The position numbers and the translations under genes were made by a program. Source: Methanocaldococcus infernus ME (GTDB taxonomy: Archaea; AGJL01; Methanococci; Methanococcales; Methanocaldococcaceae). Taken from it: DNA of 64,000 bases. This document shows, one piece after another, positions 1 to 64,000 of the stretch (position 1 is the first letter of the stretch; each line of letters opens with the position of its first letter). The notes below the pieces were generated by a model that saw only the letters and a list, made by a program, of their open reading frames with translations, did not search any database and was not told the DNA's origin. Where the stretch lies: assembly GCF_000092305.1 (NCBI RefSeq), contig NC_014122.1:372001-436000 (forward strand). Direction: 5' to 3'.

Positions 1-658
1 AGGAATTCCAAATATTGGAGTTCTTGCTCTAACCACTGAGGAGCTAACCCTTCTACCTCTCTTTTTATCTGAGAAAGATGTTTCAGAAGTGAAGGAAGCT
101 TTAAAGACTGAGGTTTTTAAAACAAATATAGCCAACAGCTCTTTAATTGGCTCTTTAGCAGCTGCTAATAGTAGGGTTATCTTACTCCCTGGAATTGTTG
201 AGGATGAAGAGGTTGAAGGGATAAAAAATTTCATTAGAGAGTTAGGCTTAGATGTCAGTGTAGAAATAATAAATGTTAAAAACACTGCCTTAGGAAATTT
301 AATATTGGTTAATGACTATGGTTGCTTAATCTCAAAGGAGTTAGAGGATTTCAAAAAAGAGATTGAGGATATCTTCAACTTACCAACTGAAGTTGGAACC
401 ATAGCTGATCTTCCAACTGTTGGAAGTAATGCTGTTGTAACAAATAAGGGATTATTTACTCATCCATTAGTTGAAGAGGATGAATTAAAGGCTTTAAAAG
501 AGCTATTTAAAGTTGAATACTGTGGGAAGGGAACAGTTAATAAAGGAAGTACTTCAGTAGGTTCAGGGATTATAGCCAATACAAAAGGAATTATAGTTGG
601 TGGAGACACAACAGGGCCAGAGATTTTACAAATAGAGGATGCTCTTGGTTTAATCTAA
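1..658 (+). CDS. eif6: Translation initiation factor aIF6 (5'-truncated by window)
   Basis: Archaeal homologue of eIF6, the ribosome anti-association factor that binds the large subunit. The reading frame is open from base 2 (G-I-P-N-I-G-V-L) and ends at TAA 656-658. This gives 218 visible codons against about 228 for the family, so roughly ten N-terminal residues lie upstream. The GTG at 89 is internal and not the start. The repeated 'ANSSLIGSLAAANS', 'GTIADLPTVGSNAVVTNKG' and 'GSTSVGSGIIANTKG' segments are the pseudo-symmetric repeats of the pentein fold. Its 3' end overlaps the convergent thiC end by 9 bp. Confidence 0.93.
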   Translation, partial: GIPNIGVLALTTEELTLLPLFLSEKDVSEVKEALKTEVFKTNIANSSLIGSLAAANSRVILLPGIVEDEEVEGIKNFIRELGLDVSVEIINVKNTALGNLILVNDYGCLISKELEDFKKEIEDIFNLPTEVGTIADLPTVGSNAVVTNKGLFTHPLVEEDELKALKELFKVEYCGKGTVNKGSTSVGSGIIANTKGIIVGGDTTGPEILQIEDALGLI

Positions 659-1924
659 TTTTTTTGCTAAAAGTAAAGCACAGTATTCTCCACAGATTGA
701 ACAAGCTTTTTCATCTTTTGATGGAATCTCTTCTCTCATTCTCTTAGCCTTCTCTCCATCAATGGCTATTTTAAACATCTCTTCCCAGTCTTGGTTTCTC
801 CTTGCATATGCCATTCTCTTCTCAAGCTCCCAGGCTATTTTATTTCCCTTAGCCACATCTGCAGCTTGAGCAGCTATTTTGGTTACTATAACTCCCTCTT
901 TCACATCCTCAACTGTTGGTAACCTTAAATGCTCTGCAGGAGTGACATAGCATAGAAAGTCAGCTCCATAATAGCCAGCTAAGGCTCCTCCAATGGCTGC
1001 TGTTATGTGATCATAACCAGGAGCTATATCTGTAACCACTGGCCCTAAAACATAGAAAGGAGCATTCTTACAAACACTCTTTTGTATCCTTATGTTTGCC
1101 TCTATGTTATTTATTGGCACATGCCCAGGCCCTTCAACCATACACTGAACTCCTTTCTCTCTTGCTCTCTCAACAAGTTCTCCTAAGATGATAAGCTCTT
1201 CTATCTGAGCTCTGTCTGTATTATCCAATAAACAACCTGGTCTCATCCCATCTCCTAAGCTTATGGTAACATCATACTCTTTCAAGATGTCTAAGAGATA
1301 GTCATAATTCTTATAGAGAGGATTTTCTTCATTGTTATGAACTATGTAGGCTGCTAAGAAAGAGCCACCTCTACTAACTATTCCTAAAACTCTTCCACTT
1401 TTTTTTAGCCTTTCAACACTCTCCTTAGTTATTCCACAGTGGAGAGTCATAAAGTCTACTCCTTCCTTTGCTTGATTTTCAATAACCTTAAAGATTAAGT
1501 CCTCATCCATATCTACAACTCTTCCATACTTCTCCTTAGCTATCTTTCCAACCTCATAGATTGGAACAGTTCCAACTGGTAGCTTGCTATTGTTTAGAAT
1601 AGCCTTTCTTATCTCTTTTAAGTCTCCTCCAGTACTTAGGTCCATTATTGTATCTGCTCCATACTTCTCAGCAACCTTAGCTTTTTCAATCTCTAAGTTT
1701 ATATCCACTAAGTCAGGAGAGGTTCCTATATTGGCATTAACCTTAGTTCTTAACCCCTTCCCTATTCCTACAGGCTTACACTCCCTATTAACATTTTTAG
1801 GAATAACTACATAGCCCTTAGCTACATATCTAACAAGTTTTTCCAGCTCTATTTTTTCCTCCTTAGCTATTATTTTCATCTCTTCAGTCACTTCTCCTCT
1901 CTTAGCAGAGATCATTTGAGTCAT
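650..1924 (-). CDS. thiC: Phosphomethylpyrimidine synthase ThiC
   Basis: Radical-SAM enzyme that converts aminoimidazole ribotide to the HMP-phosphate pyrimidine of thiamine. The 424 residues match the compact archaeal type. The C-terminal cluster motif is C408-x2-C411-x3-C415, spaced x2/x3, where the long bacterial enzymes have x2/x4. The start is set at the ATG at 1924 (MTQMISAKRG), which directly follows the argS stop. An in-frame GTG/ATG about 30 bp further upstream lies inside argS and is less likely. A GAGAGG ribosome site sits in the argS tail, so the two genes are probably co-transcribed and coupled. Confidence 0.93.
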   Translation of the reverse strand: MTQMISAKRGEVTEEMKIIAKEEKIELEKLVRYVAKGYVVIPKNVNRECKPVGIGKGLRTKVNANIGTSPDLVDINLEIEKAKVAEKYGADTIMDLSTGGDLKEIRKAILNNSKLPVGTVPIYEVGKIAKEKYGRVVDMDEDLIFKVIENQAKEGVDFMTLHCGITKESVERLKKSGRVLGIVSRGGSFLAAYIVHNNEENPLYKNYDYLLDILKEYDVTISLGDGMRPGCLLDNTDRAQIEELIILGELVERAREKGVQCMVEGPGHVPINNIEANIRIQKSVCKNAPFYVLGPVVTDIAPGYDHITAAIGGALAGYYGADFLCYVTPAEHLRLPTVEDVKEGVIVTKIAAQAADVAKGNKIAWELEKRMAYARRNQDWEEMFKIAIDGEKAKRMREEIPSKDEKACSICGEYCALLLAKKLD

Positions 1925-1925
1925 T

Positions 1926-3584
1926 TTACATCCTCTCAGGAGCTTTAATTCCAAGTAAATTTAAACCATTTTTGATAACTATCTTTGTAGCCTTCACTAA
2001 TGCCAATCTCTCCCTTTTATATTCACTCTTTAAAATTGGGCACTTCTCATAGAATTTATTGAACTTCTTGGCCAACTCTATTAAATAGTTTGCCAATATA
2101 TGAACTCTCCTTTTCTCAGCAGATTCTTTAATAACTTCCTTAAACTTATCAAGCATTTTTATCAATTCTTTCTCTTCCTTCTCTAAGTTATATGAGAAGT
2201 TTAAGCTCTCACTATCATTAGCTTCTCTCAATATTGAGGAGGCTCTAACATGGGCATACTGAATTAAAGGACAGCCAACCTTTTCAAAGTCTAAAGCCTC
2301 TTCCCATCTAAAGATCAATGGCTTCTCTGGAGAAACTTTAGCTATGTTGAATCTAACTGATCCTAAGGCTATATCTCTCTCAACTGAAACATTTCTTTTT
2401 TCACACTCTTCTTTAGCCCTCTTTAAAGCCTCTTCTAAGAGTTCATCAGCACTAATAAACCTTCCCTTCCTTGTACTCATTGACCCCTCTGGTAGGGAAA
2501 TGAATTCATAAAACACTATCTCAGGCTCTTTCTCACAGCCTAAGAGTTTTAAAGCAGCTTTAACCATTTCAGCAGTTAGTTTATGGTCAGCCCCTAAGAC
2601 ATCTATAACTATGTCAGCATTTCTCAACTTATCCAAGTGATAGGCTATATCTCTTGTTGAATATAGAGAGGTTCCATTAGACCTTGCTAAAACCATCTTC
2701 TTCTCAATTCCAAAGTCTTCTAAGGAGAGGAGGTAAGTATCTTCCTTAATAACCTTTCCAGTTTCCATTAACCTCTTTATTACTTCCTTAACTAAGCCAT
2801 TTCTTACATAAGAGCTTTCCCAAACAAATTTATCATGCTCTATATCCAAGTTCTTTAAGGTTTCTTTAATTCCCTCTAAGGCATAATTGACAGCAAACTC
2901 AAATTTTTTAGTTATTTCATTTTCTTCATTCTTCTCTAAGCTCTCCTCATAGAGCTTCATCAATTCACTAATCTTTTCCTCCTCTTCCTTATGCTCCTCT
3001 AAATATTTGTTGATCTTAACATAAACCTCAGCTATAGCATGATCTTTCTTTTTCTCCTTATCTAATCCAAATTTTTCAATTCCATAAACCACTAAAGCCA
3101 TCTGTCTGCCCATGTCATTGACATAGTAGTGAGTTTCAACCTCATAGCCATAAAACTCCAAGATTCTCTTTAAACAGTCTCCAATAATGGCATTTCTTAA
3201 ATGTCCTATATGTAAAGGACCATTAGGATTGGCTGAAGTATGCTCTAAAATAATCTTTTCCTTCTTCTCCCCTCTTCCATAGTCACTTTTTTTCTCAAGA
3301 ATCTCTCCAATAACTTGCCTTCCATAAATTTCATAGTCTAAGTAAAAGTTTATGTAGCCATTAACTACCTTTATCTCCTTAACTCCCTCTACTTTTAAAT
3401 CTTTTACAAGTTCCTCTGCAATCTCCTTAGGATTTCTTTTTAATTCCTTAGCTAACCTAAAAGCTACATTGACAGAAAAGTCTCCCATCTCTATCTTGGG
3501 AGGTTCATCAACATTAACTTCAATATCAACATTAAATTTTTCTAATATCTTTTTCTTCACTTCTTCCTTTATTATCTCTTTCAT
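1926..3584 (-). CDS. argS: Arginyl-tRNA synthetase
   Basis: Class I synthetase of 552 residues. An N-terminal Add-1 domain (about 1-100) is followed by the HIGH signature at 125-128 in 'NPNGPLHIGHLRNA'. The KMSKS loop is the degenerate 'SMSTRKG', which is usual for ArgRS because it uses tRNA-dependent activation. A C-terminal DALR anticodon-binding domain covers about 430-552. The start ATG at 3584 is preceded by AGGGAAGAA. The gene is followed within 2 bp by thiC on the same strand. Confidence 0.96.
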   Translation of the reverse strand: MKEIIKEEVKKKILEKFNVDIEVNVDEPPKIEMGDFSVNVAFRLAKELKRNPKEIAEELVKDLKVEGVKEIKVVNGYINFYLDYEIYGRQVIGEILEKKSDYGRGEKKEKIILEHTSANPNGPLHIGHLRNAIIGDCLKRILEFYGYEVETHYYVNDMGRQMALVVYGIEKFGLDKEKKKDHAIAEVYVKINKYLEEHKEEEEKISELMKLYEESLEKNEENEITKKFEFAVNYALEGIKETLKNLDIEHDKFVWESSYVRNGLVKEVIKRLMETGKVIKEDTYLLSLEDFGIEKKMVLARSNGTSLYSTRDIAYHLDKLRNADIVIDVLGADHKLTAEMVKAALKLLGCEKEPEIVFYEFISLPEGSMSTRKGRFISADELLEEALKRAKEECEKRNVSVERDIALGSVRFNIAKVSPEKPLIFRWEEALDFEKVGCPLIQYAHVRASSILREANDSESLNFSYNLEKEEKELIKMLDKFKEVIKESAEKRRVHILANYLIELAKKFNKFYEKCPILKSEYKRERLALVKATKIVIKNGLNLLGIKAPERM

Positions 3585-3604
3585 GTTTCTTCCCTATCTT
3601 TATA

Positions 3605-4552
3605 TTATCTTGATATATCCTTATGCCTCTTAGCCATAGCTTTCTCATAATGATTAACAGCCTTTTCCATCTCTCCCCTTTCCTCATAGAGTCTTGCTAA
3701 GTTTAGTAAAGCTCTTACATTATCAGGATATAGGGCTACACATCTATTATAGGCTTCAATAGCCTTATTTTCCTCTCCCAATTCTTCATAAGCTTGTCCC
3801 AAGTAGTACCATAATGTTGTGTCATCATCTCTAATTTCTAATCCCATCTTAGCATACTTTACAGCCTCATCAAACTTCCCAAGAACTAAACAGAGAGAAA
3901 CAAGGTGTTTTATAGCATCTAACCATCTAACATTAAGCTCATCAATTAATTTTTTAAATGTTTCATATGCCTTATGGTAATTTCCTAACCTTCTTAGTAA
4001 GGATCCTTTCATGTATAAGAGAACTCTATTATCTGGATCCAACTCTAAACCTTTCTCAATTACAGATAAAGCTTCTTCATATCTTCCTAACCCTCTTAGA
4101 GCATAAGCCTTTTTTGTGAGAAGTAAAAGAGAATCTGGATACTTAATTAAGAGCCTATCACAAATTTCTATCATATCTTTAAACTTTCCCAAACTTTCTA
4201 AGCAAAGAAGCTCAGTTAAACTTAAAATTATTGATTCTTTAAATTCTAAATTCTTTATATATTCAAGAGCTTTTTTAGAATCAACTAACATTAGGATATT
4301 CATTAACAAAACTTTGACTATTGGATTTTTTCCTTCTTTTAGTAAAGATTCACATATCTCTATCTCTTTATTAATTTTTCCCTCTAAATCCATTATTAAG
4401 GCTTTTATAAGCTTGTTTATCTCTAAGGATTCATCAGCATTTATTGACATTTCTATATAATATAATGCCTTAGTAATATCATCCTTGTCTAAGTTTTTAT
4501 AGCTTAGTAGTAGATAGTATAAAGCTTCCAAAAACTTTAACTTCTCATCCAT
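3605..4552 (-). CDS. TPR-repeat protein
   Basis: All-helical protein of about 315 residues built of tetratricopeptide repeats. The clearest run is in the second half, with repeats such as 'ALRGLGRYEEALSVIEKGLELDPDN' (shown here by its start and end: A-L-R-G-L-G ... D-P-D-N), 'YLGQAYEELGEENKAIEAYN' and 'LARLYEERGEMEKAVNHYEK'. Such proteins act as protein-protein adaptors, and no enzymatic motif is visible. The start is chosen at ATG 4552 (MDEKLKFLEAL) because GTGAT, four bases upstream, resembles the Shine-Dalgarno core. The in-frame GTG (4561) and ATG (4558) are inside that site. The gene ends 20 bp before argS on the same strand. Confidence 0.8.
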   Translation of the reverse strand: MDEKLKFLEALYYLLLSYKNLDKDDITKALYYIEMSINADESLEINKLIKALIMDLEGKINKEIEICESLLKEGKNPIVKVLLMNILMLVDSKKALEYIKNLEFKESIILSLTELLCLESLGKFKDMIEICDRLLIKYPDSLLLLTKKAYALRGLGRYEEALSVIEKGLELDPDNRVLLYMKGSLLRRLGNYHKAYETFKKLIDELNVRWLDAIKHLVSLCLVLGKFDEAVKYAKMGLEIRDDDTTLWYYLGQAYEELGEENKAIEAYNRCVALYPDNVRALLNLARLYEERGEMEKAVNHYEKAMAKRHKDISR

Positions 4553-4618
4553 AACCATCACACAATTTAAATTTTTAGTATAACTTATAACTTTAAACTT
4601 TTTTTATTCTTTTTTAAT

Positions 4619-5692
4619 TTATATAACTCTTTTTATAGCATTCCAAACTAAAAAGCTCTGTGGCTTTAAAGTTCCTTTAATAGGATCTAAGAATAAAATG
4701 TTCTTCTTGACTAAGTAAATATAAATTGGAGTAGGAATTTCTTTTCTGTCTATTTCATATTTCTCTTTGAACAATTTGAGAGCTTTAATTATCTCTTCTT
4801 TTTTTAACTCAATAGTTTCACTTTCAATTTGTATTTTTGGTTTTGAGTAATTTAAGATCTCTAAGAATGTACTTAACTTTTGAGTAGTATCGTTTAGTAA
4901 GTAGTCTAATATTTCTTTTAGATTTTTAATTTTGAGTTCTTGGATGACGTAAATTATATCTACAGGTTTCCCTCCAACGTAGGAATAAATTAATTCTTTT
5001 TCTTCATTTGAGAGTTTTTTATCTAAAATGCTTTCAGCTAAAAAATCCATAAACTTTAAAGCAGTCTCTTTATCAAAGTCGTCAACTAATAAATATTTAG
5101 CTCTACCGTTTAACATCGCTTCATTATAAACTTTCTCAATAAATAAAGAATCTGAACTTAAACAAAATACATAAGATAAATGAAGCTCTTTAGTTAAACT
5201 TATGAAGTAATTAAAAAGCTCATAAATCAAAAAGCCGTTAATTTTTAAATCCCCTATCTTTTGAAGCTCGTCTAAGATAATTATCGGCTTCTTTCCCTCT
5301 TTCCTAAGCTCTAATAAAATATTAGTTATATACCTAAAAACGTTCTTCTCTTCTTTTTTTGTTAATAACACTTCTAAAACGTTCTTAGGAACAGGAATTC
5401 CAAAGAGAACAGAAGAATCTTTAATTAAACCTTTAACCAATTCAATAGGGTCTTTATCCTCTTCATACTCCTCAAAGAGAACCTCTATAAAATCTTCATA
5501 TTTAGAAATAAAGTATCTTCTAAGATTTATGTAAAACACCACATATTTATCATCAAGCTTATTAATAACTTCGTTAATTAAAGCTGTTTTCCCACTATTA
5601 ATAGGCCCATAAATAAAATAGATAAAATTAGGCTCAAACTCCAAAATAGAAAGAATTTCTCTAATCTCTTTCTCTCGGTTAAAAAATCTCAT
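4619..5692 (-). CDS. Archaeal ATPase (ATPase_2 / STAND-like family), CpG-rich
   Basis: AAA-related P-loop ATPase of 357 residues, of the kind present in many copies in Methanocaldococcus and other archaea. Walker A is GPINSGKT at 29-36. Walker B is PIIILDELQ with D141-E142. The C-terminal third resembles the winged-helix domain of this family. Function is not established; relatives are often linked to mobile or regulatory roles. A clear GGTGATCAA ribosome site precedes ATG 5692. The gene has about 13 CpG dinucleotides in 1.07 kb, whereas neighbours have almost none, suggesting recent acquisition. Confidence 0.85.
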
Positions 5693-5768
5693 TTGATCAC
5701 CAAAAAATTTTAACGTTAAAAATAAAAAATTAAATCAAAAAAACATTATCTATTCCTTTTAAAATAAA

Positions 5769-6218
5769 TTAACAAAGCTTCTTTAACTCTCCAGTCTCAA
5801 TATCTATTATATATCCTTCAACTTCTATATCATTTGGAATTGCTGGGTGGTTTTTTATAAGCTCTACTCCTTTAATGACATTTTCCTCTTCATCATCAAT
5901 TTTATTTAACCAGCATTTGAAATTTGGAGTGAAGTAAGGATTTGCTCCTCTCTTAATCATCTCCCTTTTAATGCTTTCAACATCAACTGACTTCATCCCA
6001 CAGTCAGTATGTCCAATAACCCAAATCTTCTCTACTCCCAAGCAATAAATTGCTACAACAAGAGACCTTATAACATCATCAGTTACCACATTCCCAGCAT
6101 TTTTAATAACTTTAGCATCTCCTCTTTTTATTCCTAATTTTTCAGAGAGGAAATTCACAAGCCTGGCATCCATACATGTAACTATTGCAAGTTTTTTCTT
6201 AGGTGTAGCATTACCCAT
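5769..6218 (-). CDS. cab: Beta-class carbonic anhydrase
   Basis: Zinc enzyme interconverting CO2 and bicarbonate, useful to a CO2-reducing autotroph that also runs carboxylases such as the pycA product here. The expected ligands are visible: C15 in TCMDARL (with the D17-R19 dyad), then H70 and C73 in GHTDCGM. At 149 residues it is of the short archaeal 'Cab' type known from Methanothermobacter. ATG 6218 is preceded by GAGGTTG. It is a cytoplasmic enzyme with no signal peptide. Confidence 0.9.
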   Translation of the reverse strand: MGNATPKKKLAIVTCMDARLVNFLSEKLGIKRGDAKVIKNAGNVVTDDVIRSLVVAIYCLGVEKIWVIGHTDCGMKSVDVESIKREMIKRGANPYFTPNFKCWLNKIDDEEENVIKGVELIKNHPAIPNDIEVEGYIIDIETGELKKLC

Positions 6219-6283
6219 TTTTTCAACCTCTAAATTTTTTACCCTATTAAAAAATAGATTTAGCTATATAAACATTATATTGG

Positions 6284-7669
6284 CTAATTATCAAGCTTCT
6301 TTTTAAGGAGTTCAATAACCCTCCTTGGCTCAGCTCTTCCTTTGGTTATTTTCATAACTTGCCCCATAAGGAAGTTTAAAGCTTCCTTCTTACCACTTAG
6401 ATAGTCTTCAACTGCCTTAGGATTGTTTTTAATGGCTTCCTCAACTGCCTTCTCTAAGAAGTTAGTATCTTTAATAACCTTTAGTCCTTTCTCTTCAACA
6501 ATTTCCTTAGGAGTCTTTTTTCCTCTATTTATGACAAGCTCATCAACCAAATCCTTAGCTATCTTTTGAGAGATTACTTCATCCTTTATCAGCTTAATTA
6601 GCTCAACCATATGCTCTGGCTTAATGCCACTCTCATAGAGATCAACTTTATGATACTGCAGTGATCTCCTAAGCTCATTCCTTATCCATGTGACTGCAAG
6701 ATCAACATCCTCTTTCCCTAAAGCTTTAACAACTTTCTCAAAAAGCTCAGCCATGTCTAAATCTGAAACTAAGACTTCAGCATCTTTCTCATTAACTCCA
6801 TATTCCTCTATAAATCTCTTCTTCTTCTCTAAAGGAGTTTCTGGCATCTCTTCCTCTATCTTTCTTAACCAATCTTCAGTTATAATAATAGGCTGTATGT
6901 CAGGATCTGGAATATATCTATAATCTTCAGCTGTTTCCTTTGCTCTCATGCTCTTAGTTATCATCTGACTCTCTAAGAAAGCTCTTGTTTCCCTCTTAAC
7001 CTTCCCTCCTCTCTTTATAATGTTTTTTTGTCTAATTAATTCATACTTTAAAACCTTATAAACTCCTTTTATTGAGTTTATGTTTTTAACCTCAACCCTC
7101 TCTCCCTGGACACCCATATAGTTTATAGAGATGTTAACATCAGCTCTCATTGTTCCTTCTCCTCTTAAGGAGCCAAGATATCTAAAGAGAGTCATTAAAT
7201 TTTTTAAGAAAGCTCTTGCCTCTTCAGGACTCTTTATATCTGGCTTTGTAACTATCTCTATTAAAGGAGTTCCACTTCTGTTATAATCAACTAACCCTAA
7301 GCTTGGATTGTACTGTCCAGGATCCTCTTCTAAGTGAACCTCCTCTATCCCTATGCCTAAGAATTCTCCATCTACCCCTATAGGTGTTGATGTCCTCTGA
7401 TAACCACTTGGGAGATCAGGATAGTCATAGTGTTTCCTCTGGAAGTAAATTTCCTTATCAGTTATGATTTTACAACCCAACATTCTTGCAACCATTATGG
7501 CTATTTCAACAGCCCTTTTATTTGGAGCCATTGGCTTAGCTCCTGGTAGGCCAAGACAGATGGGGCAGACATTAGTGTTAGGCTCAACATCTAAATAGTT
7601 AGTTGGACAGCTACAGAAGAGTTTTGACTTAGTGTCTATCTGGACATGTATCTCTAAACCACATTTCAT
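6284..7669 (-). CDS. gatB: Asp/Glu-tRNA amidotransferase subunit B
   Basis: tRNA-binding kinase subunit of the GatCAB amidotransferase, which makes Asn-tRNA(Asn) and/or Gln-tRNA(Gln) from the mischarged forms. Four zinc-type cysteines occur early (FCSC... then NVCPIC). The core carries the glutamyl/aspartyl-phosphate-forming region, and a helical YqeY-like tail follows. The start is set at ATG 7669 (MKCGLEIHVQ), where the conserved N-terminus begins. An upstream in-frame GTG at 7693 overlaps the trxB stop and would add eight non-conserved residues. gatA and gatC are not in the window. Confidence 0.93.
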   Translation of the reverse strand: MKCGLEIHVQIDTKSKLFCSCPTNYLDVEPNTNVCPICLGLPGAKPMAPNKRAVEIAIMVARMLGCKIITDKEIYFQRKHYDYPDLPSGYQRTSTPIGVDGEFLGIGIEEVHLEEDPGQYNPSLGLVDYNRSGTPLIEIVTKPDIKSPEEARAFLKNLMTLFRYLGSLRGEGTMRADVNISINYMGVQGERVEVKNINSIKGVYKVLKYELIRQKNIIKRGGKVKRETRAFLESQMITKSMRAKETAEDYRYIPDPDIQPIIITEDWLRKIEEEMPETPLEKKKRFIEEYGVNEKDAEVLVSDLDMAELFEKVVKALGKEDVDLAVTWIRNELRRSLQYHKVDLYESGIKPEHMVELIKLIKDEVISQKIAKDLVDELVINRGKKTPKEIVEEKGLKVIKDTNFLEKAVEEAIKNNPKAVEDYLSGKKEALNFLMGQVMKITKGRAEPRRVIELLKKKLDN

Positions 7670-7689
7670 TTTAGCCTCTTCCAAGGGTT

Positions 7690-8583
7690 TCACCCTTTCA
7701 CTTCTTTAATAATATTGGCCATAGCTATACAGCCATCTCCAACAGCTTTAGCCACTTGCATAACTCCTCCTCTAACATCTCCAGCTGCATAGATGCCTTT
7801 AATGTTGGTTCTACAATTTTCATCAGTTATAATAAACCCTCTCTTATCCAACTTAACCTTCCCTTTTAAAAATTCAGTGTTTGGCTCATGCCCTAAGCTT
7901 ATAAAGATTCCATCAGCTTTAATATCCATCTCTTTCCCATCAACCTCTATCTTAATTCCCTCAGCCTTCTCCTCTCCTAAGATTTTTAAAGGCTTAGCAT
8001 TGTAAATAATCTCTAAATTTTTAATTTCTTTTAGTCTATCAAGCATTATAGGCTCAGCAACTTTTAAATCACTTTTGTCAGTTATCAAAATTATTTTTTT
8101 GGCTATATCCTTTAAATTTATGGCACTCATCACTGCTGGGGTGTCTCTCCCAAAGACAATAACATCCTTATTTAGGTAGAAGAAGGCATCACACATAGTA
8201 CAGTAACTAACCCCCTTTCCTATAAATTTCTCCTCTATTCCTAACCTCTTTGGCTTAGTTCCAGTTGCTATTAAGATAGTCTTAGTTTCATACTCATTCT
8301 TATTTGTTATAACCTTATGCTTCCCTTCCCCTATCTCTATATCAACAACTTCCTCATAAACAATAGGTAGTTTAAATTTTTCAGCATGCTTTCTAAATCT
8401 CTCAGCTAATTCAAACCCTCTAATTTCCTCAAATCCAGGATAGTTTTCAACTATCCCAGCCTCAGCTATTCTACCCCCAGCATTCTCTTTTTCTATACAT
8501 AGGGCTTTTAACTTTCCCCTCATGGCATAAATTCCAGCTGTTAATCCACTTGGCCCAGCTCCTATAATTATGGTGTCATACAT
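7690..8583 (-). CDS. trxB: Thioredoxin-disulfide reductase family flavoprotein
   Basis: Flavoprotein of 297 residues that reduces thioredoxin. The FAD dinucleotide fold is GAGPSG near residue 8, the redox pair is in CTMCDAFFY, and the second nucleotide fold is around '[11 protein letters not shown]'. The second fold lacks a standard GxGxxG/A NADPH motif (it reads FGRDTP). That fits the deazaflavin (F420)-dependent thioredoxin reductase known from M. jannaschii, although this is inference. The GAGGGTTAG ribosome site lies in the end of the DtxR-family gene, 2 bp away, so the two genes are translationally linked. Confidence 0.9.
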
Positions 8584-8585
8584 AA

Positions 8586-8948
8586 CTAACCCTCTTTCAT
8601 CTTTTTAAGGAACTCTTCTATCTTACTTATGGTTTTCTCACTTATTATATGCTCTATCTTACAGGCATCTTCATCAGCAGTTTTTTCATCAATCCCTAAG
8701 AAGATAAAGAATTCTTTTAGGATGGTATGTTTTCTATCCAACCTCTTAGCTAAGTTCTCTCCTTTCTCAGTTAGCCTTATCTCCCCATATTTCTCATGCT
8801 CAATATAACCTAAGTTCTTCAATTTCTTTATCATCTCTGAAACAGTTGAAGGAGATAAGTTAAGATGTTCACAGATATCTTTAACCTTAACCCTCCTATT
8901 TTTTGACAACTTATAGATAGTTTCTATATATTCCTCTATCCGTATCAT
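8586..8948 (-). CDS. DtxR/MntR-family metal-dependent regulator
   Basis: Short (120 residue) transcriptional repressor. A winged helix-turn-helix covers about 1-65 ([20 protein letters not shown]) and is followed by the metal-binding dimerisation domain with the signature D-E-D-A-C-K-I-E-H. There is no SH3-like third domain, so it is closer to MntR than to DtxR. It probably senses Fe2+ or Mn2+. It lies between pgk and trxB with gaps of 17 and 2 bp and is probably in the same transcript. No operator palindrome was identified near it. Confidence 0.85.
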
Positions 8949-8965
8949 TTATATATCCCTATACT

Positions 8966-10195
8966 CTAATATTTTTCATAAGACATTTTTAGGACTTCAA
9001 TAACTGGCAATCTCTCCCCAGAGAGGAAGGAGAGAGTTGAACCTCCTCCAGTACTAATATGATCAATCTTATCAGAAAAGCCATAGAGTTCAGCAACAGC
9101 TGATAGATGCCCTCCACCTATGACAGTGAAGGCTTTAGAGTTAGCCATAGCCTCTAACAACTTTCTTGTCCCATAGCTAAACTTTTCTTTTTCAAAAACT
9201 CCTGCAGGGCCATTGGCTACTATTGTCTTAGCCTCTTTTAATACTTCACTATAAATTTCAATGGTTTCACTACCTATATCATAGGCAGGCTTATCTATCT
9301 TCTCAGTAACTTTCCTCTCAACTCTCTCTCCATCAACCTCTAAGGCTAAATCTACAGGAGTTAATATTTTTTCTCCATATTTTTCCAATAACTTCTTAGC
9401 CTTCTCTATCTCTCCCTCTAAGCCAAGATTCTTTATAATCTCTTTATTCTCCCTTCCTAAGTCATAGCCCTTAGCTATTAAAAAGATGTTCCCTACAACT
9501 CCCGAAGTTAATATCTTATCAACCTTCTCTATAACATTCATCATAATCTTTATAGAGTCATCAGCCTTAGCCCCCCCTAAGGAATAAACACAGGGATTTT
9601 CAGGATCATCCCTAACTTTAGATAACACTTTAATCTCCTTCTCCATCAACCTCCCAGCAATAGCTGGCATGTAGTAGGAGAAGCCAACTAAAGAAGGCTG
9701 AGCCCTATGGGCTGCTGGAAAAGCATCATTTATAAAGTAATTAAAGAGAGGAGCTAACTTTTTAATGAAGTAAGTTTCTCCCTGTTTCTTTGGAGTAATT
9801 CCCTCCCACTTCTTCCAATCACTTAAAACTTCCTCTGAGCTAAATCTTACATTCTCTAACATAATAGCTTCTCCAGGTTCTAAGTTTAATATTCTCTCTC
9901 TAACTCTCCTACTAAACAACTCATCAATAAACTCAACTTCATGATTTAAATGCTCACTTAAAACCTTACAATGCTCACTTAGGGAGGTAAAGTCTTTCTT
10001 TCCTGGCCTACTCTGATGGGCTAAGATAGTAACTTTAGCCTCACTGTTTATAAGCTCTTTTAAAGTGTCACAAACCTCTCTAATTCTTTTGTCATCTAAT
10101 ATCTCTCCACTGTCTGGATCCAATGGACAGTTAATATCTACCCTAACAACAACACTTTTGTTATTGAAATCAAAGTTATCCATTGTTAGAAACAT
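8966..10195 (-). CDS. pgk: Phosphoglycerate kinase
   Basis: Glycolytic and gluconeogenic enzyme converting 1,3-bisphosphoglycerate and 3-phosphoglycerate, of 409 residues. The substrate-binding motifs [11 protein letters not shown] and LAHQSRPG occur at the N-terminus. The nucleotide-binding glycine-rich segment '[10 protein letters not shown]' is at the C-terminus. ATG 10195 has a full GGAGGTG site five bases upstream, which decides between it and the in-frame ATG four codons later. It heads the run pgk-regulator-trxB-gatB. Confidence 0.95.
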
Positions 10196-10281
10196 ACAGC
10201 CACCTCCAAGAAAATTTATTTTTAGTTCATAATTTGAAAAAAATAGTTAATAAACATTATATATTTTAAATTGGTGAAACT

Positions 10282-10560
10282 ATGGACATAAATGAAAGAA
10301 TTGATGTTCTCTCAAGGAAACTTTTAGAGATTGAGAAAAGAGTAGACCTAAAAATTAAAGAGAGTGAGAAAAAATTGGAAAAGATGGAGAATGAAAAGAA
10401 AATTAGGGAAATTTTGTTAGTCTCAATAATCTATTTAAAAATTTTAGAGGAAACTAAGAAAAACTTTAGAATCTTGAGACTAAAAATACTTATTTTATAT
10501 ATTTTAATAGCTATCTTATACATTATTAATATCATCATCTTAGTGAAGGTGATCACTTGA
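10282..10560 (+). CDS. Small coiled-coil membrane protein of unknown function
   Basis: A 92-residue protein I do not recognise. Residues 1-50 are highly charged with heptad spacing typical of a coiled coil. Residues about 66-90 are one strongly hydrophobic transmembrane helix, so the protein is probably tail-anchored with its N-terminus in the cytoplasm. ATG 10282 has GGTGA four bases upstream. Its TGA overlaps the TTG start of the aldolase by 4 bp, so the two are translationally coupled, but no functional link is evident. Confidence 0.72.
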   Translation: MDINERIDVLSRKLLEIEKRVDLKIKESEKKLEKMENEKKIREILLVSIIYLKILEETKKNFRILRLKILILYILIAILYIINIIILVKVIT

Positions 10561-11093
10561 ACATCATAGAGGTTTGTAAAGCTCTCTATAATAGAAAGTA
10601 TGTAGTGGGAAGTGGAGGGAACATTTCTATCAGAGAGGGAGATAGAATTTATATAACTCCAACTGGCTCAATCCTTGGCTTCTTGGATTGGAATGACTTG
10701 GCTATAGTTAAATTGAATGGAGAGGTTGTCAGAGGAAAGCCATCTTCAGAGTTAAATTTACACCTTAAGATATACCAAAAAAGAGAGGATGTTAAAGCTA
10801 TTATTCACACTCATTCTTTACTCTCAACCTATATAGGAAGTAGAAGAGAGATTGAGATGAAAACCTTTGAGGGAAAACACTTCATTAAAAAAATTAGTTA
10901 TGTTGATTTTTTAGAGCCTGGAAGTTTAGAGCTTGCTGAAGAGGTTTCTAAGCAGGATGGAGATGTGATTATTTTAAAAGATCATGGTATTGTAGCATTG
11001 GGAAAGAGTTTAGAAGAAGCTTATATCAAAGTTGAAGTCTTAGAAGAGCAGGCTAAGTTAAATTTATTAGATCTCTTACTTAACTCTCTCTAA
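10557..11093 (+). CDS. fucA: Class II aldolase, L-fuculose-phosphate aldolase type
   Basis: Zinc aldolase of 178 residues. Metal ligands H84 and H86 (IIHTHS) and H143 (KDHGIVALG), and the catalytic acid E65 (KPSSELNLH), are all present. In M. jannaschii the homologue (MJ1418) splits fuculose 1-phosphate and has been linked to lactaldehyde, and so lactate, for coenzyme F420. It is assigned here by similarity. The TTG start at 10557 has GGTGATC two bases upstream. The 3' end overlaps the convergent UPF0147 gene by 18 bp. Confidence 0.87.
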   Translation: MNIIEVCKALYNRKYVVGSGGNISIREGDRIYITPTGSILGFLDWNDLAIVKLNGEVVRGKPSSELNLHLKIYQKREDVKAIIHTHSLLSTYIGSRREIEMKTFEGKHFIKKISYVDFLEPGSLELAEEVSKQDGDVIILKDHGIVALGKSLEEAYIKVEVLEEQAKLNLLDLLLNSL

Positions 11094-11360
11094 TTCACTG
11101 ACAATATTCCATATCTGAGTTCTTGTATATGGTGGCATGTTTGGATCATTTTCAATTTCATTTAAAACATCTATAGCCTTAGCACTTCTAACTATTGGTT
11201 CTTCAGCTTCATTTAAAATTATCTCCTTAGCCTTCTCAGCAGCTCCTCTTATGTTTCTTGGAACTGTAGTATCATTTATAATCTCATCCAGCATCATAAC
11301 AACAGCCTTTAAAATCTCCTCAGAACTCATTGCTTCTTTAGCAGCTCCACCAAAAACCAT
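11076..11360 (-). CDS. UPF0147 family protein
   Basis: Small all-helical archaeal protein (94 residues) of the conserved UPF0147 family, recognisable from 'NDTTVPRNIRGAAEKAK' and 'NDPNMPPYTRTQIWNIVS'. Its function is unknown; the two similar halves look like an internal duplication. The start is set at ATG 11360 (MVFGGAAKEAM) because GGAGGTGA lies eight bases upstream. The GTG at 11372 is part of that ribosome site. Confidence 0.87.
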   Translation of the reverse strand: MVFGGAAKEAMSSEEILKAVVMMLDEIINDTTVPRNIRGAAEKAKEIILNEAEEPIVRSAKAIDVLNEIENDPNMPPYTRTQIWNIVSELERVK

Positions 11361-11479
11361 AGGATTTCTCACCTCCTAAAATAGAAAGTTAAGCTAAATA
11401 ATTAAATTGTATTCCAATGTTATATATTTTTTGTGTTAATAGTTATTAATTTATTTAAATAGATTTAGGAGGTTAATCT

Positions 11480-12397
11480 ATGAAAGAAGTGACTTATGAT
11501 GATTATTTTGAATTTATCAAAGAGCATAGCTATGTAACCATAGAGGATACAAAACTTGAAATAGGGAAAGACTGGAAAATAAAGAAATTTCAGCCAGACA
11601 ATTTTGAGTTAGAGCCTACAAATGTCTGGAGCTTTCCTAAAAGAGGAGATTGGGCAACACATTACTTAAACTCTAAGTATAGAGGAAATTGGGCTCCTCA
11701 AGTGGCAAGGAATTTAATATTAAGATACTCTAAGGAAGGAGAAACAGTATTAGATCCCTTTGTAGGCTCTGGAACCACACTTATAGAGGCTAAGCTATTA
11801 TTTAGAAATGCTATAGGAGTTGATATAAATAGAGATGCTGTTATGCTAACTTTAGATAGGCTTAGATTTAACTATAACCCCTTAGACATTAATGAAAAGC
11901 CAAAAACTTGGATAAAGGTTTTTGTTGGAGATGCAAGGAATTTAGATAAGATTGAAGATGAAAGTATAGATCTTATAGCTACCCATCCTCCATATGTTAA
12001 TATTGTTAAATATACAAAGAAGTCAGAGGTTGATGGAGATCTGTCTAAAGTGAGATCTGTTGAAGACTTTGTAAATGAGATGAGAAAAGTGGCAAGAGAG
12101 TTTTTTAGAGTCTTAAAGCCTGGAAGATATTGTGCTATTCTAATAGGAGATACAAGGAGAAATAAACACCATGTTCCAGTATCCTTTAGAGTAATGCAAG
12201 CCTTCTTAGAGGAAGGATTTATTTTAAAGGAAGATATTATAAAAATTCAACATAATATGAGAGTTACACCACTATGGAAAAAAAGATCTCAAGAGCTAAA
12301 CTTTTTATTGCTTAAGTATGAACACCTATTTGTGTTTAGAAAACCTGAGAGTGATGAAAAGCTTAGTAAATTTAAAGAGAGTATAAAATGGTGGTAA
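11480..12397 (+). CDS. Type II DNA methyltransferase (amino-methyltransferase)
   Basis: SAM-dependent DNA methylase of 305 residues. The SAM-binding motif I is DPFVGSGTT at 92-100 and the catalytic motif IV is HPPY at 169-172, in that order. The (S/D/H)PPY motif identifies methylation of an exocyclic amino group (N4-cytosine or N6-adenine). The start is ATG 11480 after GGAGGTTAATCT. It overlaps the next gene by 10 bp, as in a compact restriction-modification operon. Composition is host-like with no CpG excess. Target specificity cannot be read directly; CTAG is a candidate because that tetranucleotide is very scarce in the window. Confidence 0.85.
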   Translation: MKEVTYDDYFEFIKEHSYVTIEDTKLEIGKDWKIKKFQPDNFELEPTNVWSFPKRGDWATHYLNSKYRGNWAPQVARNLILRYSKEGETVLDPFVGSGTTLIEAKLLFRNAIGVDINRDAVMLTLDRLRFNYNPLDINEKPKTWIKVFVGDARNLDKIEDESIDLIATHPPYVNIVKYTKKSEVDGDLSKVRSVEDFVNEMRKVAREFFRVLKPGRYCAILIGDTRRNKHHVPVSFRVMQAFLEEGFILKEDIIKIQHNMRVTPLWKKRSQELNFLLLKYEHLFVFRKPESDEKLSKFKESIKWW

Positions 12398-12960
12398 ATA
12401 TAGAAGGAGAGAATTTAAAAGAACTTATGAGTTTTAAAGAGAAGGGTCAGAAGATTTACCCAATTAGTGTAATAAAGGTTAATGATAAATTTATCTTAGC
12501 CATCTATAAGGGAAAGAAAAGTCCAGCAGATATTTTAATAAAGTATAGACAAAAGCTTAAAAATGGAAAGTGGTCTAATATTAGAACTCCTAAGCATATA
12601 CATTGGACAGTAGATATATTAATAAAAATGTTCCAAGAGAAAGAATTAACAAGGCAATTTTTAGATGAGCTAATGAAGATTTGGGAAAGTGTTCATCCTC
12701 TAACTGAAGAAGAGAGGGATAAGCTAAATTTAGAAGAGTTGCTTAACTATGACAAGGAAACCTTAGAGAGATTTAAAAAACTTAGTGAGTATGGAGAGTA
12801 TAATGTAAAATTTCTGTTACTTTTGGCTAAGTTATTAATGCTTCAAGAAAAAACAAACTATCCTGAGGGAGAGTTGTTTCAAAAGCTTCTTAGGAAGTTA
12901 AAGGAAGGAGAAGATCTATTTAGTATCTTACAAACAGCCACCTTAAAAAAGATTAAATAG
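12388..12960 (+). CDS. Putative type II restriction endonuclease paired with the methylase
   Basis: A 190-residue soluble protein encoded 10 bp inside the end of the methylase gene, the usual layout of a restriction-modification pair. The central segment 'IKYRQKLKNGKW...RTPKHIHWTVDILIK' is rich in polar and basic residues, and the C-terminal half is helical. I recall resemblance to MjaI-like (CTAG) endonucleases but cannot verify it, and I see no unambiguous PD-(D/E)xK motif. An alternative is an accessory protein of an orphan methylase. Confidence 0.5.
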   Translation: MVVNIEGENLKELMSFKEKGQKIYPISVIKVNDKFILAIYKGKKSPADILIKYRQKLKNGKWSNIRTPKHIHWTVDILIKMFQEKELTRQFLDELMKIWESVHPLTEEERDKLNLEELLNYDKETLERFKKLSEYGEYNVKFLLLLAKLLMLQEKTNYPEGELFQKLLRKLKEGEDLFSILQTATLKKIK

Positions 12961-13687
12961 AGTATTTCTCTAAATAACCTCTTGGAGTTACCATCTTACC
13001 ATCAATAATTTTAGTTTTAGAGTTTCCAATTAATAGGATGGTGTTCATATCAATATAGTCTAAGTAAAAGTCTAAATTTTTAACTAACTCTTTACTATTA
13101 ATTATTTTCTTCTCCTCATTTTCTCTTCCAGCATTTTTAACTATTCCTATAACTAAATTTTTATCTTTTAAGAGTTCAACAACCTCTAAGAAAGGTTTTT
13201 TTCTCTTCTTCCCTATTGGGTTGTAGAGGCAAATAATAAAATCTCCTTCCAAAGCTAATTTAAATCTTTTAATAATTAAGTTTAGTGGAGTTAAGTGATC
13301 GCTCAAGCTGAGAACAACAAAGTCATGGTTTATAACTGCTCCTAAGAGAGAAGAGGCTATAGAGCAGGCTGTAACTCCTGGAATAACTTCTATTTTAATA
13401 TTATCCTTATTTAGCTCATAAGCCAGTGAGGCTAATCCATAGATTGTAGGGTCTCCAGTAGAAACCAAAGCAACATCTTTATCCTTAGCCTCTTCTAAAG
13501 CTTTCTTAACTCTCTCTATCTCTTTCTTCATTCCTGTAGTGAAAATAGGCTTATTGTACTTCTCAACATACTTTTTATAGCCTGAGTAGCAAACTATGAG
13601 ATCAACTTTATTTAAAATTTCCTCAGCTTCCTTAGTTAAAAATTTCTCTCCACTCCCTATACCAACAATATATAATATTTTAACCAC
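12953..13687 (-). CDS. cbiH: Cobalt-precorrin-3 C17-methyltransferase
   Basis: SAM-dependent tetrapyrrole methylase (244 residues) of the anaerobic corrin pathway, which makes the cobamide of methanogen methyltransferases. The family signatures VGIGSG, VALVSTGDPTIYG and 'VIPGVTACSIASSLLGA' are visible. The start is uncertain: GTG 13687 lies inside the AAGGTGGT ribosome-site-like sequence, and the next codons offer no ATG, so a non-standard start a few codons later is possible. Its end overlaps the convergent putative endonuclease gene by 8 bp. The cbiMNQ transporter genes at 51764 serve the same cofactor. Confidence 0.88.
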   Translation of the reverse strand: MVKILYIVGIGSGEKFLTKEAEEILNKVDLIVCYSGYKKYVEKYNKPIFTTGMKKEIERVKKALEEAKDKDVALVSTGDPTIYGLASLAYELNKDNIKIEVIPGVTACSIASSLLGAVINHDFVVLSLSDHLTPLNLIIKRFKLALEGDFIICLYNPIGKKRKKPFLEVVELLKDKNLVIGIVKNAGRENEEKKIINSKELVKNLDFYLDYIDMNTILLIGNSKTKIIDGKMVTPRGYLEKYSI

Positions 13688-13699
13688 CTTAAAAAGAGT

Positions 13700-14995
13700 T
13701 TAAAGTAGATGAGGAGGAATTATATCCTTAGCTATCAGATCAGAGAAGGTTTCTCTCTCTCTAATGATATAGACTCCTTTTTTAGAGGTTAAGATCATTC
13801 TTGGCCTTCCTCTTGAGTTGTAATTATTTGACATACTTATTCCATAGGCTCCAGCATCAAAGATAACTATATAATCTCCAACCTCTACCTTATCTATCTC
13901 TCTGTCCCTTCCAAAGACATCACTACTTTCACATAAACCTCCAGCTACACTAACCTTCTCCTTCTCTCCTTTAACCTTAGCATTCTCCATATGATGATAG
14001 GCATCATACATAGCTGGCCTCATCAAGTCATTCATCCCAGCATCTATCATAACCCACTTTGTCACTTCAGTCTCTTTTATATGCCAAACCTTTCCAACTA
14101 AATAGCCAGCTGTAGCCACTATACTCCTTCCAGGCTCTATAATTAAGTTTGGCATCTCAACTTTATCCTTAAATTTTAATATAGTTTCTATTATAGAGTT
14201 AGCATAATCTTTTACAGTAGGAATTTCCTTATCTTTGTGATAAGGGATTCCTAAACCTCCTCCTAAGTTTAAGTCTCTAACCTCTATATTCTTCTCCTTC
14301 AATTTTAAGATAAACTCCATCATCTTTTTAGTAGCTTCAACAAATGGAGAAACATCAGTTAGCTGAGAGCCAATATGACAGTGTAGTCCAACAAAGTTTA
14401 TATTTTCCATCTTTAGAGCCATGTCTATAGCTTTTAAAGCTGTCTTAGTGTCTAAGCCAAACTTATTTTTCTTCAACCCTGTTGATATCTTTGGATGTGT
14501 CTTAGGATCAACATCAGGATTTATTCTAAAGGCTACATTAGCCTCTTTTCCAAGCTCTTTGGCTATCTCATTTATCATTATAAGCTCACTTATGCTATCA
14601 ACATTGAAAGCCCTTATCTCACTCTCAATTCCCATTATAATCTCTTCCCTTATCTTACAATTTCCATTAAAAACTATCTTCTCTGAAGGCACTTGAGAGA
14701 GCTTAGCTATATACAACTCTCCTCCACTGACTACATCAGCTCCAGAGCCAAGCTTAGCTAAGAGTTTAGTTATGGCTAAGTTAGAGTTTGCTTTATAGGC
14801 ATAGGCTAAGATAAACTCTTTTCCTGTCTCTTCCTCGTATCTTTTAAAAGCCTCTACATATCTATTAAAATTAATTTTTATCTGCTCCTCTGACATGATG
14901 TAAAGAGGTGTTCCAAACCTCTCAGCAAGTTCTATAACATCATATCCATCTATGTAAATCCTATCCTTTATTTCTAAGGTGTCATTCCCTAACAT
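13700..14995 (-). CDS. lysA: Diaminopimelate decarboxylase
   Basis: PLP enzyme that makes lysine from meso-diaminopimelate, 431 residues. The PLP lysine is K68 in AYAYKANSN. The glycine-rich phosphate loop 'LNLGGGLGIPY' and the second-domain catalytic cysteine in 'AGGLCESSDVFGRDR' are visible, as in alanine-racemase-fold decarboxylases. ATG 14995 follows GTGAGACA. It lies 9 bp after pycA and 12 bp before cbiH on the same strand. Confidence 0.95.
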   Translation of the reverse strand: MLGNDTLEIKDRIYIDGYDVIELAERFGTPLYIMSEEQIKINFNRYVEAFKRYEEETGKEFILAYAYKANSNLAITKLLAKLGSGADVVSGGELYIAKLSQVPSEKIVFNGNCKIREEIIMGIESEIRAFNVDSISELIMINEIAKELGKEANVAFRINPDVDPKTHPKISTGLKKNKFGLDTKTALKAIDMALKMENINFVGLHCHIGSQLTDVSPFVEATKKMMEFILKLKEKNIEVRDLNLGGGLGIPYHKDKEIPTVKDYANSIIETILKFKDKVEMPNLIIEPGRSIVATAGYLVGKVWHIKETEVTKWVMIDAGMNDLMRPAMYDAYHHMENAKVKGEKEKVSVAGGLCESSDVFGRDREIDKVEVGDYIVIFDAGAYGISMSNNYNSRGRPRMILTSKKGVYIIRERETFSDLIAKDIIPPHLL

Positions 14996-15004
14996 TGTCT
15001 CACT

Positions 15005-16525
15005 TTACTTATTCTCTTTAAACTTTATTGGACTATCTTCTCCATTTTCTCTAACAATTTGGGATATATATAAAGATAACCCTGCTGAGAGAGCAGCTAT
15101 CTCTTTTCCTCTCTCAAACACCTTCTCAGAGAGGACAGAGTAGAGATCTCTCGCCTCTAACTCATATTTAACTATCTTATCCTTAAGCTCTTCAAACTTC
15201 TTCTCAATGTAGTGGGTTGAAATATTTCCTTTTAAGAAATCTTCTTCCTCTAAAACAGCTCTATGGAATGGAATGTTTGTTTTAACTCCAACTATCACAT
15301 ATTCTTTTAAAGCTCTTCTCATTCTTGCTATAGCCTCTTCCCTATTCCTTCCATAGGTTATTAACTTGGAGATGAGAGGATCATAGTATGGTGGAATCTC
15401 TGCTCCTCCACAGACACCACTGTCCAACCTAACCCCTGGACCTCCTGGAGATCTATAGAGCTTTATTTTTCCAGGGCTTGGGACAAAGTCATTTAATGGA
15501 TCTTCAGCATTTATCCTACATTCTATAGCATGCCCTCTAAATTCTATATCTTCTTGGTCATATTGTAAAGGTTCTCCAGCAGCTATTTTTATCATCTCTT
15601 TAACAAGATCTACTCCAGTTATCATCTCTGTAACTGTATGCTCAACCTGTATCCTTGTGTTCATCTCTAAGAAGTAGAAGTTTCCATCTTGATAAAGGAA
15701 TTCAACAGTTCCAGCACTGTCATAGTTAATAGCCTTCCCAGCCTTTATGGCTGATTCTCCCATTCTCTCTCTTAGCTCTTCAGTCATGATTGGTGAAGGA
15801 GCCTCTTCTATTAACTTCTGATGCCTTCTCTGTATTGAGCATTCCCTATCTCCTAAGTGTATAATCTTTCCAAACCTATCTCCAAGTATTTGAATCTCTA
15901 TATGTCTTGGATTTTCTAAATACTTCTCAATAAAGATAGTTGAATCTCCAAAGGCATTTTGAGCTATCAACTTTGTAGATTCTATAACTTTCTCTAACTC
16001 TTCCTTAGAGTAGGCTACACTCATTCCCATTCCTCCGCCTCCTGCGGAGGCTTTAACCACTACAGGAAAGCCTATAGCTTCAGCAATTTCTATAGCTTCA
16101 TCTACATCTTCAACAGGGCCATCACTACCAGGTAAAAGAGGAACTCCTGCCTTTTTCATAATTTTTTTAGCATTTATCTTACTACCCATAGCCTCTATAG
16201 CATCAGGATGTGGGCCTATAAACTCAAAGCCAGCCTTTTTTACAGCCCTGGCAAAGTTGGCATTCTCTGCTAAGAAACCATAACCTGGATGTATGGCATC
16301 AACCTTAGCCTTCTCAGCCACATGTAGGATAGCATCAATATTTAAATAACTCTTAGGAGCAGGAGCTGGGCCAATACAGTAAGCTTCATCAGCTAAGCTA
16401 ACATGTAAGCTTCTCTTATCAGCTTCTGAGTAAACAGCTACTGTTTTAATCCCAAGCTCCCAGCAGGCTCTTATGATTCTTATAGCTATCTCTCCTCTAT
16501 TGGCAATTAAAATCTTGTTGAACAC
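15005..16525 (-). CDS. pycA: Pyruvate carboxylase subunit A (biotin carboxylase)
   Basis: ATP-grasp biotin carboxylase of 506 residues, which in methanogens works with PycB to make oxaloacetate for the incomplete reductive TCA pathway. It begins with the biotin-carboxylase signature '[17 protein letters not shown]' and carries the glycine-rich ATP loop [10 protein letters not shown] and the catalytic '[14 protein letters not shown]'. The GTG start at 16525 has GGTGGAT four bases upstream. The gene for subunit B, with the biotin-carrier domain, is not in the window. Acetyl-CoA carboxylase is the alternative, but archaea of this group use the enzyme as pyruvate carboxylase. Confidence 0.92.
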
Positions 16526-16537
16526 AACTATCCACCT

Positions 16538-17450
<913 letters not shown>

Positions 17451-17533
17451 ATTTTAGCACCAGTAAAAATATTTATACCAAAATATAATTTTTGTCTGAC
17501 ATTGTTTTTATAAGTTTTTTATGAGGAAAGATA

Positions 17534-18286
17534 ATGACCATTATAGATATTATTATTGTTTCTATAGTTGAGGGACTAACTGAATTTCTTCCAGTCTCTT
17601 CAACAGCTCATTTAATAGTGGTATCAAAAATTTTAAACATAGCTCAGACTCCAGAGTATATAACATTTGAAATAGTTATTCAGCTCTCTGCTCTTTTAGC
17701 ACTAATTTATAGATATAAGGATTATAAGGACTTAAACATTTGGAAAAAAGTTTTTTTAGCCTTTCTTCCTATAGCTTTCACTGGCTTTCTATTCCATAAA
17801 ATTATTTTTTCTCTTTTTAGCTCTATCTTAATAGTTGTCTTTACTTCAATAATTTGGGGCTTAATCTTTATAGTGGTTGAGAAAATTAAAAAAGAAAAAA
17901 TTAAAAGTTTAGAAGAGGTTAATTATAAAGAGGCTCTAATAATTGGCATCTTTCAAACATTCTCTCTAATCCCAGGAACTTCAAGATCAGGATCAACCAT
18001 TGTTGGAGGTCTTTTATTGGGGTTAAAGAGGGAAGTGGCTACAGAGTTCTCCTTTTTGTTGGCTATTCCAACAATGACTGCAGCTACAGCCTTCACCATC
18101 TACAAGAATGTTAGCTATTTAACAGTCTCAGATATAAATATAATTATCTTAGGTTCTTTACTCTCTTTTATAACAGCTTTAATAAGTATTAAGCTATTTT
18201 TGAAGTATGTAAAAAACCATTCCTTAATTTTATTTGGAATCTATAGGATAGTGTTTGGGATAATATGTTTGTTCCTGCTCATATAA
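17534..18286 (+). CDS. uppP: Undecaprenyl-diphosphatase-like membrane phosphatase
   Basis: Polytopic membrane protein of 250 residues of the BacA/UppP family. The two catalytic motifs are present: EGLTEFLPVSSTAHLIV at 13-29 and PGTSRSGSTIVGG near 145. In bacteria it recycles undecaprenyl diphosphate. An archaeon would use it on a polyprenyl (dolichyl-type) diphosphate for glycan assembly. The 3' end overlaps the pantoate kinase gene by 22 bp. Confidence 0.9.
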   Translation: MTIIDIIIVSIVEGLTEFLPVSSTAHLIVVSKILNIAQTPEYITFEIVIQLSALLALIYRYKDYKDLNIWKKVFLAFLPIAFTGFLFHKIIFSLFSSILIVVFTSIIWGLIFIVVEKIKKEKIKSLEEVNYKEALIIGIFQTFSLIPGTSRSGSTIVGGLLLGLKREVATEFSFLLAIPTMTAATAFTIYKNVSYLTVSDINIIILGSLLSFITALISIKLFLKYVKNHSLILFGIYRIVFGIICLFLLI

Positions 18287-19020
18287 CAGGATTCTTTTCT
18301 ATCCATATAGATAGAGAAGTTTTAAAAACTGGCTCTAAGGGGGCTGGAATCACTCTAAATAGGGGAGTTAAGATAGAGGTTAAAGAAGGGAGGGGAAGGA
18401 TTTATTACAACAACAAGAAAGTAGATATTTGTCCTGTTAAAAAGCTTCTACCTGAAAATTTTGATCTCTTCCTCACCTCTCCCTTTCCTTTAGCCTCAGG
18501 GCTTGGGATGAGTGGAGCTTCAGCCTTAGGAGTGGCTAAGCTCTTCTATAATAACTTCTTAGAAAAGGCTCATACCTCTGAAGTTCTCTGTGGCACAGGG
18601 TTAGGGGATGTGATAGCTCAGTATGTTAAAGGCTTTGTTATAAGACTAAAGCCAGGACTTCCATTTAAGGTTTTAAAGATTAATGTTGATAAATATGTGG
18701 TTGTTGATGTCTTAGGAAAGATGGAAACAAGAGAAATTATTAAAGATAACATTAAAAAAGAGAGAATAAATAGAGTTGGAGAGAGATGTTTAAATGAACT
18801 TCTAAAGAAACCAACAATAGAGAACTTTATGAAGCTCTCTTATAGGTTTGCCCTTGAAACAGGGTTAATGGATGATGAGATTAAGGAGATGTGTAAAACT
18901 GTAAAAAATTCTTCTCAGTCCATGCTTGGAAAAACCTTCTTTTGTGTAGTTGATAGAGATGAGATAAAAGAGGTTTGCTCAATTTTAAATGATCCAATTA
19001 TTTGTAAGGTGATAAATTGA
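18265..19020 (+). CDS. Pantoate kinase (GHMP kinase family)
   Basis: Archaeal enzyme (COG1829) that phosphorylates pantoate in the archaeal route to coenzyme A, before phosphopantothenate synthetase. It is 251 residues long. The GHMP-kinase ATP loop 'PLASGLGMSGASALG' is at about 75-90. The N-terminal 'VPAHITGFFSIH' is typical of the pantoate kinase group. ATG 18265 lies within the end of uppP. The next gene overlaps by 4 bp. Confidence 0.86.
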   Translation: MFVPAHITGFFSIHIDREVLKTGSKGAGITLNRGVKIEVKEGRGRIYYNNKKVDICPVKKLLPENFDLFLTSPFPLASGLGMSGASALGVAKLFYNNFLEKAHTSEVLCGTGLGDVIAQYVKGFVIRLKPGLPFKVLKINVDKYVVVDVLGKMETREIIKDNIKKERINRVGERCLNELLKKPTIENFMKLSYRFALETGLMDDEIKEMCKTVKNSSQSMLGKTFFCVVDRDEIKEVCSILNDPIICKVIN

Positions 19021-19841
19021 TCATAACTGATAACCATGCACATGTTGATAATGAGAGGGGCTTAGGAGCTATAAAAGTGGCTAAAACCTTTTACAATGCT
19101 GGAGGTAGAGTTTTAATTTTACTGAACAAGCCAACCTTTGATGGAAACTTAACCGAGTCTATGGATATCTTAGTTAAAGATATAGAGAAGATAAATAAAG
19201 AAACCAAGGTTAAAGCCTTTGGCTTAGTTGGAGTTCACCCTGCTGAAATCACTTATTTAAATCAATATATGCCTTTGGAGAAGGTTAAGGAGAAGGTTAT
19301 TGAAGCTATAGACTATGCCTCTTCCCTTGTAGAGAGCTATGACTTCTTAGTGGGCTTAGGAGAGGTTGGTAGGCCTCATTACCAAGTTCCAAAGGAAATA
19401 ATAGAGGTTTCAAATGAGATATTAAAGTACTGTATGGAGAAGGCTAAAGAGTTAGATTGCTCTATCCAGATACATGCTGAAGCCTCTTCTGAAGAGCAAT
19501 TTAAAGAGTTCAGTGAAATGGCTAAATCTGTAAATTTAGACCCTGAGAGAGTTATAAAGCATCACTGTGGAGACATGGTTTTAGAGGGGGAGAAGTATAA
19601 AATATTCCCATCAATCTTAGCCAATAGGGTTAATGAGGAGCTAATTAAAAAATCTCTAAGGTTTGTTATGGAAACAGACTATATAGATGATCTAAAAAGA
19701 CCTGGAGTAGTGTTGGGAATAAAGACAGTGCCAAGGGTTACTAAGAAACTCTTACAGAAAGGGGTTTTAGATGAGGAAAAGGTTTATAGAATTCACAAGG
19801 ATAATATAGAGAGAATATACAAGATAGAGTTAGAGGTGTAA
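19017..19841 (+). CDS. TatD-like metal-dependent hydrolase (COG1099)
   Basis: TIM-barrel amidohydrolase-type protein of 274 residues. Metal ligands are suggested by DNHAHVD (residues 5-11), GVHPAEI, GLGEVGRPHY, IQIHAEAS and KHHCGD, with a terminal acid at 'METDYID'. Relatives of TatD act as nucleases or phosphoesterases, but the substrate of this archaeal group is not known. The TTG start at 19017 has GGTGAT three bases upstream and overlaps the pantoate kinase stop. Confidence 0.8.
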   Translation: MIITDNHAHVDNERGLGAIKVAKTFYNAGGRVLILLNKPTFDGNLTESMDILVKDIEKINKETKVKAFGLVGVHPAEITYLNQYMPLEKVKEKVIEAIDYASSLVESYDFLVGLGEVGRPHYQVPKEIIEVSNEILKYCMEKAKELDCSIQIHAEASSEEQFKEFSEMAKSVNLDPERVIKHHCGDMVLEGEKYKIFPSILANRVNEELIKKSLRFVMETDYIDDLKRPGVVLGIKTVPRVTKKLLQKGVLDEEKVYRIHKDNIERIYKIELEV

Positions 19842-19844
19842 ATA

Positions 19845-20018
19845 ATGTGTAACTTCAACCTCTACTACAATGGAGAGTTAGTTATGGAAGATGTAATGTT
19901 AGTTGAAAAGTTAGAAGAAAAAGTTATAGCCATAAATCTCTTTGGAGAGAAGAAAGAGCTTAAGGGAGAGATAAAAAAGATAGATGTCAATAACAATGAA
20001 ATCATTGTTGAGGGATAA
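19845..20018 (+). CDS. CooT-like small protein (COG1532)
   Basis: A 57-residue protein starting MCNFNLYYNGELVMEDV and ending NNNEIIVEG. The MCxxxxYxxG...M(E/K)DV pattern and the strand-rich SH3-like length match the CooT family, in which the N-terminal cysteine can bind nickel; older annotation calls it a predicted RNA-binding protein. ATG 19845 follows GAGGTG. It lies 3 bp after the TatD-like gene and 2 bp before the DUF35 gene, so all three are probably in one transcript. Confidence 0.75.
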   Translation: MCNFNLYYNGELVMEDVMLVEKLEEKVIAINLFGEKKELKGEIKKIDVNNNEIIVEG

Positions 20019-20020
20019 AA

Positions 20021-20413
20021 ATGGTTGTTAGAAGCTGGAGGCACATAAAGGAAAGATATAACTTAGTTGGAGTTAAGTGCTTAAACTGTAACACTATTTA
20101 CTTCCCAACAAGAGAGATATGTCCAAAGTGTAGAAGAAAGACTAAGTTTGAGCCAATTAAGTTAAGTGGTAAGGGAAAGGTTTATAGCTATTCGGTTGTC
20201 CATGTACCACCAAAAGAGTTTGAAATGCTTTCCCCCTATGTTGTAGCCATTGTAGAGCTTGAGGAAGGGGTTAAAGTTACTGGGCAAATTGTTGATTGTA
20301 AGCCAGAGGATGTTTATATAGGAATGCCAGTTGAAGCTGTCTTCAGAAGGATAAAGGAAGATGGTGAAGATGGGGTTATAACCTATGGCTTTAAGTTTAA
20401 GCCTTCTTCCTAA
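20021..20413 (+). CDS. DUF35 OB-fold / zinc-ribbon protein
   Basis: A 130-residue protein with a rubredoxin-like zinc ribbon (CLNC... then ICPKC, residues about 20-42), followed by an OB fold (about 45-125). In archaea such proteins bridge acetoacetyl-CoA thiolase and HMG-CoA synthase, channelling the intermediate in the mevalonate pathway. Neither partner gene is in the window, so the role is by family only. Its 3' end overlaps the convergent PAPS-reductase-like gene by 17 bp. Confidence 0.85.
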   Translation: MVVRSWRHIKERYNLVGVKCLNCNTIYFPTREICPKCRRKTKFEPIKLSGKGKVYSYSVVHVPPKEFEMLSPYVVAIVELEEGVKVTGQIVDCKPEDVYIGMPVEAVFRRIKEDGEDGVITYGFKFKPSS

Positions 20414-21764
20414 CTCTCCAAGTTCCTCTTCTAATCTCTTCTTCAGAGAAGAACTTTTTTAATACTTTCTCGAATCTCTCCCAGAGTTCAGGATAGAATT
20501 TTTTAACTCTCTCTATTTCTCCCAATCCCATGGCTGGGCATAGGTAACAGCCAATTCTATCAAAGCCCTTCTCATAAAGCTTATTGTAAGGAGCTTTTTC
20601 CTTCAAAAGGAAGAGCCAGACATGTAAAGAGCTCCAGTGAAAGATTGGATAGGCATTTATCTGTTTCTCTATATAGGTGTTCTTTTCTATCAACTTTTTC
20701 TTAGCTCTACTGTAACTTTCATACTTTCTCAGCCCAAGAAATGAAAGAACTTCTTCCTTCACATACTCTTTTAAAGGTTTAAGCTTTAACTCTTCTGAGC
20801 ACCATCTATAGTCTCTCCCAGGAATTCCATACTTTTCAACAAGCTCCCAAAAGCTAAGCTTTGGCTTAAGAACTTTAATATCTAAGTTAAATTTGTTCTT
20901 AACCTCTTCAACATTCTTAAGAGTTTCAGGGAACTCTAAGCCAGTGTCTATAAAGATGACTTCAAAATTTTCCAAAGCCTTTAAGCATAAAATTAAGGTT
21001 GTTAAACTATCCTTTCCTCCAGAGTAAGGGACAATAATCTTTTTATTAATTTTTTTAGCTGTATTCCTAATGAAGCCTATAGCATTTCTCTCATACTTCT
21101 CTACAACTTCCTTGTTAGCTTCAACCATAACCTTAAAAGCTTCTTCCAAGTCTCTATACTCTCTTTCCCCTCTCTTTTCATCCTTTAAGATTCCCCTAAC
21201 CTTAACAACTTTTCCCTTCTCCATCTCCTTAGCTTCCTCAGAAGAGACTTGAGAGAGGCCAACACCTACAACTTTATTATCTTCATCTAAAATTATTACA
21301 TCATCTCCTCTCTCAAACTCTCCAATTTCTAAAATCCCTGGCCTTAATATTGAGATTTTTTTATTCTTTAGTAAGTCTAAAACCTTATTTTCAACCTTAA
21401 CAAATTTTTTAGTTTTTCCTATGTCTAAGGCTCCATAAGGCTTTAATTTAACTTTCCAGCCATTGTTATAATAGATTAAATATTTAACAACTCCATCCTC
21501 TATGATCTCATAACTCTCCTCTTCACTTGGTATTTTATTAATTAAAATTACTTTTTTCCCACTTAGTGGTTCACTTCCATACTCTTTTTTTATAATTGAG
21601 TTTATAAACTCTATATCATACTTAAATCCAATTCTTGCGTCTCCTGGAGGAGTTAGCTTAACACTAAAACTTTCCTCTCCACAAACACCACATCTTTTAC
21701 CAATCAGTGGAACATTACAGTTTTGACACCACTTTACATGAATTTTCCCAATGTAATTTTTCAT
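20397..21764 (-). CDS. PAPS reductase-like PP-loop protein with zinc ribbon and PUA domain
   Basis: Three-part protein of about 455 residues: an N-terminal zinc ribbon (WCQNCN...KRCGVCGE), a PUA RNA-binding domain in the middle (around 'ISILRPGILEIGEFERGDDV'), then an adenine nucleotide alpha-hydrolase domain with the PP-loop PYSGGKDS and a later 'IGCYLCPAMG'. The fusion to PUA suggests RNA modification (thiolation) rather than sulfate assimilation. Similar proteins exist in M. jannaschii. The start is set at ATG 21764, with GGGGAT just upstream; the TTG at 21776 has no ribosome site. Confidence 0.83.
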   Translation of the reverse strand: MKNYIGKIHVKWCQNCNVPLIGKRCGVCGEESFSVKLTPPGDARIGFKYDIEFINSIIKKEYGSEPLSGKKVILINKIPSEEESYEIIEDGVVKYLIYYNNGWKVKLKPYGALDIGKTKKFVKVENKVLDLLKNKKISILRPGILEIGEFERGDDVIILDEDNKVVGVGLSQVSSEEAKEMEKGKVVKVRGILKDEKRGEREYRDLEEAFKVMVEANKEVVEKYERNAIGFIRNTAKKINKKIIVPYSGGKDSLTTLILCLKALENFEVIFIDTGLEFPETLKNVEEVKNKFNLDIKVLKPKLSFWELVEKYGIPGRDYRWCSEELKLKPLKEYVKEEVLSFLGLRKYESYSRAKKKLIEKNTYIEKQINAYPIFHWSSLHVWLFLLKEKAPYNKLYEKGFDRIGCYLCPAMGLGEIERVKKFYPELWERFEKVLKKFFSEEEIRRGTWRVRKKA

Positions 21765-21780
21765 ATTATCCCCCAAATGA

Positions 21781-21800
21781 AACCGTAAAATATTTATATA
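21781..21800 (+). promoter_or_regulatory. glnA promoter (BRE and TATA box)
   Basis: AACCGTAAAA followed by TATTTATATA gives a purine-rich BRE and a TATA element 56-75 bases upstream of the glnA ATG. Transcription would start near 21820-21825. The BRE resembles that of the tRNA-Leu promoter in this window (ACCGAAA). Confidence 0.7.
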
Positions 21801-21808
21801 GGGAAGTA

Positions 21809-21822
21809 GGAAACTTATTTCC
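21809..21822 (+). promoter_or_regulatory. NrpR-type nitrogen operator
   Basis: GGAAACTTATTTCC is an exact GGAA-N6-TTCC palindrome, the consensus bound by the nitrogen repressor NrpR in Methanococcus. It lies just downstream of the TATA box, at the expected transcription start, and 33 bp before glnA. Binding there would block initiation when nitrogen is ample. nrpR itself is not in the window. Confidence 0.8.
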
Positions 21823-21855
21823 AGAATATTTTTTACAGCTGATAAGGGTGAAAGG

Positions 21856-23196
21856 ATGAATATTGAGCAAGCAATTGAGTATATAACAAAGAATAATGTT
21901 AAGTTTATAAGGTTTCAGTTTGTTGACATCTTAGGCTTCCCTAAGAATGTTGCCTATCCTGTTAAGGGTGGAGAGAAAGGGTTAGAGGAATTAAGAGAAA
22001 TCTTAGAAACTGGAGTTTGGTTTGATGGTTCCTCAATTACTGGTTTTGTTGGAATACAAGAGTCTGATATGTTATTAAAACCTGATCTCTCAACCTTGTC
22101 TGTTTTACCATGGAGACCAGAGGAGAAGAGTGTAGCAAGAGTTATCTGTGATGTTTATAGAGATGAGAAAACTCCATTTGAAGGAGATCCAAGAAGTAGA
22201 TTAAAAGCTCTTTTAGAAGAGTTAAAAGAAAAGGATAAAGGAGAGTTCTTTGTAGGGCCAGAACCAGAGTTCTTCTTATTAAAGAAAGATGAAAATGGAA
22301 GATGGGTTCCTGCTGATGATGGAGGATACTTTGATGTTGAGCCATTAGATGAGGCTCCAGATATAAGAAGAGATATAGTCTTAGCCTTAGAAAACCTTGG
22401 CTTCCATGTTGAAGCTTCCCACCATGAAGTTGCTCCAGGACAGCATGAAGTTGACTTCAAATTTGACAATGCTTTAAAGACAGCTGATTCAGTAGTAACC
22501 TTCAAGATGACCATTAAAAATATAGCTAAGAAACATGGATTAAAGGCTACATTCATGCCTAAGCCATTCTTTGGAATGAATGGAAATGGAATGCACTGCC
22601 ACCAAAGTGTTTGGTTCAATGGAGAGCCATCATTCTATGATCCAAATGGGCCTTACAATGGGTTAAGTGAAACTTGCTTAAGCTACATAGCAGGAATTTT
22701 AGAGCATGCTAAAGCTTTAGTAGCTGTTACAAACCCAACAGTTAATTCATACAAGAGATTAGTTCCAGGATATGAGGCTCCAGTTAATATAGCCTGGGCT
22801 AACAAAAATAGAAGTGCTATTATAAGAGTTCCAGCTGCAAGAGGAAAGGCTACAAGAATTGAGTTCAGAGCTCCAGATCCAACCTGTAACCCATACTTAG
22901 CCTTTGCCTGTATGTTAGCAGCTGGATTAGATGGAATTAAGAGAAAGTTAACTCCACCTGAACCAGTTGAGAAGAACATCTTCAAGATGAGTGAAGAGGA
23001 GAAAAAAGCCCTTGGAATTGAGTCAGTTCCATCCAACTTAAAAGATGCTTTAGATGAGCTTGAAAATGATGATGTCTTAAAGAAAGCTTTAGGAGACTAC
23101 ATATTTGAGAAATACTTAGAGATAAAGAGAGCAGAGTGGGACAGCTTCAGAATTTCAGTAACTGACTGGGAGTTAAACAACTACTTAGTCTACTAA
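21856..23196 (+). CDS. glnA: Glutamine synthetase (type I)
   Basis: Ammonia-assimilating enzyme of 446 residues, the short GSI-alpha type without the adenylylation loop. Active-site motifs are visible: WFDGSSITGF near 55, GPEPEFFL near 135, the ATP-binding 'MNGNGMHCHQSVW' near 238, and the C-terminal 'RIEFRAPDP'. ATG 21856 follows GGGTGAAAGG. The gene is monocistronic, with its own promoter and nitrogen operator upstream and a T-rich terminator downstream. Confidence 0.97.
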   Translation: MNIEQAIEYITKNNVKFIRFQFVDILGFPKNVAYPVKGGEKGLEELREILETGVWFDGSSITGFVGIQESDMLLKPDLSTLSVLPWRPEEKSVARVICDVYRDEKTPFEGDPRSRLKALLEELKEKDKGEFFVGPEPEFFLLKKDENGRWVPADDGGYFDVEPLDEAPDIRRDIVLALENLGFHVEASHHEVAPGQHEVDFKFDNALKTADSVVTFKMTIKNIAKKHGLKATFMPKPFFGMNGNGMHCHQSVWFNGEPSFYDPNGPYNGLSETCLSYIAGILEHAKALVAVTNPTVNSYKRLVPGYEAPVNIAWANKNRSAIIRVPAARGKATRIEFRAPDPTCNPYLAFACMLAAGLDGIKRKLTPPEPVEKNIFKMSEEEKKALGIESVPSNLKDALDELENDDVLKKALGDYIFEKYLEIKRAEWDSFRISVTDWELNNYLVY

Positions 23197-23198
23197 AA

Positions 23199-23246
23199 CT
23201 CTTTTTTATATTTTTTTATTTAAAATTTAAAAGATTAAAAAAATTA
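23199..23246. terminator. AT-rich intergenic terminator between glnA and livM
   Basis: The convergent gap holds a T run on the plus strand (CTTTTTTATATTTTTTTATT, 23200-23219), suited to ending glnA transcription. It also holds A-rich tracts further right that read as T runs on the minus strand for livM. There is no hairpin, which is usual for archaeal oligo-T termination. Confidence 0.55.
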
Positions 23247-24272
23247 TTAGTTCTTTTTTAAGTATTTTTTTACTGGTGGAGTTAATACTGGCCCCTCTGG
23301 TAGTAATCCATCTGGCTTATAGTAGAGGATTAAGAGCATAATAACTCCAAATAGTATATAGGAAAACCAGACAGGCTCAAAGGGAATATGGAGGAGATTT
23401 TTAATATCATACTTGTAGTAGTCAAGCAACACCTTGAAGATAACATAAATTAGGGTTCCTACAATTATTCCTTTATTATTCCCTTTTCCTCCAAGTAAAA
23501 CCATTAAGAATGGGAAAAATGTCCATTCTGTTCTTGTGAATGAGTTAGCCACTATATTAGCTGTGTAAAGAACATATAAGGCTCCAGCTATTGCTCCAAC
23601 CCCAGAGCCTATAGCCATAGCTTTTATCCTTAACATCATTATATCTCTACCAAAGGCTTTAACAGTATTATCATTCTCTCTCATAGCCTTTAAAACTCTA
23701 CCAAATGGTGTATTTAACAACCTCTCAAAGAATAAATAGACTAAAAAGGCCATAAATAGAACAATTCCAATAAATGCCCATAACCTTAAATCTCCAGGAA
23801 TGAAGGCTAAGACATCAGGAACAGAGAGGCCAAAGTAACCACCAACTATATTTAAGTCATAGATTGAGATTAAGAAGATGGTTTCACTGATGGCTAAGAG
23901 AGTAACCCCTAAGTAGTCTTCCTTTAGTTTAGCACTTGGTAAGATAAAGATGGCTCCAACAATCATTCCACAAATTACTGCTAAGATAATTGAAGCTATC
24001 AAAATTAAAAAGCCCATTAGTGGATCATGGGCTATAATTTGGTTGATATTACTAACTGCGTAGGTTGAAGCTTCAACTAAGCTTCCCTTTGTGTTGAAGT
24101 ATAGTATAAGTAACCTATTTAAAATCCCTCCTACAGCAATAGCTCCAACTAAGACAGAGAGAGCTTTTCCAAAGTTTGGAATTCCTGCATAACCAAATTC
24201 TAAGTTTAAAGAGGAGGAAACAATATAGTAAATTCCAAACCATAACAAGATGAGACCAATAAGCTCAATCAT
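23247..24272 (-). CDS. livM: Branched-chain amino acid-type ABC transporter permease LivM
   Basis: Polytopic permease of 341 residues with about nine hydrophobic helices and the LivM-type segment 'GRVLKAMRENDNTVKAFGRD', the coupling helix that contacts the ATPases. It is the last gene of livG-livF-livH-livM. The substrate could be branched-chain amino acids or another small polar amide, and sequence alone does not decide. Confidence 0.88.
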   Translation of the reverse strand: MIELIGLILLWFGIYYIVSSSLNLEFGYAGIPNFGKALSVLVGAIAVGGILNRLLILYFNTKGSLVEASTYAVSNINQIIAHDPLMGFLILIASIILAVICGMIVGAIFILPSAKLKEDYLGVTLLAISETIFLISIYDLNIVGGYFGLSVPDVLAFIPGDLRLWAFIGIVLFMAFLVYLFFERLLNTPFGRVLKAMRENDNTVKAFGRDIMMLRIKAMAIGSGVGAIAGALYVLYTANIVANSFTRTEWTFFPFLMVLLGGKGNNKGIIVGTLIYVIFKVLLDYYKYDIKNLLHIPFEPVWFSYILFGVIMLLILYYKPDGLLPEGPVLTPPVKKYLKKN

Positions 24273-24287
24273 TTTTATCCCCTCTTT

Positions 24288-25202
24288 TTATTGTAAATTC
24301 AAAAATCTTTTCTTTACCTTATTCCAGTCTATCCCCATAATTCCCTCAGGAGCCAATAGGAGAACTAAAACCATAATAACTAAGGAAACAACCTTTCCAT
24401 AAACTAAGAATTGGTTTCCAAAGATTTGTGAGAGATAATAGGTTAATAAACTCTCAGACATCCCTATTATGTAACCTCCAACCAGAGCTCCAGCTATATT
24501 TCTAAGCCCTCCCACAATACTGGCGGCAAAGATGGAGATGATTATAAAGCTTCCTGTTGCTGGAACTATCTCTTGCATATATGGAAGAAGACCTCCAGCA
24601 ACTCCTGCAAGGGCTCCAGATAAAACCCAAGAGAATAGCCTTGTTCCTTCAACATTTATCCCAACTGTTTGAGCCAAGGAAGGGTTTTCCATAGAAGCCC
24701 TTAGTGCAATTCCAAACTTTGTTTTATAGAGGAGGATATACAAAGATATTAGTAAAATGGCTAAAACTCCTGTAGAAACAAATAAAATTCCCTTCAACCC
24801 TAAAAATGAGAAGTCTAAGTTTGAGAAGACAAACTTTAGTTGAGGATAACCAACTATCTTACTCAAAATTTCTGAGTAAGCTCCTATGAAACCAAATAAA
24901 ATTATATCTATAGCTAAAGTGGCAATCATTAAGATCTCTACAGAAGCTCCTTTTTTAATTAAAGGTTTTAAGATTAGGTAAGTAATTAAACCAACAAAGC
25001 CCCCAACAATAAAAAGGATTGGCAGAGAAAAGTAAGGGTTTATGCCAAAAAGTCTTAATAGTGTTAGAGCTACATAACTTCCAACAATGGCATAACTCCC
25101 CTGAGCAAAGTTTGGGACATTTGTGGTTATATAGGTTAAGGTTAAACCCAAAGCCAATAAAACCAATAGGTTGGAGTAAATTATAGCTCCTTCTAATATC
25201 AT
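24288..25202 (-). CDS. livH: Branched-chain amino acid-type ABC transporter permease LivH
   Basis: Permease of 304 residues with about eight hydrophobic helices and the LivH coupling motif 'GIALRASMENPSLAQTVGIN'. It pairs with LivM in the membrane. It lies 15 bp before livM and 10 bp after livF, in the same operon. Confidence 0.88.
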   Translation of the reverse strand: MILEGAIIYSNLLVLLALGLTLTYITTNVPNFAQGSYAIVGSYVALTLLRLFGINPYFSLPILFIVGGFVGLITYLILKPLIKKGASVEILMIATLAIDIILFGFIGAYSEILSKIVGYPQLKFVFSNLDFSFLGLKGILFVSTGVLAILLISLYILLYKTKFGIALRASMENPSLAQTVGINVEGTRLFSWVLSGALAGVAGGLLPYMQEIVPATGSFIIISIFAASIVGGLRNIAGALVGGYIIGMSESLLTYYLSQIFGNQFLVYGKVVSLVIMVLVLLLAPEGIMGIDWNKVKKRFLNLQ

Positions 25203-25212
25203 GTTTATCCCT

Positions 25213-25926
25213 CTACAAAGCTGTTATTCCTAAGGAATACTCTTTAAATTTCTCATGATTTAGGACATCTTCAGCCTTTCCTTCTAAAGCTACTCTACCA
25301 CTTACAAACATATAGCCAAAGTCACTAATCTCCAAGGCTCTCTTTGCATTCTGCTCAACAAGTAGAACTGTTATTCCATACTCATCTCTCATCTCAGTAA
25401 TCTTACTAAAGATGACTTCAGCCAACTTTGGAGAAAGCTGAGCTGTTGGCTCATCTAACATTAAGACATTGGCATCTCTAACAATTGCCATAGCCATGGC
25501 TAAAAATTGTCTTTGTCCTCCACTTAGAGAGCCAGCCTTTCTTTTAAGTAAGTCTCTAAGCTCTGGGAAGACATTTAAAGCTAATTCTATCCTCTCTTTA
25601 AGCTTCTCCTTTGGTAAGATATAGCCAGCTATTTTTAAGTTCTCCTCAACTGTTAAATTGGAGAAGACATTATTAGTTTGTGGTAAGAAAGCTATACCCA
25701 TTCTCGCTTTCTTGTAGGGGGGAACTTTCTCTATATTCTTATTTTTGTATATGATTTCTCCTGGGTATATTGTAGTTAATCCAAATAAGGTTTTTAAAAA
25801 TGTTGATTTCCCACTACCATTAGGGCCTACAATTGTAGTTATCTTCCTCTCTCTAATCTTGGCATTAACATCAAATAGGATTTGTAATTTCCCATAGCCA
25901 GCATTTAGATTTTTAACATCAATCAT
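25213..25926 (-). CDS. livF: ABC transporter ATPase LivF
   Basis: ATPase of about 237 residues. Walker A is GPNGSGKST, the signature is [10 protein letters not shown] and Walker B is [13 protein letters not shown]. The start is set at ATG 25926 ([12 protein letters not shown]), where the ABC fold begins; it overlaps the livG end by 8 bp and has GGTGG upstream. The longer frame from 25980 lies within livG and is not conserved-looking. Confidence 0.9.
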
Positions 25927-26686
25927 AAGAGCCACCCATGTAGATCTCAACAACTTTTGGATCTTTAATAACCTCTTCAACCTCTTTCCCTTTCCCTTCA
26001 GCTATAATTTTACCATTAAACATAACATAGAGATGGTCAATATATCTAAGAACAATGTCAAGCCTATGCTCAATAACAAGAAAAGTTATTCCCTTCTTCT
26101 TTAACTCCAATATGTGGTTAAAGATATCATGAGCCAATCCTGGAGCTACTCCAGCAATAGGTTCATCCATCACTATTAATTTAGGGTTGGTCATTAAAGC
26201 TCTACCAATTTCAACCAACTTCATCTGTCCCCCACTTAGAGAGCCAGCCTTTCTATCATAGAGATGGGAGAGCTTTAAAAATTCTAAGATGTCAAAGGCC
26301 TTCTCAACCATTTCCTCCTCTTTGTTGATCCAAGTTTTATACATTAAGGCCTTTAATGGATTCTCTCCTGGGCTTATCTCTCCAATTAACAAATTTTCTA
26401 AGACAGTTAGAGCCTTTAAAGGCTGAGGAGTTTGGAAAGTTCTAACTATCCCATAGTGATAAAGCTCATTAGGCTCTTTATTGGTTACATCTCTATTCTC
26501 AAAATAAACCCTTCCCTCATCAGCTTTTAGGAAGCCAGTAATTACATTGATTAAGGTTGACTTTCCACTACCATTAGGACCTATTATTAATGTTAACTCC
26601 CCTTTTTCTACAGAAATAGACACTCCATCCAAAGCTTTAAATTCACCAAAGTATTTAACAATATTCTCTGTCCTCAAAATTTCCAT
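25919..26686 (-). CDS. livG: ABC transporter ATPase LivG
   Basis: ATPase of 255 residues and first gene of the operon. Walker A is GPNGSGKST, the signature is [10 protein letters not shown] and Walker B is [14 protein letters not shown], with the LivG-type extended insertion after the Q-loop. ATG 26686 follows GAGGGATACCT. No solute-binding protein gene precedes it: the next gene is a divergent ClC channel. Confidence 0.9.
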
Positions 26687-26753
26687 AGGTATCCCTCAAA
26701 AAATAATAAAACTCAAAAAAGAGAAAAACCAATTAATAAAAATTTTATTAACT

Positions 26754-26763
26754 AATATATATT
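26754..26763. promoter_or_regulatory. Candidate shared TATA element between livG and the ClC gene
   Basis: AATATATATT is a perfect palindrome in the middle of the divergent gap. It lies about 35 bases from the ClC start on one side and 70 from livG on the other, so one element could serve both directions. Position and sequence only; no other regulatory motif was seen in this gap. Confidence 0.35.
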
Positions 26764-26796
26764 ATTTTCTTTAAAAGCTATTTAGTGTGAAAATTT

Positions 26797-27957
26797 ATGG
26801 AAAAGGTATTAAAATTCTTAAAATGGATAGGGATAGCTTCATCTATTGGAATAGTTGGAGGTTTAAGCTCATTACTTTTGAATATACTGATTGAGCATAA
26901 AATAAATAATATTTTCCTCCTTCCTTTAATCTTTTTTATTGTTGGTATCTTTATAGATAAGTTTCCAGAGATCAGAAGGACAGGGGTTGATAGGGTAGTT
27001 AGTGCTTTAAAGTACAATAAAGAGCTCTCTTTTTTACATGGGATTTTAAAAATCTTACTTACTGGCTTAGTTATCTCTGTTGGTGGAAGTGCTGGAAAGG
27101 AAGGGCCATGTGTTCAGGCAAGTGCAGCCTTTGCTGACACACTATATAAAAAATTAAATTTGAAAAATAGAGAACTTGTTCTCTTAACAGGAATTGCTGG
27201 AGGTTTAGGTGGAGCCTTCTTAGCCCCTATAGGAGCAGCTATCTTTACATGTGAGATTATAGAAAGGGAAGATTTTAGATATATAAATCTTATCCCTCCA
27301 ATTATAGCCAGCATTATGGGTTACTTAATTGTTCACTTTGTACTAAAAAAGGATCATCTCATTCATGTCTCAAACCTATCCTATCAAATAAACTTTTTAG
27401 ACCTTGCTCTTTTTATAGTGGCTGCTCTCTTCTGCACATATCTCTCTAAATTCTATATAAAATTTTATTTAAAAGTAAAAGAGCTTTTTGAGACTAAGTT
27501 AAATAACTACACTTCAAGATTAACCATAGCTGGCTTTTTATTAATTCCTATCTTCCTAATAGCTCCAGAAGTTTCTGGCTTAAGCTTAAATTTAGTAGAA
27601 AACCTTTTCACAGTAAGTTATCCAATTTATTTATTGGCTTTACTATTAATATTTAAAATCTTTGCCACCTCTCTAACCATTGGCTCAGGCTCCCCTGGAG
27701 GGTTAGTTATCCCCTCTATATGCATTGGCTCACTTTCAGGAGCCCTCTTTGCCTCTATCTTTAACTTGGATCCAACTCCCTTTATAGTCCTTGGGATAGC
27801 AACAGTTGTTTCAGCTACAACCAACACACCATTGGGAACTATAGTAATATGTACTGAAATCTTTGGCTTTCACCTATCTATCCCAGCAGCTGTTGGAGCT
27901 ATAATAGGTTATCAATTAACAAAGTTTGAAACACTCTACCATCACTTAAAATTTTAA
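26797..27957 (+). CDS. ClC-type chloride channel/transporter
   Basis: Polytopic membrane protein of 386 residues. The three anion-pathway signatures of ClC proteins are present: 'GGSAGKEGPCVQ' with the gating glutamate, 'LTIGSGSPGGLVIPS', and the late 'NTPLGTIVICTEIFG'. The gating glutamate allows Cl-/H+ exchange, but which mode operates cannot be told. There is no C-terminal CBS pair. Start ATG 26797. Confidence 0.9.
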   Translation: MEKVLKFLKWIGIASSIGIVGGLSSLLLNILIEHKINNIFLLPLIFFIVGIFIDKFPEIRRTGVDRVVSALKYNKELSFLHGILKILLTGLVISVGGSAGKEGPCVQASAAFADTLYKKLNLKNRELVLLTGIAGGLGGAFLAPIGAAIFTCEIIEREDFRYINLIPPIIASIMGYLIVHFVLKKDHLIHVSNLSYQINFLDLALFIVAALFCTYLSKFYIKFYLKVKELFETKLNNYTSRLTIAGFLLIPIFLIAPEVSGLSLNLVENLFTVSYPIYLLALLLIFKIFATSLTIGSGSPGGLVIPSICIGSLSGALFASIFNLDPTPFIVLGIATVVSATTNTPLGTIVICTEIFGFHLSIPAAVGAIIGYQLTKFETLYHHLKF

Positions 27958-28005
27958 TAAACTATTTTATTTAAATTTATGAATTACATAGGATATAAAA
28001 AATAG

Positions 28006-28090
28006 TGCGGGGGAGGGGATTTGAACCCCCGAACCCCTACGGGACCGGATCTTAAGTCCGGCGCCTTTGGCCAGGCTTGGCGACCCCCGC
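28006..28090 (-). tRNA. tRNA-Leu (anticodon UAA)
   Basis: Class II tRNA of 85 nt. The 7-bp acceptor GCGGGGG/CCCCCGC is followed by discriminator A, as expected for leucine. The anticodon stem CCGGA/TCCGG encloses the loop CTTAAGA, giving anticodon TAA. A long variable arm follows, and the T arm is GGGGGTTCAAATCCCCT. CCA is not encoded (the next bases are CTA). GC content is about 68%, in keeping with a hyperthermophile. Confidence 0.96.
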
Positions 28091-28120
28091 TCAGAAGGTA
28101 TTATGTAAAATCACATAAGG

Positions 28121-28140
28121 AATATATAAACTTTTCGGTT
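28121..28140 (-). promoter_or_regulatory. tRNA-Leu promoter (BRE and TATA)
   Basis: Read on the minus strand, AACCGAAAAG followed by TTTATATATT is a near-consensus archaeal BRE plus TATA box. It ends about 31 bases upstream of the tRNA 5' end, so the transcript would carry a short leader removed by RNase P. This is the clearest core promoter in the window. Confidence 0.75.
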
Positions 28141-28190
28141 TTAAGTTGTTTCCAAAAATATATTAATTATGCCAATTAAGATACTTGATA

Positions 28191-28200
28191 TTTATATTTA
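28191..28200 (+). promoter_or_regulatory. Candidate TATA box for DUF531 and the ATP synthase operon
   Basis: TTTATATTTA lies 23-32 bases before the DUF531 ATG. With the usual archaeal spacing, transcription would start at or next to that ATG, giving a leaderless or nearly leaderless message. The lack of a Shine-Dalgarno sequence before this ATG (GAGCAAAAGTT) agrees. Confidence 0.45.
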
Positions 28201-28222
28201 AAACGATTTTAGAGCAAAAGTT

Positions 28223-28750
28223 ATGAAAAGAATTACATTAATTTTGTACAACTCTTATGATAAAAAGAGATGGCATGAAGCTCATAAGAGGGCCATAGCA
28301 AGAGCAGCTCCTGTTTGTTGGGCATATAATTGTAACTTAGCCATTATGGATTTTCCTGTTGAAGATGTTGAAGAGGTTAAAGAAATAAGTACAACTATAG
28401 GAGACTCTGGGAAGTATCTGAGAATGCTAATAGAAAATAATAAGTTTTTTATTGTTGATAAGTTTTTATCTCAATTTGGAGTTCCTATAGCTTCAACATC
28501 TAAGCCAGACAAGAAAAAGAGTATTACTCCAGAGGAAACAATAGGTTTATTAACTAAAAAGCCTATTGGAATTTTTATAGGGTTAGGTAGGCATGGCTTA
28601 CCAAAAGACATTTTAGAGTTTTCCAAGTATCACTTAGATATAACTAAGAAGGGAATATCATTAGAAACCTGTACAGCTATAGGCTGTATTCCAGCCACAC
28701 TTTACTGGATTGGTGAAATGTATGATAGCAGAGGTTATAAAAGAGATTAG
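28223..28750 (+). CDS. DUF531 family protein, possibly SPOUT-like
   Basis: A 175-residue archaeal protein of unknown function. The C-terminal pattern '[16 protein letters not shown]', '[18 protein letters not shown]' and 'IPATLY' resembles the knotted SAM-binding core of SPOUT RNA methyltransferases; this is my inference from pattern, not a verified assignment. It is the first gene before the A-type ATP synthase operon, and atpH starts 29 bp inside it, so the two are co-transcribed. Confidence 0.65.
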
Positions 28751-29027
28751 GTTAGTAGAAGAAGAAGCTATTAAAAAGATAGATGAAGCTAAGAAAGAAG
28801 CTGAAGAGATAAGAAAGATGGCTATTGAGGAAGGGAAAAAGATAATAAAAGAGGCTGAAGAAGAGGCTAAGAAGATAGTAGAGAATTTAATAAAAACTAA
28901 AGAAGAAGAGGCTAAAGCTGAAGCTGAGAAGATTATAGAGAAGGCTAAGAAAGAGGCTAAGGAGATTGAAGAAGCTGCTAAGATGAAGATCTTAACCTTG
29001 AAGTTGAGTGAGATTTTAGAGATCTAA
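28722..29027 (+). CDS. atpH: A-type ATP synthase subunit H (peripheral stalk)
   Basis: A 101-residue, almost entirely helical coiled-coil protein rich in Glu, Lys and Ala, with regular right-handed-type repeats, matching subunit H (G in V-ATPase nomenclature). It pairs with subunit E to form the outer stalk. The start is set at ATG 28722, since GGTGA lies five bases upstream; the TTG at 28710 precedes that site. It overlaps the DUF531 end by 29 bp. Confidence 0.85.
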
Positions 29028-29042
29028 GGAAGGTGATTATAA

Positions 29043-31073
29043 GTGAGACCTGCAAGAATGAAAAAGGTTAAGTTGGTGGTATTGGATGAATATGCTGACA
29101 ATGTTATAAGGGAACTACATGAATCTGGGTTAAGTGAAATTTGTAGTGTTTCTGAAAAATTGGAAAATCCTGAATGGAGGTTACTGTTAAGCCCTTCACA
29201 CCCTGCAGGTTATTTAAAAGATGTCACCTCCTTAATGCTAAAGGTTAGTAAAATCTTAGACCTTTTCAATACAGTAAACCCTAAGGAGGGTAGTATAAAA
29301 GAGTTTTTAAATCCTGAGCCTCCAAAGAAGAGGACACTAAATTTAAAGACTCATGAGGAAGTTATTGGCTATGTTAAAGACATTGTTAGCAAGGTTGAGG
29401 GTGAGGTTGAACCTCTTGCTAATAAGTTGAATGAGTTGGAAAATAAAGAGAGTAGGCTAATTCAACTAAAAGAGCAAATCTCTTATTTATTAAGCTTTGA
29501 GTTTGATTTAAAATACTTAGGTTATGGAAAATATGTCTTTATAGGCTGTGGTAGTGTTTTAAAGGAAAATGTTGAAGAAATTATAAATAACTTAGATAAG
29601 GTTGCTGATGGCTACATAGAGGTTTATGTTGGAAAAGAGTTTGAGAAGGAGAAGAAGGTTAAGGTTCCTATCTTAGTTATCACTTTAGTGGAGAAGTTAG
29701 ATAAGGTTTTAGCTGAACTAAGAAAGTATGAGTTTGAGAGATACAATATAGAGGGAGTTGAAGGTTATCCAAAGGAAGTTATTAGTAAAATAGAGAGAGA
29801 GTTGGAAGAGATAAAGAGAGAGAAAGAGAATATAGTTAATAAGTTAAAAGAGCTATCAAAGAAGTGGGAAGAAGATCTCTTAGTTTGCTATGAACTCTTA
29901 GAAATTGAAAAGGAGAGAGGAGAGGTTTATACAAACTTCGGAAAGACTTTAAGAACTTACTATATAGAGCTTTGGACTCCTAAGATGTATGTTGATAAGG
30001 TTAAAGAAATTGTGGAAAGAGCTTCTAATGGTTACTCTGAGATATCTGTTGAAGACCCAGATGAGCCAGAGGAGAAGATTCCTGTCATGTTAAACAATCC
30101 AAAGCCAATAAAGCCATTTGAGATGCTCACTGAGATGTATGCAGTTCCAAAGTATAATGAGGTTGACCCAACCCTATTAATAGTTCCTGGCTTCCTACTG
30201 TTCTATGGAATTATGCTAACTGATGCTATCTATGGATTGGCTTTAACCTTAATTGGCTTATGGATGTACAAAAAGTTAGGAAAGGTTAGTGAGGGAGCTA
30301 AGAACTTAGGTTACATCTTAACCTTAGCAGGGATTTCAACAGTTATTATGGGAATTATAACAGGAGGTTACTTAGGAGACTTCTTAGATAAGTTCTTAGG
30401 AATCAATGTTTATGACTTAGGCTTAGCTATCATAAACCCATTAGGAGAGAGTAAGTTCTTTGAAAATGGTCCAATAGTTATTTTAGGCTTCTCCATCATT
30501 GTAGGTTTAATTCATTTACTCATTGGATTACTAATAGGGTTCAAAGAGAACTTAAAAAAGAGCTTTGGAGAGGCCTTTATAAACCAAGGAATCTGGATTC
30601 TCTTAATATTGTCAATCTTTGTAGGAGTTCCTATTTATATGATGGGGAATATTTTAGGCCTTTATATAATAGGAGCCTTTGTAGTCTTAGCCATCTTGGT
30701 TAGCATGTACAAAGGATTTAAATCTGGAGGAATTATGGAAGCTATCTTAGGAGCTATGGATATAACAGCATTCTTAGGGAATGTTTTGTCTTATGCAAGG
30801 CTTTTAGCTCTCTGTTTGGCTACTGGAGGTTTAGCAATGGCTGTTAATATTATGGCTAAGATTGTTGGAGAGTCAATCCCAATTATTGGAGTGATATTAG
30901 CAATAATTATATTAGTTGGAGGGCACATCTTTAACTTTGTCATGAATGGGTTAGGAGCCTTTATACACTCTCTAAGGTTACACTATGTTGAATTCTTCTC
31001 CCAATTCTATGAAGGTGGAGGGAAGAAGTTCTCTCCATTTAAGGCTAAGAGAGAATATACAGCAGTACAATAA
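29043..31073 (+). CDS. atpI: A-type ATP synthase subunit I (a subunit)
   Basis: Membrane stator subunit of 676 residues. The cytoplasmic N-terminal half is about 1-370, with long helices at 110-290 that contact the H/E stalks. The C-terminal half has about eight transmembrane helices forming the ion half-channels, including 'LSYARLLALCLATGGLAMAV' with the essential arginine. The GTG start at 29043 has GGTGAT five bases upstream, and an ATG five codons later is the alternative. Confidence 0.94.
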   Translation: MRPARMKKVKLVVLDEYADNVIRELHESGLSEICSVSEKLENPEWRLLLSPSHPAGYLKDVTSLMLKVSKILDLFNTVNPKEGSIKEFLNPEPPKKRTLNLKTHEEVIGYVKDIVSKVEGEVEPLANKLNELENKESRLIQLKEQISYLLSFEFDLKYLGYGKYVFIGCGSVLKENVEEIINNLDKVADGYIEVYVGKEFEKEKKVKVPILVITLVEKLDKVLAELRKYEFERYNIEGVEGYPKEVISKIERELEEIKREKENIVNKLKELSKKWEEDLLVCYELLEIEKERGEVYTNFGKTLRTYYIELWTPKMYVDKVKEIVERASNGYSEISVEDPDEPEEKIPVMLNNPKPIKPFEMLTEMYAVPKYNEVDPTLLIVPGFLLFYGIMLTDAIYGLALTLIGLWMYKKLGKVSEGAKNLGYILTLAGISTVIMGIITGGYLGDFLDKFLGINVYDLGLAIINPLGESKFFENGPIVILGFSIIVGLIHLLIGLLIGFKENLKKSFGEAFINQGIWILLILSIFVGVPIYMMGNILGLYIIGAFVVLAILVSMYKGFKSGGIMEAILGAMDITAFLGNVLSYARLLALCLATGGLAMAVNIMAKIVGESIPIIGVILAIIILVGGHIFNFVMNGLGAFIHSLRLHYVEFFSQFYEGGGKKFSPFKAKREYTAVQ

Positions 31074-31091
31074 AAAATGAGGTGATTGAAG

Positions 31092-31745
31092 ATGGATCCA
31101 TTACTATTAGGAGCAATTGGAGCAGGTTTAGCTGTTGGTTTAGCTGGTTTAGGTTCTGGAATTGGAGCGGGAATTACAGGAGCAAGTGGAGCAGGAGTTA
31201 TAGCTGAAGATCCTAACAAGTTTGGTACAGCCATAGTTTTCCAAGCATTACCACAGACACAGGGTTTATATGGTTTCTTAATAGCTATCCTTATTCTCTT
31301 TGTCTTCAAAACAGCTCCTGCCTGGGCAATGTTTGGAGCAGGTTTAGCTGTTGGTTTAGCTGGTTTATCAGCTATAGGACAGGGAATAGCTTCAGCAGCT
31401 GGTTTAGGGGCTGTAGCTGAAGACAATGAAATGTTTGGTAAGGCTATGGTTTTCTCTGTCCTTCCAGAGACACAGGCAATTTATGGTTTATTAGTAGCTA
31501 TCCTCTTACTTGTTGGAGTCTTTGCAGGAGCTGGAGCTAAGGATGTAGCTGCTTTAGGTGCAGGGTTTGCAGTTGGTTTTGCTGGTTTATCTGGAATAGG
31601 ACAGGGGATTACTGCAGCTGGAGCTATTGGAGCAACTGCAAGGGATCCTGAGGCTATGGGTAAAGGTTTAGTCTTAGCTGTCATGCCAGAAACCTTTGCT
31701 ATCTTTGGTCTCTTAATTGCTATCTTAATTATGCTCATGGTCTAA
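31092..31745 (+). CDS. atpK: A-type ATP synthase proteolipid subunit K, triplicated hairpin
   Basis: Rotor-ring subunit of 217 residues made of three fused hairpins (six transmembrane helices), about 72 residues each. The ion-binding carboxylate is E126 in hairpin 2 (LPETQ) and E200 in hairpin 3 (MPETF), but Q55 in hairpin 1 (LPQTQ). This matches the M. jannaschii proteolipid, with two functional carboxylates per three hairpins. Hairpins 2 and 3 also have a glutamine in their first helix (Q97, Q171 in GIGQGI), which hairpin 1 lacks. ATG 31092 has GGTGAT five bases upstream. Confidence 0.95.
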   Translation: MDPLLLGAIGAGLAVGLAGLGSGIGAGITGASGAGVIAEDPNKFGTAIVFQALPQTQGLYGFLIAILILFVFKTAPAWAMFGAGLAVGLAGLSAIGQGIASAAGLGAVAEDNEMFGKAMVFSVLPETQAIYGLLVAILLLVGVFAGAGAKDVAALGAGFAVGFAGLSGIGQGITAAGAIGATARDPEAMGKGLVLAVMPETFAIFGLLIAILIMLMV

Positions 31746-31771
31746 TCAATTAAATTTTTTTGGTGATATCT

Positions 31772-32383
31772 GTGGGAATTGAGAAGATAAAGGAGAAGAT
31801 ATTAGAAGATGCTAACTTAGAGGCTAAAAAAATTATAGGGGAAGCTGAAAAGGAAAAGGAAGAGATATTAAATAAGGCTAAAGAAGAAGCTGAAAAGAGA
31901 AAAAATGAAATTTTAAAGAAGGGAGAAAAAGAGGCTGAGATTCTTTATAATAGTATTATAGCAGAAGCTAAGTTACAGGCAAGGAGAGAGATCTTAGAGG
32001 TTAAGGAGAGAATTATTGAGAAGGCTATTCAGAAGTTAAGGGAAGACTTAGCCAAGTTACCAGATGAGCCTGAGTATATGGATAAGTTGTTAAAGTTAAT
32101 TAAAGAAGGAGCTATCTCCTTAGGAGGAGGAGAAATATTTGTTAATTTAAATAAGAGAGATTATGAGAGGTTAGAGGAAGAGGCTCTATGGAAGTTGGAG
32201 AAGGAAGTTGAGCTAAAAACTAATAAAGTTACAGTCCTTAAGAAGGGAGAGGTTGTAGATATCTTAGGGGGCTGTATCCTAAATAGTGGAGATAAAACTA
32301 AGTTATTAGATAACAGCTTAGAGGCAATATTTGAGAGATCTCTACCAAAGATAAGAATTAAGGTGACTGAGAAGTTGTTTTAA
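31772..32383 (+). CDS. atpE: A-type ATP synthase subunit E
   Basis: Peripheral stalk subunit of about 203 residues. The N-terminal coiled coil (about 1-90, rich in Glu, Lys and Ala) pairs with subunit H, and the globular C-terminal domain docks on top of the A3B3 head. The start is set at GTG 31772, since GGTGAT sits four bases upstream; the TTG at 31760 overlaps that site. Confidence 0.92.
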   Translation: MGIEKIKEKILEDANLEAKKIIGEAEKEKEEILNKAKEEAEKRKNEILKKGEKEAEILYNSIIAEAKLQARREILEVKERIIEKAIQKLREDLAKLPDEPEYMDKLLKLIKEGAISLGGGEIFVNLNKRDYERLEEEALWKLEKEVELKTNKVTVLKKGEVVDILGGCILNSGDKTKLLDNSLEAIFERSLPKIRIKVTEKLF

Positions 32384-32394
32384 GGTGAGAAAAC

Positions 32395-33540
32395 ATGGAT
32401 ATTAGTTTATTAAACACTTTAAAAGACTTGTTAAACTTTGTTGATAATCCTTTTTTGCTTCTCATTGTTGCCTCTGCTGTTATCATCATTTTAGTGGTTA
32501 TTGTCTGGATAACAAAGATGGTTATTGATCTTGCCCCCTATGCCTATGTGAATGCAAGAGTAAGGAGTAGAGAGGGGAAGTTATTAGATAAGAGTAAGAT
32601 CTCTGAACTCTTAGAGGCTGGATCCTTAGAAGAGATCTTAGGACTTTTAGGAGACACTGAATATAGTAAATATCTAAGTGATATTAAGGATGAGATAGAC
32701 TTAGAAAAGGCTTTAAACCAATATTTAGCTGAAACTTATGAATTTCTCTACAACATTTCCCCAGAGAAGGCTAAAAAAGTTTTAAAGATAATGATGATAA
32801 AGTTTGACATAAAAAATATAAAAACCTTAATTAGGGCTAAGAAACTTGGCTTATCTCCAGAGGAGACTTTAAAATTATTAGTGCCAATTGGAACCTTATC
32901 AAAGAAGCTTAAAGAACTCTCTGAAATGGAGAGTGTTGAGGAAATAATAAGAGGTTTAGAGGGAACTGAATACTTTAAAATCTTACAGAATGCTTCCAAC
33001 ACTAAAGAGATGGAGCTTTTATTAGATAAATATTACTTAGAGCTTTTAAGAAATGCCTTAATGACTGAAGGGAAAGAGGAAGATATCTTTAAAGAGTTCT
33101 TTGGAACCTTAATAGATGTTGAGTTATTGAAAGTGTTGTTAAGGGCTAAGGTTGATAATATAAGTGCTGAAGAGCTTTCAAAGTACTTAACCTCTGGTTA
33201 TGAATTACCTGAGTGGAAGTTAAAAGAGCTTGCTGGAGCTGAAGGAATAGAGGGAGTTATAGGAGGTTTAGAAGGAACCTCTTACTATCAGATACTTTCA
33301 GATGCCTTAGATGAGTATCAGAGGACAAAGTCTATTTATGTCTTTGAGAAGGTTCTTGATAAGTTAATCTTAGAGAAAGGTAGAGCTCTCTCACTGAGAA
33401 AGCCTTTTGGTGTAGGGCCAATTATAGGCTTAATTGTTGGGAAAGAGTTGGAGATAAAGAACTTAAAAATTATAATTAAAGGGAAGTTAGAGAATTTGAA
33501 AGCTGAAGAAATTAGATCCTTGTTAGTTCAGGTGAAGTAG
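32395..33540 (+). CDS. atpC: A-type ATP synthase subunit C
   Basis: Central-stalk socket subunit (V-ATPase subunit d homologue) of 381 residues, linking the K ring to the rotor. It is mainly helical with the repeating 'LEGTEYFKIL'/'LEGTSYYQIL' pattern of the family. A hydrophobic segment near residues 20-45 is odd for a soluble subunit and could be an N-terminal membrane anchor. ATG 32395 follows GGTGAGAAAAC; the gene lies 11 bp after atpE. Confidence 0.92.
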   Translation: MDISLLNTLKDLLNFVDNPFLLLIVASAVIIILVVIVWITKMVIDLAPYAYVNARVRSREGKLLDKSKISELLEAGSLEEILGLLGDTEYSKYLSDIKDEIDLEKALNQYLAETYEFLYNISPEKAKKVLKIMMIKFDIKNIKTLIRAKKLGLSPEETLKLLVPIGTLSKKLKELSEMESVEEIIRGLEGTEYFKILQNASNTKEMELLLDKYYLELLRNALMTEGKEEDIFKEFFGTLIDVELLKVLLRAKVDNISAEELSKYLTSGYELPEWKLKELAGAEGIEGVIGGLEGTSYYQILSDALDEYQRTKSIYVFEKVLDKLILEKGRALSLRKPFGVGPIIGLIVGKELEIKNLKIIIKGKLENLKAEEIRSLLVQVK

Positions 33541-33541
33541 A

Positions 33542-33835
33542 ATGAGAATAGGGGTTATTGGTGATAGAGAAACAGCCATAGGCTTTAGATTGGCTGGACT
33601 TAAGGATGTCTATGAAGTTAAAGATAAAGAAGATGCTATAAAAGCTTTAAAAACTTTGGCTGAAAATAAAGATATAGCATTTATAATTATAACAGAGAGG
33701 TTAGCTGAAGAGATAAGAGAAAACATGAAAAATATAAATAAAGTTATTGTAGAAATTCCTGACAAAAATGGAAAATTGGCAAGAGAGGATCCAATAAAAG
33801 AGCTTATAAGAAAGGCTGTTGGTGTTGCTAAATAA
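33542..33835 (+). CDS. atpF: A-type ATP synthase subunit F
   Basis: Small (97 residue) central-rotor subunit with the Rossmann-like start 'MRIGVIGDRETAIGFRLAGL' and a C-terminal helix that regulates ATP hydrolysis. ATG 33542 is placed 1 bp after the atpC stop, with GGTGAAG upstream in the atpC end. Confidence 0.93.
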   Translation: MRIGVIGDRETAIGFRLAGLKDVYEVKDKEDAIKALKTLAENKDIAFIIITERLAEEIRENMKNINKVIVEIPDKNGKLAREDPIKELIRKAVGVAK

Positions 33836-33856
33836 AAAATCTTTAAGGTGAAGGTA

Positions 33857-35626
33857 ATGGCTGGTAAGATTGTTAAAATAGCTGGGCCTGTTGTAGTTGC
33901 TGAAGGAATGAAAGGTTCTCAGATGTATGAAGTTGTTAAGGTTGGAGAAGAGAAATTAACAGGAGAAATTATTCAATTACATGGAGATAGAGCAGTTATT
34001 CAGGTTTATGAAGAAACTACTGGGGTTAAACCAGGAGAGCCAGTTATTGGGACAGGTTCACCTTTATCTGTAGAGTTAGGGCCAGGGATGTTAAGAGCTA
34101 TGTATGATGGTATTCAGAGACCATTAACAGCTATTGAAGAGAAGACTGGCTCAATCTTCATCCCAAGAGGAGTAGATGTTCCAGCACTTCCAAGAGAGAT
34201 AAAATGGGAGTTTAAACCTGTTGTCAATGAAGGAGATTTAGTAGAGGGTGGAGATGTTATAGGTTTAGTTGATGAAACTCCTTCTATAACACATAAAATA
34301 ATGGTTCCATTTGGAATTAAGGGGAAAATTGTTGAGATAAAAGAGGGGAAATTTACTGTTGAGGAAACTGTTGCCACTGTTGAGTTAGAGAATGGAGAAA
34401 CAAGAGAAATAAAGATGATGCAAAAGTGGCCAGTTAGAAAGGGTAGACCTTACAGAGAAAAGTTACCTCCAAAGATTCCTTTAATCACTGGGCAAAGAGT
34501 TGAAGATACTTTCTTCACCTTAGCCAAGGGGGGAACTGCAGCTATTCCAGGACCATTTGGAAGTGGGAAAACAGTAACTCAGCATCAGTTAGCTAAGTGG
34601 AGTGACGCTGACGTTGTTGTCTATATAGGTTGTGGAGAAAGAGGAAATGAGATGACTGAAGTTATTGAGGAGTTCCCACACTTAGAGGATATAAGAACTG
34701 GAAACAAGTTGATGGATAGGACAGTTTTGATAGCTAACACTTCAAATATGCCAGTTGCTGCAAGGGAAGCATCTGTCTATACAGGGGTAACTATAGCTGA
34801 ATACTTCAGAGATATGGGTTATGGGGTTTTATTAACAGCTGACTCAACATCAAGATGGGCAGAGGCAATGAGAGAGATCTCTGGAAGATTGGAAGAGATG
34901 CCAGGGGAAGAAGGATATCCAGCTTACTTAGCTTCAAGATTAGCTCAATTTTATGAAAGAGCTGGTAGAGTTGTTACCTTAGGTAAGGATGAGAATAAGA
35001 AAGATAAGATAGGCTTCGTCTGTATCGTCGGAGCTGTCTCTCCACCAGGTGGAGACTTCTCAGAGCCAGTTACTTCAAACACACTGAGAATAGTTAAGGT
35101 GTTCTGGGCTTTAGATGCTAACTTAGCAAGAAGAAGACACTTCCCAGCAATTAACTGGCTTATGAGTTACTCCCTCTATATTGATGAGGTTACAGACTGG
35201 TGGCATAAGAATACTGGGCCAGACTGGAGAATGCTGAGAGATACAGCTATGAACTTACTACAGAAAGAGGCTGAACTCCAAGAGATTGTTCAATTAGTTG
35301 GGCCTGATGCCTTGCCAGATAGGGAGAGAGTTATCTTAGAAGTTGCAAGAATGTTAAGAGAAGACTTTTTACAGCAGGATGCCTTTGATGATGTAGATAC
35401 TTACTGCCCACCAATGAAGCAGTATTTAATGTTGAAAATTATTATGACCTTCTATGAAGAGGCTTTAAAGGCTGTGGAGAGAGGAGTAGAGCCAAGTAAG
35501 ATATTAAAGGTTTCAGTTAAGCAAGACATTGCAAGAATGAAGTATATGCCTCATGATGAATTCATTAATGTTAAATCCAAGGAAATTTTAGAGAAAATTA
35601 AAAAAGAGCTTTCCTCCTTAACATAA
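33857..35626 (+). CDS. atpA: A-type ATP synthase catalytic subunit A
   Basis: Catalytic ATPase subunit of 589 residues. The P-loop GPFGSGKT and the A-type non-homologous insertion before it (about 110-185) are visible, followed by '[14 protein letters not shown]'. There is no intein. The start is set at ATG 33857 ([14 protein letters not shown]), five bases after GGTGA; the GTG at 33848 lies inside that site. Two short stretches (around 34604-34616 and 35014-35033) carry several CpG, unusual for the window. Confidence 0.97.
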
Positions 35627-35649
35627 AAAACTTTTTAGGGTGAGATTTT

Positions 35650-37044
35650 ATGGCATCAGCAGCTATAGAGTATAGCTCAATTAAAAGTATAGCTGGGCCT
35701 TTATTGATAGTTGAAGGAGTTGAAGGAGCTGCTTATGGAGAGATAGTTGAGATCATCTGTCCAGATGGAGAGAAGAGAATGGGTCAAGTTTTAGAGGCAA
35801 GAGAAGGTTTAGCTGTAGTTCAGGTTTTTGAGGGGACAACTGGGTTAAATGTTGATAAAACAAGAGTTAGATTTACAGGAAAGACTGCTAAGATAGGAGT
35901 CTCTACTGAAATGTTAGGAAGAATCTTCAATGGTAGAGGACAGCCAATAGATGGGGGGCCAGAGATAGTTCCAGAGATGGAGTTAGATATTAATGGCTAT
36001 CCACTAAACCCTGTTTCAAGAAAGTACCCAAGTGACTTTATACAAACTGGAATCTCTACAATTGATGGGATGAACACATTAGTTAGAGGGCAAAAGCTTC
36101 CAATCTTCTCAGGGTCTGGTTTGCCACACAACCAGTTAGCTGTCCAAATTGCAAGACAGGCAAAGGTTAGAGGAGAAGGGGAAAAGTTCGCTGTCGTCTT
36201 TGCAGCTATGGGGATTACAGCTGAAGAGGCTAACTTCTTCATGGAAGAGTTTAGAAGAACAGGAGCTTTAGAGAAGGCTGTTGTCTTCATCAACTTAGCT
36301 AACGACCCAGCAATTGAAAGAATCTTAACTCCAAGAATGGCTTTAACTGTTGCTGAATACTTGGCATTTGAGAAGGACATGCATGTCTTAGTTATCTTAA
36401 CTGACATGACTAACTACTGTGAAGCTTTAAGGGAAATCTCAGCAGCAAGAAATGAGGTTCCTGGAAGAAGAGGATATCCTGGTTATATGTATACTGACTT
36501 AGCTACTATCTATGAAAGAGCTGGAAGGGTTAAAGGAAAGGTTGGAACAATAACACAAATTCCTATCTTAACCATGCCAGATGATGATATAACCCACCCA
36601 ATCCCAGACTTAACTGGTTATATTACAGAGGGACAGATAGTTCTATCAAGAGAGTTACATAGAAAAGGAATTTACCCACCTATTGATGTCCTTCCATCCC
36701 TATCAAGATTGGCTGGAAGTGGTCAAGGGCCTGGAAAGACAAGAGAGGATCATAAAAAAGTTGTTAACCAAGCCTATGCTGCCTATGCAGAGGGTAGAAG
36801 TTTAAGAGACTTGGTTGCTGTTGTTGGGGAAGAGGCTTTAACTGAGAGAGATAGAGCTTACCTAAAGTTTGCTGATGAGTTTGAGAAGAGGTTTGTCAAC
36901 CAAGGAAAGGATGAGGAGAGAAGTATAGAAGAAACTCTTGACTTACTCTGGGAGTTATTAGCCATACTACCAGAAGAAGAGTTGAAGAGAGTTGATAAGG
37001 AATTAATTATGAAGTATCACCCAAAATACAGAAAGAAGAGTTAA
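35650..37044 (+). CDS. atpB: A-type ATP synthase subunit B
   Basis: Non-catalytic nucleotide-binding subunit of 464 residues that alternates with subunit A in the head. The P-loop is degenerate ([12 protein letters not shown]), as usual for B. ATG 35650 follows GGGTGAGATTTT. It is the last gene of the cluster: subunit D is not encoded next to it, and a convergent gene overlaps its end by 4 bp. Confidence 0.97.
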
Positions 37045-38645
37045 AGCTCTTTCCCCATATAAGCTCCAACTCTTTTATACCCCAACTTTCTGTAATATTC
37101 CCTAACCCCTATTCCACTTGTGACCAATATCTTCTTTTTCCCAAACTCTTCCTTAGCTATTCTCTCAGCTTCTTTCATCAACATCCTTCCATATCCCATA
37201 TGTTGCCAGCTAACCTCTTTTATATCTCTTGTTAAAGCCTTTTCCCATCCAAAAACATGTAGCTGTCTAACTAACATAGTTTTATCATCAATCTCTTTCC
37301 TAAATGGTTTATATGGATCTCTCAACCTTAAAAAGGCTATTAATATGTCATTTTTAACATCTTCAAAGGATAAGAAAATTTCAGTTCCTCCACTTGCCTC
37401 ATAATCTTCCCTAACCAACTTTATATGCTCAGGATCTGGTAAGATGCCTTTTTTGTAATAAACATGTCCTACCTCTCTACATCTTATACATCTACACCTT
37501 AACCCTTTTTTCTCCATATACTTATAAACAAGCTCTCCTAAGTTACTCTTCTTAACTCCATCAACTATAACAGTTGCAGGAATATCCCTCTGAATCCTTG
37601 AAGTTCTAACCCACTTAGGCATGATAGATTTAGCATAGCTGATAACTTCTATAGCCTCCTCTTCTCTGTAAGGTTTAAACTCTCCCCTCTTCCACATCTC
37701 ATAAAGCTCTGTCCCCTCTATAACTAAGCAAGGATAGATTTTAACCATGTCTGGCATAAAGTCAGGGTTCGTAAAGATTTCCTTAAACATCTTCTTGTCC
37801 ATCTCTATACTTGATCCTGGCATCCCTGGCATTAGATGATAAGAAACCTTTAACCCACTATCTTTTAAGAGTTGTGTAGCCTTTATAGTGTCTTCAACAC
37901 TATGCCCTCTCTTACATAGCTTTAATATTTCATTATAAATTGACTGAACCCCTAACTCAACTCTTGTAGCTCCCAACTTAAGCATCTGGTTTATCTCTTT
38001 CTCACTACAGTAGTCTGGCCTTGTCTCTATACAGAGGGCTACACATCTATGCTTAGCCGTCTCATTAATCTTCTGAGCCTCTTCTAAGCTTTTACTTTCC
38101 CTTTCATTCATTGCATCTAAGCATCTCTTTATAAACCAATCCTGATACTCTATTTCCCTTGCTGGAAAGGTTCCTCCCATGATGATGAGCTCAATTTTAT
38201 CAGTTGGATGCCCAACCTTTTCCAACTGCTCTATCCTTGCCCTTGTTTGTAAGTAAGGGTCAAAGTTAAACATCAAGCCCCTCATTGTTGCAGGCTCTCT
38301 TCCAGTATAACTCTGAGGAACATCTCCAAAGACACTATCTAAACCTCCAGGGCAAAAGATACATTTACCATGTGGACACTTAGCTGGGGATGTCATAACT
38401 GCAACAACAGCAACCCCTGAGATGGTTCTAACAGGCTTCTTTCTTAAAATTGGAATTAAAATTTTCTTCTCCTCTTCAGTTGCATACTTTAAAATTTCAG
38501 AGTTTGATGGATGCCCTATTCCAATTCTGTAAATTCTTAAACACTCACTTTTAATTTGCTCTATCCTTTTTTTGTCTAAGGTTTTTCCCTCTTTGTATTC
38601 TTTTAAAATTCTCTCTATGATACATCTCATTAGCTTCTCTTTCAT
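37041..38645 (-). CDS. elp3: Elongator protein 3 (tRNA U34 acetyltransferase)
   Basis: Radical SAM/acetyltransferase of 534 residues that makes 5-carboxymethyluridine at wobble position 34 of tRNA. The cluster cysteines are C90, C95 and C98 in [12 protein letters not shown]. The C-terminal GNAT domain (about 400-534) includes '[19 protein letters not shown]'. ATG 38645 follows GTGAG, and a TATA-like AAATATATAAAC on the minus strand lies about 25-35 bp upstream of it. The homologue in M. jannaschii is MJ1136. Confidence 0.95.
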
Positions 38646-38745
38646 GTTTGCTCACAATTTATTAGTTTATATATTTGGATAAAATAGAAAAATATGTTTT
38701 AAGTTGAAGTTAATAATTAAAAAAGAGATAAAATTATAAAAATTT

Positions 38746-39606
38746 TTAATTAATGTATGGAACCCTTATTTCTCTAAGTAAGAGTCTCTTAACATATCTC
38801 TTCTTGTATCCCTTTGAAGCTAACTTTATGCTGTTCTTAACATTCATTTCATTGTAGTAATTTCTTATCTCCAAGATTAAGTTCTTAACCTTACACTTCC
38901 TTAGCTCATTTAAAACCATCTTCCAGTTAATATTTCCCTCTCCTAAGGGTAAGTGGTTATCAACAAAACCAAAGTTGTCATGTAGATGGACATGCTCTAT
39001 ATATGGTCTTAGCATTTTAAAGTATTCTCTCATGCTCATTCCATACTTATTACACATTAGATAGGCATGACCAACATCTAAGGTTACTCCAATCTCATCA
39101 TCAAGTAAGCCAGAGAACTCATGGGGAAAGGCTCCAATTCTATTATCACAGAGGTTTTCAAGGACTATCTTAACAGAGTATTCATTTGCCAAGTTAATTA
39201 AAGACTTTAAAGCTCTTAGAGTATTTATATATGCCTTATGGTAAGAACCATTTATGTCTCCACCATGGATAACAACATACTTAATATTAAGTAATGAAGC
39301 TATTTTAAAGACATTCTCCATTATCTTTAAATCCCTCTCTCCCTTTCCAAGGTCTACACAAACACTATTTGGCTCATCAGATGTTGGAGAGTGGAGTGTG
39401 TATTTAACATTTAAAGTTGATAAATAGTCTATAGCTTCTCTATTAATCTCTCCATCCTTATCCAATAGAGGAATATCACTGAATCCAAGCTCTACACAAT
39501 TAACTTTTAGCTCATCTAAGCTAAAGCCTTTATTTGTTATCTCACTAACTAAGTATGAGCAGATCCCTATCATAGCCATCTCACAGATTTTGCTTTCAAG
39601 TTTCAT
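38746..39606 (-). CDS. Xylose isomerase-like TIM-barrel protein
   Basis: A 286-residue sugar-phosphate isomerase/epimerase or endonuclease IV-like barrel. Candidate metal ligands are H in VIHGGD, E in VLENL, D in TLDVGHAY, H in HVHLHDN and E in LILEIR. The family covers isomerases, epimerases and AP endonucleases, and sequence does not decide between them. The gene is divergent from the IPCT/DIPPS gene. Confidence 0.72.
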   Translation of the reverse strand: MKLESKICEMAMIGICSYLVSEITNKGFSLDELKVNCVELGFSDIPLLDKDGEINREAIDYLSTLNVKYTLHSPTSDEPNSVCVDLGKGERDLKIMENVFKIASLLNIKYVVIHGGDINGSYHKAYINTLRALKSLINLANEYSVKIVLENLCDNRIGAFPHEFSGLLDDEIGVTLDVGHAYLMCNKYGMSMREYFKMLRPYIEHVHLHDNFGFVDNHLPLGEGNINWKMVLNELRKCKVKNLILEIRNYYNEMNVKNSIKLASKGYKKRYVKRLLLREIRVPYIN

Positions 39607-39670
39607 ACTAAGAGTTAATTATATATAAACTTAACTATTGTTGAATATTAGTTCATAAAAGGTGAACTTT

Positions 39671-40939
39671 ATGGATAAAGCTGTGATTTTGGCAGCTGGG
39701 TTAGCCAAGAGAATGGGAGAACCAGAGACTCCAAAGGGGTTAATAAAGATTGCTGGAAGAGAAATATTATATAGAAATATGAAAATATTGGAAAACTTAG
39801 GAGTAAAGGAGTTTATAATTATAACCAACACTAAATACTATAAAAAATTTGAAGAGTTTTTAAAAAAGTATAACTTCAGGGGAAAAGTAGTTATAAATAA
39901 AGAGCCTGAGAGAGAAAATGGTTACTCTCTCTACTTAGCTAAGGACTATGTTAAAGAGCCTTTTATTTTAATGATGAGTGACCACATCTATGGGGAAGAC
40001 TTTTTAAAAGAGGCTATTAAAGGAGAGGGCTTAGTTGCTGATAGAGAGCCAAGATATATAGATGTAGAAGAGGCTACAAAGGTTAAGGTTTTAAATAATA
40101 GGGTTAAAGATATTGGGAAACATTTAAAGGAGTTTGATGCTGTAGATACTGGCTTCTTTATCCTAACTCCTGAAATTTTTAAGACTATAGAGAAAATTAA
40201 TAAGGAGAAGATAACTTTAAGTGAAGTAATGAAAGAGGCTGAGGTTAAGGTTCATTTTGTTGATGGTAAGTTTTGGACAGATGTTGACACCCCAGAGGAG
40301 ATAAAGAGGGCTAAGTGGTTATTAATAAAGAACTCTGTTAAGGGAACTGGAGATGGGTTTATATCAAGGTATATAAATAGGAAGATATCAACAAGGATAA
40401 GTTATTTTTTAGTTGATCACTTAACCCCTAATCAAATGACTGTCATCTCTTTTATCTTAGGAATTCTGTCAGCTTTACTATGCTTCATAAGCATTCCCTT
40501 AGGAGGAATATTTTATCAAATTAGCTCTATAGTTGATGGTGTTGATGGAGAGATAGCAAGGGCTTCACTGAGGACAAGTAAGTTAGGTGGCTACATAGAT
40601 TCTATCTTAGATAGATATGTAGATTTTTTCTTCCTCTTAGTCTTGGCTTATCTAACTATAAGTTCTACACTAATGTGGGTTATAGCTTGCTTAGCCATCT
40701 TTGGCTCTGTTATGGTTAGTTATTCAACTGAAAGATATAAGGCTGCCTTTGGTAGAGACATATATAAGGATATAAAGGAGATGAAATATTTAATAGGGAA
40801 GAGGGATGAGAGAGTTTTCCTTACTATGATCTTCTGTCTTCTTCAGAAGGTTGAGCTACTCTTTATCATATTGGCAATTATAACCAACATAAGGGTTATA
40901 TTAACCCTATATTTAGTCTGTAAGAAGGTGAGAGAATGA
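39671..40939 (+). CDS. Probable bifunctional IPC cytidylyltransferase / DIPP synthase
   Basis: Two-domain protein of 422 residues. The N-terminal nucleotidyltransferase (about 1-220) starts [12 protein letters not shown] and has PKGLIKIAG. The C-terminal membrane CDP-alcohol phosphotransferase (about 235-422) carries D-G-x2-A-R-x8-G-x3-D-x3-D in '[20 protein letters not shown]' and what follows. This fusion matches the Archaeoglobus enzyme that activates inositol 1-phosphate with CTP and makes di-myo-inositol-phosphate phosphate, the precursor of a hyperthermophile solute. A phospholipid role is the alternative. The start is ATG 39671, five bases after GGTGA. leuA overlaps by 4 bp. Confidence 0.7.
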
Positions 40940-42471
40940 TACTATACAAGGAGGAGAATGAAATAATTAAAGAAGCTCTAAAAGGACTAAAGCTTCCAGA
41001 TAGGGTTTATATTTTTGACACCACTCTAAGGGATGGAGAGCAAACTCCAGGGGTTTCACTAACTGTAGATGAGAAGGTTGAGATAGCTATCAACTTAGAT
41101 AAGTTAGGGGTTGATATTATAGAGGCTGGTTTCCCAATATCATCAAGTGGAGAGTATGAAGCTGTAAAGAAGATAGCTTCTCTAAACTTAGATGCTGAAA
41201 TCTGTGCATTAGCAAGGGCTGTTAAGGAAGATATTGATAGGGCTATAGACTGTGGAGTTGATAGAATCCATACTTTTATAGCCACTTCCCCACTACACAG
41301 AAAGTATAAGTTAAAGATGAGCAAGGAGGAGATTGTAGAGAAAGCTGTTAATGCCATTGAATATATAAAGGAGCATGGGATTAAGGTAGAGTTCTCAGCT
41401 GAAGATGCTACAAGGACTGAAATTGATTATTTAAAGGAGGTTTATAAGAAAGCTGTTGAAGCTGGAGCAGATATTATAAATGTTCCTGACACTGTTGGGG
41501 TTATGATTCCAAGGGCTACCTATTACTTAATAAGTGAGCTAAGGAAAGAGATTGATAATATATCTGTCCATTGTCATAATGACTTTGGTTTAGCTGTAGC
41601 CAACAGCTTAGCAGCAGTTGAAGCTGGAGCAATTCAGTGCCATGTAACAGTTAATGGCTTAGGAGAGAGAGGAGGAAATGCTGCCTTAGAAGAGGTTGTC
41701 ACTTCCCTACACTTCATATATGGAATAAAAACTAAAGTGAAGACAGAAGAGCTTTACAATATTTCAAAGCTTGTTGAGAAATTAACAGAGGTTAAGGTTC
41801 AGCCTAATAAGGCTGTGGTTGGAGATAATGCCTTTGCACATGAATCTGGAATTCATGCACATGGAGTTTTAGCCCATGCTCTTACCTATGAGCCAATCCC
41901 TCCAGAGTTGGTTGGGCAAAGAAGAAGAATTATTTTAGGGAAGCATACAGGGACACATGCAATAGAGGCTAAGTTAAAAGAACTTGGCTACACCAACATA
42001 AATAAAGAGCAATTTAAGGAGATTGTGAAGAGAATAAAGAGCTTAGGAGATAAGGGTAAGAGGGTTACAGATAAAGATGTTGAAGCCATAGTTGAGGATG
42101 TCATTGGAAGGGTTAGCAAGAGAGAAAGAGTGGTTGATCTGGAACAGATAGCTGTGATGACAGGAAATAAGGTGATTCCAACAGCTTCAGTAGCTCTAAA
42201 AATTAATGATAACTTGATAAAAACCTCAGCCATTGGTGTTGGACCAGTTGATGCTGCTGTCAAAGCTATACAGAAGGCTATAGGAGAGAAGATTAAGATT
42301 AAAGAGTATCATATAGATGCTATAACTGGAGGAACAGATGCCTTAGCTGAGGTTGTTGTTACCTTAGAGGGATATGGAAAGGAGATAACTACTAAAGCAG
42401 CAAGAGAGGATATTGTAAGAGCCTCAGTTGAAGCTGTGATAGATGGAATTAACAAAATTCTTAAAAAATAA
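40936..42471 (+). CDS. leuA: 2-isopropylmalate synthase
   Basis: Acetyl-CoA-dependent Claisen condensing enzyme of 511 residues, the first step of leucine synthesis. The catalytic domain has [14 protein letters not shown] (near 28) and [12 protein letters not shown] (near 213). 'GLGERGGNA' follows, and the C-terminal regulatory domain (about 390-511) ends the protein. The specificity loop '[11 protein letters not shown]' fits LeuA better than citramalate or homocitrate synthases, which are close relatives in methanogens. ATG 40936 overlaps the preceding stop by 4 bp. Confidence 0.88.
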
Positions 42472-42474
42472 CCA

Positions 42475-42488
42475 CTCTTTTTTTTATT
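42475..42488 (+). terminator. Oligo-T terminator after leuA
   Basis: An almost pure T run begins four bases after the leuA stop (CTCTTTTTTTTTATTT region). It is consistent with archaeal oligo-T termination; no hairpin is seen. Confidence 0.5.
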
Positions 42489-42521
42489 TAGATTGAAAAA
42501 TTAACATTAACAAAATAAAAA

Positions 42522-42531
42522 TTTTTATATA
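42522..42531 (+). promoter_or_regulatory. Candidate TATA box for the membrane protein pair
   Basis: TTTTTATATA lies about 45-54 bp upstream of the ATG at 42576. It predicts a start near 42552 and a short leader that includes the GGAGG ribosome site at 42564-42568. Confidence 0.45.
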
Positions 42532-42575
42532 GAACTTCAAAGACATTTTTAATAAAAATAAAAGGAGGGATATAA

Positions 42576-43145
42576 ATGAATAAATCAGAGTTATTATTTA
42601 AAGAGGGAGTTTTAAAGTTAAAAGAGAATGCTCCTCAGATAGTTATAAGCTTAATTATAGCTGTTCTTATCTGGCTCTTTGGGGTTTGGGTTTTCATCCC
42701 ATTGGCTGATCAGTTAGGAAATCCAACAATTGGTTTATATGCCTTAAAACCAATTATCTCAGCTATCATAGGGTTAGCTCTGTTAATAGTTTTGTTAAGA
42801 ATTGCCAAAGACTTTGGAGAGTTAATGGATGGAGTTGCTGACATTATAGCATCTAAGTTAATTGGAGAGAGAGCTACAGAGGAGAAGTTAAAGAGATACA
42901 GATATGGATTAAGAATGTTAGCTTATGTTATTATAGCCACTGTAGCTTACTTGTTCTTCCTACCAATACTGTTGGGAATAAATGTTGTCATAGCTGGAGT
43001 TGTTTTAATCATCTTAGTCATCTGGGCAGTTTTAACCTTAATTAACATTGGATATATGTTTGTTGATGAAATTGAAGAGGCTTCAAGATTGGCTATAGCT
43101 AAGTTGGAAGAGATGGCTAAAGAAGAGAAAAAAGAGGAAGAGTAA
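42576..43145 (+). CDS. Polytopic membrane protein of unknown function
   Basis: A 189-residue protein I do not recognise. Four hydrophobic helices lie at about 20-42, 58-80, 108-130 and 132-158. A charged loop (GERATEEKLKRYRYG) separates the second and third, and the C-terminal tail ends EEKKEEE. The overall pattern resembles a small mechanosensitive-channel or transporter subunit, but no signature is present. ATG 42576 has a strong GGAGG site. The next gene follows its stop directly. Confidence 0.75.
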   Translation: MNKSELLFKEGVLKLKENAPQIVISLIIAVLIWLFGVWVFIPLADQLGNPTIGLYALKPIISAIIGLALLIVLLRIAKDFGELMDGVADIIASKLIGERATEEKLKRYRYGLRMLAYVIIATVAYLFFLPILLGINVVIAGVVLIILVIWAVLTLINIGYMFVDEIEEASRLAIAKLEEMAKEEKKEEE

Positions 43146-43337
43146 ATGAGGAAGATAGTAGGATTAGTCATCTTAATAATAGTATTATTGGCTCTCTCAT
43201 TTGCTCTCCCTTTTTACTCTAACTATTTAGGAGAATACTTAAGTTACTATATTCTTGCTCTCCTCATCTTAATTATCTTCTTAACCTTACTTTTAGGATT
43301 CTTACTTAGAAAGAAGGTTAAGGCTCTTATTAAGTAA
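43146..43337 (+). CDS. Small two-helix membrane protein
   Basis: A 63-residue hydrophobic protein with two transmembrane helices (about 4-24 and 33-55) and a basic tail (RKKVKALIK). Its ATG directly abuts the stop of the preceding membrane protein gene, with GAGGAAGAG upstream. That suggests joint translation and a possible partnership. Its last 36 bp overlap the convergent amidohydrolase gene. Function unknown. Confidence 0.6.
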   Translation: MRKIVGLVILIIVLLALSFALPFYSNYLGEYLSYYILALLILIIFLTLLLGFLLRKKVKALIK

Positions 43338-44381
43338 GTCTCCTTTTTCCACCCTTAATATTATTGTAGCCAAAACATTCTTTGAAAATCTTATAACTCT
43401 TGGATTTATGAGGGTAAAGAGTGGTTTATACTCCTCTTCTATTAACCCAACTCTTTTAAGGTTTAATATCTTAGCCCCATTTACTGTAGCCATTCTAAAG
43501 ATCTCTTTTGGCTCTAAATGATAAAATTTATAGATAAATTCCATCTCCCTAAAGATTGAAGGATGGTTAGCCATAAAGTTATCTGTCCCAAGGGCTTTTA
43601 TACTCTTTATCTTCTCCAAATCTGGAAGGCCAACATTATAGTAAAGGTTAGACCTAACACAGAGAACCACTGGAATCTCATACTTCTCAATTAAATAACT
43701 ATCCTCTTCAGTTAAGTGGGTTCCATGAATTATAAAGTCTGGGACAACCTTTAAGTTAATTAACCTCTCAATCTCTGTCATTCCATACTTTTTTAAGCTA
43801 AGCTCTAAAGCTCCTTTATGCTCAGCTGCATGGATAGAAAAGATTTTATTTTTTCTCTTACATTCCTTATATAACTCTCTTAGCTCTTCATCCTCATACT
43901 CATTAGCTCCACTCAACCCATAGCCATCAGAGAGATTTAAAACCCTCTCCCCCTTGTAAGTTGGCCTTCCAAGTATTACAGCTTTAATATCATCACTTAA
44001 ACATTCTTTTAATAGCTTTACTCCCTCCACTCCTCCCTCTCTGAAGTCACAAAATACTCTACTTCCAAAGTTTATTAACTCCTTTATCCCTTCCTTTATA
44101 GCCTCTTTAATTTCCTCTCTACTTAACTTACCTAAATATTTATGTTTTAGCCCATTAGGTGGCTTAACCAACTCATCTAAACTTTTATTAATCCCAACAT
44201 CCTTAATACAATTATCAGCTATGTGTGTATGTAAGTTAAAAATTCCTGGGATGGCTAAGCCAACATTCTCAGCTTCAACATGCTCATTGGTGAAGCCCTT
44301 AATTTCACCATCTTCAACAACTAAAACTCCTTCTTTAAGCTCATAATCTTCTCCATATAAAAATTTCCCTTTAAGGTACAT
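43302..44381 (-). CDS. Amidohydrolase-family protein
   Basis: Metal-dependent hydrolase of 359 residues related to cytosine/adenosine deaminase-type enzymes and to M. jannaschii MJ0699. The N-terminal strand domain is followed by the metal motif FNLHTHIAD near 52, then a His in 'FSIHAAEHKG', another in 'IHGTHL', and the terminal acid in 'LGTDNFMAN'. The substrate is unknown. ATG 44381 follows GGGGAGATTTCT. It is divergent from the mscS-like gene. Confidence 0.82.
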   Translation of the reverse strand: MYLKGKFLYGEDYELKEGVLVVEDGEIKGFTNEHVEAENVGLAIPGIFNLHTHIADNCIKDVGINKSLDELVKPPNGLKHKYLGKLSREEIKEAIKEGIKELINFGSRVFCDFREGGVEGVKLLKECLSDDIKAVILGRPTYKGERVLNLSDGYGLSGANEYEDEELRELYKECKRKNKIFSIHAAEHKGALELSLKKYGMTEIERLINLKVVPDFIIHGTHLTEEDSYLIEKYEIPVVLCVRSNLYYNVGLPDLEKIKSIKALGTDNFMANHPSIFREMEFIYKFYHLEPKEIFRMATVNGAKILNLKRVGLIEEEYKPLFTLINPRVIRFSKNVLATIILRVEKGDLLNKSLNLLSK

Positions 44382-44410
44382 AGAAATCTCCCCCTCTTGG
44401 TGTATTTTAA

Positions 44411-45364
44411 ATGAATATTAGAATTGTTGTTAAGATACTAATTTTAATAGCATTGTTAAGCTACTTACTATCAAATATAAATTTAGAGTACACTCTTTTC
44501 TTATTTATTAAGGAGTATGCAAGAATAATATTTATCTCAGCTATTTTAGTTATCTCAGGGCTTATCATTAATGACATTGTTATCAGTTTCTTGGAGAGAT
44601 ATGCTAAAAAGATGGAGGATAAGGCAAATGAATATATAAGATTGGGATATATATTTAAATATTTAGTTTATTCTATTATCTTTCTTATTATTCTTTTCCT
44701 AATCCAGCAAAACACCTCTTCCTTAGTTGTATCCTTAGGGTTAATTGGAGCTGCTATTGCCTATGCCTTAAGGGTTCCAATCCTTAACATGGCTGGCTGG
44801 TTAGTGATACTATTCAGTAAGAATATTAAGATTGGAGATAGGATTAAGATAAGCAACTATGGAATTGGAGACATTGTAGGGATCAGCACTCAGCACATCT
44901 ATTTAAGTGAGAGGGACACAAACTTAGAGCCAACTGGAAGGCTATTAATAGTGCCAAACTCAATAGTCTTTACAGAGTCAATTTCAAACTACACTAAGAG
45001 AAGCCCATATGTTTGGGACTATTTAGTGGTGCACTTCACCTTAGATAGTGATGTTGATAAGGCTAAAGAGATTGTTTTATCCTCAGCTGAGGAAGTGGTT
45101 GGAGAGTTAATGAGAAAGTTGTATGAGAAGTGGAGACTTAACAAGTATTTTAAAACTAAGTTGTTTGAGAAGCCATTTGTTAGGGTAGGGATAACAAGAA
45201 CCTCTTTTTATGTTAAGGTTTTTTACATAACAAATGTCTATGAAAAACCAAGGGTTAGGAGTGATATACAATATTTAATTTTAAAGAAGGTTAAAGAGGA
45301 GAAGGATGTTAAGATAGCTTATCCACATGTTAAGGCAGTGGTAGAATGGAACAAGACTTCTTAG
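44411..45364 (+). CDS. MscS-family mechanosensitive channel
   Basis: A 317-residue membrane protein with three or four transmembrane helices in the first 140 residues. The pore helix pattern 'LVVSLGLIGAAIAYALRVPILN' and the beta domain 'KIGDRIKISNYGIGDIVGIS' with 'LLIVPNSIVFTESISNYTKR' are diagnostic of MscS. It protects against osmotic downshock. Its end overlaps priL by 19 bp. The order amidohydrolase-MscS-PriL-DP1 corresponds to MJ0699-MJ0702. Confidence 0.9.
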   Translation: MNIRIVVKILILIALLSYLLSNINLEYTLFLFIKEYARIIFISAILVISGLIINDIVISFLERYAKKMEDKANEYIRLGYIFKYLVYSIIFLIILFLIQQNTSSLVVSLGLIGAAIAYALRVPILNMAGWLVILFSKNIKIGDRIKISNYGIGDIVGISTQHIYLSERDTNLEPTGRLLIVPNSIVFTESISNYTKRSPYVWDYLVVHFTLDSDVDKAKEIVLSSAEEVVGELMRKLYEKWRLNKYFKTKLFEKPFVRVGITRTSFYVKVFYITNVYEKPRVRSDIQYLILKKVKEEKDVKIAYPHVKAVVEWNKTS

Positions 45365-46356
45365 AGCTTGTTAAAACTTATAAATTTTTAATAAAGTTGA
45401 GACTAAGGAATATTTTTAAAGAAGAAAACATTGAAAAAGATTTAAAAGAGCTTGAGAAAATCTTAAATTTAAAGAGAGAGGAAATTTTAGAGCTTGTTGA
45501 TAAGATTATAATAGCTATTATCTCCCATACAAAATACTCAAATTTTTTTATAAAAAAATATTCTGAGATATTGAAGGATAAAATTAAGGTTCCCAACAAA
45601 GTGTCTGTTTGGGATTTTATTAAAGTTTCAGGAGAGTCAAGAAATAATGACTTATCCTTGGAGAGGGTTGAGGTTAATAAAGGATTTGTTGATATTGGTG
45701 AGATAAAAGAAATTTATAGATATGAATTAGCAAGGCTTGAGATAAAGAAGTTGGTTGAGAGTGCTAAAAGGGTTGAGCTTCCTGAGAGTGAGGAGGTTAA
45801 GGAAGTAATTGAATATATAGATGAGCTATTAAAAGATAGCTTTAAGAGTGTTGAAGGTGTTAAAATAGAAGCCTCTTTTAAAGGAGAAGTGCCAATAGAA
45901 TGGCATCCTCCATGTATAAGGAATATTTTAAATGATATCCTAAGTGGAGGTTCTCCTTCCCACTATGCAAGGAGAAGCTTTGTAGTCTATTGGTTTGCAG
46001 CTAAGTTTAATCCTAACCTAAGACCTTTAAAGGATGGGAAGTTAGTGGAGTTGTCAGCAAGGGACATAACATCAGAGAAAAATATTGAGGAATTTATAGA
46101 AGAGGTTATTAATATATTTAAGAATGTTGAGGACTTTGATGAGGAGAAGACAAGATATTATATAATGCACAACATTGGTTATAAGGTTGGACATCAGAGG
46201 TTTACCCACTGTGAATACTGTAGAAACTGGCAAAATGACAATGGGAAGGGGTTGGCTCAATACTGTACTCCTGATGAAATTTGCAAGAAGAAATTTATCA
46301 TTCATCCCTTAGACTATCTTTGCTATATGATAAAAACAAGAGGGAAACATAAATGA
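45346..46356 (+). CDS. priL: DNA primase large subunit PriL
   Basis: Regulatory subunit of the archaeal/eukaryal-type primase, 336 residues. The four cysteines of the C-terminal iron-sulfur domain are recognisable in WHPPCIR, FTHCEYCR, QYCTPDEIC and nearby. ATG 45346 lies inside the mscS-like gene. Its stop overlaps the DP1 start by 4 bp. The catalytic subunit PriS is not in the window. Confidence 0.92.
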   Translation: MEQDFLELVKTYKFLIKLRLRNIFKEENIEKDLKELEKILNLKREEILELVDKIIIAIISHTKYSNFFIKKYSEILKDKIKVPNKVSVWDFIKVSGESRNNDLSLERVEVNKGFVDIGEIKEIYRYELARLEIKKLVESAKRVELPESEEVKEVIEYIDELLKDSFKSVEGVKIEASFKGEVPIEWHPPCIRNILNDILSGGSPSHYARRSFVVYWFAAKFNPNLRPLKDGKLVELSARDITSEKNIEEFIEEVINIFKNVEDFDEEKTRYYIMHNIGYKVGHQRFTHCEYCRNWQNDNGKGLAQYCTPDEICKKKFIIHPLDYLCYMIKTRGKHK

Positions 46357-48035
46357 TAAACAAGTTCTTAGAGATAGAAGTCCTCTTATCTCCTGAGGTT
46401 TATGAAGAGCTAAAAAAGTTGAGTGAAGAGAGAATAGAGGAACTTATAGAAAAAATTAGAGAATTCAAATTTTACAATAGAGATTTTATCCTCTTAGACA
46501 AGAAGTTTTTTGAAATTTTTTTATATGAATCTTTAGAAGACATCATTAAAAAATATAAAAATTTTGATTTTATCTATTACTACACTGGAGTAACCTTAGA
46601 AACTGAAGAAAAACCTATAAAAGAGGAAGAAACAAAAGTTGAAGAAAAAGAAGAAATTAAGGAAGAGACTAAAGAGGAAACTATTGAGGAAGTTAAAGAA
46701 GAAATAAAAGAAGAGCATATAAAGGAATTAGAGAGAGTTGAAAAAATTAGAGAGAGCTTTAAAGGAAAGATAGAGTTTATTGCTAAGGATATAGAGACAA
46801 GAATTAGTATATATGAAGATACTGATGTCTCTAATAAATCAACATGTGAAGGAAAGATAGATGATTTCATAAGATACTTTAGGGATAGATTTGAGAGGTT
46901 AAAGAAATTTATAGAGAGAAGAGCTGGAAGGAAGGCTTTACCAATTTCAAAGTTAGAGAACTACAAAGGGGAGGAAGTTTTTACTGTTGGAATGGTTTAT
47001 GATGTTAGGGATAGGGGAGATAAGGTTATTGTTGAAATTGAGGATGAGGAAGAGAGAGTTTTAGCAGTTATAGACAAAGAGCTATATAAGAAGTCTGGAG
47101 AGATCTTATTAGATGAAGTTATTGGCTTTATTGGGAAATTTAATAGATATTTGTATGTTAAAGATATTATAAGGCCTTCAATAAACAAGCCTTACATAAA
47201 TAAAACAAAGGAAGAGCTCTACATGGCTTTCCTCTCAGATATACATGTTGGTAGTAATGAATTCCTCTATAAAGATTTTGAGAAGTTCATAGAATTTTTA
47301 AATGGAAATGTTAAGAATAGCTTAGAGGAAAAAATAGTTAGTAGATTAAAATATATCTGTATAGCTGGAGACCTTGTAGATGGTATAGGAGTTTATCCTG
47401 GACAGGAGGAAGATCTATATGAAATAGATATTATGAAGCAGTATGAGGAAGTGGCTAAGTATATAGAGCAGATCCCTGAGCATATAGCTATTGTCATCTC
47501 TCCAGGAAACCACGATGCTGTTAGGCCAGCAGAGCCTCAGCCAAGGCTTCCAAAGGAGATTATAAAGCTATTTAATAGAGAAAATATTTACTTTGTTGGT
47601 AACCCATGTACTTTAAATATTCATGGTTTAGACACTCTCCTCTACCATGGTAGAAGCTTTGACGACCTTGTTAGCCAGATACCAACAGCAAGCTATGAAA
47701 ATCCCTTTACAATCATGAAAGAGGTTATAAAAAGGAGACATCTCTCTCCTGTTTATGGAGGAAGGTGTCCAATAACTCCTGAGGAAAAAGATTACTTGGT
47801 TATAGAGAGGGATATAGATATTTTACACACTGGCCACATACACATAAATGGTTATGGTATTTATAGAAATGTAGCTCTAATCAATAGTGGAACCTTTCAA
47901 GAACAAACAGATTTTCAGAAGAGGATGGGAATTAAACCAACTCCATCAATAGTTCCTATATTAAGACTTGACAGACTTGGAGAATCTAACCACTATATAG
48001 AGTGGGATAGAGGAATAGTGGAAGTTAAAATTTAA
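46353..48035 (+). CDS. polB: DNA polymerase II (PolD) small subunit DP1
   Basis: 3'-5' exonuclease subunit of the archaeal replicative polymerase D, 560 residues. An N-terminal domain is about 1-80, a very charged Glu/Lys/Thr linker about 85-128, an OB fold about 205-275, and a calcineurin-like phosphoesterase domain about 285-555. The domain carries the metal motifs SDIHVGS, AGDLVDGIG, SPGNHDAV and HTGHIHINGYG, so it looks catalytically active. The DP2 gene is not in the window. It overlaps the convergent Cgi121 gene by 11 bp. Confidence 0.93.
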   Translation: MINKFLEIEVLLSPEVYEELKKLSEERIEELIEKIREFKFYNRDFILLDKKFFEIFLYESLEDIIKKYKNFDFIYYYTGVTLETEEKPIKEEETKVEEKEEIKEETKEETIEEVKEEIKEEHIKELERVEKIRESFKGKIEFIAKDIETRISIYEDTDVSNKSTCEGKIDDFIRYFRDRFERLKKFIERRAGRKALPISKLENYKGEEVFTVGMVYDVRDRGDKVIVEIEDEEERVLAVIDKELYKKSGEILLDEVIGFIGKFNRYLYVKDIIRPSINKPYINKTKEELYMAFLSDIHVGSNEFLYKDFEKFIEFLNGNVKNSLEEKIVSRLKYICIAGDLVDGIGVYPGQEEDLYEIDIMKQYEEVAKYIEQIPEHIAIVISPGNHDAVRPAEPQPRLPKEIIKLFNRENIYFVGNPCTLNIHGLDTLLYHGRSFDDLVSQIPTASYENPFTIMKEVIKRRHLSPVYGGRCPITPEEKDYLVIERDIDILHTGHIHINGYGIYRNVALINSGTFQEQTDFQKRMGIKPTPSIVPILRLDRLGESNHYIEWDRGIVEVKI

Positions 48036-48459
48036 TTTCTAAGAGAGAAATTTTTTCTAAAACTCTCTCTACTGTGTTCCCAAACCCCTTTATTTTGAAA
48101 GCGTCCCTTATTCTCTTCTCCTTCTCCTCATCCAACTCTAAGACAGAGTCATCAAGCTCTCCACCAATTTTTTCCAAGACTTTGTTTAAAGTTTCCTCAT
48201 CTTTACAAATGATACAAACATTCCCATCTCTTGCTCCAATCATATTTATAGCCTCTCCTATCTGCCTTTTACCAGAGGCTCTTATTAAAATTTCCATCCA
48301 GAAGTTCTTAGCTATTCTCTTTTTACTCTTAGCTTGGTTTATAGCATGTATAACATGCTTTTTACTTGCTATTAAGTTAGCATTTAAAATTTGAAATTCT
48401 AAATTTTCTTTAAATATATCTTCACTAATTTTAGCTCCTCTAACTCCTCTTACAATCAT
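48025..48459 (-). CDS. cgi121: KEOPS complex subunit Cgi121
   Basis: A 144-residue homologue of Cgi121, which brings tRNA to the KEOPS complex (Kae1, Bud32, Pcc1) that makes t6A37. The features 'IASKKHVIHAINQAKSKKR' and 'EILIRASGKRQIGEAINMIG' are typical. Its start overlaps the end of the CBS-ParB gene by 20 bp. Neither Kae1 nor Bud32 is in the window. Confidence 0.85.
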   Translation of the reverse strand: MIVRGVRGAKISEDIFKENLEFQILNANLIASKKHVIHAINQAKSKKRIAKNFWMEILIRASGKRQIGEAINMIGARDGNVCIICKDEETLNKVLEKIGGELDDSVLELDEEKEKRIRDAFKIKGFGNTVERVLEKISLLEIKF

Positions 48460-49222
48460 GGCTAATCACAACATCCATATCTTTATTGGTTTCAACAATT
48501 TTAATATCATCCAAGGATTTTAAATTCATAGCCTCAGCTGTCTTCTCTATCCCAAGTTTCTTATCAGTGTCAAGATAGATGATATAGGCATCTAACTCAT
48601 CTATCCCCAACCTCTTAGCAGCCACAGCTCTATGGTGACCATCAACCAAGATATAGTAATCTTTTTTGGTTTTTAAAACTATGATTGGCTCAGCTAACCC
48701 TTTCTTAATCTCATAGATTCTTCCAAGTAGCTCATCAGCCTCTATCTTATTTTGAGTTGGCTTAATCTTACTAACCTTAACTTTCCCCCTCTCAACCTTT
48801 GGATTATAGCCAAGGCTTTCATAAGTTTTAACAATCTTCTCCAACTTCTTTGGAGTAGTTTTTTCTATTTGAGATCTGATAACATCCATATTTGAGATGA
48901 TACCAACTAAGTTATTTTCACTATCAACAACTGGCAACTTTGAGAAGCCAGTTCTAAACATAATTCTACCTACATCCATTATATTGGCATCAGGGTAGGT
49001 AACAACCATATCCTCCCTTTTTGTCATCAACTCCTTTACTTTTTTATTCTCATCCTCTCCTACAATATCTCTAACTGAGATAATTCCTACTAACTTCCCA
49101 TCCCTAACCACAGGAAAAGAGTTATGTCCAGTTTTTTTAATTAGCTCTATAACATCCTTAACTGTTGCCTCTTCATTGATAGTGATAACATTCCTTGTCA
49201 TATACTCAGAAACTTTAACCAC
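48440..49222 (-). CDS. CBS-domain pair fused to a ParB-like domain
   Basis: A 260-residue protein. Two CBS motifs (about 1-115, 'MTRNVITINEEATVKDVI' and 'MTKREDMVVTYPDANIMDV') form a Bateman module that usually binds adenine nucleotides or SAM. A ParB/sulfiredoxin-like domain follows (about 155-225) with 'ILVDGHHRAVAAKRLGI', which could hold a nucleotide-binding or kinase activity. The target is unknown. The GTG start at 49222 follows AAGGTGAAG. It lies 6 bp after queC. Confidence 0.82.
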   Translation of the reverse strand: MVKVSEYMTRNVITINEEATVKDVIELIKKTGHNSFPVVRDGKLVGIISVRDIVGEDENKKVKELMTKREDMVVTYPDANIMDVGRIMFRTGFSKLPVVDSENNLVGIISNMDVIRSQIEKTTPKKLEKIVKTYESLGYNPKVERGKVKVSKIKPTQNKIEADELLGRIYEIKKGLAEPIIVLKTKKDYYILVDGHHRAVAAKRLGIDELDAYIIYLDTDKKLGIEKTAEAMNLKSLDDIKIVETNKDMDVVISHDCKRS

Positions 49223-49228
49223 TAAACT

Positions 49229-49927
49229 TCACCTTAAATATTTAGTCTCATCTTCAATATTGGCCAATTTAAAGGCTCTCTTCCTTCTTAGACAGCTTTC
49301 ACACTCCCCACAGTGTAAAAAGCTCTCTCCATTATCTTTATAGCAAGAGTAGCTATACTTCAAAACCTTAACTCCTAACTTCTCCTCAAGCTCTTTCCCA
49401 AGCTTTACTATCTCCTCCTTAGTTTTATCATAGAGAGGTGCTTCAACCTTCACCTTATTTAAAGTTCCATACTCAAGAGCTCTATTAAAAGCCTCTACAA
49501 ACTCTATAGTATTGTCTGGGAAAGTAACTCCTTCCTCCTTATTTATGCCTATAAATATTTTTTCTCCATCTATAGCCTCTGCAAATCCACTGGCTATAGC
49601 TAAGAAGATAACATTCCTTGCAGGAACCCAAACAGCTCTCATAGTTTCAAAGGCTTTCTCACTATCTAAGTCTTCAAATGTTAGCTTAGGAATCTCTTTA
49701 TTGGTTATTAAGGCACTTTTACCAAACTCTTTAACAAAGTTAAGTTCTACAACTTTATGCTCAATCTTTAAAATCTCAGAAATCTTCTTAGCAGCTTCAA
49801 TTTCCCTCTTAGCTGCTCTCTGCCCATAGTTGTAAGTTATGGCCAAAAGATCATAGCCTAAGGCTTTAGCATACATAGTAGCCACTGTTGAATCTAAGCC
49901 ACCACTTAAGATAGAAACAGCTTTCAT
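49229..49927 (-). CDS. queC: 7-cyano-7-deazaguanine synthase
   Basis: ATP-dependent enzyme making preQ0, which in archaea is inserted into tRNA as the precursor of archaeosine. It is 232 residues long. The PP-loop is ILSGGLDSTVA at 6-16, and the zinc site is the C-terminal cluster 'CYKDNGESFLHCGECESC'. ATG 49927 follows GTGAGAAC. Other archaeosine genes are not in the window. Confidence 0.95.
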   Translation of the reverse strand: MKAVSILSGGLDSTVATMYAKALGYDLLAITYNYGQRAAKREIEAAKKISEILKIEHKVVELNFVKEFGKSALITNKEIPKLTFEDLDSEKAFETMRAVWVPARNVIFLAIASGFAEAIDGEKIFIGINKEEGVTFPDNTIEFVEAFNRALEYGTLNKVKVEAPLYDKTKEEIVKLGKELEEKLGVKVLKYSYSCYKDNGESFLHCGECESCLRRKRAFKLANIEDETKYLR

Positions 49928-50113
49928 GTTCTCACTTTTTGAAAATTTTGTTAATTTAAAAAAATAACTAAAAATTAATTTTATATATCTCCTAAATTTT
50001 AAACCTTATATATAATATTTCAATACTCTATATTAATAAACTTTAATATTATATTTATTTTTATTTTTTCTTTTACTTTATTTAATAAAAATAGGGTAAG
50101 GGGGTAAGAGGTT

Positions 50114-51583
50114 ATGGGGATCAGTGTAAAGATAAAAATTTTGGCTGGATTAGGAATATATGTGTTACTATTAATAATTTTTTCTATCATAGTGCTTCTG
50201 AATTTCGGATTTTCTCCAATAATTGTTATATTTGATGTTTTGTCAATAGTACTTTTTGTGATATTGTTTATTTTTTATAAGAAAACCATCTTTGATCAGT
50301 TGGATGAGTTAGTAAGAGTTATGGGAGAGTTTGCCGAAGGTAAAACCGATATTGTGAGAAACGAAAAAATAAAGTTTGATCCAAATGATGAAATTGGAAA
50401 AATTTACTATAGTGCTAAAAAAGCATATATTACCTTTAAAGAGGAATGTGAAAAATGTAAAAGAATGAAGGAAGACGTTGAAAGATTAATAAAAGATATA
50501 GAAAAGGTTATGGATGCTGTAGCTAATGGAGACTTAACTGTAAGAATGTCTGAAACTGGGAGAAGAAATATAATTCAGAAGAAAGTTAATAGAGCCTTAG
50601 ATCTTTTATCTAAGACTGTTTTTGATTTACTATCTGTTGTTATTAAATTAAAAGAAGAAGTAAATTCTATTAAAGAAGAAGTTGAAAGATTAAAAGAAAC
50701 CTCTGATCAAATTGCCGATGCTGCTAACCAAGTTGCTGTAGCTGCAACAGATCAGTCTAATAAGTTACAAGATATAACTCAAGAGTTAGAAGATGTTAAT
50801 AAGTTAGCCAACGATGCTTACAACTCAGCGTTAGAAGGAGTTGAAGCTGTTAAATCTGTAGAAGAAGCTTCTCAGGTTGGGGTTGAGAAGGTTGAAAACG
50901 CTATAGAAACAATGCAAAGAATAGCTAACGTTATTGATGAATTAGGAAGAGCGTTAGAAGAGCTTGGTAAGAAGAGTCAGAAGATTAATGAGATTACAGC
51001 TTTAATTAAAGATATCGCCGAGCAAACAGGTTTATTAGCTTTAAACGCTTCTATTGAAGCTGCAAGGGCTGGAGAGGCTGGAAGAGGTTTCGCTGTAGTT
51101 GCAAGTGAAATTAAAGGCTTAGCCGAAGAGATTGGAAAGTCTGTAGACGACATCAATAAGACAGTTGAAGAGATAAGAGAGGCTATAGAAAAAACAATAG
51201 ACTTAGGATTAACTGGAAAGAATGAAGTTGATAAAGGAGTTGTTGCTATAGATGAGGTTAATAACGCATTCTTAAAGATAAAAGAGGCTGTTGATAAAGC
51301 TCATGAGAAGATAGAAGGAATTAAACAAGCTGCTCAGAACGTAACTGAGAATGTTGAAAAAGCTTTAAGAGATGTCCAAGATGTTGCTTCAATCTCAGAA
51401 GAGTTCGCTGCCACCGCTGAGGAATTAACAGCTTCAACTGAAGAGTTGAACGGAGCTATTGACAACTTTAGAAAATTAATAATTGATTTAGAAGAAACTG
51501 CTAAGATAGCTGATGAATTAGCTAATAGATTTAAAATTGATGAAGCTAAAATTAAAAAAATGGCTAAAAATGGAAAACTATAA
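50114..51583 (+). CDS. Methyl-accepting chemotaxis-like transducer without ectodomain, CpG-rich
   Basis: A 489-residue transducer. Two membrane helices lie at about 8-32 and 36-56 with only a few residues between them, so there is no external sensor domain. A HAMP-like linker covers about 57-110. A long helical signalling domain follows, with the highly conserved hairpin '[20 protein letters not shown]' and '[19 protein letters not shown]'. It would signal to CheW/CheA, yet no che genes are in the window. About 22 CpG in 1.47 kb, against nearly none nearby, suggest acquisition. Confidence 0.9.
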
Positions 51584-51596
51584 CTTACAAGATTTA

Positions 51597-51615
51597 AGTT
51601 TTTTATTTTTTTTAC
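51597..51615 (+). terminator. Oligo-T terminator after the transducer gene
   Basis: Two T runs (TTTTTTATTTTTTTT) begin about 15 bases after the stop. The remaining gap to cbiM is AT-rich and includes a possible TATA box (AATATATAG, about 51687-51695) for the transporter operon. Confidence 0.5.
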
Positions 51616-51763
51616 ACCTATTTTATTAAAAATTTAAGCTATTTTAATAACAATTAAAATATACTTTATAGAAAGTAATATAAAGCAATATATAGTATTA
51701 AAAGTAGTGTTAAGATTACCCATTAGCTATTACAAAAATTTAAAATAGTAGGAAGGTGGAACC

Positions 51764-52396
51764 ATGCACATCCCAGATGGATTTATGCCACTATGGGAAA
51801 GTATCCTTTTTTGGGTTATCTCTTTAGTGTTTATAGTTATGTCCTTAAGATGGGCTTCCAAAGCACTTAATGAGAAAAATATCCCACTATTTGCAGCCTT
51901 AGCAGCTGGGATATTTGCAATGCAAGCCATGAATATGCCTATCCCATGGGGGACAAGTGGGCACTTAGTTGGAGCAGCACTAACAGCAATTTTATTTGAT
52001 AGCCCATGGGCTGGGGTTTTAATGTTAACACTTATTTTAATTGTTCAAGGGTTGTTCTTTGCTGATGGTGGATTGTTGGTTATGGGAGCAAATATCTTTA
52101 ACATGGGAATTATTGGAGGATTTGTTGGGTACTATGTATATAAGGCACTGGAAAAAGTAAGTGTTCCAGTTGCTGCCTTTGTGGCTGGCTGGGCAGCTAC
52201 ATTTTTAGCAGCTATAGCATGTGCCATAGAGCTGGCAATAGGAGGAACATTCCCATTAGATAAAGGATTATTCTTTATGGGGCTGTATCATGCAATAATA
52301 GGAATAATTGAAGGAGCAATAACTGCTATAGTTGTAACCTACTTAAAAAATGTAAAACCAGATTTGGTTAAGTCTTCTCATAAAGAGGTGATGTAA
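51764..52396 (+). CDS. cbiM: Cobalt/nickel ECF transporter substrate-binding subunit CbiM
   Basis: Membrane S component of 210 residues with about six to seven helices. It starts MHIPDGFMP; the conserved Met1-His2 and a later His ('SGHLVGAAL') bind the metal ion. Cobalt is needed for cobamides and nickel for F430 and hydrogenases. ATG 51764 follows GGAAGGTGG. Its stop overlaps the cbiN start by 1 bp. Confidence 0.93.
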
Positions 52397-52716
52397 TGGA
52401 CAACAAAAAAATTATAATTTATGGTTTAGTTGTAGCTATAATAATAAGTATCTTAGCCCCATTCTTAGCAAGCCCTAACCCTGATGGCTTAGAAAGTACA
52501 GCTGAGAAGGTTGCCAATGAAAAGGCTTTAGAGAAAAACTTAGAACAGCTTGGATTAGAAGAAGAGGGATCAGTTGCTCCAGCTCCAATGCCTGACTATT
52601 CAATCCCAGGATTAGGGAAGATTGGTGAAATCTTAGCCTTGATTGTAGGGACTATAATAGTGTTTGCCTTAGCCTATGGCTTCTCAATCATTGTAAAAAG
52701 AACCTCTTCCCAATAA
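52396..52716 (+). CDS. cbiN: Cobalt/nickel transporter subunit CbiN-like (PDGLE)
   Basis: A 106-residue protein with two transmembrane helices flanking an external loop that contains the defining PDGLE motif (SPNPDGLESTAEK, about 25-38). It is the small accessory subunit of the metal ECF transporter. It overlaps cbiM by 1 bp and precedes cbiQ by 22 bp, with a T run in that gap. Confidence 0.9.
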   Translation: MDNKKIIIYGLVVAIIISILAPFLASPNPDGLESTAEKVANEKALEKNLEQLGLEEEGSVAPAPMPDYSIPGLGKIGEILALIVGTIIVFALAYGFSIIVKRTSSQ

Positions 52717-52738
52717 AAAATTTTTTTAAGGTTTTTGA

Positions 52739-53527
52739 ATGCATAGAAATATAAGAGACTTGGAAAGACTAACTCTAAAAAGGAATTTTTTAAGCTCTAT
52801 ACATCCAAAAATAAAGTTAATTTCTATTTTTTTAATAATTATTTACATAAATTTACAGAATAATATTATCTCATCCCTTATTTTAGAGCTCTACCTTCTC
52901 TCTTTATTAGCTTTATCTAACTTACTCACTGAGGGAATTAAAAGAATTATCCTAATTTTACCTTTTGGCCTATTTCTATCTGCTATACAACCATTCATTA
53001 GAGGAGAAACCATAATATTCAAAATTTTATATTTCCCAGTTTATTATGAGGGTTTAGTATTTGCCTTACTACTTTTCACAAAATTTTTAGTTGCTGTCAC
53101 TGGAGTAATTCTATTGTCAATCTCTACTCCTATGCATAGTGTAATAAAAGCCCTCAGAGGTTTGGGACTTCCCAATATTATGGCTCTTCTTTTAGGGATA
53201 ATGGTTAGATATTTATACTTAATGTTTGAACTTTTGGAGAAGATGCTAATAGCTTGGGAAGCAAGAGGCTTTAACAGAAAAAATTTGAAATATAAAGAAG
53301 TTTTAAAAATTTTTGGTTACAGTGTTGGATCTCTATTGATAAGAGCTTATGAGCAGGGAGAGAGAACATATTTAGCCATGGTTTCAAGAGGATATAGTGA
53401 GAATAGTGACTTCTCCCTAAATGATGAGAAGATAGAGAAAAAAGATTATTATTTTTTAATCTTAACTATCTTTGTAATTATTCTCTCCTATATAGTGAGT
53501 AACCTATATACAATAAAATTATTATAA
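52739..53527 (+). CDS. cbiQ: ECF transporter transmembrane subunit CbiQ
   Basis: T component of 262 residues with about five helices. The two coupling-helix motifs that contact the ATPase are visible near 'MLIAWEARGFNRKN' and 'TYLAMVSRGYSENS' (the Ala-Arg-Gly / Ser-Arg-Gly pattern). The CbiO ATPase expected next is missing: the following gene is convergent and overlaps the cbiQ end by 50 bp. Confidence 0.9.
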   Translation: MHRNIRDLERLTLKRNFLSSIHPKIKLISIFLIIIYINLQNNIISSLILELYLLSLLALSNLLTEGIKRIILILPFGLFLSAIQPFIRGETIIFKILYFPVYYEGLVFALLLFTKFLVAVTGVILLSISTPMHSVIKALRGLGLPNIMALLLGIMVRYLYLMFELLEKMLIAWEARGFNRKNLKYKEVLKIFGYSVGSLLIRAYEQGERTYLAMVSRGYSENSDFSLNDEKIEKKDYYFLILTIFVIILSYIVSNLYTIKLL

Positions 53528-54056
53528 AGATTGGCTCAGGATGGTTGAGGATGGCTAAGATGATTGAGATAAAAACCAATAGCCCAACTCTCAAATCCCT
53601 TACTTTTTTAAATTTTATGTCTGAGACCATAAGATAGGAAACAAGTAAAGATAAGAATATTATTATATGGGGATTTTTAAACAACTGTAAAGAGGCTATT
53701 ATAAATAAAGACCCTGCTGGGATTGGTAAGCCTATGAAGTCTTTACTATTAACTATATTGAATCTTGCCAACCTTAATGAGCCAGCTATACAGTAAATTA
53801 TAGCTATAAAGATAGAAACCTTAGCTAAAAAATAGCTTGTTGCTACTCCAAAGCTAACTATGTCTGATAAGCTATCCAACTCCTTCCCAAACTCTGTAAC
53901 TGTCTTAGTCTTCCTTGCCACATAGCCATCTAAGGCATCAAAGATAACAGCAATGTAGATAAAGTTAGGCTCATTAAAATAAATTGCCAATAAGCCAAAA
54001 GTTAAATTTAAAATAGTTACTAAGTCTGAGATTGTAATTATTTTAAGAATTTCCAT
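53478..54056 (-). CDS. pssA: Archaetidylserine synthase (CDP-alcohol phosphatidyltransferase)
   Basis: Membrane enzyme of about 192 residues that transfers serine onto CDP-archaeol. The motif D-x2-D-G-x2-A-R-x8-G-x3-D-x3-D is in 'DALDGYVARKTKTVTEFG' and 'KELDSLSD', and about six further helices follow. The start is set at ATG 54056 (MEILKIITISDL), right after the ribC stop and with AAGGGAATAA upstream; the longer frame lies inside ribC. The 3' end overlaps cbiQ by 50 bp. Confidence 0.87.
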   Translation of the reverse strand: MEILKIITISDLVTILNLTFGLLAIYFNEPNFIYIAVIFDALDGYVARKTKTVTEFGKELDSLSDIVSFGVATSYFLAKVSIFIAIIYCIAGSLRLARFNIVNSKDFIGLPIPAGSLFIIASLQLFKNPHIIIFLSLLVSYLMVSDIKFKKVRDLRVGLLVFISIILAILNHPEPIFIIILLYIGYSLYRRE

Positions 54057-54057
54057 T

Positions 54058-55196
<1,139 letters not shown>

Positions 55197-55210
55197 TTTC
55201 CCCCTTAATC

Positions 55211-55357
55211 TTAAATTTTGAGTATTGGAATATTGTCAATAATTTCATACTCTTTTTTACATCTCTTACAAACTAATTTATTCCTCTCTTTTTTATATTC
55301 AAGCTCTCCCTTACATTTAGGGCAACATAATATATTTAAGTATTTCTCAATCCACAT
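55211..55357 (-). CDS. Trm112-like small zinc-ribbon protein
   Basis: A 48-residue ORF: MWIEKYLNILCCPKCKGELE, then VCKRCKKEYEIIDNIPIL. The CPKCKG...CKRCKKEY-x-I-x2-(N/G)-I-P-x-(L/M) pattern is that of the Trm112/UPF0434 family, whose eukaryotic member activates several methyltransferases. Its start lies 11 bp inside the end of the upstream gene, and purQ follows 14 bp later, so it is in the same transcript. Confidence 0.78.
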   Translation of the reverse strand: MWIEKYLNILCCPKCKGELEYKKERNKLVCKRCKKEYEIIDNIPILKI

Positions 55358-56045
55358 TTTTTAACCCTTGATAGAGATCAATGATATTCCCATTTAAGAA
55401 TGCTGTCATTGTACAAATAACTCCTGGAGGAACTATATTAATTTCACTACCATTCCTAACAAATCTTAAGTTTTCAAAGGATAGTAAGGCTCCATAGATT
55501 AAATAGGCTAATCTCTTTATCTCCTCTAATTTCTTTACAGTTATCACAACTATGGGATCATCTGTTTCCTCTCCAACATAGCCAAGGCCATCTATATATC
55601 TTGTTTCCACAGAGGAGCCAACAGAATAGCCAAACTTCTCTCCAATCTCTTTAACAAATGAGGCCATCTCATTAACTATCCCTTCCCCTCCATAGGTGTC
55701 AAATGCCACAACTATAGCATCTCCATACTTAGAGTATGCCTTAGCTACAGCATATGAAATTCCTTCCCCAGCCTTCTCCTTGGCTTGAGAAACTCCATTT
55801 AGATCATCAAAGCTTTCAGCATGGTTATATAAAATTTTAAACACTCTTTTATTATTCTCCTCTATCTTCTCCTTATTAGGAACTAAGGAAGTAATAACAA
55901 TGTCATCTCCAGTTATATTGGAGACCCTTGAAATAATATTTATCTCCCTTAGCTCTCTTAACTCTCTATCTATTTCTCTCACAAGGTTAAGGTTGGCTTT
56001 AACATCATTGTCAAAGATATCAACCCCTATACTAACAATATACAA
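55347..56045 (-). CDS. Uncharacterised 232-residue protein
   Basis: I do not recognise this protein. It is soluble, with alternating strands and helices, a glycine-rich segment 'VVAFDTYGGEGIVNEMAS', a 'GYSVGSSVETRYIDGLGYVG' stretch, and a C-terminal 'IVPPGVICTMTAFLNGNI'. The TTG start at 56045 is supported by GGGTGG four bases upstream. It lies 9 bp after the DUF167 gene and overlaps the Trm112-like gene, in a run containing methanopterin, purine and riboflavin genes, so a cofactor or tRNA-modification role is possible but unproven. Confidence 0.7.
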   Translation of the reverse strand: MYIVSIGVDIFDNDVKANLNLVREIDRELRELREINIISRVSNITGDDIVITSLVPNKEKIEENNKRVFKILYNHAESFDDLNGVSQAKEKAGEGISYAVAKAYSKYGDAIVVAFDTYGGEGIVNEMASFVKEIGEKFGYSVGSSVETRYIDGLGYVGEETDDPIVVITVKKLEEIKRLAYLIYGALLSFENLRFVRNGSEINIVPPGVICTMTAFLNGNIIDLYQGLKNVD

Positions 56046-56054
56046 GATTCCACC

Positions 56055-56333
56055 CTATATAAGAGAATTTAAGATTTCTTCAACCTCCTTTAAGGGCTTT
56101 CTTATAAGTATTGTTTTCTTACTACTCTTCTCTCCAGCAACTATTTCCACATCTCCAAAGAGCTTAGAGAAAAATTTAATTATCTCCTTATTGGCCTTTC
56201 CTTCAACAGGTGGAGCTTTAACTTTAACCTCCAACCTATTCCTCCACTCATCTCTCCCAACAATTTCAGTTTTCTTAGCATTTGGAGTTACTATAATATC
56301 TAATAAAGTTCCTTCCTTACATTCCCTTAGCAT
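56055..56333 (-). CDS. DUF167 (UPF0235) family protein
   Basis: A 92-residue protein of the widespread YggU family. The features are VTPNAKKTEIVG, 'LEVKVKAPPVEGKANKEIIK' and 'GEKSSKKTILI'. Function unknown. It overlaps the MJ0619-like gene by 17 bp; the same pair is MJ0618-MJ0619 in M. jannaschii. Confidence 0.88.
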   Translation of the reverse strand: MLRECKEGTLLDIIVTPNAKKTEIVGRDEWRNRLEVKVKAPPVEGKANKEIIKFFSKLFGDVEIVAGEKSSKKTILIRKPLKEVEEILNSLI

Positions 56334-57801
56334 GTTTCCACTCTTTTATTGGAACTGAATATTTTTCTTCATACTCCTCTCTATATAGGGTGTTGAAAGA
56401 GCAGAAGGGAATTATCTTTCCATCAGGGAGAGCATAATGGATAGCACATCTACTAACCCTTTGAATGTCAAAGTTATAAGGATCCATAAAGTGCATACAC
56501 CCAACCATGACAACATTGTAATGGAACTTAACCAATGAGTTATAGTCTCCTCTTATAATGTTTAAGATTAGCTCAGCCAATCTCTTATAACCAATGTCAT
56601 CCAACTTCTTAAGATCAATGTGCTTAATTAAATCTTTTAACAGCTCTCCTTTAACAATTAACTTAGACATCTTTTTCTCTTCAAGTTTCTCTATCAAATC
56701 TTCAACATCTTCTAAGAATCCATCTATATCTACTACTTTAGTTAATGGAACTACCTTATTCTTCTCTTTGTTGATTATTAAGTAAGATGCCACTCCACAG
56801 CAAGGATGACAGCTTAGTGTTGGCCTCTCAACTTCAGTAAGTTTTGAGGCTAAGGCACTTAACTTAGCAACAGAGGGGACAGGATAAAAATCTTCTCTAT
56901 CTAAAAACTCTGTCTGCTCTTCAACCAACTTTATAAAGTCTGGAATGGTTATTCTCCACTTTAACCTTTCCTCCTCATTTATCCTCCCTGTAAAGGAAAC
57001 TGGTTGAAAGTTAATTCCTCTAACAACATCAACATTGTCTATAGCATATCTTATTATATCTCCAACCTCTTCATCATTGATTCCTCTAACTAAAGTAGGA
57101 ACTAAAACAACACTTCTAAAATCCACTTTTCTACAGTTCTCTATAACCTTCTTCTTTAGTGGTAATAGATTTTTCCCTCTTGCCTCTAAGTAGGGTTTCT
57201 CAGTAACTCCATCAAACTGTAAGTAGATGGTTGATAGCTTAACCTCTTTCAACTTCCTTAGATAGTCTAAATTCTTTAACCTAATTCCATTGGTAGCTAT
57301 TTGAACTTGTAAAAAGCCCATCTCTCTGGCTAACTTTATAAGCTCTGGAAGATCTTCTCTAACAGTTGGCTCCCCTCCAGCAAATTGAATAGCTGGAGTT
57401 GGTGGCTCTTCACTTCTTAAAATTTCCATCATCTTCTTAATCTCTTCAAAGCTTGGCTCATAAACCTTTCCTGTCTTGTTTGCATTGGCAAAGCAGATAG
57501 GACAGTTTAAGTTACATCTGTTAGTTACATCTATATTAGCCAATATAGTGGTTGTCCTATGAGATGGGCAAAGACCACAGTCAAAGGGACAGCCATCTTT
57601 TGTTTCACTTTGATAAACCTTAACTTTGTTGTCAAACCAATACTTTAAAGCTTTTTTATACAAGTTAGAGTCTCCCCAGTAAATATCTTTAAATTCTCCA
57701 TGCTCTTCACATCTCTTTTTTATCCAAATTTTTCCATCTTCTTCATAGATCTCTGCAGGAATTCTTTTATGGCATATTGGGCAAATAGAGAGAGTTTTCA
57801 T
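56317..57801 (-). CDS. MJ0619-like radical SAM enzyme (methanopterin methylation)
   Basis: A 494-residue radical SAM protein. An N-terminal zinc-ribbon segment (SICPICHKR...KRCEEHGEF) and a further cysteine cluster (GCPFDCGLCPSH) precede the radical SAM motif CNLNCPIC, near residue 92. M. jannaschii MJ0619 has been proposed to methylate the pterin of methanopterin at C7 and C9, and the same role is assigned here by similarity. ATG 57801 lies right after the PP-loop gene stop, with GGTGAGAAATAA upstream. Confidence 0.87.
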   Translation of the reverse strand: MKTLSICPICHKRIPAEIYEEDGKIWIKKRCEEHGEFKDIYWGDSNLYKKALKYWFDNKVKVYQSETKDGCPFDCGLCPSHRTTTILANIDVTNRCNLNCPICFANANKTGKVYEPSFEEIKKMMEILRSEEPPTPAIQFAGGEPTVREDLPELIKLAREMGFLQVQIATNGIRLKNLDYLRKLKEVKLSTIYLQFDGVTEKPYLEARGKNLLPLKKKVIENCRKVDFRSVVLVPTLVRGINDEEVGDIIRYAIDNVDVVRGINFQPVSFTGRINEEERLKWRITIPDFIKLVEEQTEFLDREDFYPVPSVAKLSALASKLTEVERPTLSCHPCCGVASYLIINKEKNKVVPLTKVVDIDGFLEDVEDLIEKLEEKKMSKLIVKGELLKDLIKHIDLKKLDDIGYKRLAELILNIIRGDYNSLVKFHYNVVMVGCMHFMDPYNFDIQRVSRCAIHYALPDGKIIPFCSFNTLYREEYEEKYSVPIKEWKHAKGM

Positions 57802-58551
57802 TTATTTCTCACCTTCTAAGATATGTAAGATATTTTTAAATCCTTCATCAGGACTAATAACCTTAGCCCTAACCTCTCTTAAAATTCTCTGTATAGTAAA
57901 TTTATAGCTCTTATTTTTTATATGATACTCCCTTAAAAGAGAACAACCATATCCTTGCTCTATAACAATATTCTCACTCTTTAAAATTTTCCTCTCCTCA
58001 TCTTTTGTTAGAGCAAAAAAGGAAGGTAAATTAATCCTATAGAAGTTATCAACTTTATAAAAAGAGAGTGAGCCAAAGGCTAAGAGATCTCCAAAGATAA
58101 CAAAGTCTTTAGCCCTTTCATAAATACTCTCTTCTATAATTTTATGACATCTTCCACAGGGATGATATCTATTTTCTATAACACTTTCTTTATAAATTCT
58201 ATCTAAATCAACTTCAACTATTTCCAGCTTAATCTTTAACTTCTTGGTTAGCTCTTTGATATAATCTAAATAGCTCTCCTTATGTAAGTAAGGAGAGTAG
58301 CAAAAGACAGCCTTTATTTTAAAAAGCTCTCTCCCTATAACTGCTGATGCTGAGCTATCAACCCCTCCAGAGAAGGCTAAAACAGCTTCATACTTTTTCT
58401 TAGCTGAAACTTTTTTATAAAAATCTAAGGTTTCTAACCTTAACTTTAACATCTCCCTCAAAGTTTCTTTTAACTCCTCATCTATACCTAAACTTTCCAA
58501 GACTTTTAATGAGCTTTCAACCCTTAACTTCTTTAATAGCATAGTCTTCAC
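57802..58551 (-). CDS. PP-loop (adenine nucleotide alpha-hydrolase) ATPase
   Basis: A 249-residue protein. The PP-loop is LAFSGGVDSS near 60, followed by 'YHPCGRCHKIIEE', a Cys pair suited to zinc or an iron-sulfur cluster. The C-terminal part is 'GYGCSLLREYHIKNKSYKF'. Relatives thiolate tRNA or amidate small substrates; the reaction here is unknown. Start uncertain: GTG 58551 and ATG 58542 both lie inside the end of the endonuclease III-like gene. It directly precedes the MJ0619-like gene. Confidence 0.75.
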   Translation of the reverse strand: MKTMLLKKLRVESSLKVLESLGIDEELKETLREMLKLRLETLDFYKKVSAKKKYEAVLAFSGGVDSSASAVIGRELFKIKAVFCYSPYLHKESYLDYIKELTKKLKIKLEIVEVDLDRIYKESVIENRYHPCGRCHKIIEESIYERAKDFVIFGDLLAFGSLSFYKVDNFYRINLPSFFALTKDEERKILKSENIVIEQGYGCSLLREYHIKNKSYKFTIQRILREVRAKVISPDEGFKNILHILEGEK

Positions 58552-59185
58552 TATAAGGACAAATATTTTTTAATGGACAGGTTAAGCACTTTGGAACCTT
58601 TCTACAAGCTCTTTTACAGTGCTCAACTATTAAAGCATTATACTCCTTATAGATCTTTAAATCTCTTGGAATCTGGCTTTCAAAAAATCTCTTAATTTTT
58701 TCATAATCTTTCTCATGAATTATATTTAGCCTTCCAAATAACCTTTTTGTGTATGCATTAACAACAAATGTTTCCCTATCTAAAGCATAGAGTAAGATAG
58801 AATCAGCAGTTTCCTTGCCAATTCCTTTAATACTTAGTAATTTTTCTCTTAAGCTAATTAAGCTTTCATCACTCTTAGCCATCTCATCAGTTGAGCCATA
58901 GTTATTAACTATGAAACCTGTAAGCTCTTTTAAAGCCCTTGCTTTCCTTTTATAATAGCCAACCTTCCTAATTATATTTATTAGCTCATCCTCATCAATT
59001 TTTAGAATTTTCTCTTCATCAATTAAATCTCTCTTCTTCATCTCCTCAATAACTTTCTCAACTCTACTCCACTGAGTTCCTTGGACTAAGATAGAGCCTA
59101 TAATAACTTCAAACCTTGTCTCAGCAGGCCACCAGTTTTGATATCCATAAGTATTTAAAAGTTTTTCATAAATTTTCATTAGCAT
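58517..59185 (-). CDS. Endonuclease III / MagIII-like DNA glycosylase
   Basis: Helix-hairpin-helix base-excision protein of 222 residues. The HhH is 'LLSIKGIGKETADSILLYA' (117-135), and iron-sulfur cysteines follow the pattern C-x5-C-x2-C-x5-C near 195-212. As in the 3-methyladenine glycosylase MagIII, the endonuclease III catalytic lysine is replaced (E125). At the position of the catalytic aspartate it has N143 (FVVNAYTKR), which is unexpected. It may be a changed-specificity or inactive glycosylase. Confidence 0.82.
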   Translation of the reverse strand: MLMKIYEKLLNTYGYQNWWPAETRFEVIIGSILVQGTQWSRVEKVIEEMKKRDLIDEEKILKIDEDELINIIRKVGYYKRKARALKELTGFIVNNYGSTDEMAKSDESLISLREKLLSIKGIGKETADSILLYALDRETFVVNAYTKRLFGRLNIIHEKDYEKIKRFFESQIPRDLKIYKEYNALIVEHCKRACRKVPKCLTCPLKNICPYSEDYAIKEVKG

Positions 59186-59738
59186 ATCTCTCCCTTAACT
59201 TAGACAGTAGTAGATCAGCTAAGGCTCTACACTCCTTGTTTCCAAGTCTTTTAACCTTCTTATATAAACTTAAAAACTCTTCCATAAGTTCCTCATCTTC
59301 ATACTTAATTAACCTACTGTATAGAACAGAGAGTTCAACAAGTAAGGAAGAGCCTCTATTGTAAGGCTTAGGAACCTTGTTAAAGTAAATCCTATCTATC
59401 TCCTTAGCCTTTATAACCATAACCTTAGCCTTTCCAAACCTATCCTTCCTTTCAAAGCTTTTCCTTTCAAAAATTTCATAAAAGATTGAGTAAAAAGAGT
59501 TTTTTAGGAAGGGAATATCTTTATTAAATAAGTAGTCATCTTCATCACTTATTAAAGCCTTGGCTAAATCTATTGGCTCCACAACATTTAAAGAAAAGTA
59601 GTTATTCTCTTTTAAAATTTCATAGGTGTGTGAGCCTTCATAGAGATAGATCTTAGCAATATCTTTATTTATGTAAGCTCCAATTGGAGCCTTATTTATA
59701 AAACTTCCTTTACAGACTAAGACATATTCCCCTAACAT
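59166..59738 (-). CDS. DUF447 family protein (flavin-binding-type fold)
   Basis: A 190-residue archaeal protein of the DUF447 group, whose structures resemble FMN-binding split barrels. Motifs include KAPIGAYI, 'YFSLNVVEPIDLAKALI' and 'NRGSSLLVELSVLYSRL'. Function unknown. Its start overlaps the hisS stop by one base (TAATG), and its end overlaps the endonuclease III-like gene by 20 bp. Confidence 0.75.
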   Translation of the reverse strand: MLGEYVLVCKGSFINKAPIGAYINKDIAKIYLYEGSHTYEILKENNYFSLNVVEPIDLAKALISDEDDYLFNKDIPFLKNSFYSIFYEIFERKSFERKDRFGKAKVMVIKAKEIDRIYFNKVPKPYNRGSSLLVELSVLYSRLIKYEDEELMEEFLSLYKKVKRLGNKECRALADLLLSKLRERYANENL

Positions 59739-60958
59739 TATATCACTTCTATATCTACCAATTTCTGCTCTCCACTTTCCATATCTTTAATAGTAACCTT
59801 CCCCTCTTTAACCTCTTTCTCTCCAACAATTACCACTTTACTTATCCCCTTACTGTTAGCATAGTCTAAAGCTTTCCTCAACTTCCTTCCCATGATTTCC
59901 AGCTCAACCTTTTTCCCTTTCTTTCTTAATATATTAGCTATCTCCATAGCTTTAACTATCAAGTTCTCATTTAGTGGAATAACTAAATATTTCTCCTCTT
60001 TAATCTCTATATCTACATTCATCATAATTCTATCAAAGCCATAGGCAAAGCCAACAGCTGGCTCTGGCTCTCCTCCAAAGGTTTCTATTAAGTTGTCATA
60101 TCTTCCTCCACCACAGATCTGCTTAGCCCCTTTCTTCCCATAAATTTCAAAAACCATCCCTGTGTAGTAATCTAAACCCCTTGCTATGCCAAAGTTTATT
60201 TTATAATTGTCATAAGTATATTTTAATATATTCTCTAAATTCCTAACAGCTTCTAAAGACTCTGGGAAATCTTTTAATAACTCCTTAGCCTCTTCTAAAA
60301 TCTCTTTCCCTCCTTTAAGCTCTAAAATATTAAATATTAAATCTCTCTTCTCCTTATCCAGTATCTCAGTTAAATATTTATCTAAGCTTTCATAGTCTTC
60401 TTTATCTATTAATCTCCTTATTTTAACTTCTTCTTCCTCACCAACTTTAAATTTTCTTAGTATTCCTCTCAAAACTCCTAAGTGTCCAATTTCTAAGCTA
60501 AATTCAACATCTATATTTTTTAACCCATCTATAGCTAAGTTGATAACCTCAGCATCAGCAACCTCTCTTTTACAGCCAATTAATTCACATCCCATCTGCC
60601 AGAATTCCCTAAACCTTCCTGCCTGAGGTCTTTCATATCTAAAACAGTTTGCAAAATAGTAAAGCCTTAAGGGCTTAGGATAATTTTTTAGCTCATTCAA
60701 GTAGAATCTAACCACTGGAGAAGTCATCTCAGGTCTTAAAGATAGCTCTCTTCCACCATGATCTTTAAAAACATATAACTGTTTCCTTATCTCCTCTCCA
60801 GTTTTTTTAGCAATTAATTCAAAGCTCTCAAAGGTTGGGGTTAATATCTCTTCATAACCATAGCTTTCAAAAACCTCTCTTAACTTTTTCTCCACATATC
60901 TCCTTTTTTTCATTTCCTCTGGAGTAAAGTCTCTTGTTCCTCTTGGCTTACTGATCAT
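59738..60958 (-). CDS. hisS: Histidyl-tRNA synthetase
   Basis: Class II synthetase of 406 residues. It begins [14 protein letters not shown]; motif 2 is '[20 protein letters not shown]', the histidine-A loop is '[16 protein letters not shown]', and motif 3 is '[12 protein letters not shown]'. The anticodon-binding domain is about 320-406. It overlaps the potassium channel gene by 4 bp. Confidence 0.96.
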
Positions 60959-62013
60959 TCTCTCCCTTCTTTTCCCTTAGCTTTCTTTTCTAACAATACA
61001 AAACAACCCCTTGGCCCAAAGGCATAGATAATATCTCCTGGCTTTATTAAAAAAGTTGGCTCAGGATTTATATAAATTTCATCTCCTCTCTTAACTCCTA
61101 AGACAGTTAATCCTGTCTTTTTCCTAATTTGGCTTTGACTTAATGTTTTATATGCAAGCTCTGAACCTTCTTCCACTTTAATCTTCTTCACATCAACATC
61201 CTCATCAAACTCATCACTTGCAACCTTAATAAAGGTGTGTAGAAAATCTAAGAGTCCTGATCTTAAGCTAAGCTCAGCCATCCTTAGCCCACCAATTAGG
61301 TAGGGAGAAACAACTCTATCAGCTCCAGCAGCCTTTAGCTTTTTTATAGCTTCATATTCATCAGCCTTAGCAACAACTAAAATATTTTTATTAAGCTCCT
61401 TAGCTGTTAAAGTAACAAAGACATTATCAGCATCCTCTGAGAGGGCAGCAATTAAGCACTTAGCCTTTTCAATATTTGCCTTCTTTAAAATTATGTCTTT
61501 CCTTGCATCTCCAATTATGTAAATGAAATTTTTATACTTCTCAAGAGCTTCTCTTATCTTCTCTTCATCCTTCTCAATGACAACAACCTTAACCCCTTCC
61601 CTTAAAAGTTTATAGACTATTACTCTACCCAATTTCCCATAGCCACAGACAATATAATGGTCTTTCAAGCTCTTTATTAGGTTCTCCATTCTTTTAACCC
61701 TTATAAGCTCTTTAAGCTTTCCCTCAACTATGAACTCAGTTATGAGGGAAAAGAGATACATAACTATTCCAATACCAAAGGTTAGGTAGATGATGGTTAA
61801 AGCTCTCCCTAAAAAAGTTTTTGGAGTAAAGTCTCCATAGCCAGTTGTAGTTATGGTTATAACACTAAAATAGAGGGCTGTGAAGAAATCAACATTTTCA
61901 ATTACACTTATCAAGTAGGCATAACTCAAAATTAAGGAGAGTGAAAGAGCTATCACAATGGCAAATTTTTTTATAAATTTATTGTATTCTTTGTAAATAT
62001 CCAAGGGTTTCAC
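60955..62013 (-). CDS. MthK-like potassium channel with RCK domain
   Basis: A 352-residue channel. It has TM1 (about 15-40), a pore loop with the K+ filter [10 protein letters not shown] (near 57), TM2 (about 70-97), an RCK Rossmann domain ([11 protein letters not shown]) and a C-terminal TrkA-C domain (about 265-345). It is gated by cytoplasmic ligands such as Ca2+. A methionine at the TM2-RCK boundary (ATG 61689, after ATAAGGG) corresponds to the internal start used by MthK. GTG 62013 overlaps the DUF4040 stop. Confidence 0.92.
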
Positions 62014-62249
62014 TCATCTATTCTCTGAGTTCTTCTCACTGTGAAGGCAAAGAGAGCTGGCAAGATAGCTCCACCCAAAACAGCAGCTGTTAGGGCTACA
62101 TCTGGAGCTAAGAGGGCATAGTAAAGATAAGCTACACAGAGGCCAGCAAAGCCAGAGAGGATTATGCACTTAATAAGATCCTTCTGCAGAAGTGAGGCTA
62201 AGCTTGTTAAAATAGCCAACACTAAGACAATATAATTTATGATTTCCAT
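62010..62249 (-). CDS. DUF4040 / MbhD-EhbD-like membrane subunit
   Basis: A 79-residue, three-helix membrane protein. The 'LLAPDVALTAAVLGGAILPALFAF' pattern (start L-L-A-P-D-V, end A-L-F-A-F) matches the small subunit of multi-subunit hydrogenases and Mrp antiporters (MbhD, EhbD). The usual glutamate after the threonine (VALTEA) is alanine here. In methanogens this would belong to energy-converting hydrogenase Ehb, but no other ehb gene is nearby. It precedes the channel gene (4 bp overlap) and follows the NrdG-like gene by 6 bp. Confidence 0.6.
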   Translation of the reverse strand: MEIINYIVLVLAILTSLASLLQKDLIKCIILSGFAGLCVAYLYYALLAPDVALTAAVLGGAILPALFAFTVRRTQRIDE

Positions 62250-62255
62250 TTTATT

Positions 62256-62942
62256 TCACCAGTAGCATCTTATCTTAACATTAGTTAAATATCTTTCAGC
62301 CACTTCTTTTAACTTTTCCAACTCTTCCCTTTTAGGCATTGGAAACTCTCTAAACCTTTTATCATAAGCTTTTGTAGGATCATACTGTTGTATCACATAT
62401 AAGTTACAATTAATATTTTTTGCTATCTCCTCTATATCTTTACTATCCATAAATTTTGGGATGTAGGTAGTTCTACACTCTACATAAACCCCAGCCTCTA
62501 AAGAGAGATTTATGGTTTTTAATATTTTATTTTTAATCTCTTCCTCATTTTCTTTACATCTTGTTAGCTCCCTATATTTATAGAATGGGCATTTAACATC
62601 AATGGCTATATAATCCAAATATTCCAAAATTTTGCTAACAATCTCTGGCCTTGTTCCATTAGTGTCCAACTTAACCAAATATCCTAAGTCCTTAGCCTCT
62701 CTTGCTAATTCAATAATTTCCTCTTGTAAAGTTGGCTCTCCCCCTGAGATCACTATGGCTTCAGTGAGAAGAGGATCAACCCTTTTTAAAAACTCTTTGA
62801 CAGTTATACTATGTTTAATTTTTAAAATATTCTCTAAGTTATGACAGTATGAACATCTAAAATTACATCCTGAGAGAAAGATGACTGTAGAAGCCTTTTT
62901 TGGAAAATCTATAGTTGAAAACTCCATCCCAGAAACTTCCAT
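62256..62942 (-). CDS. nrdG: Radical SAM activating enzyme, NrdG/PflA type
   Basis: A 228-residue radical SAM protein. The cluster motif is CNFRCSYC near residue 26, and 'VISGGEPTLQEE' follows. It resembles the glycyl-radical activase of the anaerobic ribonucleotide reductase (NrdG2 type). The reductase gene is not in the window, so the partner is inferred. ATG 62942 follows AAGGGTTACCT. The kinase gene ends only 10 bp upstream. Confidence 0.85.
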   Translation of the reverse strand: MEVSGMEFSTIDFPKKASTVIFLSGCNFRCSYCHNLENILKIKHSITVKEFLKRVDPLLTEAIVISGGEPTLQEEIIELAREAKDLGYLVKLDTNGTRPEIVSKILEYLDYIAIDVKCPFYKYRELTRCKENEEEIKNKILKTINLSLEAGVYVECRTTYIPKFMDSKDIEEIAKNINCNLYVIQQYDPTKAYDKRFREFPMPKREELEKLKEVAERYLTNVKIRCYW

Positions 62943-62952
62943 AGGTAACCCT

Positions 62953-64000
62953 TTATAGCTCTTTTCTAATTCTATTTAGTAAAACTTCAAGTCTTTCAAT
63001 GGTGTTCTTACTTATTGGAATGTCTTCTTTAATTAAGTATTCTATGTCTCTTATAGCTTTTTCTAATTCTTTTTTGTTCTCTTCTGATTTAACGTAAGCT
63101 TTTAGGGTTTCTAAAACCTCCAATAACCCAACCTTATCGTTGGCTTTTGCACAGTTTAAAGCGAGCTTTGTTGAAGTTTCTACAAACTCTTTTATAAGTT
63201 TTTCAATTTCTTTTTTATCAGTTGATTTTTTAATTAGTTCTGTTGTTTTTGTTAGAGTTTCTTCAAGTTTTTCTTTTTCTTTAATTAACTCTTCTAATGA
63301 ATTCAAAGCTTCTAAAACTTCGTCCATTGATTGGAATCTATCTTCTTTTCTCTTTGCTAAGAACTTATCAAATATTCCGTTAAATATTGATAATTTTGGA
63401 TTAATCTTTGACGGAGGGGTTGGTTTAATACTTGGATTTATTATTTTTGATATTACTTGAGCAGGGGAAGAACCTTCATAAGGCAGTTTTCCTGTTAATA
63501 ACTCGTAAAATAAAACTCCTAACTGATAAATATCTGTTCTCTCGTCTGTTTTTCCATATTCTCCTTCGTCTATTTGTTCTGGAGCTGAGTATAGTAACGT
63601 TAAAGCCTTTGCCGATGTTGTTGAAGATTTCGCTCCTATCTTAGCCAATCCCCAATCAGAAATTTTTGGAATTATGTCGGAGGTTAGTAAAATATTAGAT
63701 GGTTTTATGTCCCTATGAATTACTCCCCTTGAATGAGCATGTTTTAATCCTTCAGCGATCTGTTTTACGATCCTTAAAGCTTCTTTTGGATCCAAGGGCT
63801 TAGGATACTTATCCAAATCTCTAATAATTTTTCCATTTAATTTAACTCCATCAATATATTCCATCTCAATGTGAGGAATTGGCTCAATATAAGCGTCATA
63901 CATTTTAACGATATTTGGATGGTTAAGATTTTTCCAAGCTTCTATTTCTTTTAGTAGCGATTTCTTAGCTTTTTCATTAAGAGAAGGGATTTTTAACGCT
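62953..64000 (-). CDS. Hanks-type Ser/Thr protein kinase (start beyond window), CpG-rich
   Basis: Eukaryote-like protein kinase, 5'-truncated by the window: the frame stays open to 64000, so ATG 63903 is internal. Visible are the beta-3 lysine (ALKIPSL), the alpha-C glutamate (LLKEIEAW), the catalytic loop HRDIKPSN, DWG in place of DFG (KISDWGLAK), and the activation segment ending SAPEQ. A charged helical, probably coiled-coil tail follows (roughly the last 130 residues). No transmembrane segment is visible. About 19 CpG in 1.05 kb contrast with its neighbours. Confidence 0.92.
   Translation of the reverse strand, partial: ALKIPSLNEKAKKSLLKEIEAWKNLNHPNIVKMYDAYIEPIPHIEMEYIDGVKLNGKIIRDLDKYPKPLDPKEALRIVKQIAEGLKHAHSRGVIHRDIKPSNILLTSDIIPKISDWGLAKIGAKSSTTSAKALTLLYSAPEQIDEGEYGKTDERTDIYQLGVLFYELLTGKLPYEGSSPAQVISKIINPSIKPTPPSKINPKLSIFNGIFDKFLAKRKEDRFQSMDEVLEALNSLEELIKEKEKLEETLTKTTELIKKSTDKKEIEKLIKEFVETSTKLALNCAKANDKVGLLEVLETLKAYVKSEENKKELEKAIRDIEYLIKEDIPISKNTIERLEVLLNRIRKEL

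Follow-up and report, generated by a model that had tools for sequence, protein, structure and literature searches.

A membrane-spanning Ser/Thr kinase at the end of an archaeal ESCRT operon in Methanocaldococcus infernus

The Ser/Thr kinase gene cut by the edge of the 64,000-nucleotide stretch analysed here (the window; bases 372001-436000 of the single-contig, 1,328,194-bp genome of M. infernus ME) encodes, in its visible part, the inner half of a sensor that spans the membrane, and it closes an ESCRT operon. We consider it reasonably probable that this kinase is the signal receptor of a Main-clade ESCRT operon and acts through phosphorylation on ESCRT remodelling, and that the operon has long occupied this site in the genome.

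The kinase gene and its product

The reading frame at 62953-63999 (minus strand), open at the window edge, corresponds to the C-terminal 348 of the 745 aa of a receptor-type Ser/Thr kinase (62953-64000, minus strand); the complete gene (G000:C1:434953-437190, or L003:154-2391) reaches 65190 in window numbering. The Pfam Pkinase model matched residues 8-223 of the window fragment at 1.9e-42, and the full protein scored 168 bits against a gathering score of 31.7, which identifies it as a Hanks-type kinase. From the β3 Lys (IALK, at the edge) the kinase domain extends via HRDIKPSN and DWG to SAPE (63330-63999, minus strand) and holds most of the CpG dinucleotides; it is followed by a C-terminal helical tail of about 120 aa (62953-63327, minus strand). 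Outside the window lie the Gly-rich loop, a single transmembrane segment, a pair of PEGA repeats and a signal peptide. The full-length protein thus begins with the signal peptide and continues through the two PEGA repeats, the transmembrane segment and the kinase domain to the tail, a layout based on Pfam for the PEGA and kinase domains and on hydropathy for the N-terminal hydrophobic, signal-like segment and the single transmembrane segment ahead of the kinase domain.

An earlier sequence-only reading had proposed a Ser/Thr kinase with DWG instead of DFG and a helical tail, and all three features were confirmed. The catalytic motifs are all intact (LGEGGFGKV, IALK, HRDIKPSN, DWG, SAPE), and DWG is present in nearly all related Methanococcales kinases; it is therefore a family trait rather than a degeneration, and we rejected it as the mark of a pseudokinase. 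An AF2 model of the fragment, computed from 3 sequences, was poor in the kinase domain, where pLDDT averaged 52, and the tail was predicted as helical with pLDDT values of about 80-90. The published PCI/wH-like fold of the tail was not reproduced, the AF2 model of the fragment giving no fold match for this region. A second 40-bp DNA match, at G000:C1:1310946, falls in the part coding for the Lys-rich tail and was taken as chance.

The ESCRT operon

Upstream of the kinase, tightly packed on one strand, are genes for Vps4, a 203-aa coiled-coil protein, an ATPase_2/MJ1010-like ATPase, a 206-aa coiled-coil protein, a 574-aa coiled-coil protein and a 197-aa protein. Read towards the kinase, which is the last gene, the operon beyond position 64000 has the order arCOG08177-like, arCOG09748-like coiled-coil/wH, ESCRT-III a, ATPase_2, ESCRT-III b, Vps4, kinase. 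Vps4 matched the Pfam Vps4_C model with 34.8 bits against a cut-off of 21.3, and no MIT domain appeared among the matches listed for it (25 of 26 Pfam families). The two proteins taken as ESCRT-III lack a direct match to Snf7. A long α1-α2 hairpin was predicted in the protein model, the fold search placed CdvB2, CdvB and Asgard ESCRT-III among the top matches, all weak (E at least 0.33), and the profile matches to CdvB2 (0.07) and CdvB (0.26) were likewise weak. In the divergent locus of G007, the proteins at the corresponding positions match Snf7 (8e-5 and 2.5e-4), and the M. infernus proteins match these in turn, again weakly. We regard the ESCRT-III identity of the two coiled-coil proteins as supported, but weakly so. 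Two further operon proteins are putative arCOG09748 and arCOG08177 members, fitting these in size, order and coiled-coil content and assigned to them by size, order and description.

This gene content corresponds to a published type. Main-clade archaeal ESCRT loci combine Vps4, ESCRT-III, arCOG09748 (helical, with coiled coil and wH) and arCOG08177 (Cas2-like plus TBP-like), and often include a membrane Ser/Thr kinase whose C-terminus forms a small helical domain, together with a phosphatase; Methanococcales are placed in the Main clade in section 5 of that paper (Makarova et al. 2024 mBio, PMC10936438). In gene content and synteny the M. infernus operon matches this already described type. 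In an Acidilobaceae MAG, a Cas2/TBP-like, a wH-like and an ESCRT-III-like gene (33% to the 206-aa protein) stand together (L147, 4563-8100); the contig is binned as Thermoproteota, which may reflect either a wider reach of the Main-type locus or contamination of the bin.

The sequence-only reading had named FHA and defence genes as possible neighbours, which our analysis did not support. The operon proteins showed no FHA domain. PADLOC kinase profiles of the mad6 and PD-T4-6 types do match, but these are general Hanks-kinase matches, those of Vps4 and ATPase_2 are generic ATPase matches, and the operon contains no recognised partner gene of MADS, PD-T4-6 or BREX, its proteins giving only generic ATPase and coiled-coil matches. 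We accordingly discarded a defence system, and a role of the kinase in antiphage or other defence is highly improbable.

Distribution of the kinase and its partners

Our survey covered 36 Methanococci genomes, and a phylum-wide scope gave the identical 36. A Vps4 orthologue (73-82% identical) occurs in 13 of them, in addition to a divergent one in G007, and complete Hanks kinases were found in 14, namely the same 13 and G026, an 81%-complete bin with a kinase and without a Vps4 orthologue. The other genomes contained only short RIO/Bud32-type matches. Hanks kinases are indeed unusual in Methanococcales, as had been supposed from the sequence: their occurrence is patchy, and in the window's own genus just 2 of 14 genomes have a complete one, the full locus being confined to M. 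infernus (G000) and G013. Across the 36 genomes, the counts for kinase and Vps4 are 13/1/1/21 (both genes in 13 genomes, each without the other in 1; Fisher 8e-8), and those for kinase and PP2C phosphatase 13/1/3/19 (Fisher 3e-6), values that are descriptive because related genomes are not independent. The suggestion of a phosphatase among the neighbours is borne out as co-occurrence but not as linkage in M. infernus, where the PP2C gene, at G000:C1:1237186-1237761, lies 0.8 Mb from the kinase on the record; in most relatives it adjoins the kinase. The operon order recurs in as many as 12 other genomes, in some of them on contigs that are broken.

It could also be envisaged that the protein is a general kinase for surface or stress sensing that adjoins the ESCRT genes without acting on them, and second-family paralogues scattered outside ESCRT loci in G021, G028, G030, G031 and G035 favour this. 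Such dispersed paralogues are, however, limited to genomes with an ESCRT locus or to one 81%-complete bin; moreover, in M. infernus the end of Vps4 and the kinase gene overlap, and in almost every relative the kinase comes after Vps4. We consider such a bystander role unlikely.

CpG composition and history of the locus

We counted exactly 19 CpG in the 1048 bp of the kinase fragment (o/e 0.75), in agreement with the earlier estimate of about 19 in 1 kb, compared with 95 CpG (o/e 0.05) in the whole 64-kb window, and none of 84 comparison genes reaches this density. The genome is extremely CpG-poor, with 825 CpG and 341 of 497 genes devoid of any in the 493-kb sample on which the genome-wide statistics rest. 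CGN arginine codons are almost absent from the same sample. The kinase gene itself is a mosaic, with an o/e of 0.72 in the kinase half versus 0.22 in the extracytoplasmic part, and its 25 CpG are followed by 2.2 kb with none. Among the other operon genes, ATPase_2 has an o/e of 0.69, and not one CpG occurs in Vps4 or in either ESCRT-III gene. Of the operon, only the kinase half and the one ATPase_2 gene are CpG-rich, and the neighbours beyond position 64000 do not make up a CpG-rich island. The core kinase of almost all other genomes checked has a CpG content near the local background, which makes the anomaly a peculiarity of M. infernus.

Several observations concern CpG in this genome more generally. 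CpG is kept in a minority of genes, including EF-1A, CdhC, archaellin-like, MCP, ATPase_2 and surface-protein genes. The gene for a methyl-accepting chemotaxis protein (MCP; 50114-51583, plus strand; o/e 0.63) is the most CpG-dense of the 84-gene set, and a tight CpG cluster within CpG-free surroundings at 28008-28204 is possibly an RNA gene. The operon ATPase_2 is a member of a multi-copy family, with DNA 85.5% identical to the copy at 540778. This proliferating ATPase_2/MJ1010-like family numbers some nine good copies as well as fragments and has a member inside the ESCRT operon; CpG-rich members lie at window positions 4619-5692 (minus strand), G000:C1:540778, 1233422 and 1058946.

High CpG content is no proof of foreign origin. 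EF-1A, which is clearly vertically inherited, has an o/e of 0.58, and every one of its CpG spans a codon boundary. Its DNA shares 87-89% identity with that of congeners, and in each congener checked it exceeds its surroundings in CpG. The CdhC and archaellin-like genes, too, are rich in CpG. The kinase, unlike EF-1A, has NCG codons and few C-ending codons.

The position of the operon speaks for a long residence. Directly downstream of the kinase lies a radical-SAM gene (62256-62942, minus strand) that serves as a synteny anchor. Its sole orthologue in G012 (49%, within the genus range of 49-59%) abuts a wH gene that is broken and contains internal stops; order and orientation are those seen in M. 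infernus, and ESCRT-III, Vps4 and the kinase are gone. Because G012 keeps this remnant beside the same radical-SAM gene, the ESCRT locus was most likely already at this site in the common ancestor of the two. The resolution of trees of Vps4, the kinase and the wH protein was too low for M. infernus to be placed.

The sequence-only reading had proposed that the upstream neighbours could form a transferred, CpG-rich island. Conservation in synteny throughout Methanocaldococcus with normal composition, which would have told against this, is not what we found, as the full locus occurs in 2 of 14 genomes of the genus; the contrast of the kinase half and ATPase_2 with a genome near 0.05 and the closer similarity of the wH protein to G035 and G021 (65-66%) than to the congener G013 (48%) also point towards an island. 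Nevertheless, the zero-CpG core genes, the G012 remnant and the operon order conserved in other genera led us to reject a transferred island for the operon, synonymous sites and trees revealed no recent donor, no relative is unusually close at synonymous sites, and EF-1A illustrates that a vertical gene can be CpG-rich. A recently transferred foreign island comprising the kinase and its neighbours is quite improbable.

A narrower event has a chance only somewhat short of even: recombination with an unsampled relative may recently have exchanged only the kinase gene, or just its kinase half, within the old operon. Consistent with this are the sharp boundary between the CpG of the kinase gene and the CpG-free stretch beyond it, the near-background composition of the core kinase elsewhere, the abundance of paralogous receptor kinases in relatives, and a four-fold-site identity to G033 and G035 slightly higher than that for Cdc48. 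On the other hand, no donor was found, native genes can be CpG-rich too, and the tree puts the kinase inside the core-kinase family without singling out a partner. Such an exchange concerns history and is compatible with the receptor-kinase explanation. With moderate confidence, we think that the kinase half and ATPase_2 were probably replaced or acquired more recently than the rest of the operon, which would explain their CpG content.

Exchangeable outer parts and the helical tail

In nine core or near-core kinases the half comprising kinase and tail is 67.6-93.6% identical, and most of the outer parts have no alignment at E≤1e-3. According to Pfam, the outer parts carry two PEGA copies in M. 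infernus, four in G013 and six in G028, a WD40-type propeller plus PEGA in G021, DUF2341 in G035, and the multi-TM DUF4013 in G030 and G025; DUF4013 and propeller proteins also stand as separate genes next to kinases. In G033, a core kinase and a second kinase are split over several frames and appear broken or frameshifted (L029:10481-15433).

A profile of the tail recovered every complete kinase and one further protein, a TPR protein beside the G013 kinase (L019:14762-16543, plus strand) that has no kinase domain, ends in the receptor-kinase tail and lies within the ESCRT locus. Since this kinase-free protein shares the tail, the tail may be a docking module. More broadly, and tentatively, Methanococcales may possess modular receptor-kinase/ESCRT signalling, in which a constant kinase with its docking tail would be combined with exchangeable sensors (PEGA, β-propeller, DUF2341, multi-TM DUF4013), external signals would control ESCRT-III/Vps4 remodelling, and the tail would be a portable ESCRT address, also carried by the kinase-free TPR protein.

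Proposed mechanism and related systems

In the receptor-kinase explanation, the outer Ig-like/PEGA region would sense or bind a cell-surface signal or partner, and its state would be relayed by the single transmembrane segment to the PknB-like cytoplasmic kinase. The helical tail would dock the kinase on an ESCRT-locus protein, as the TPR protein suggests, and the kinase would phosphorylate ESCRT components, for example the wH protein, the acidic tails of ESCRT-III or Vps4. Phosphorylation might then switch membrane remodelling by ESCRT-III/Vps4 on or off, and the unlinked PP2C could reverse it. Signal-gated ESCRT remodelling of this kind is what we infer from the sequences.

The closest relatives of the system are the Main-clade ESCRT loci with Ser/Thr kinase (STK) and phosphatase (STP) of PMC10936438, with which it shares Vps4, putative ESCRT-III, arCOG09748-like and arCOG08177-like genes in one locus and a membrane-associated Ser/Thr kinase with a C-terminal helical domain, with PP2C in relatives. 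The portion of that paper used here does not discuss several features of M. infernus: two ESCRT-III genes, which in 4 genomes adjoin or flank an ATPase_2 gene, the unlinked PP2C, sensor swapping on a constant kinase and the CpG mosaic. The kind of system is thus known already, and in the literature, to the extent covered here, we found no discussion of the sensor-swapping pattern or the CpG mosaic. The kinase also resembles the bacterial receptor kinases PknB and StkP in being single-pass with repeats outside and a Hanks kinase inside, and its best PDB matches include PknB (3f69, 8.7e-34). It differs from them in an N-terminal PEGA rather than a C-terminal PASTA extracytoplasmic domain and in the extra helical tail; the NCBIfam PASTA-kinase equivalog model gave 201 bits against a cut-off of 450. 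With CdvABC of TACK archaea the operon shares a Vps4 that matches the CdvC profile (3e-64) and the weak CdvB2/CdvB matches, but this Vps4 lies below the CdvC cut-off (217 of 650), the partner genes are different and a receptor kinase is present.

Implications

We know of no experimentally shown function of the ESCRT machines of euryarchaea. The near absence of CpG from this genome makes gene-level composition mosaics unusually readable, and the tight co-occurrence of kinase, PP2C and ESCRT makes their link testable. If receptor kinases control ESCRT, a culturable methanogen would offer a direct test of the role of euryarchaeal ESCRT and would allow one to ask whether ESCRT was signal-regulated before eukaryotes.
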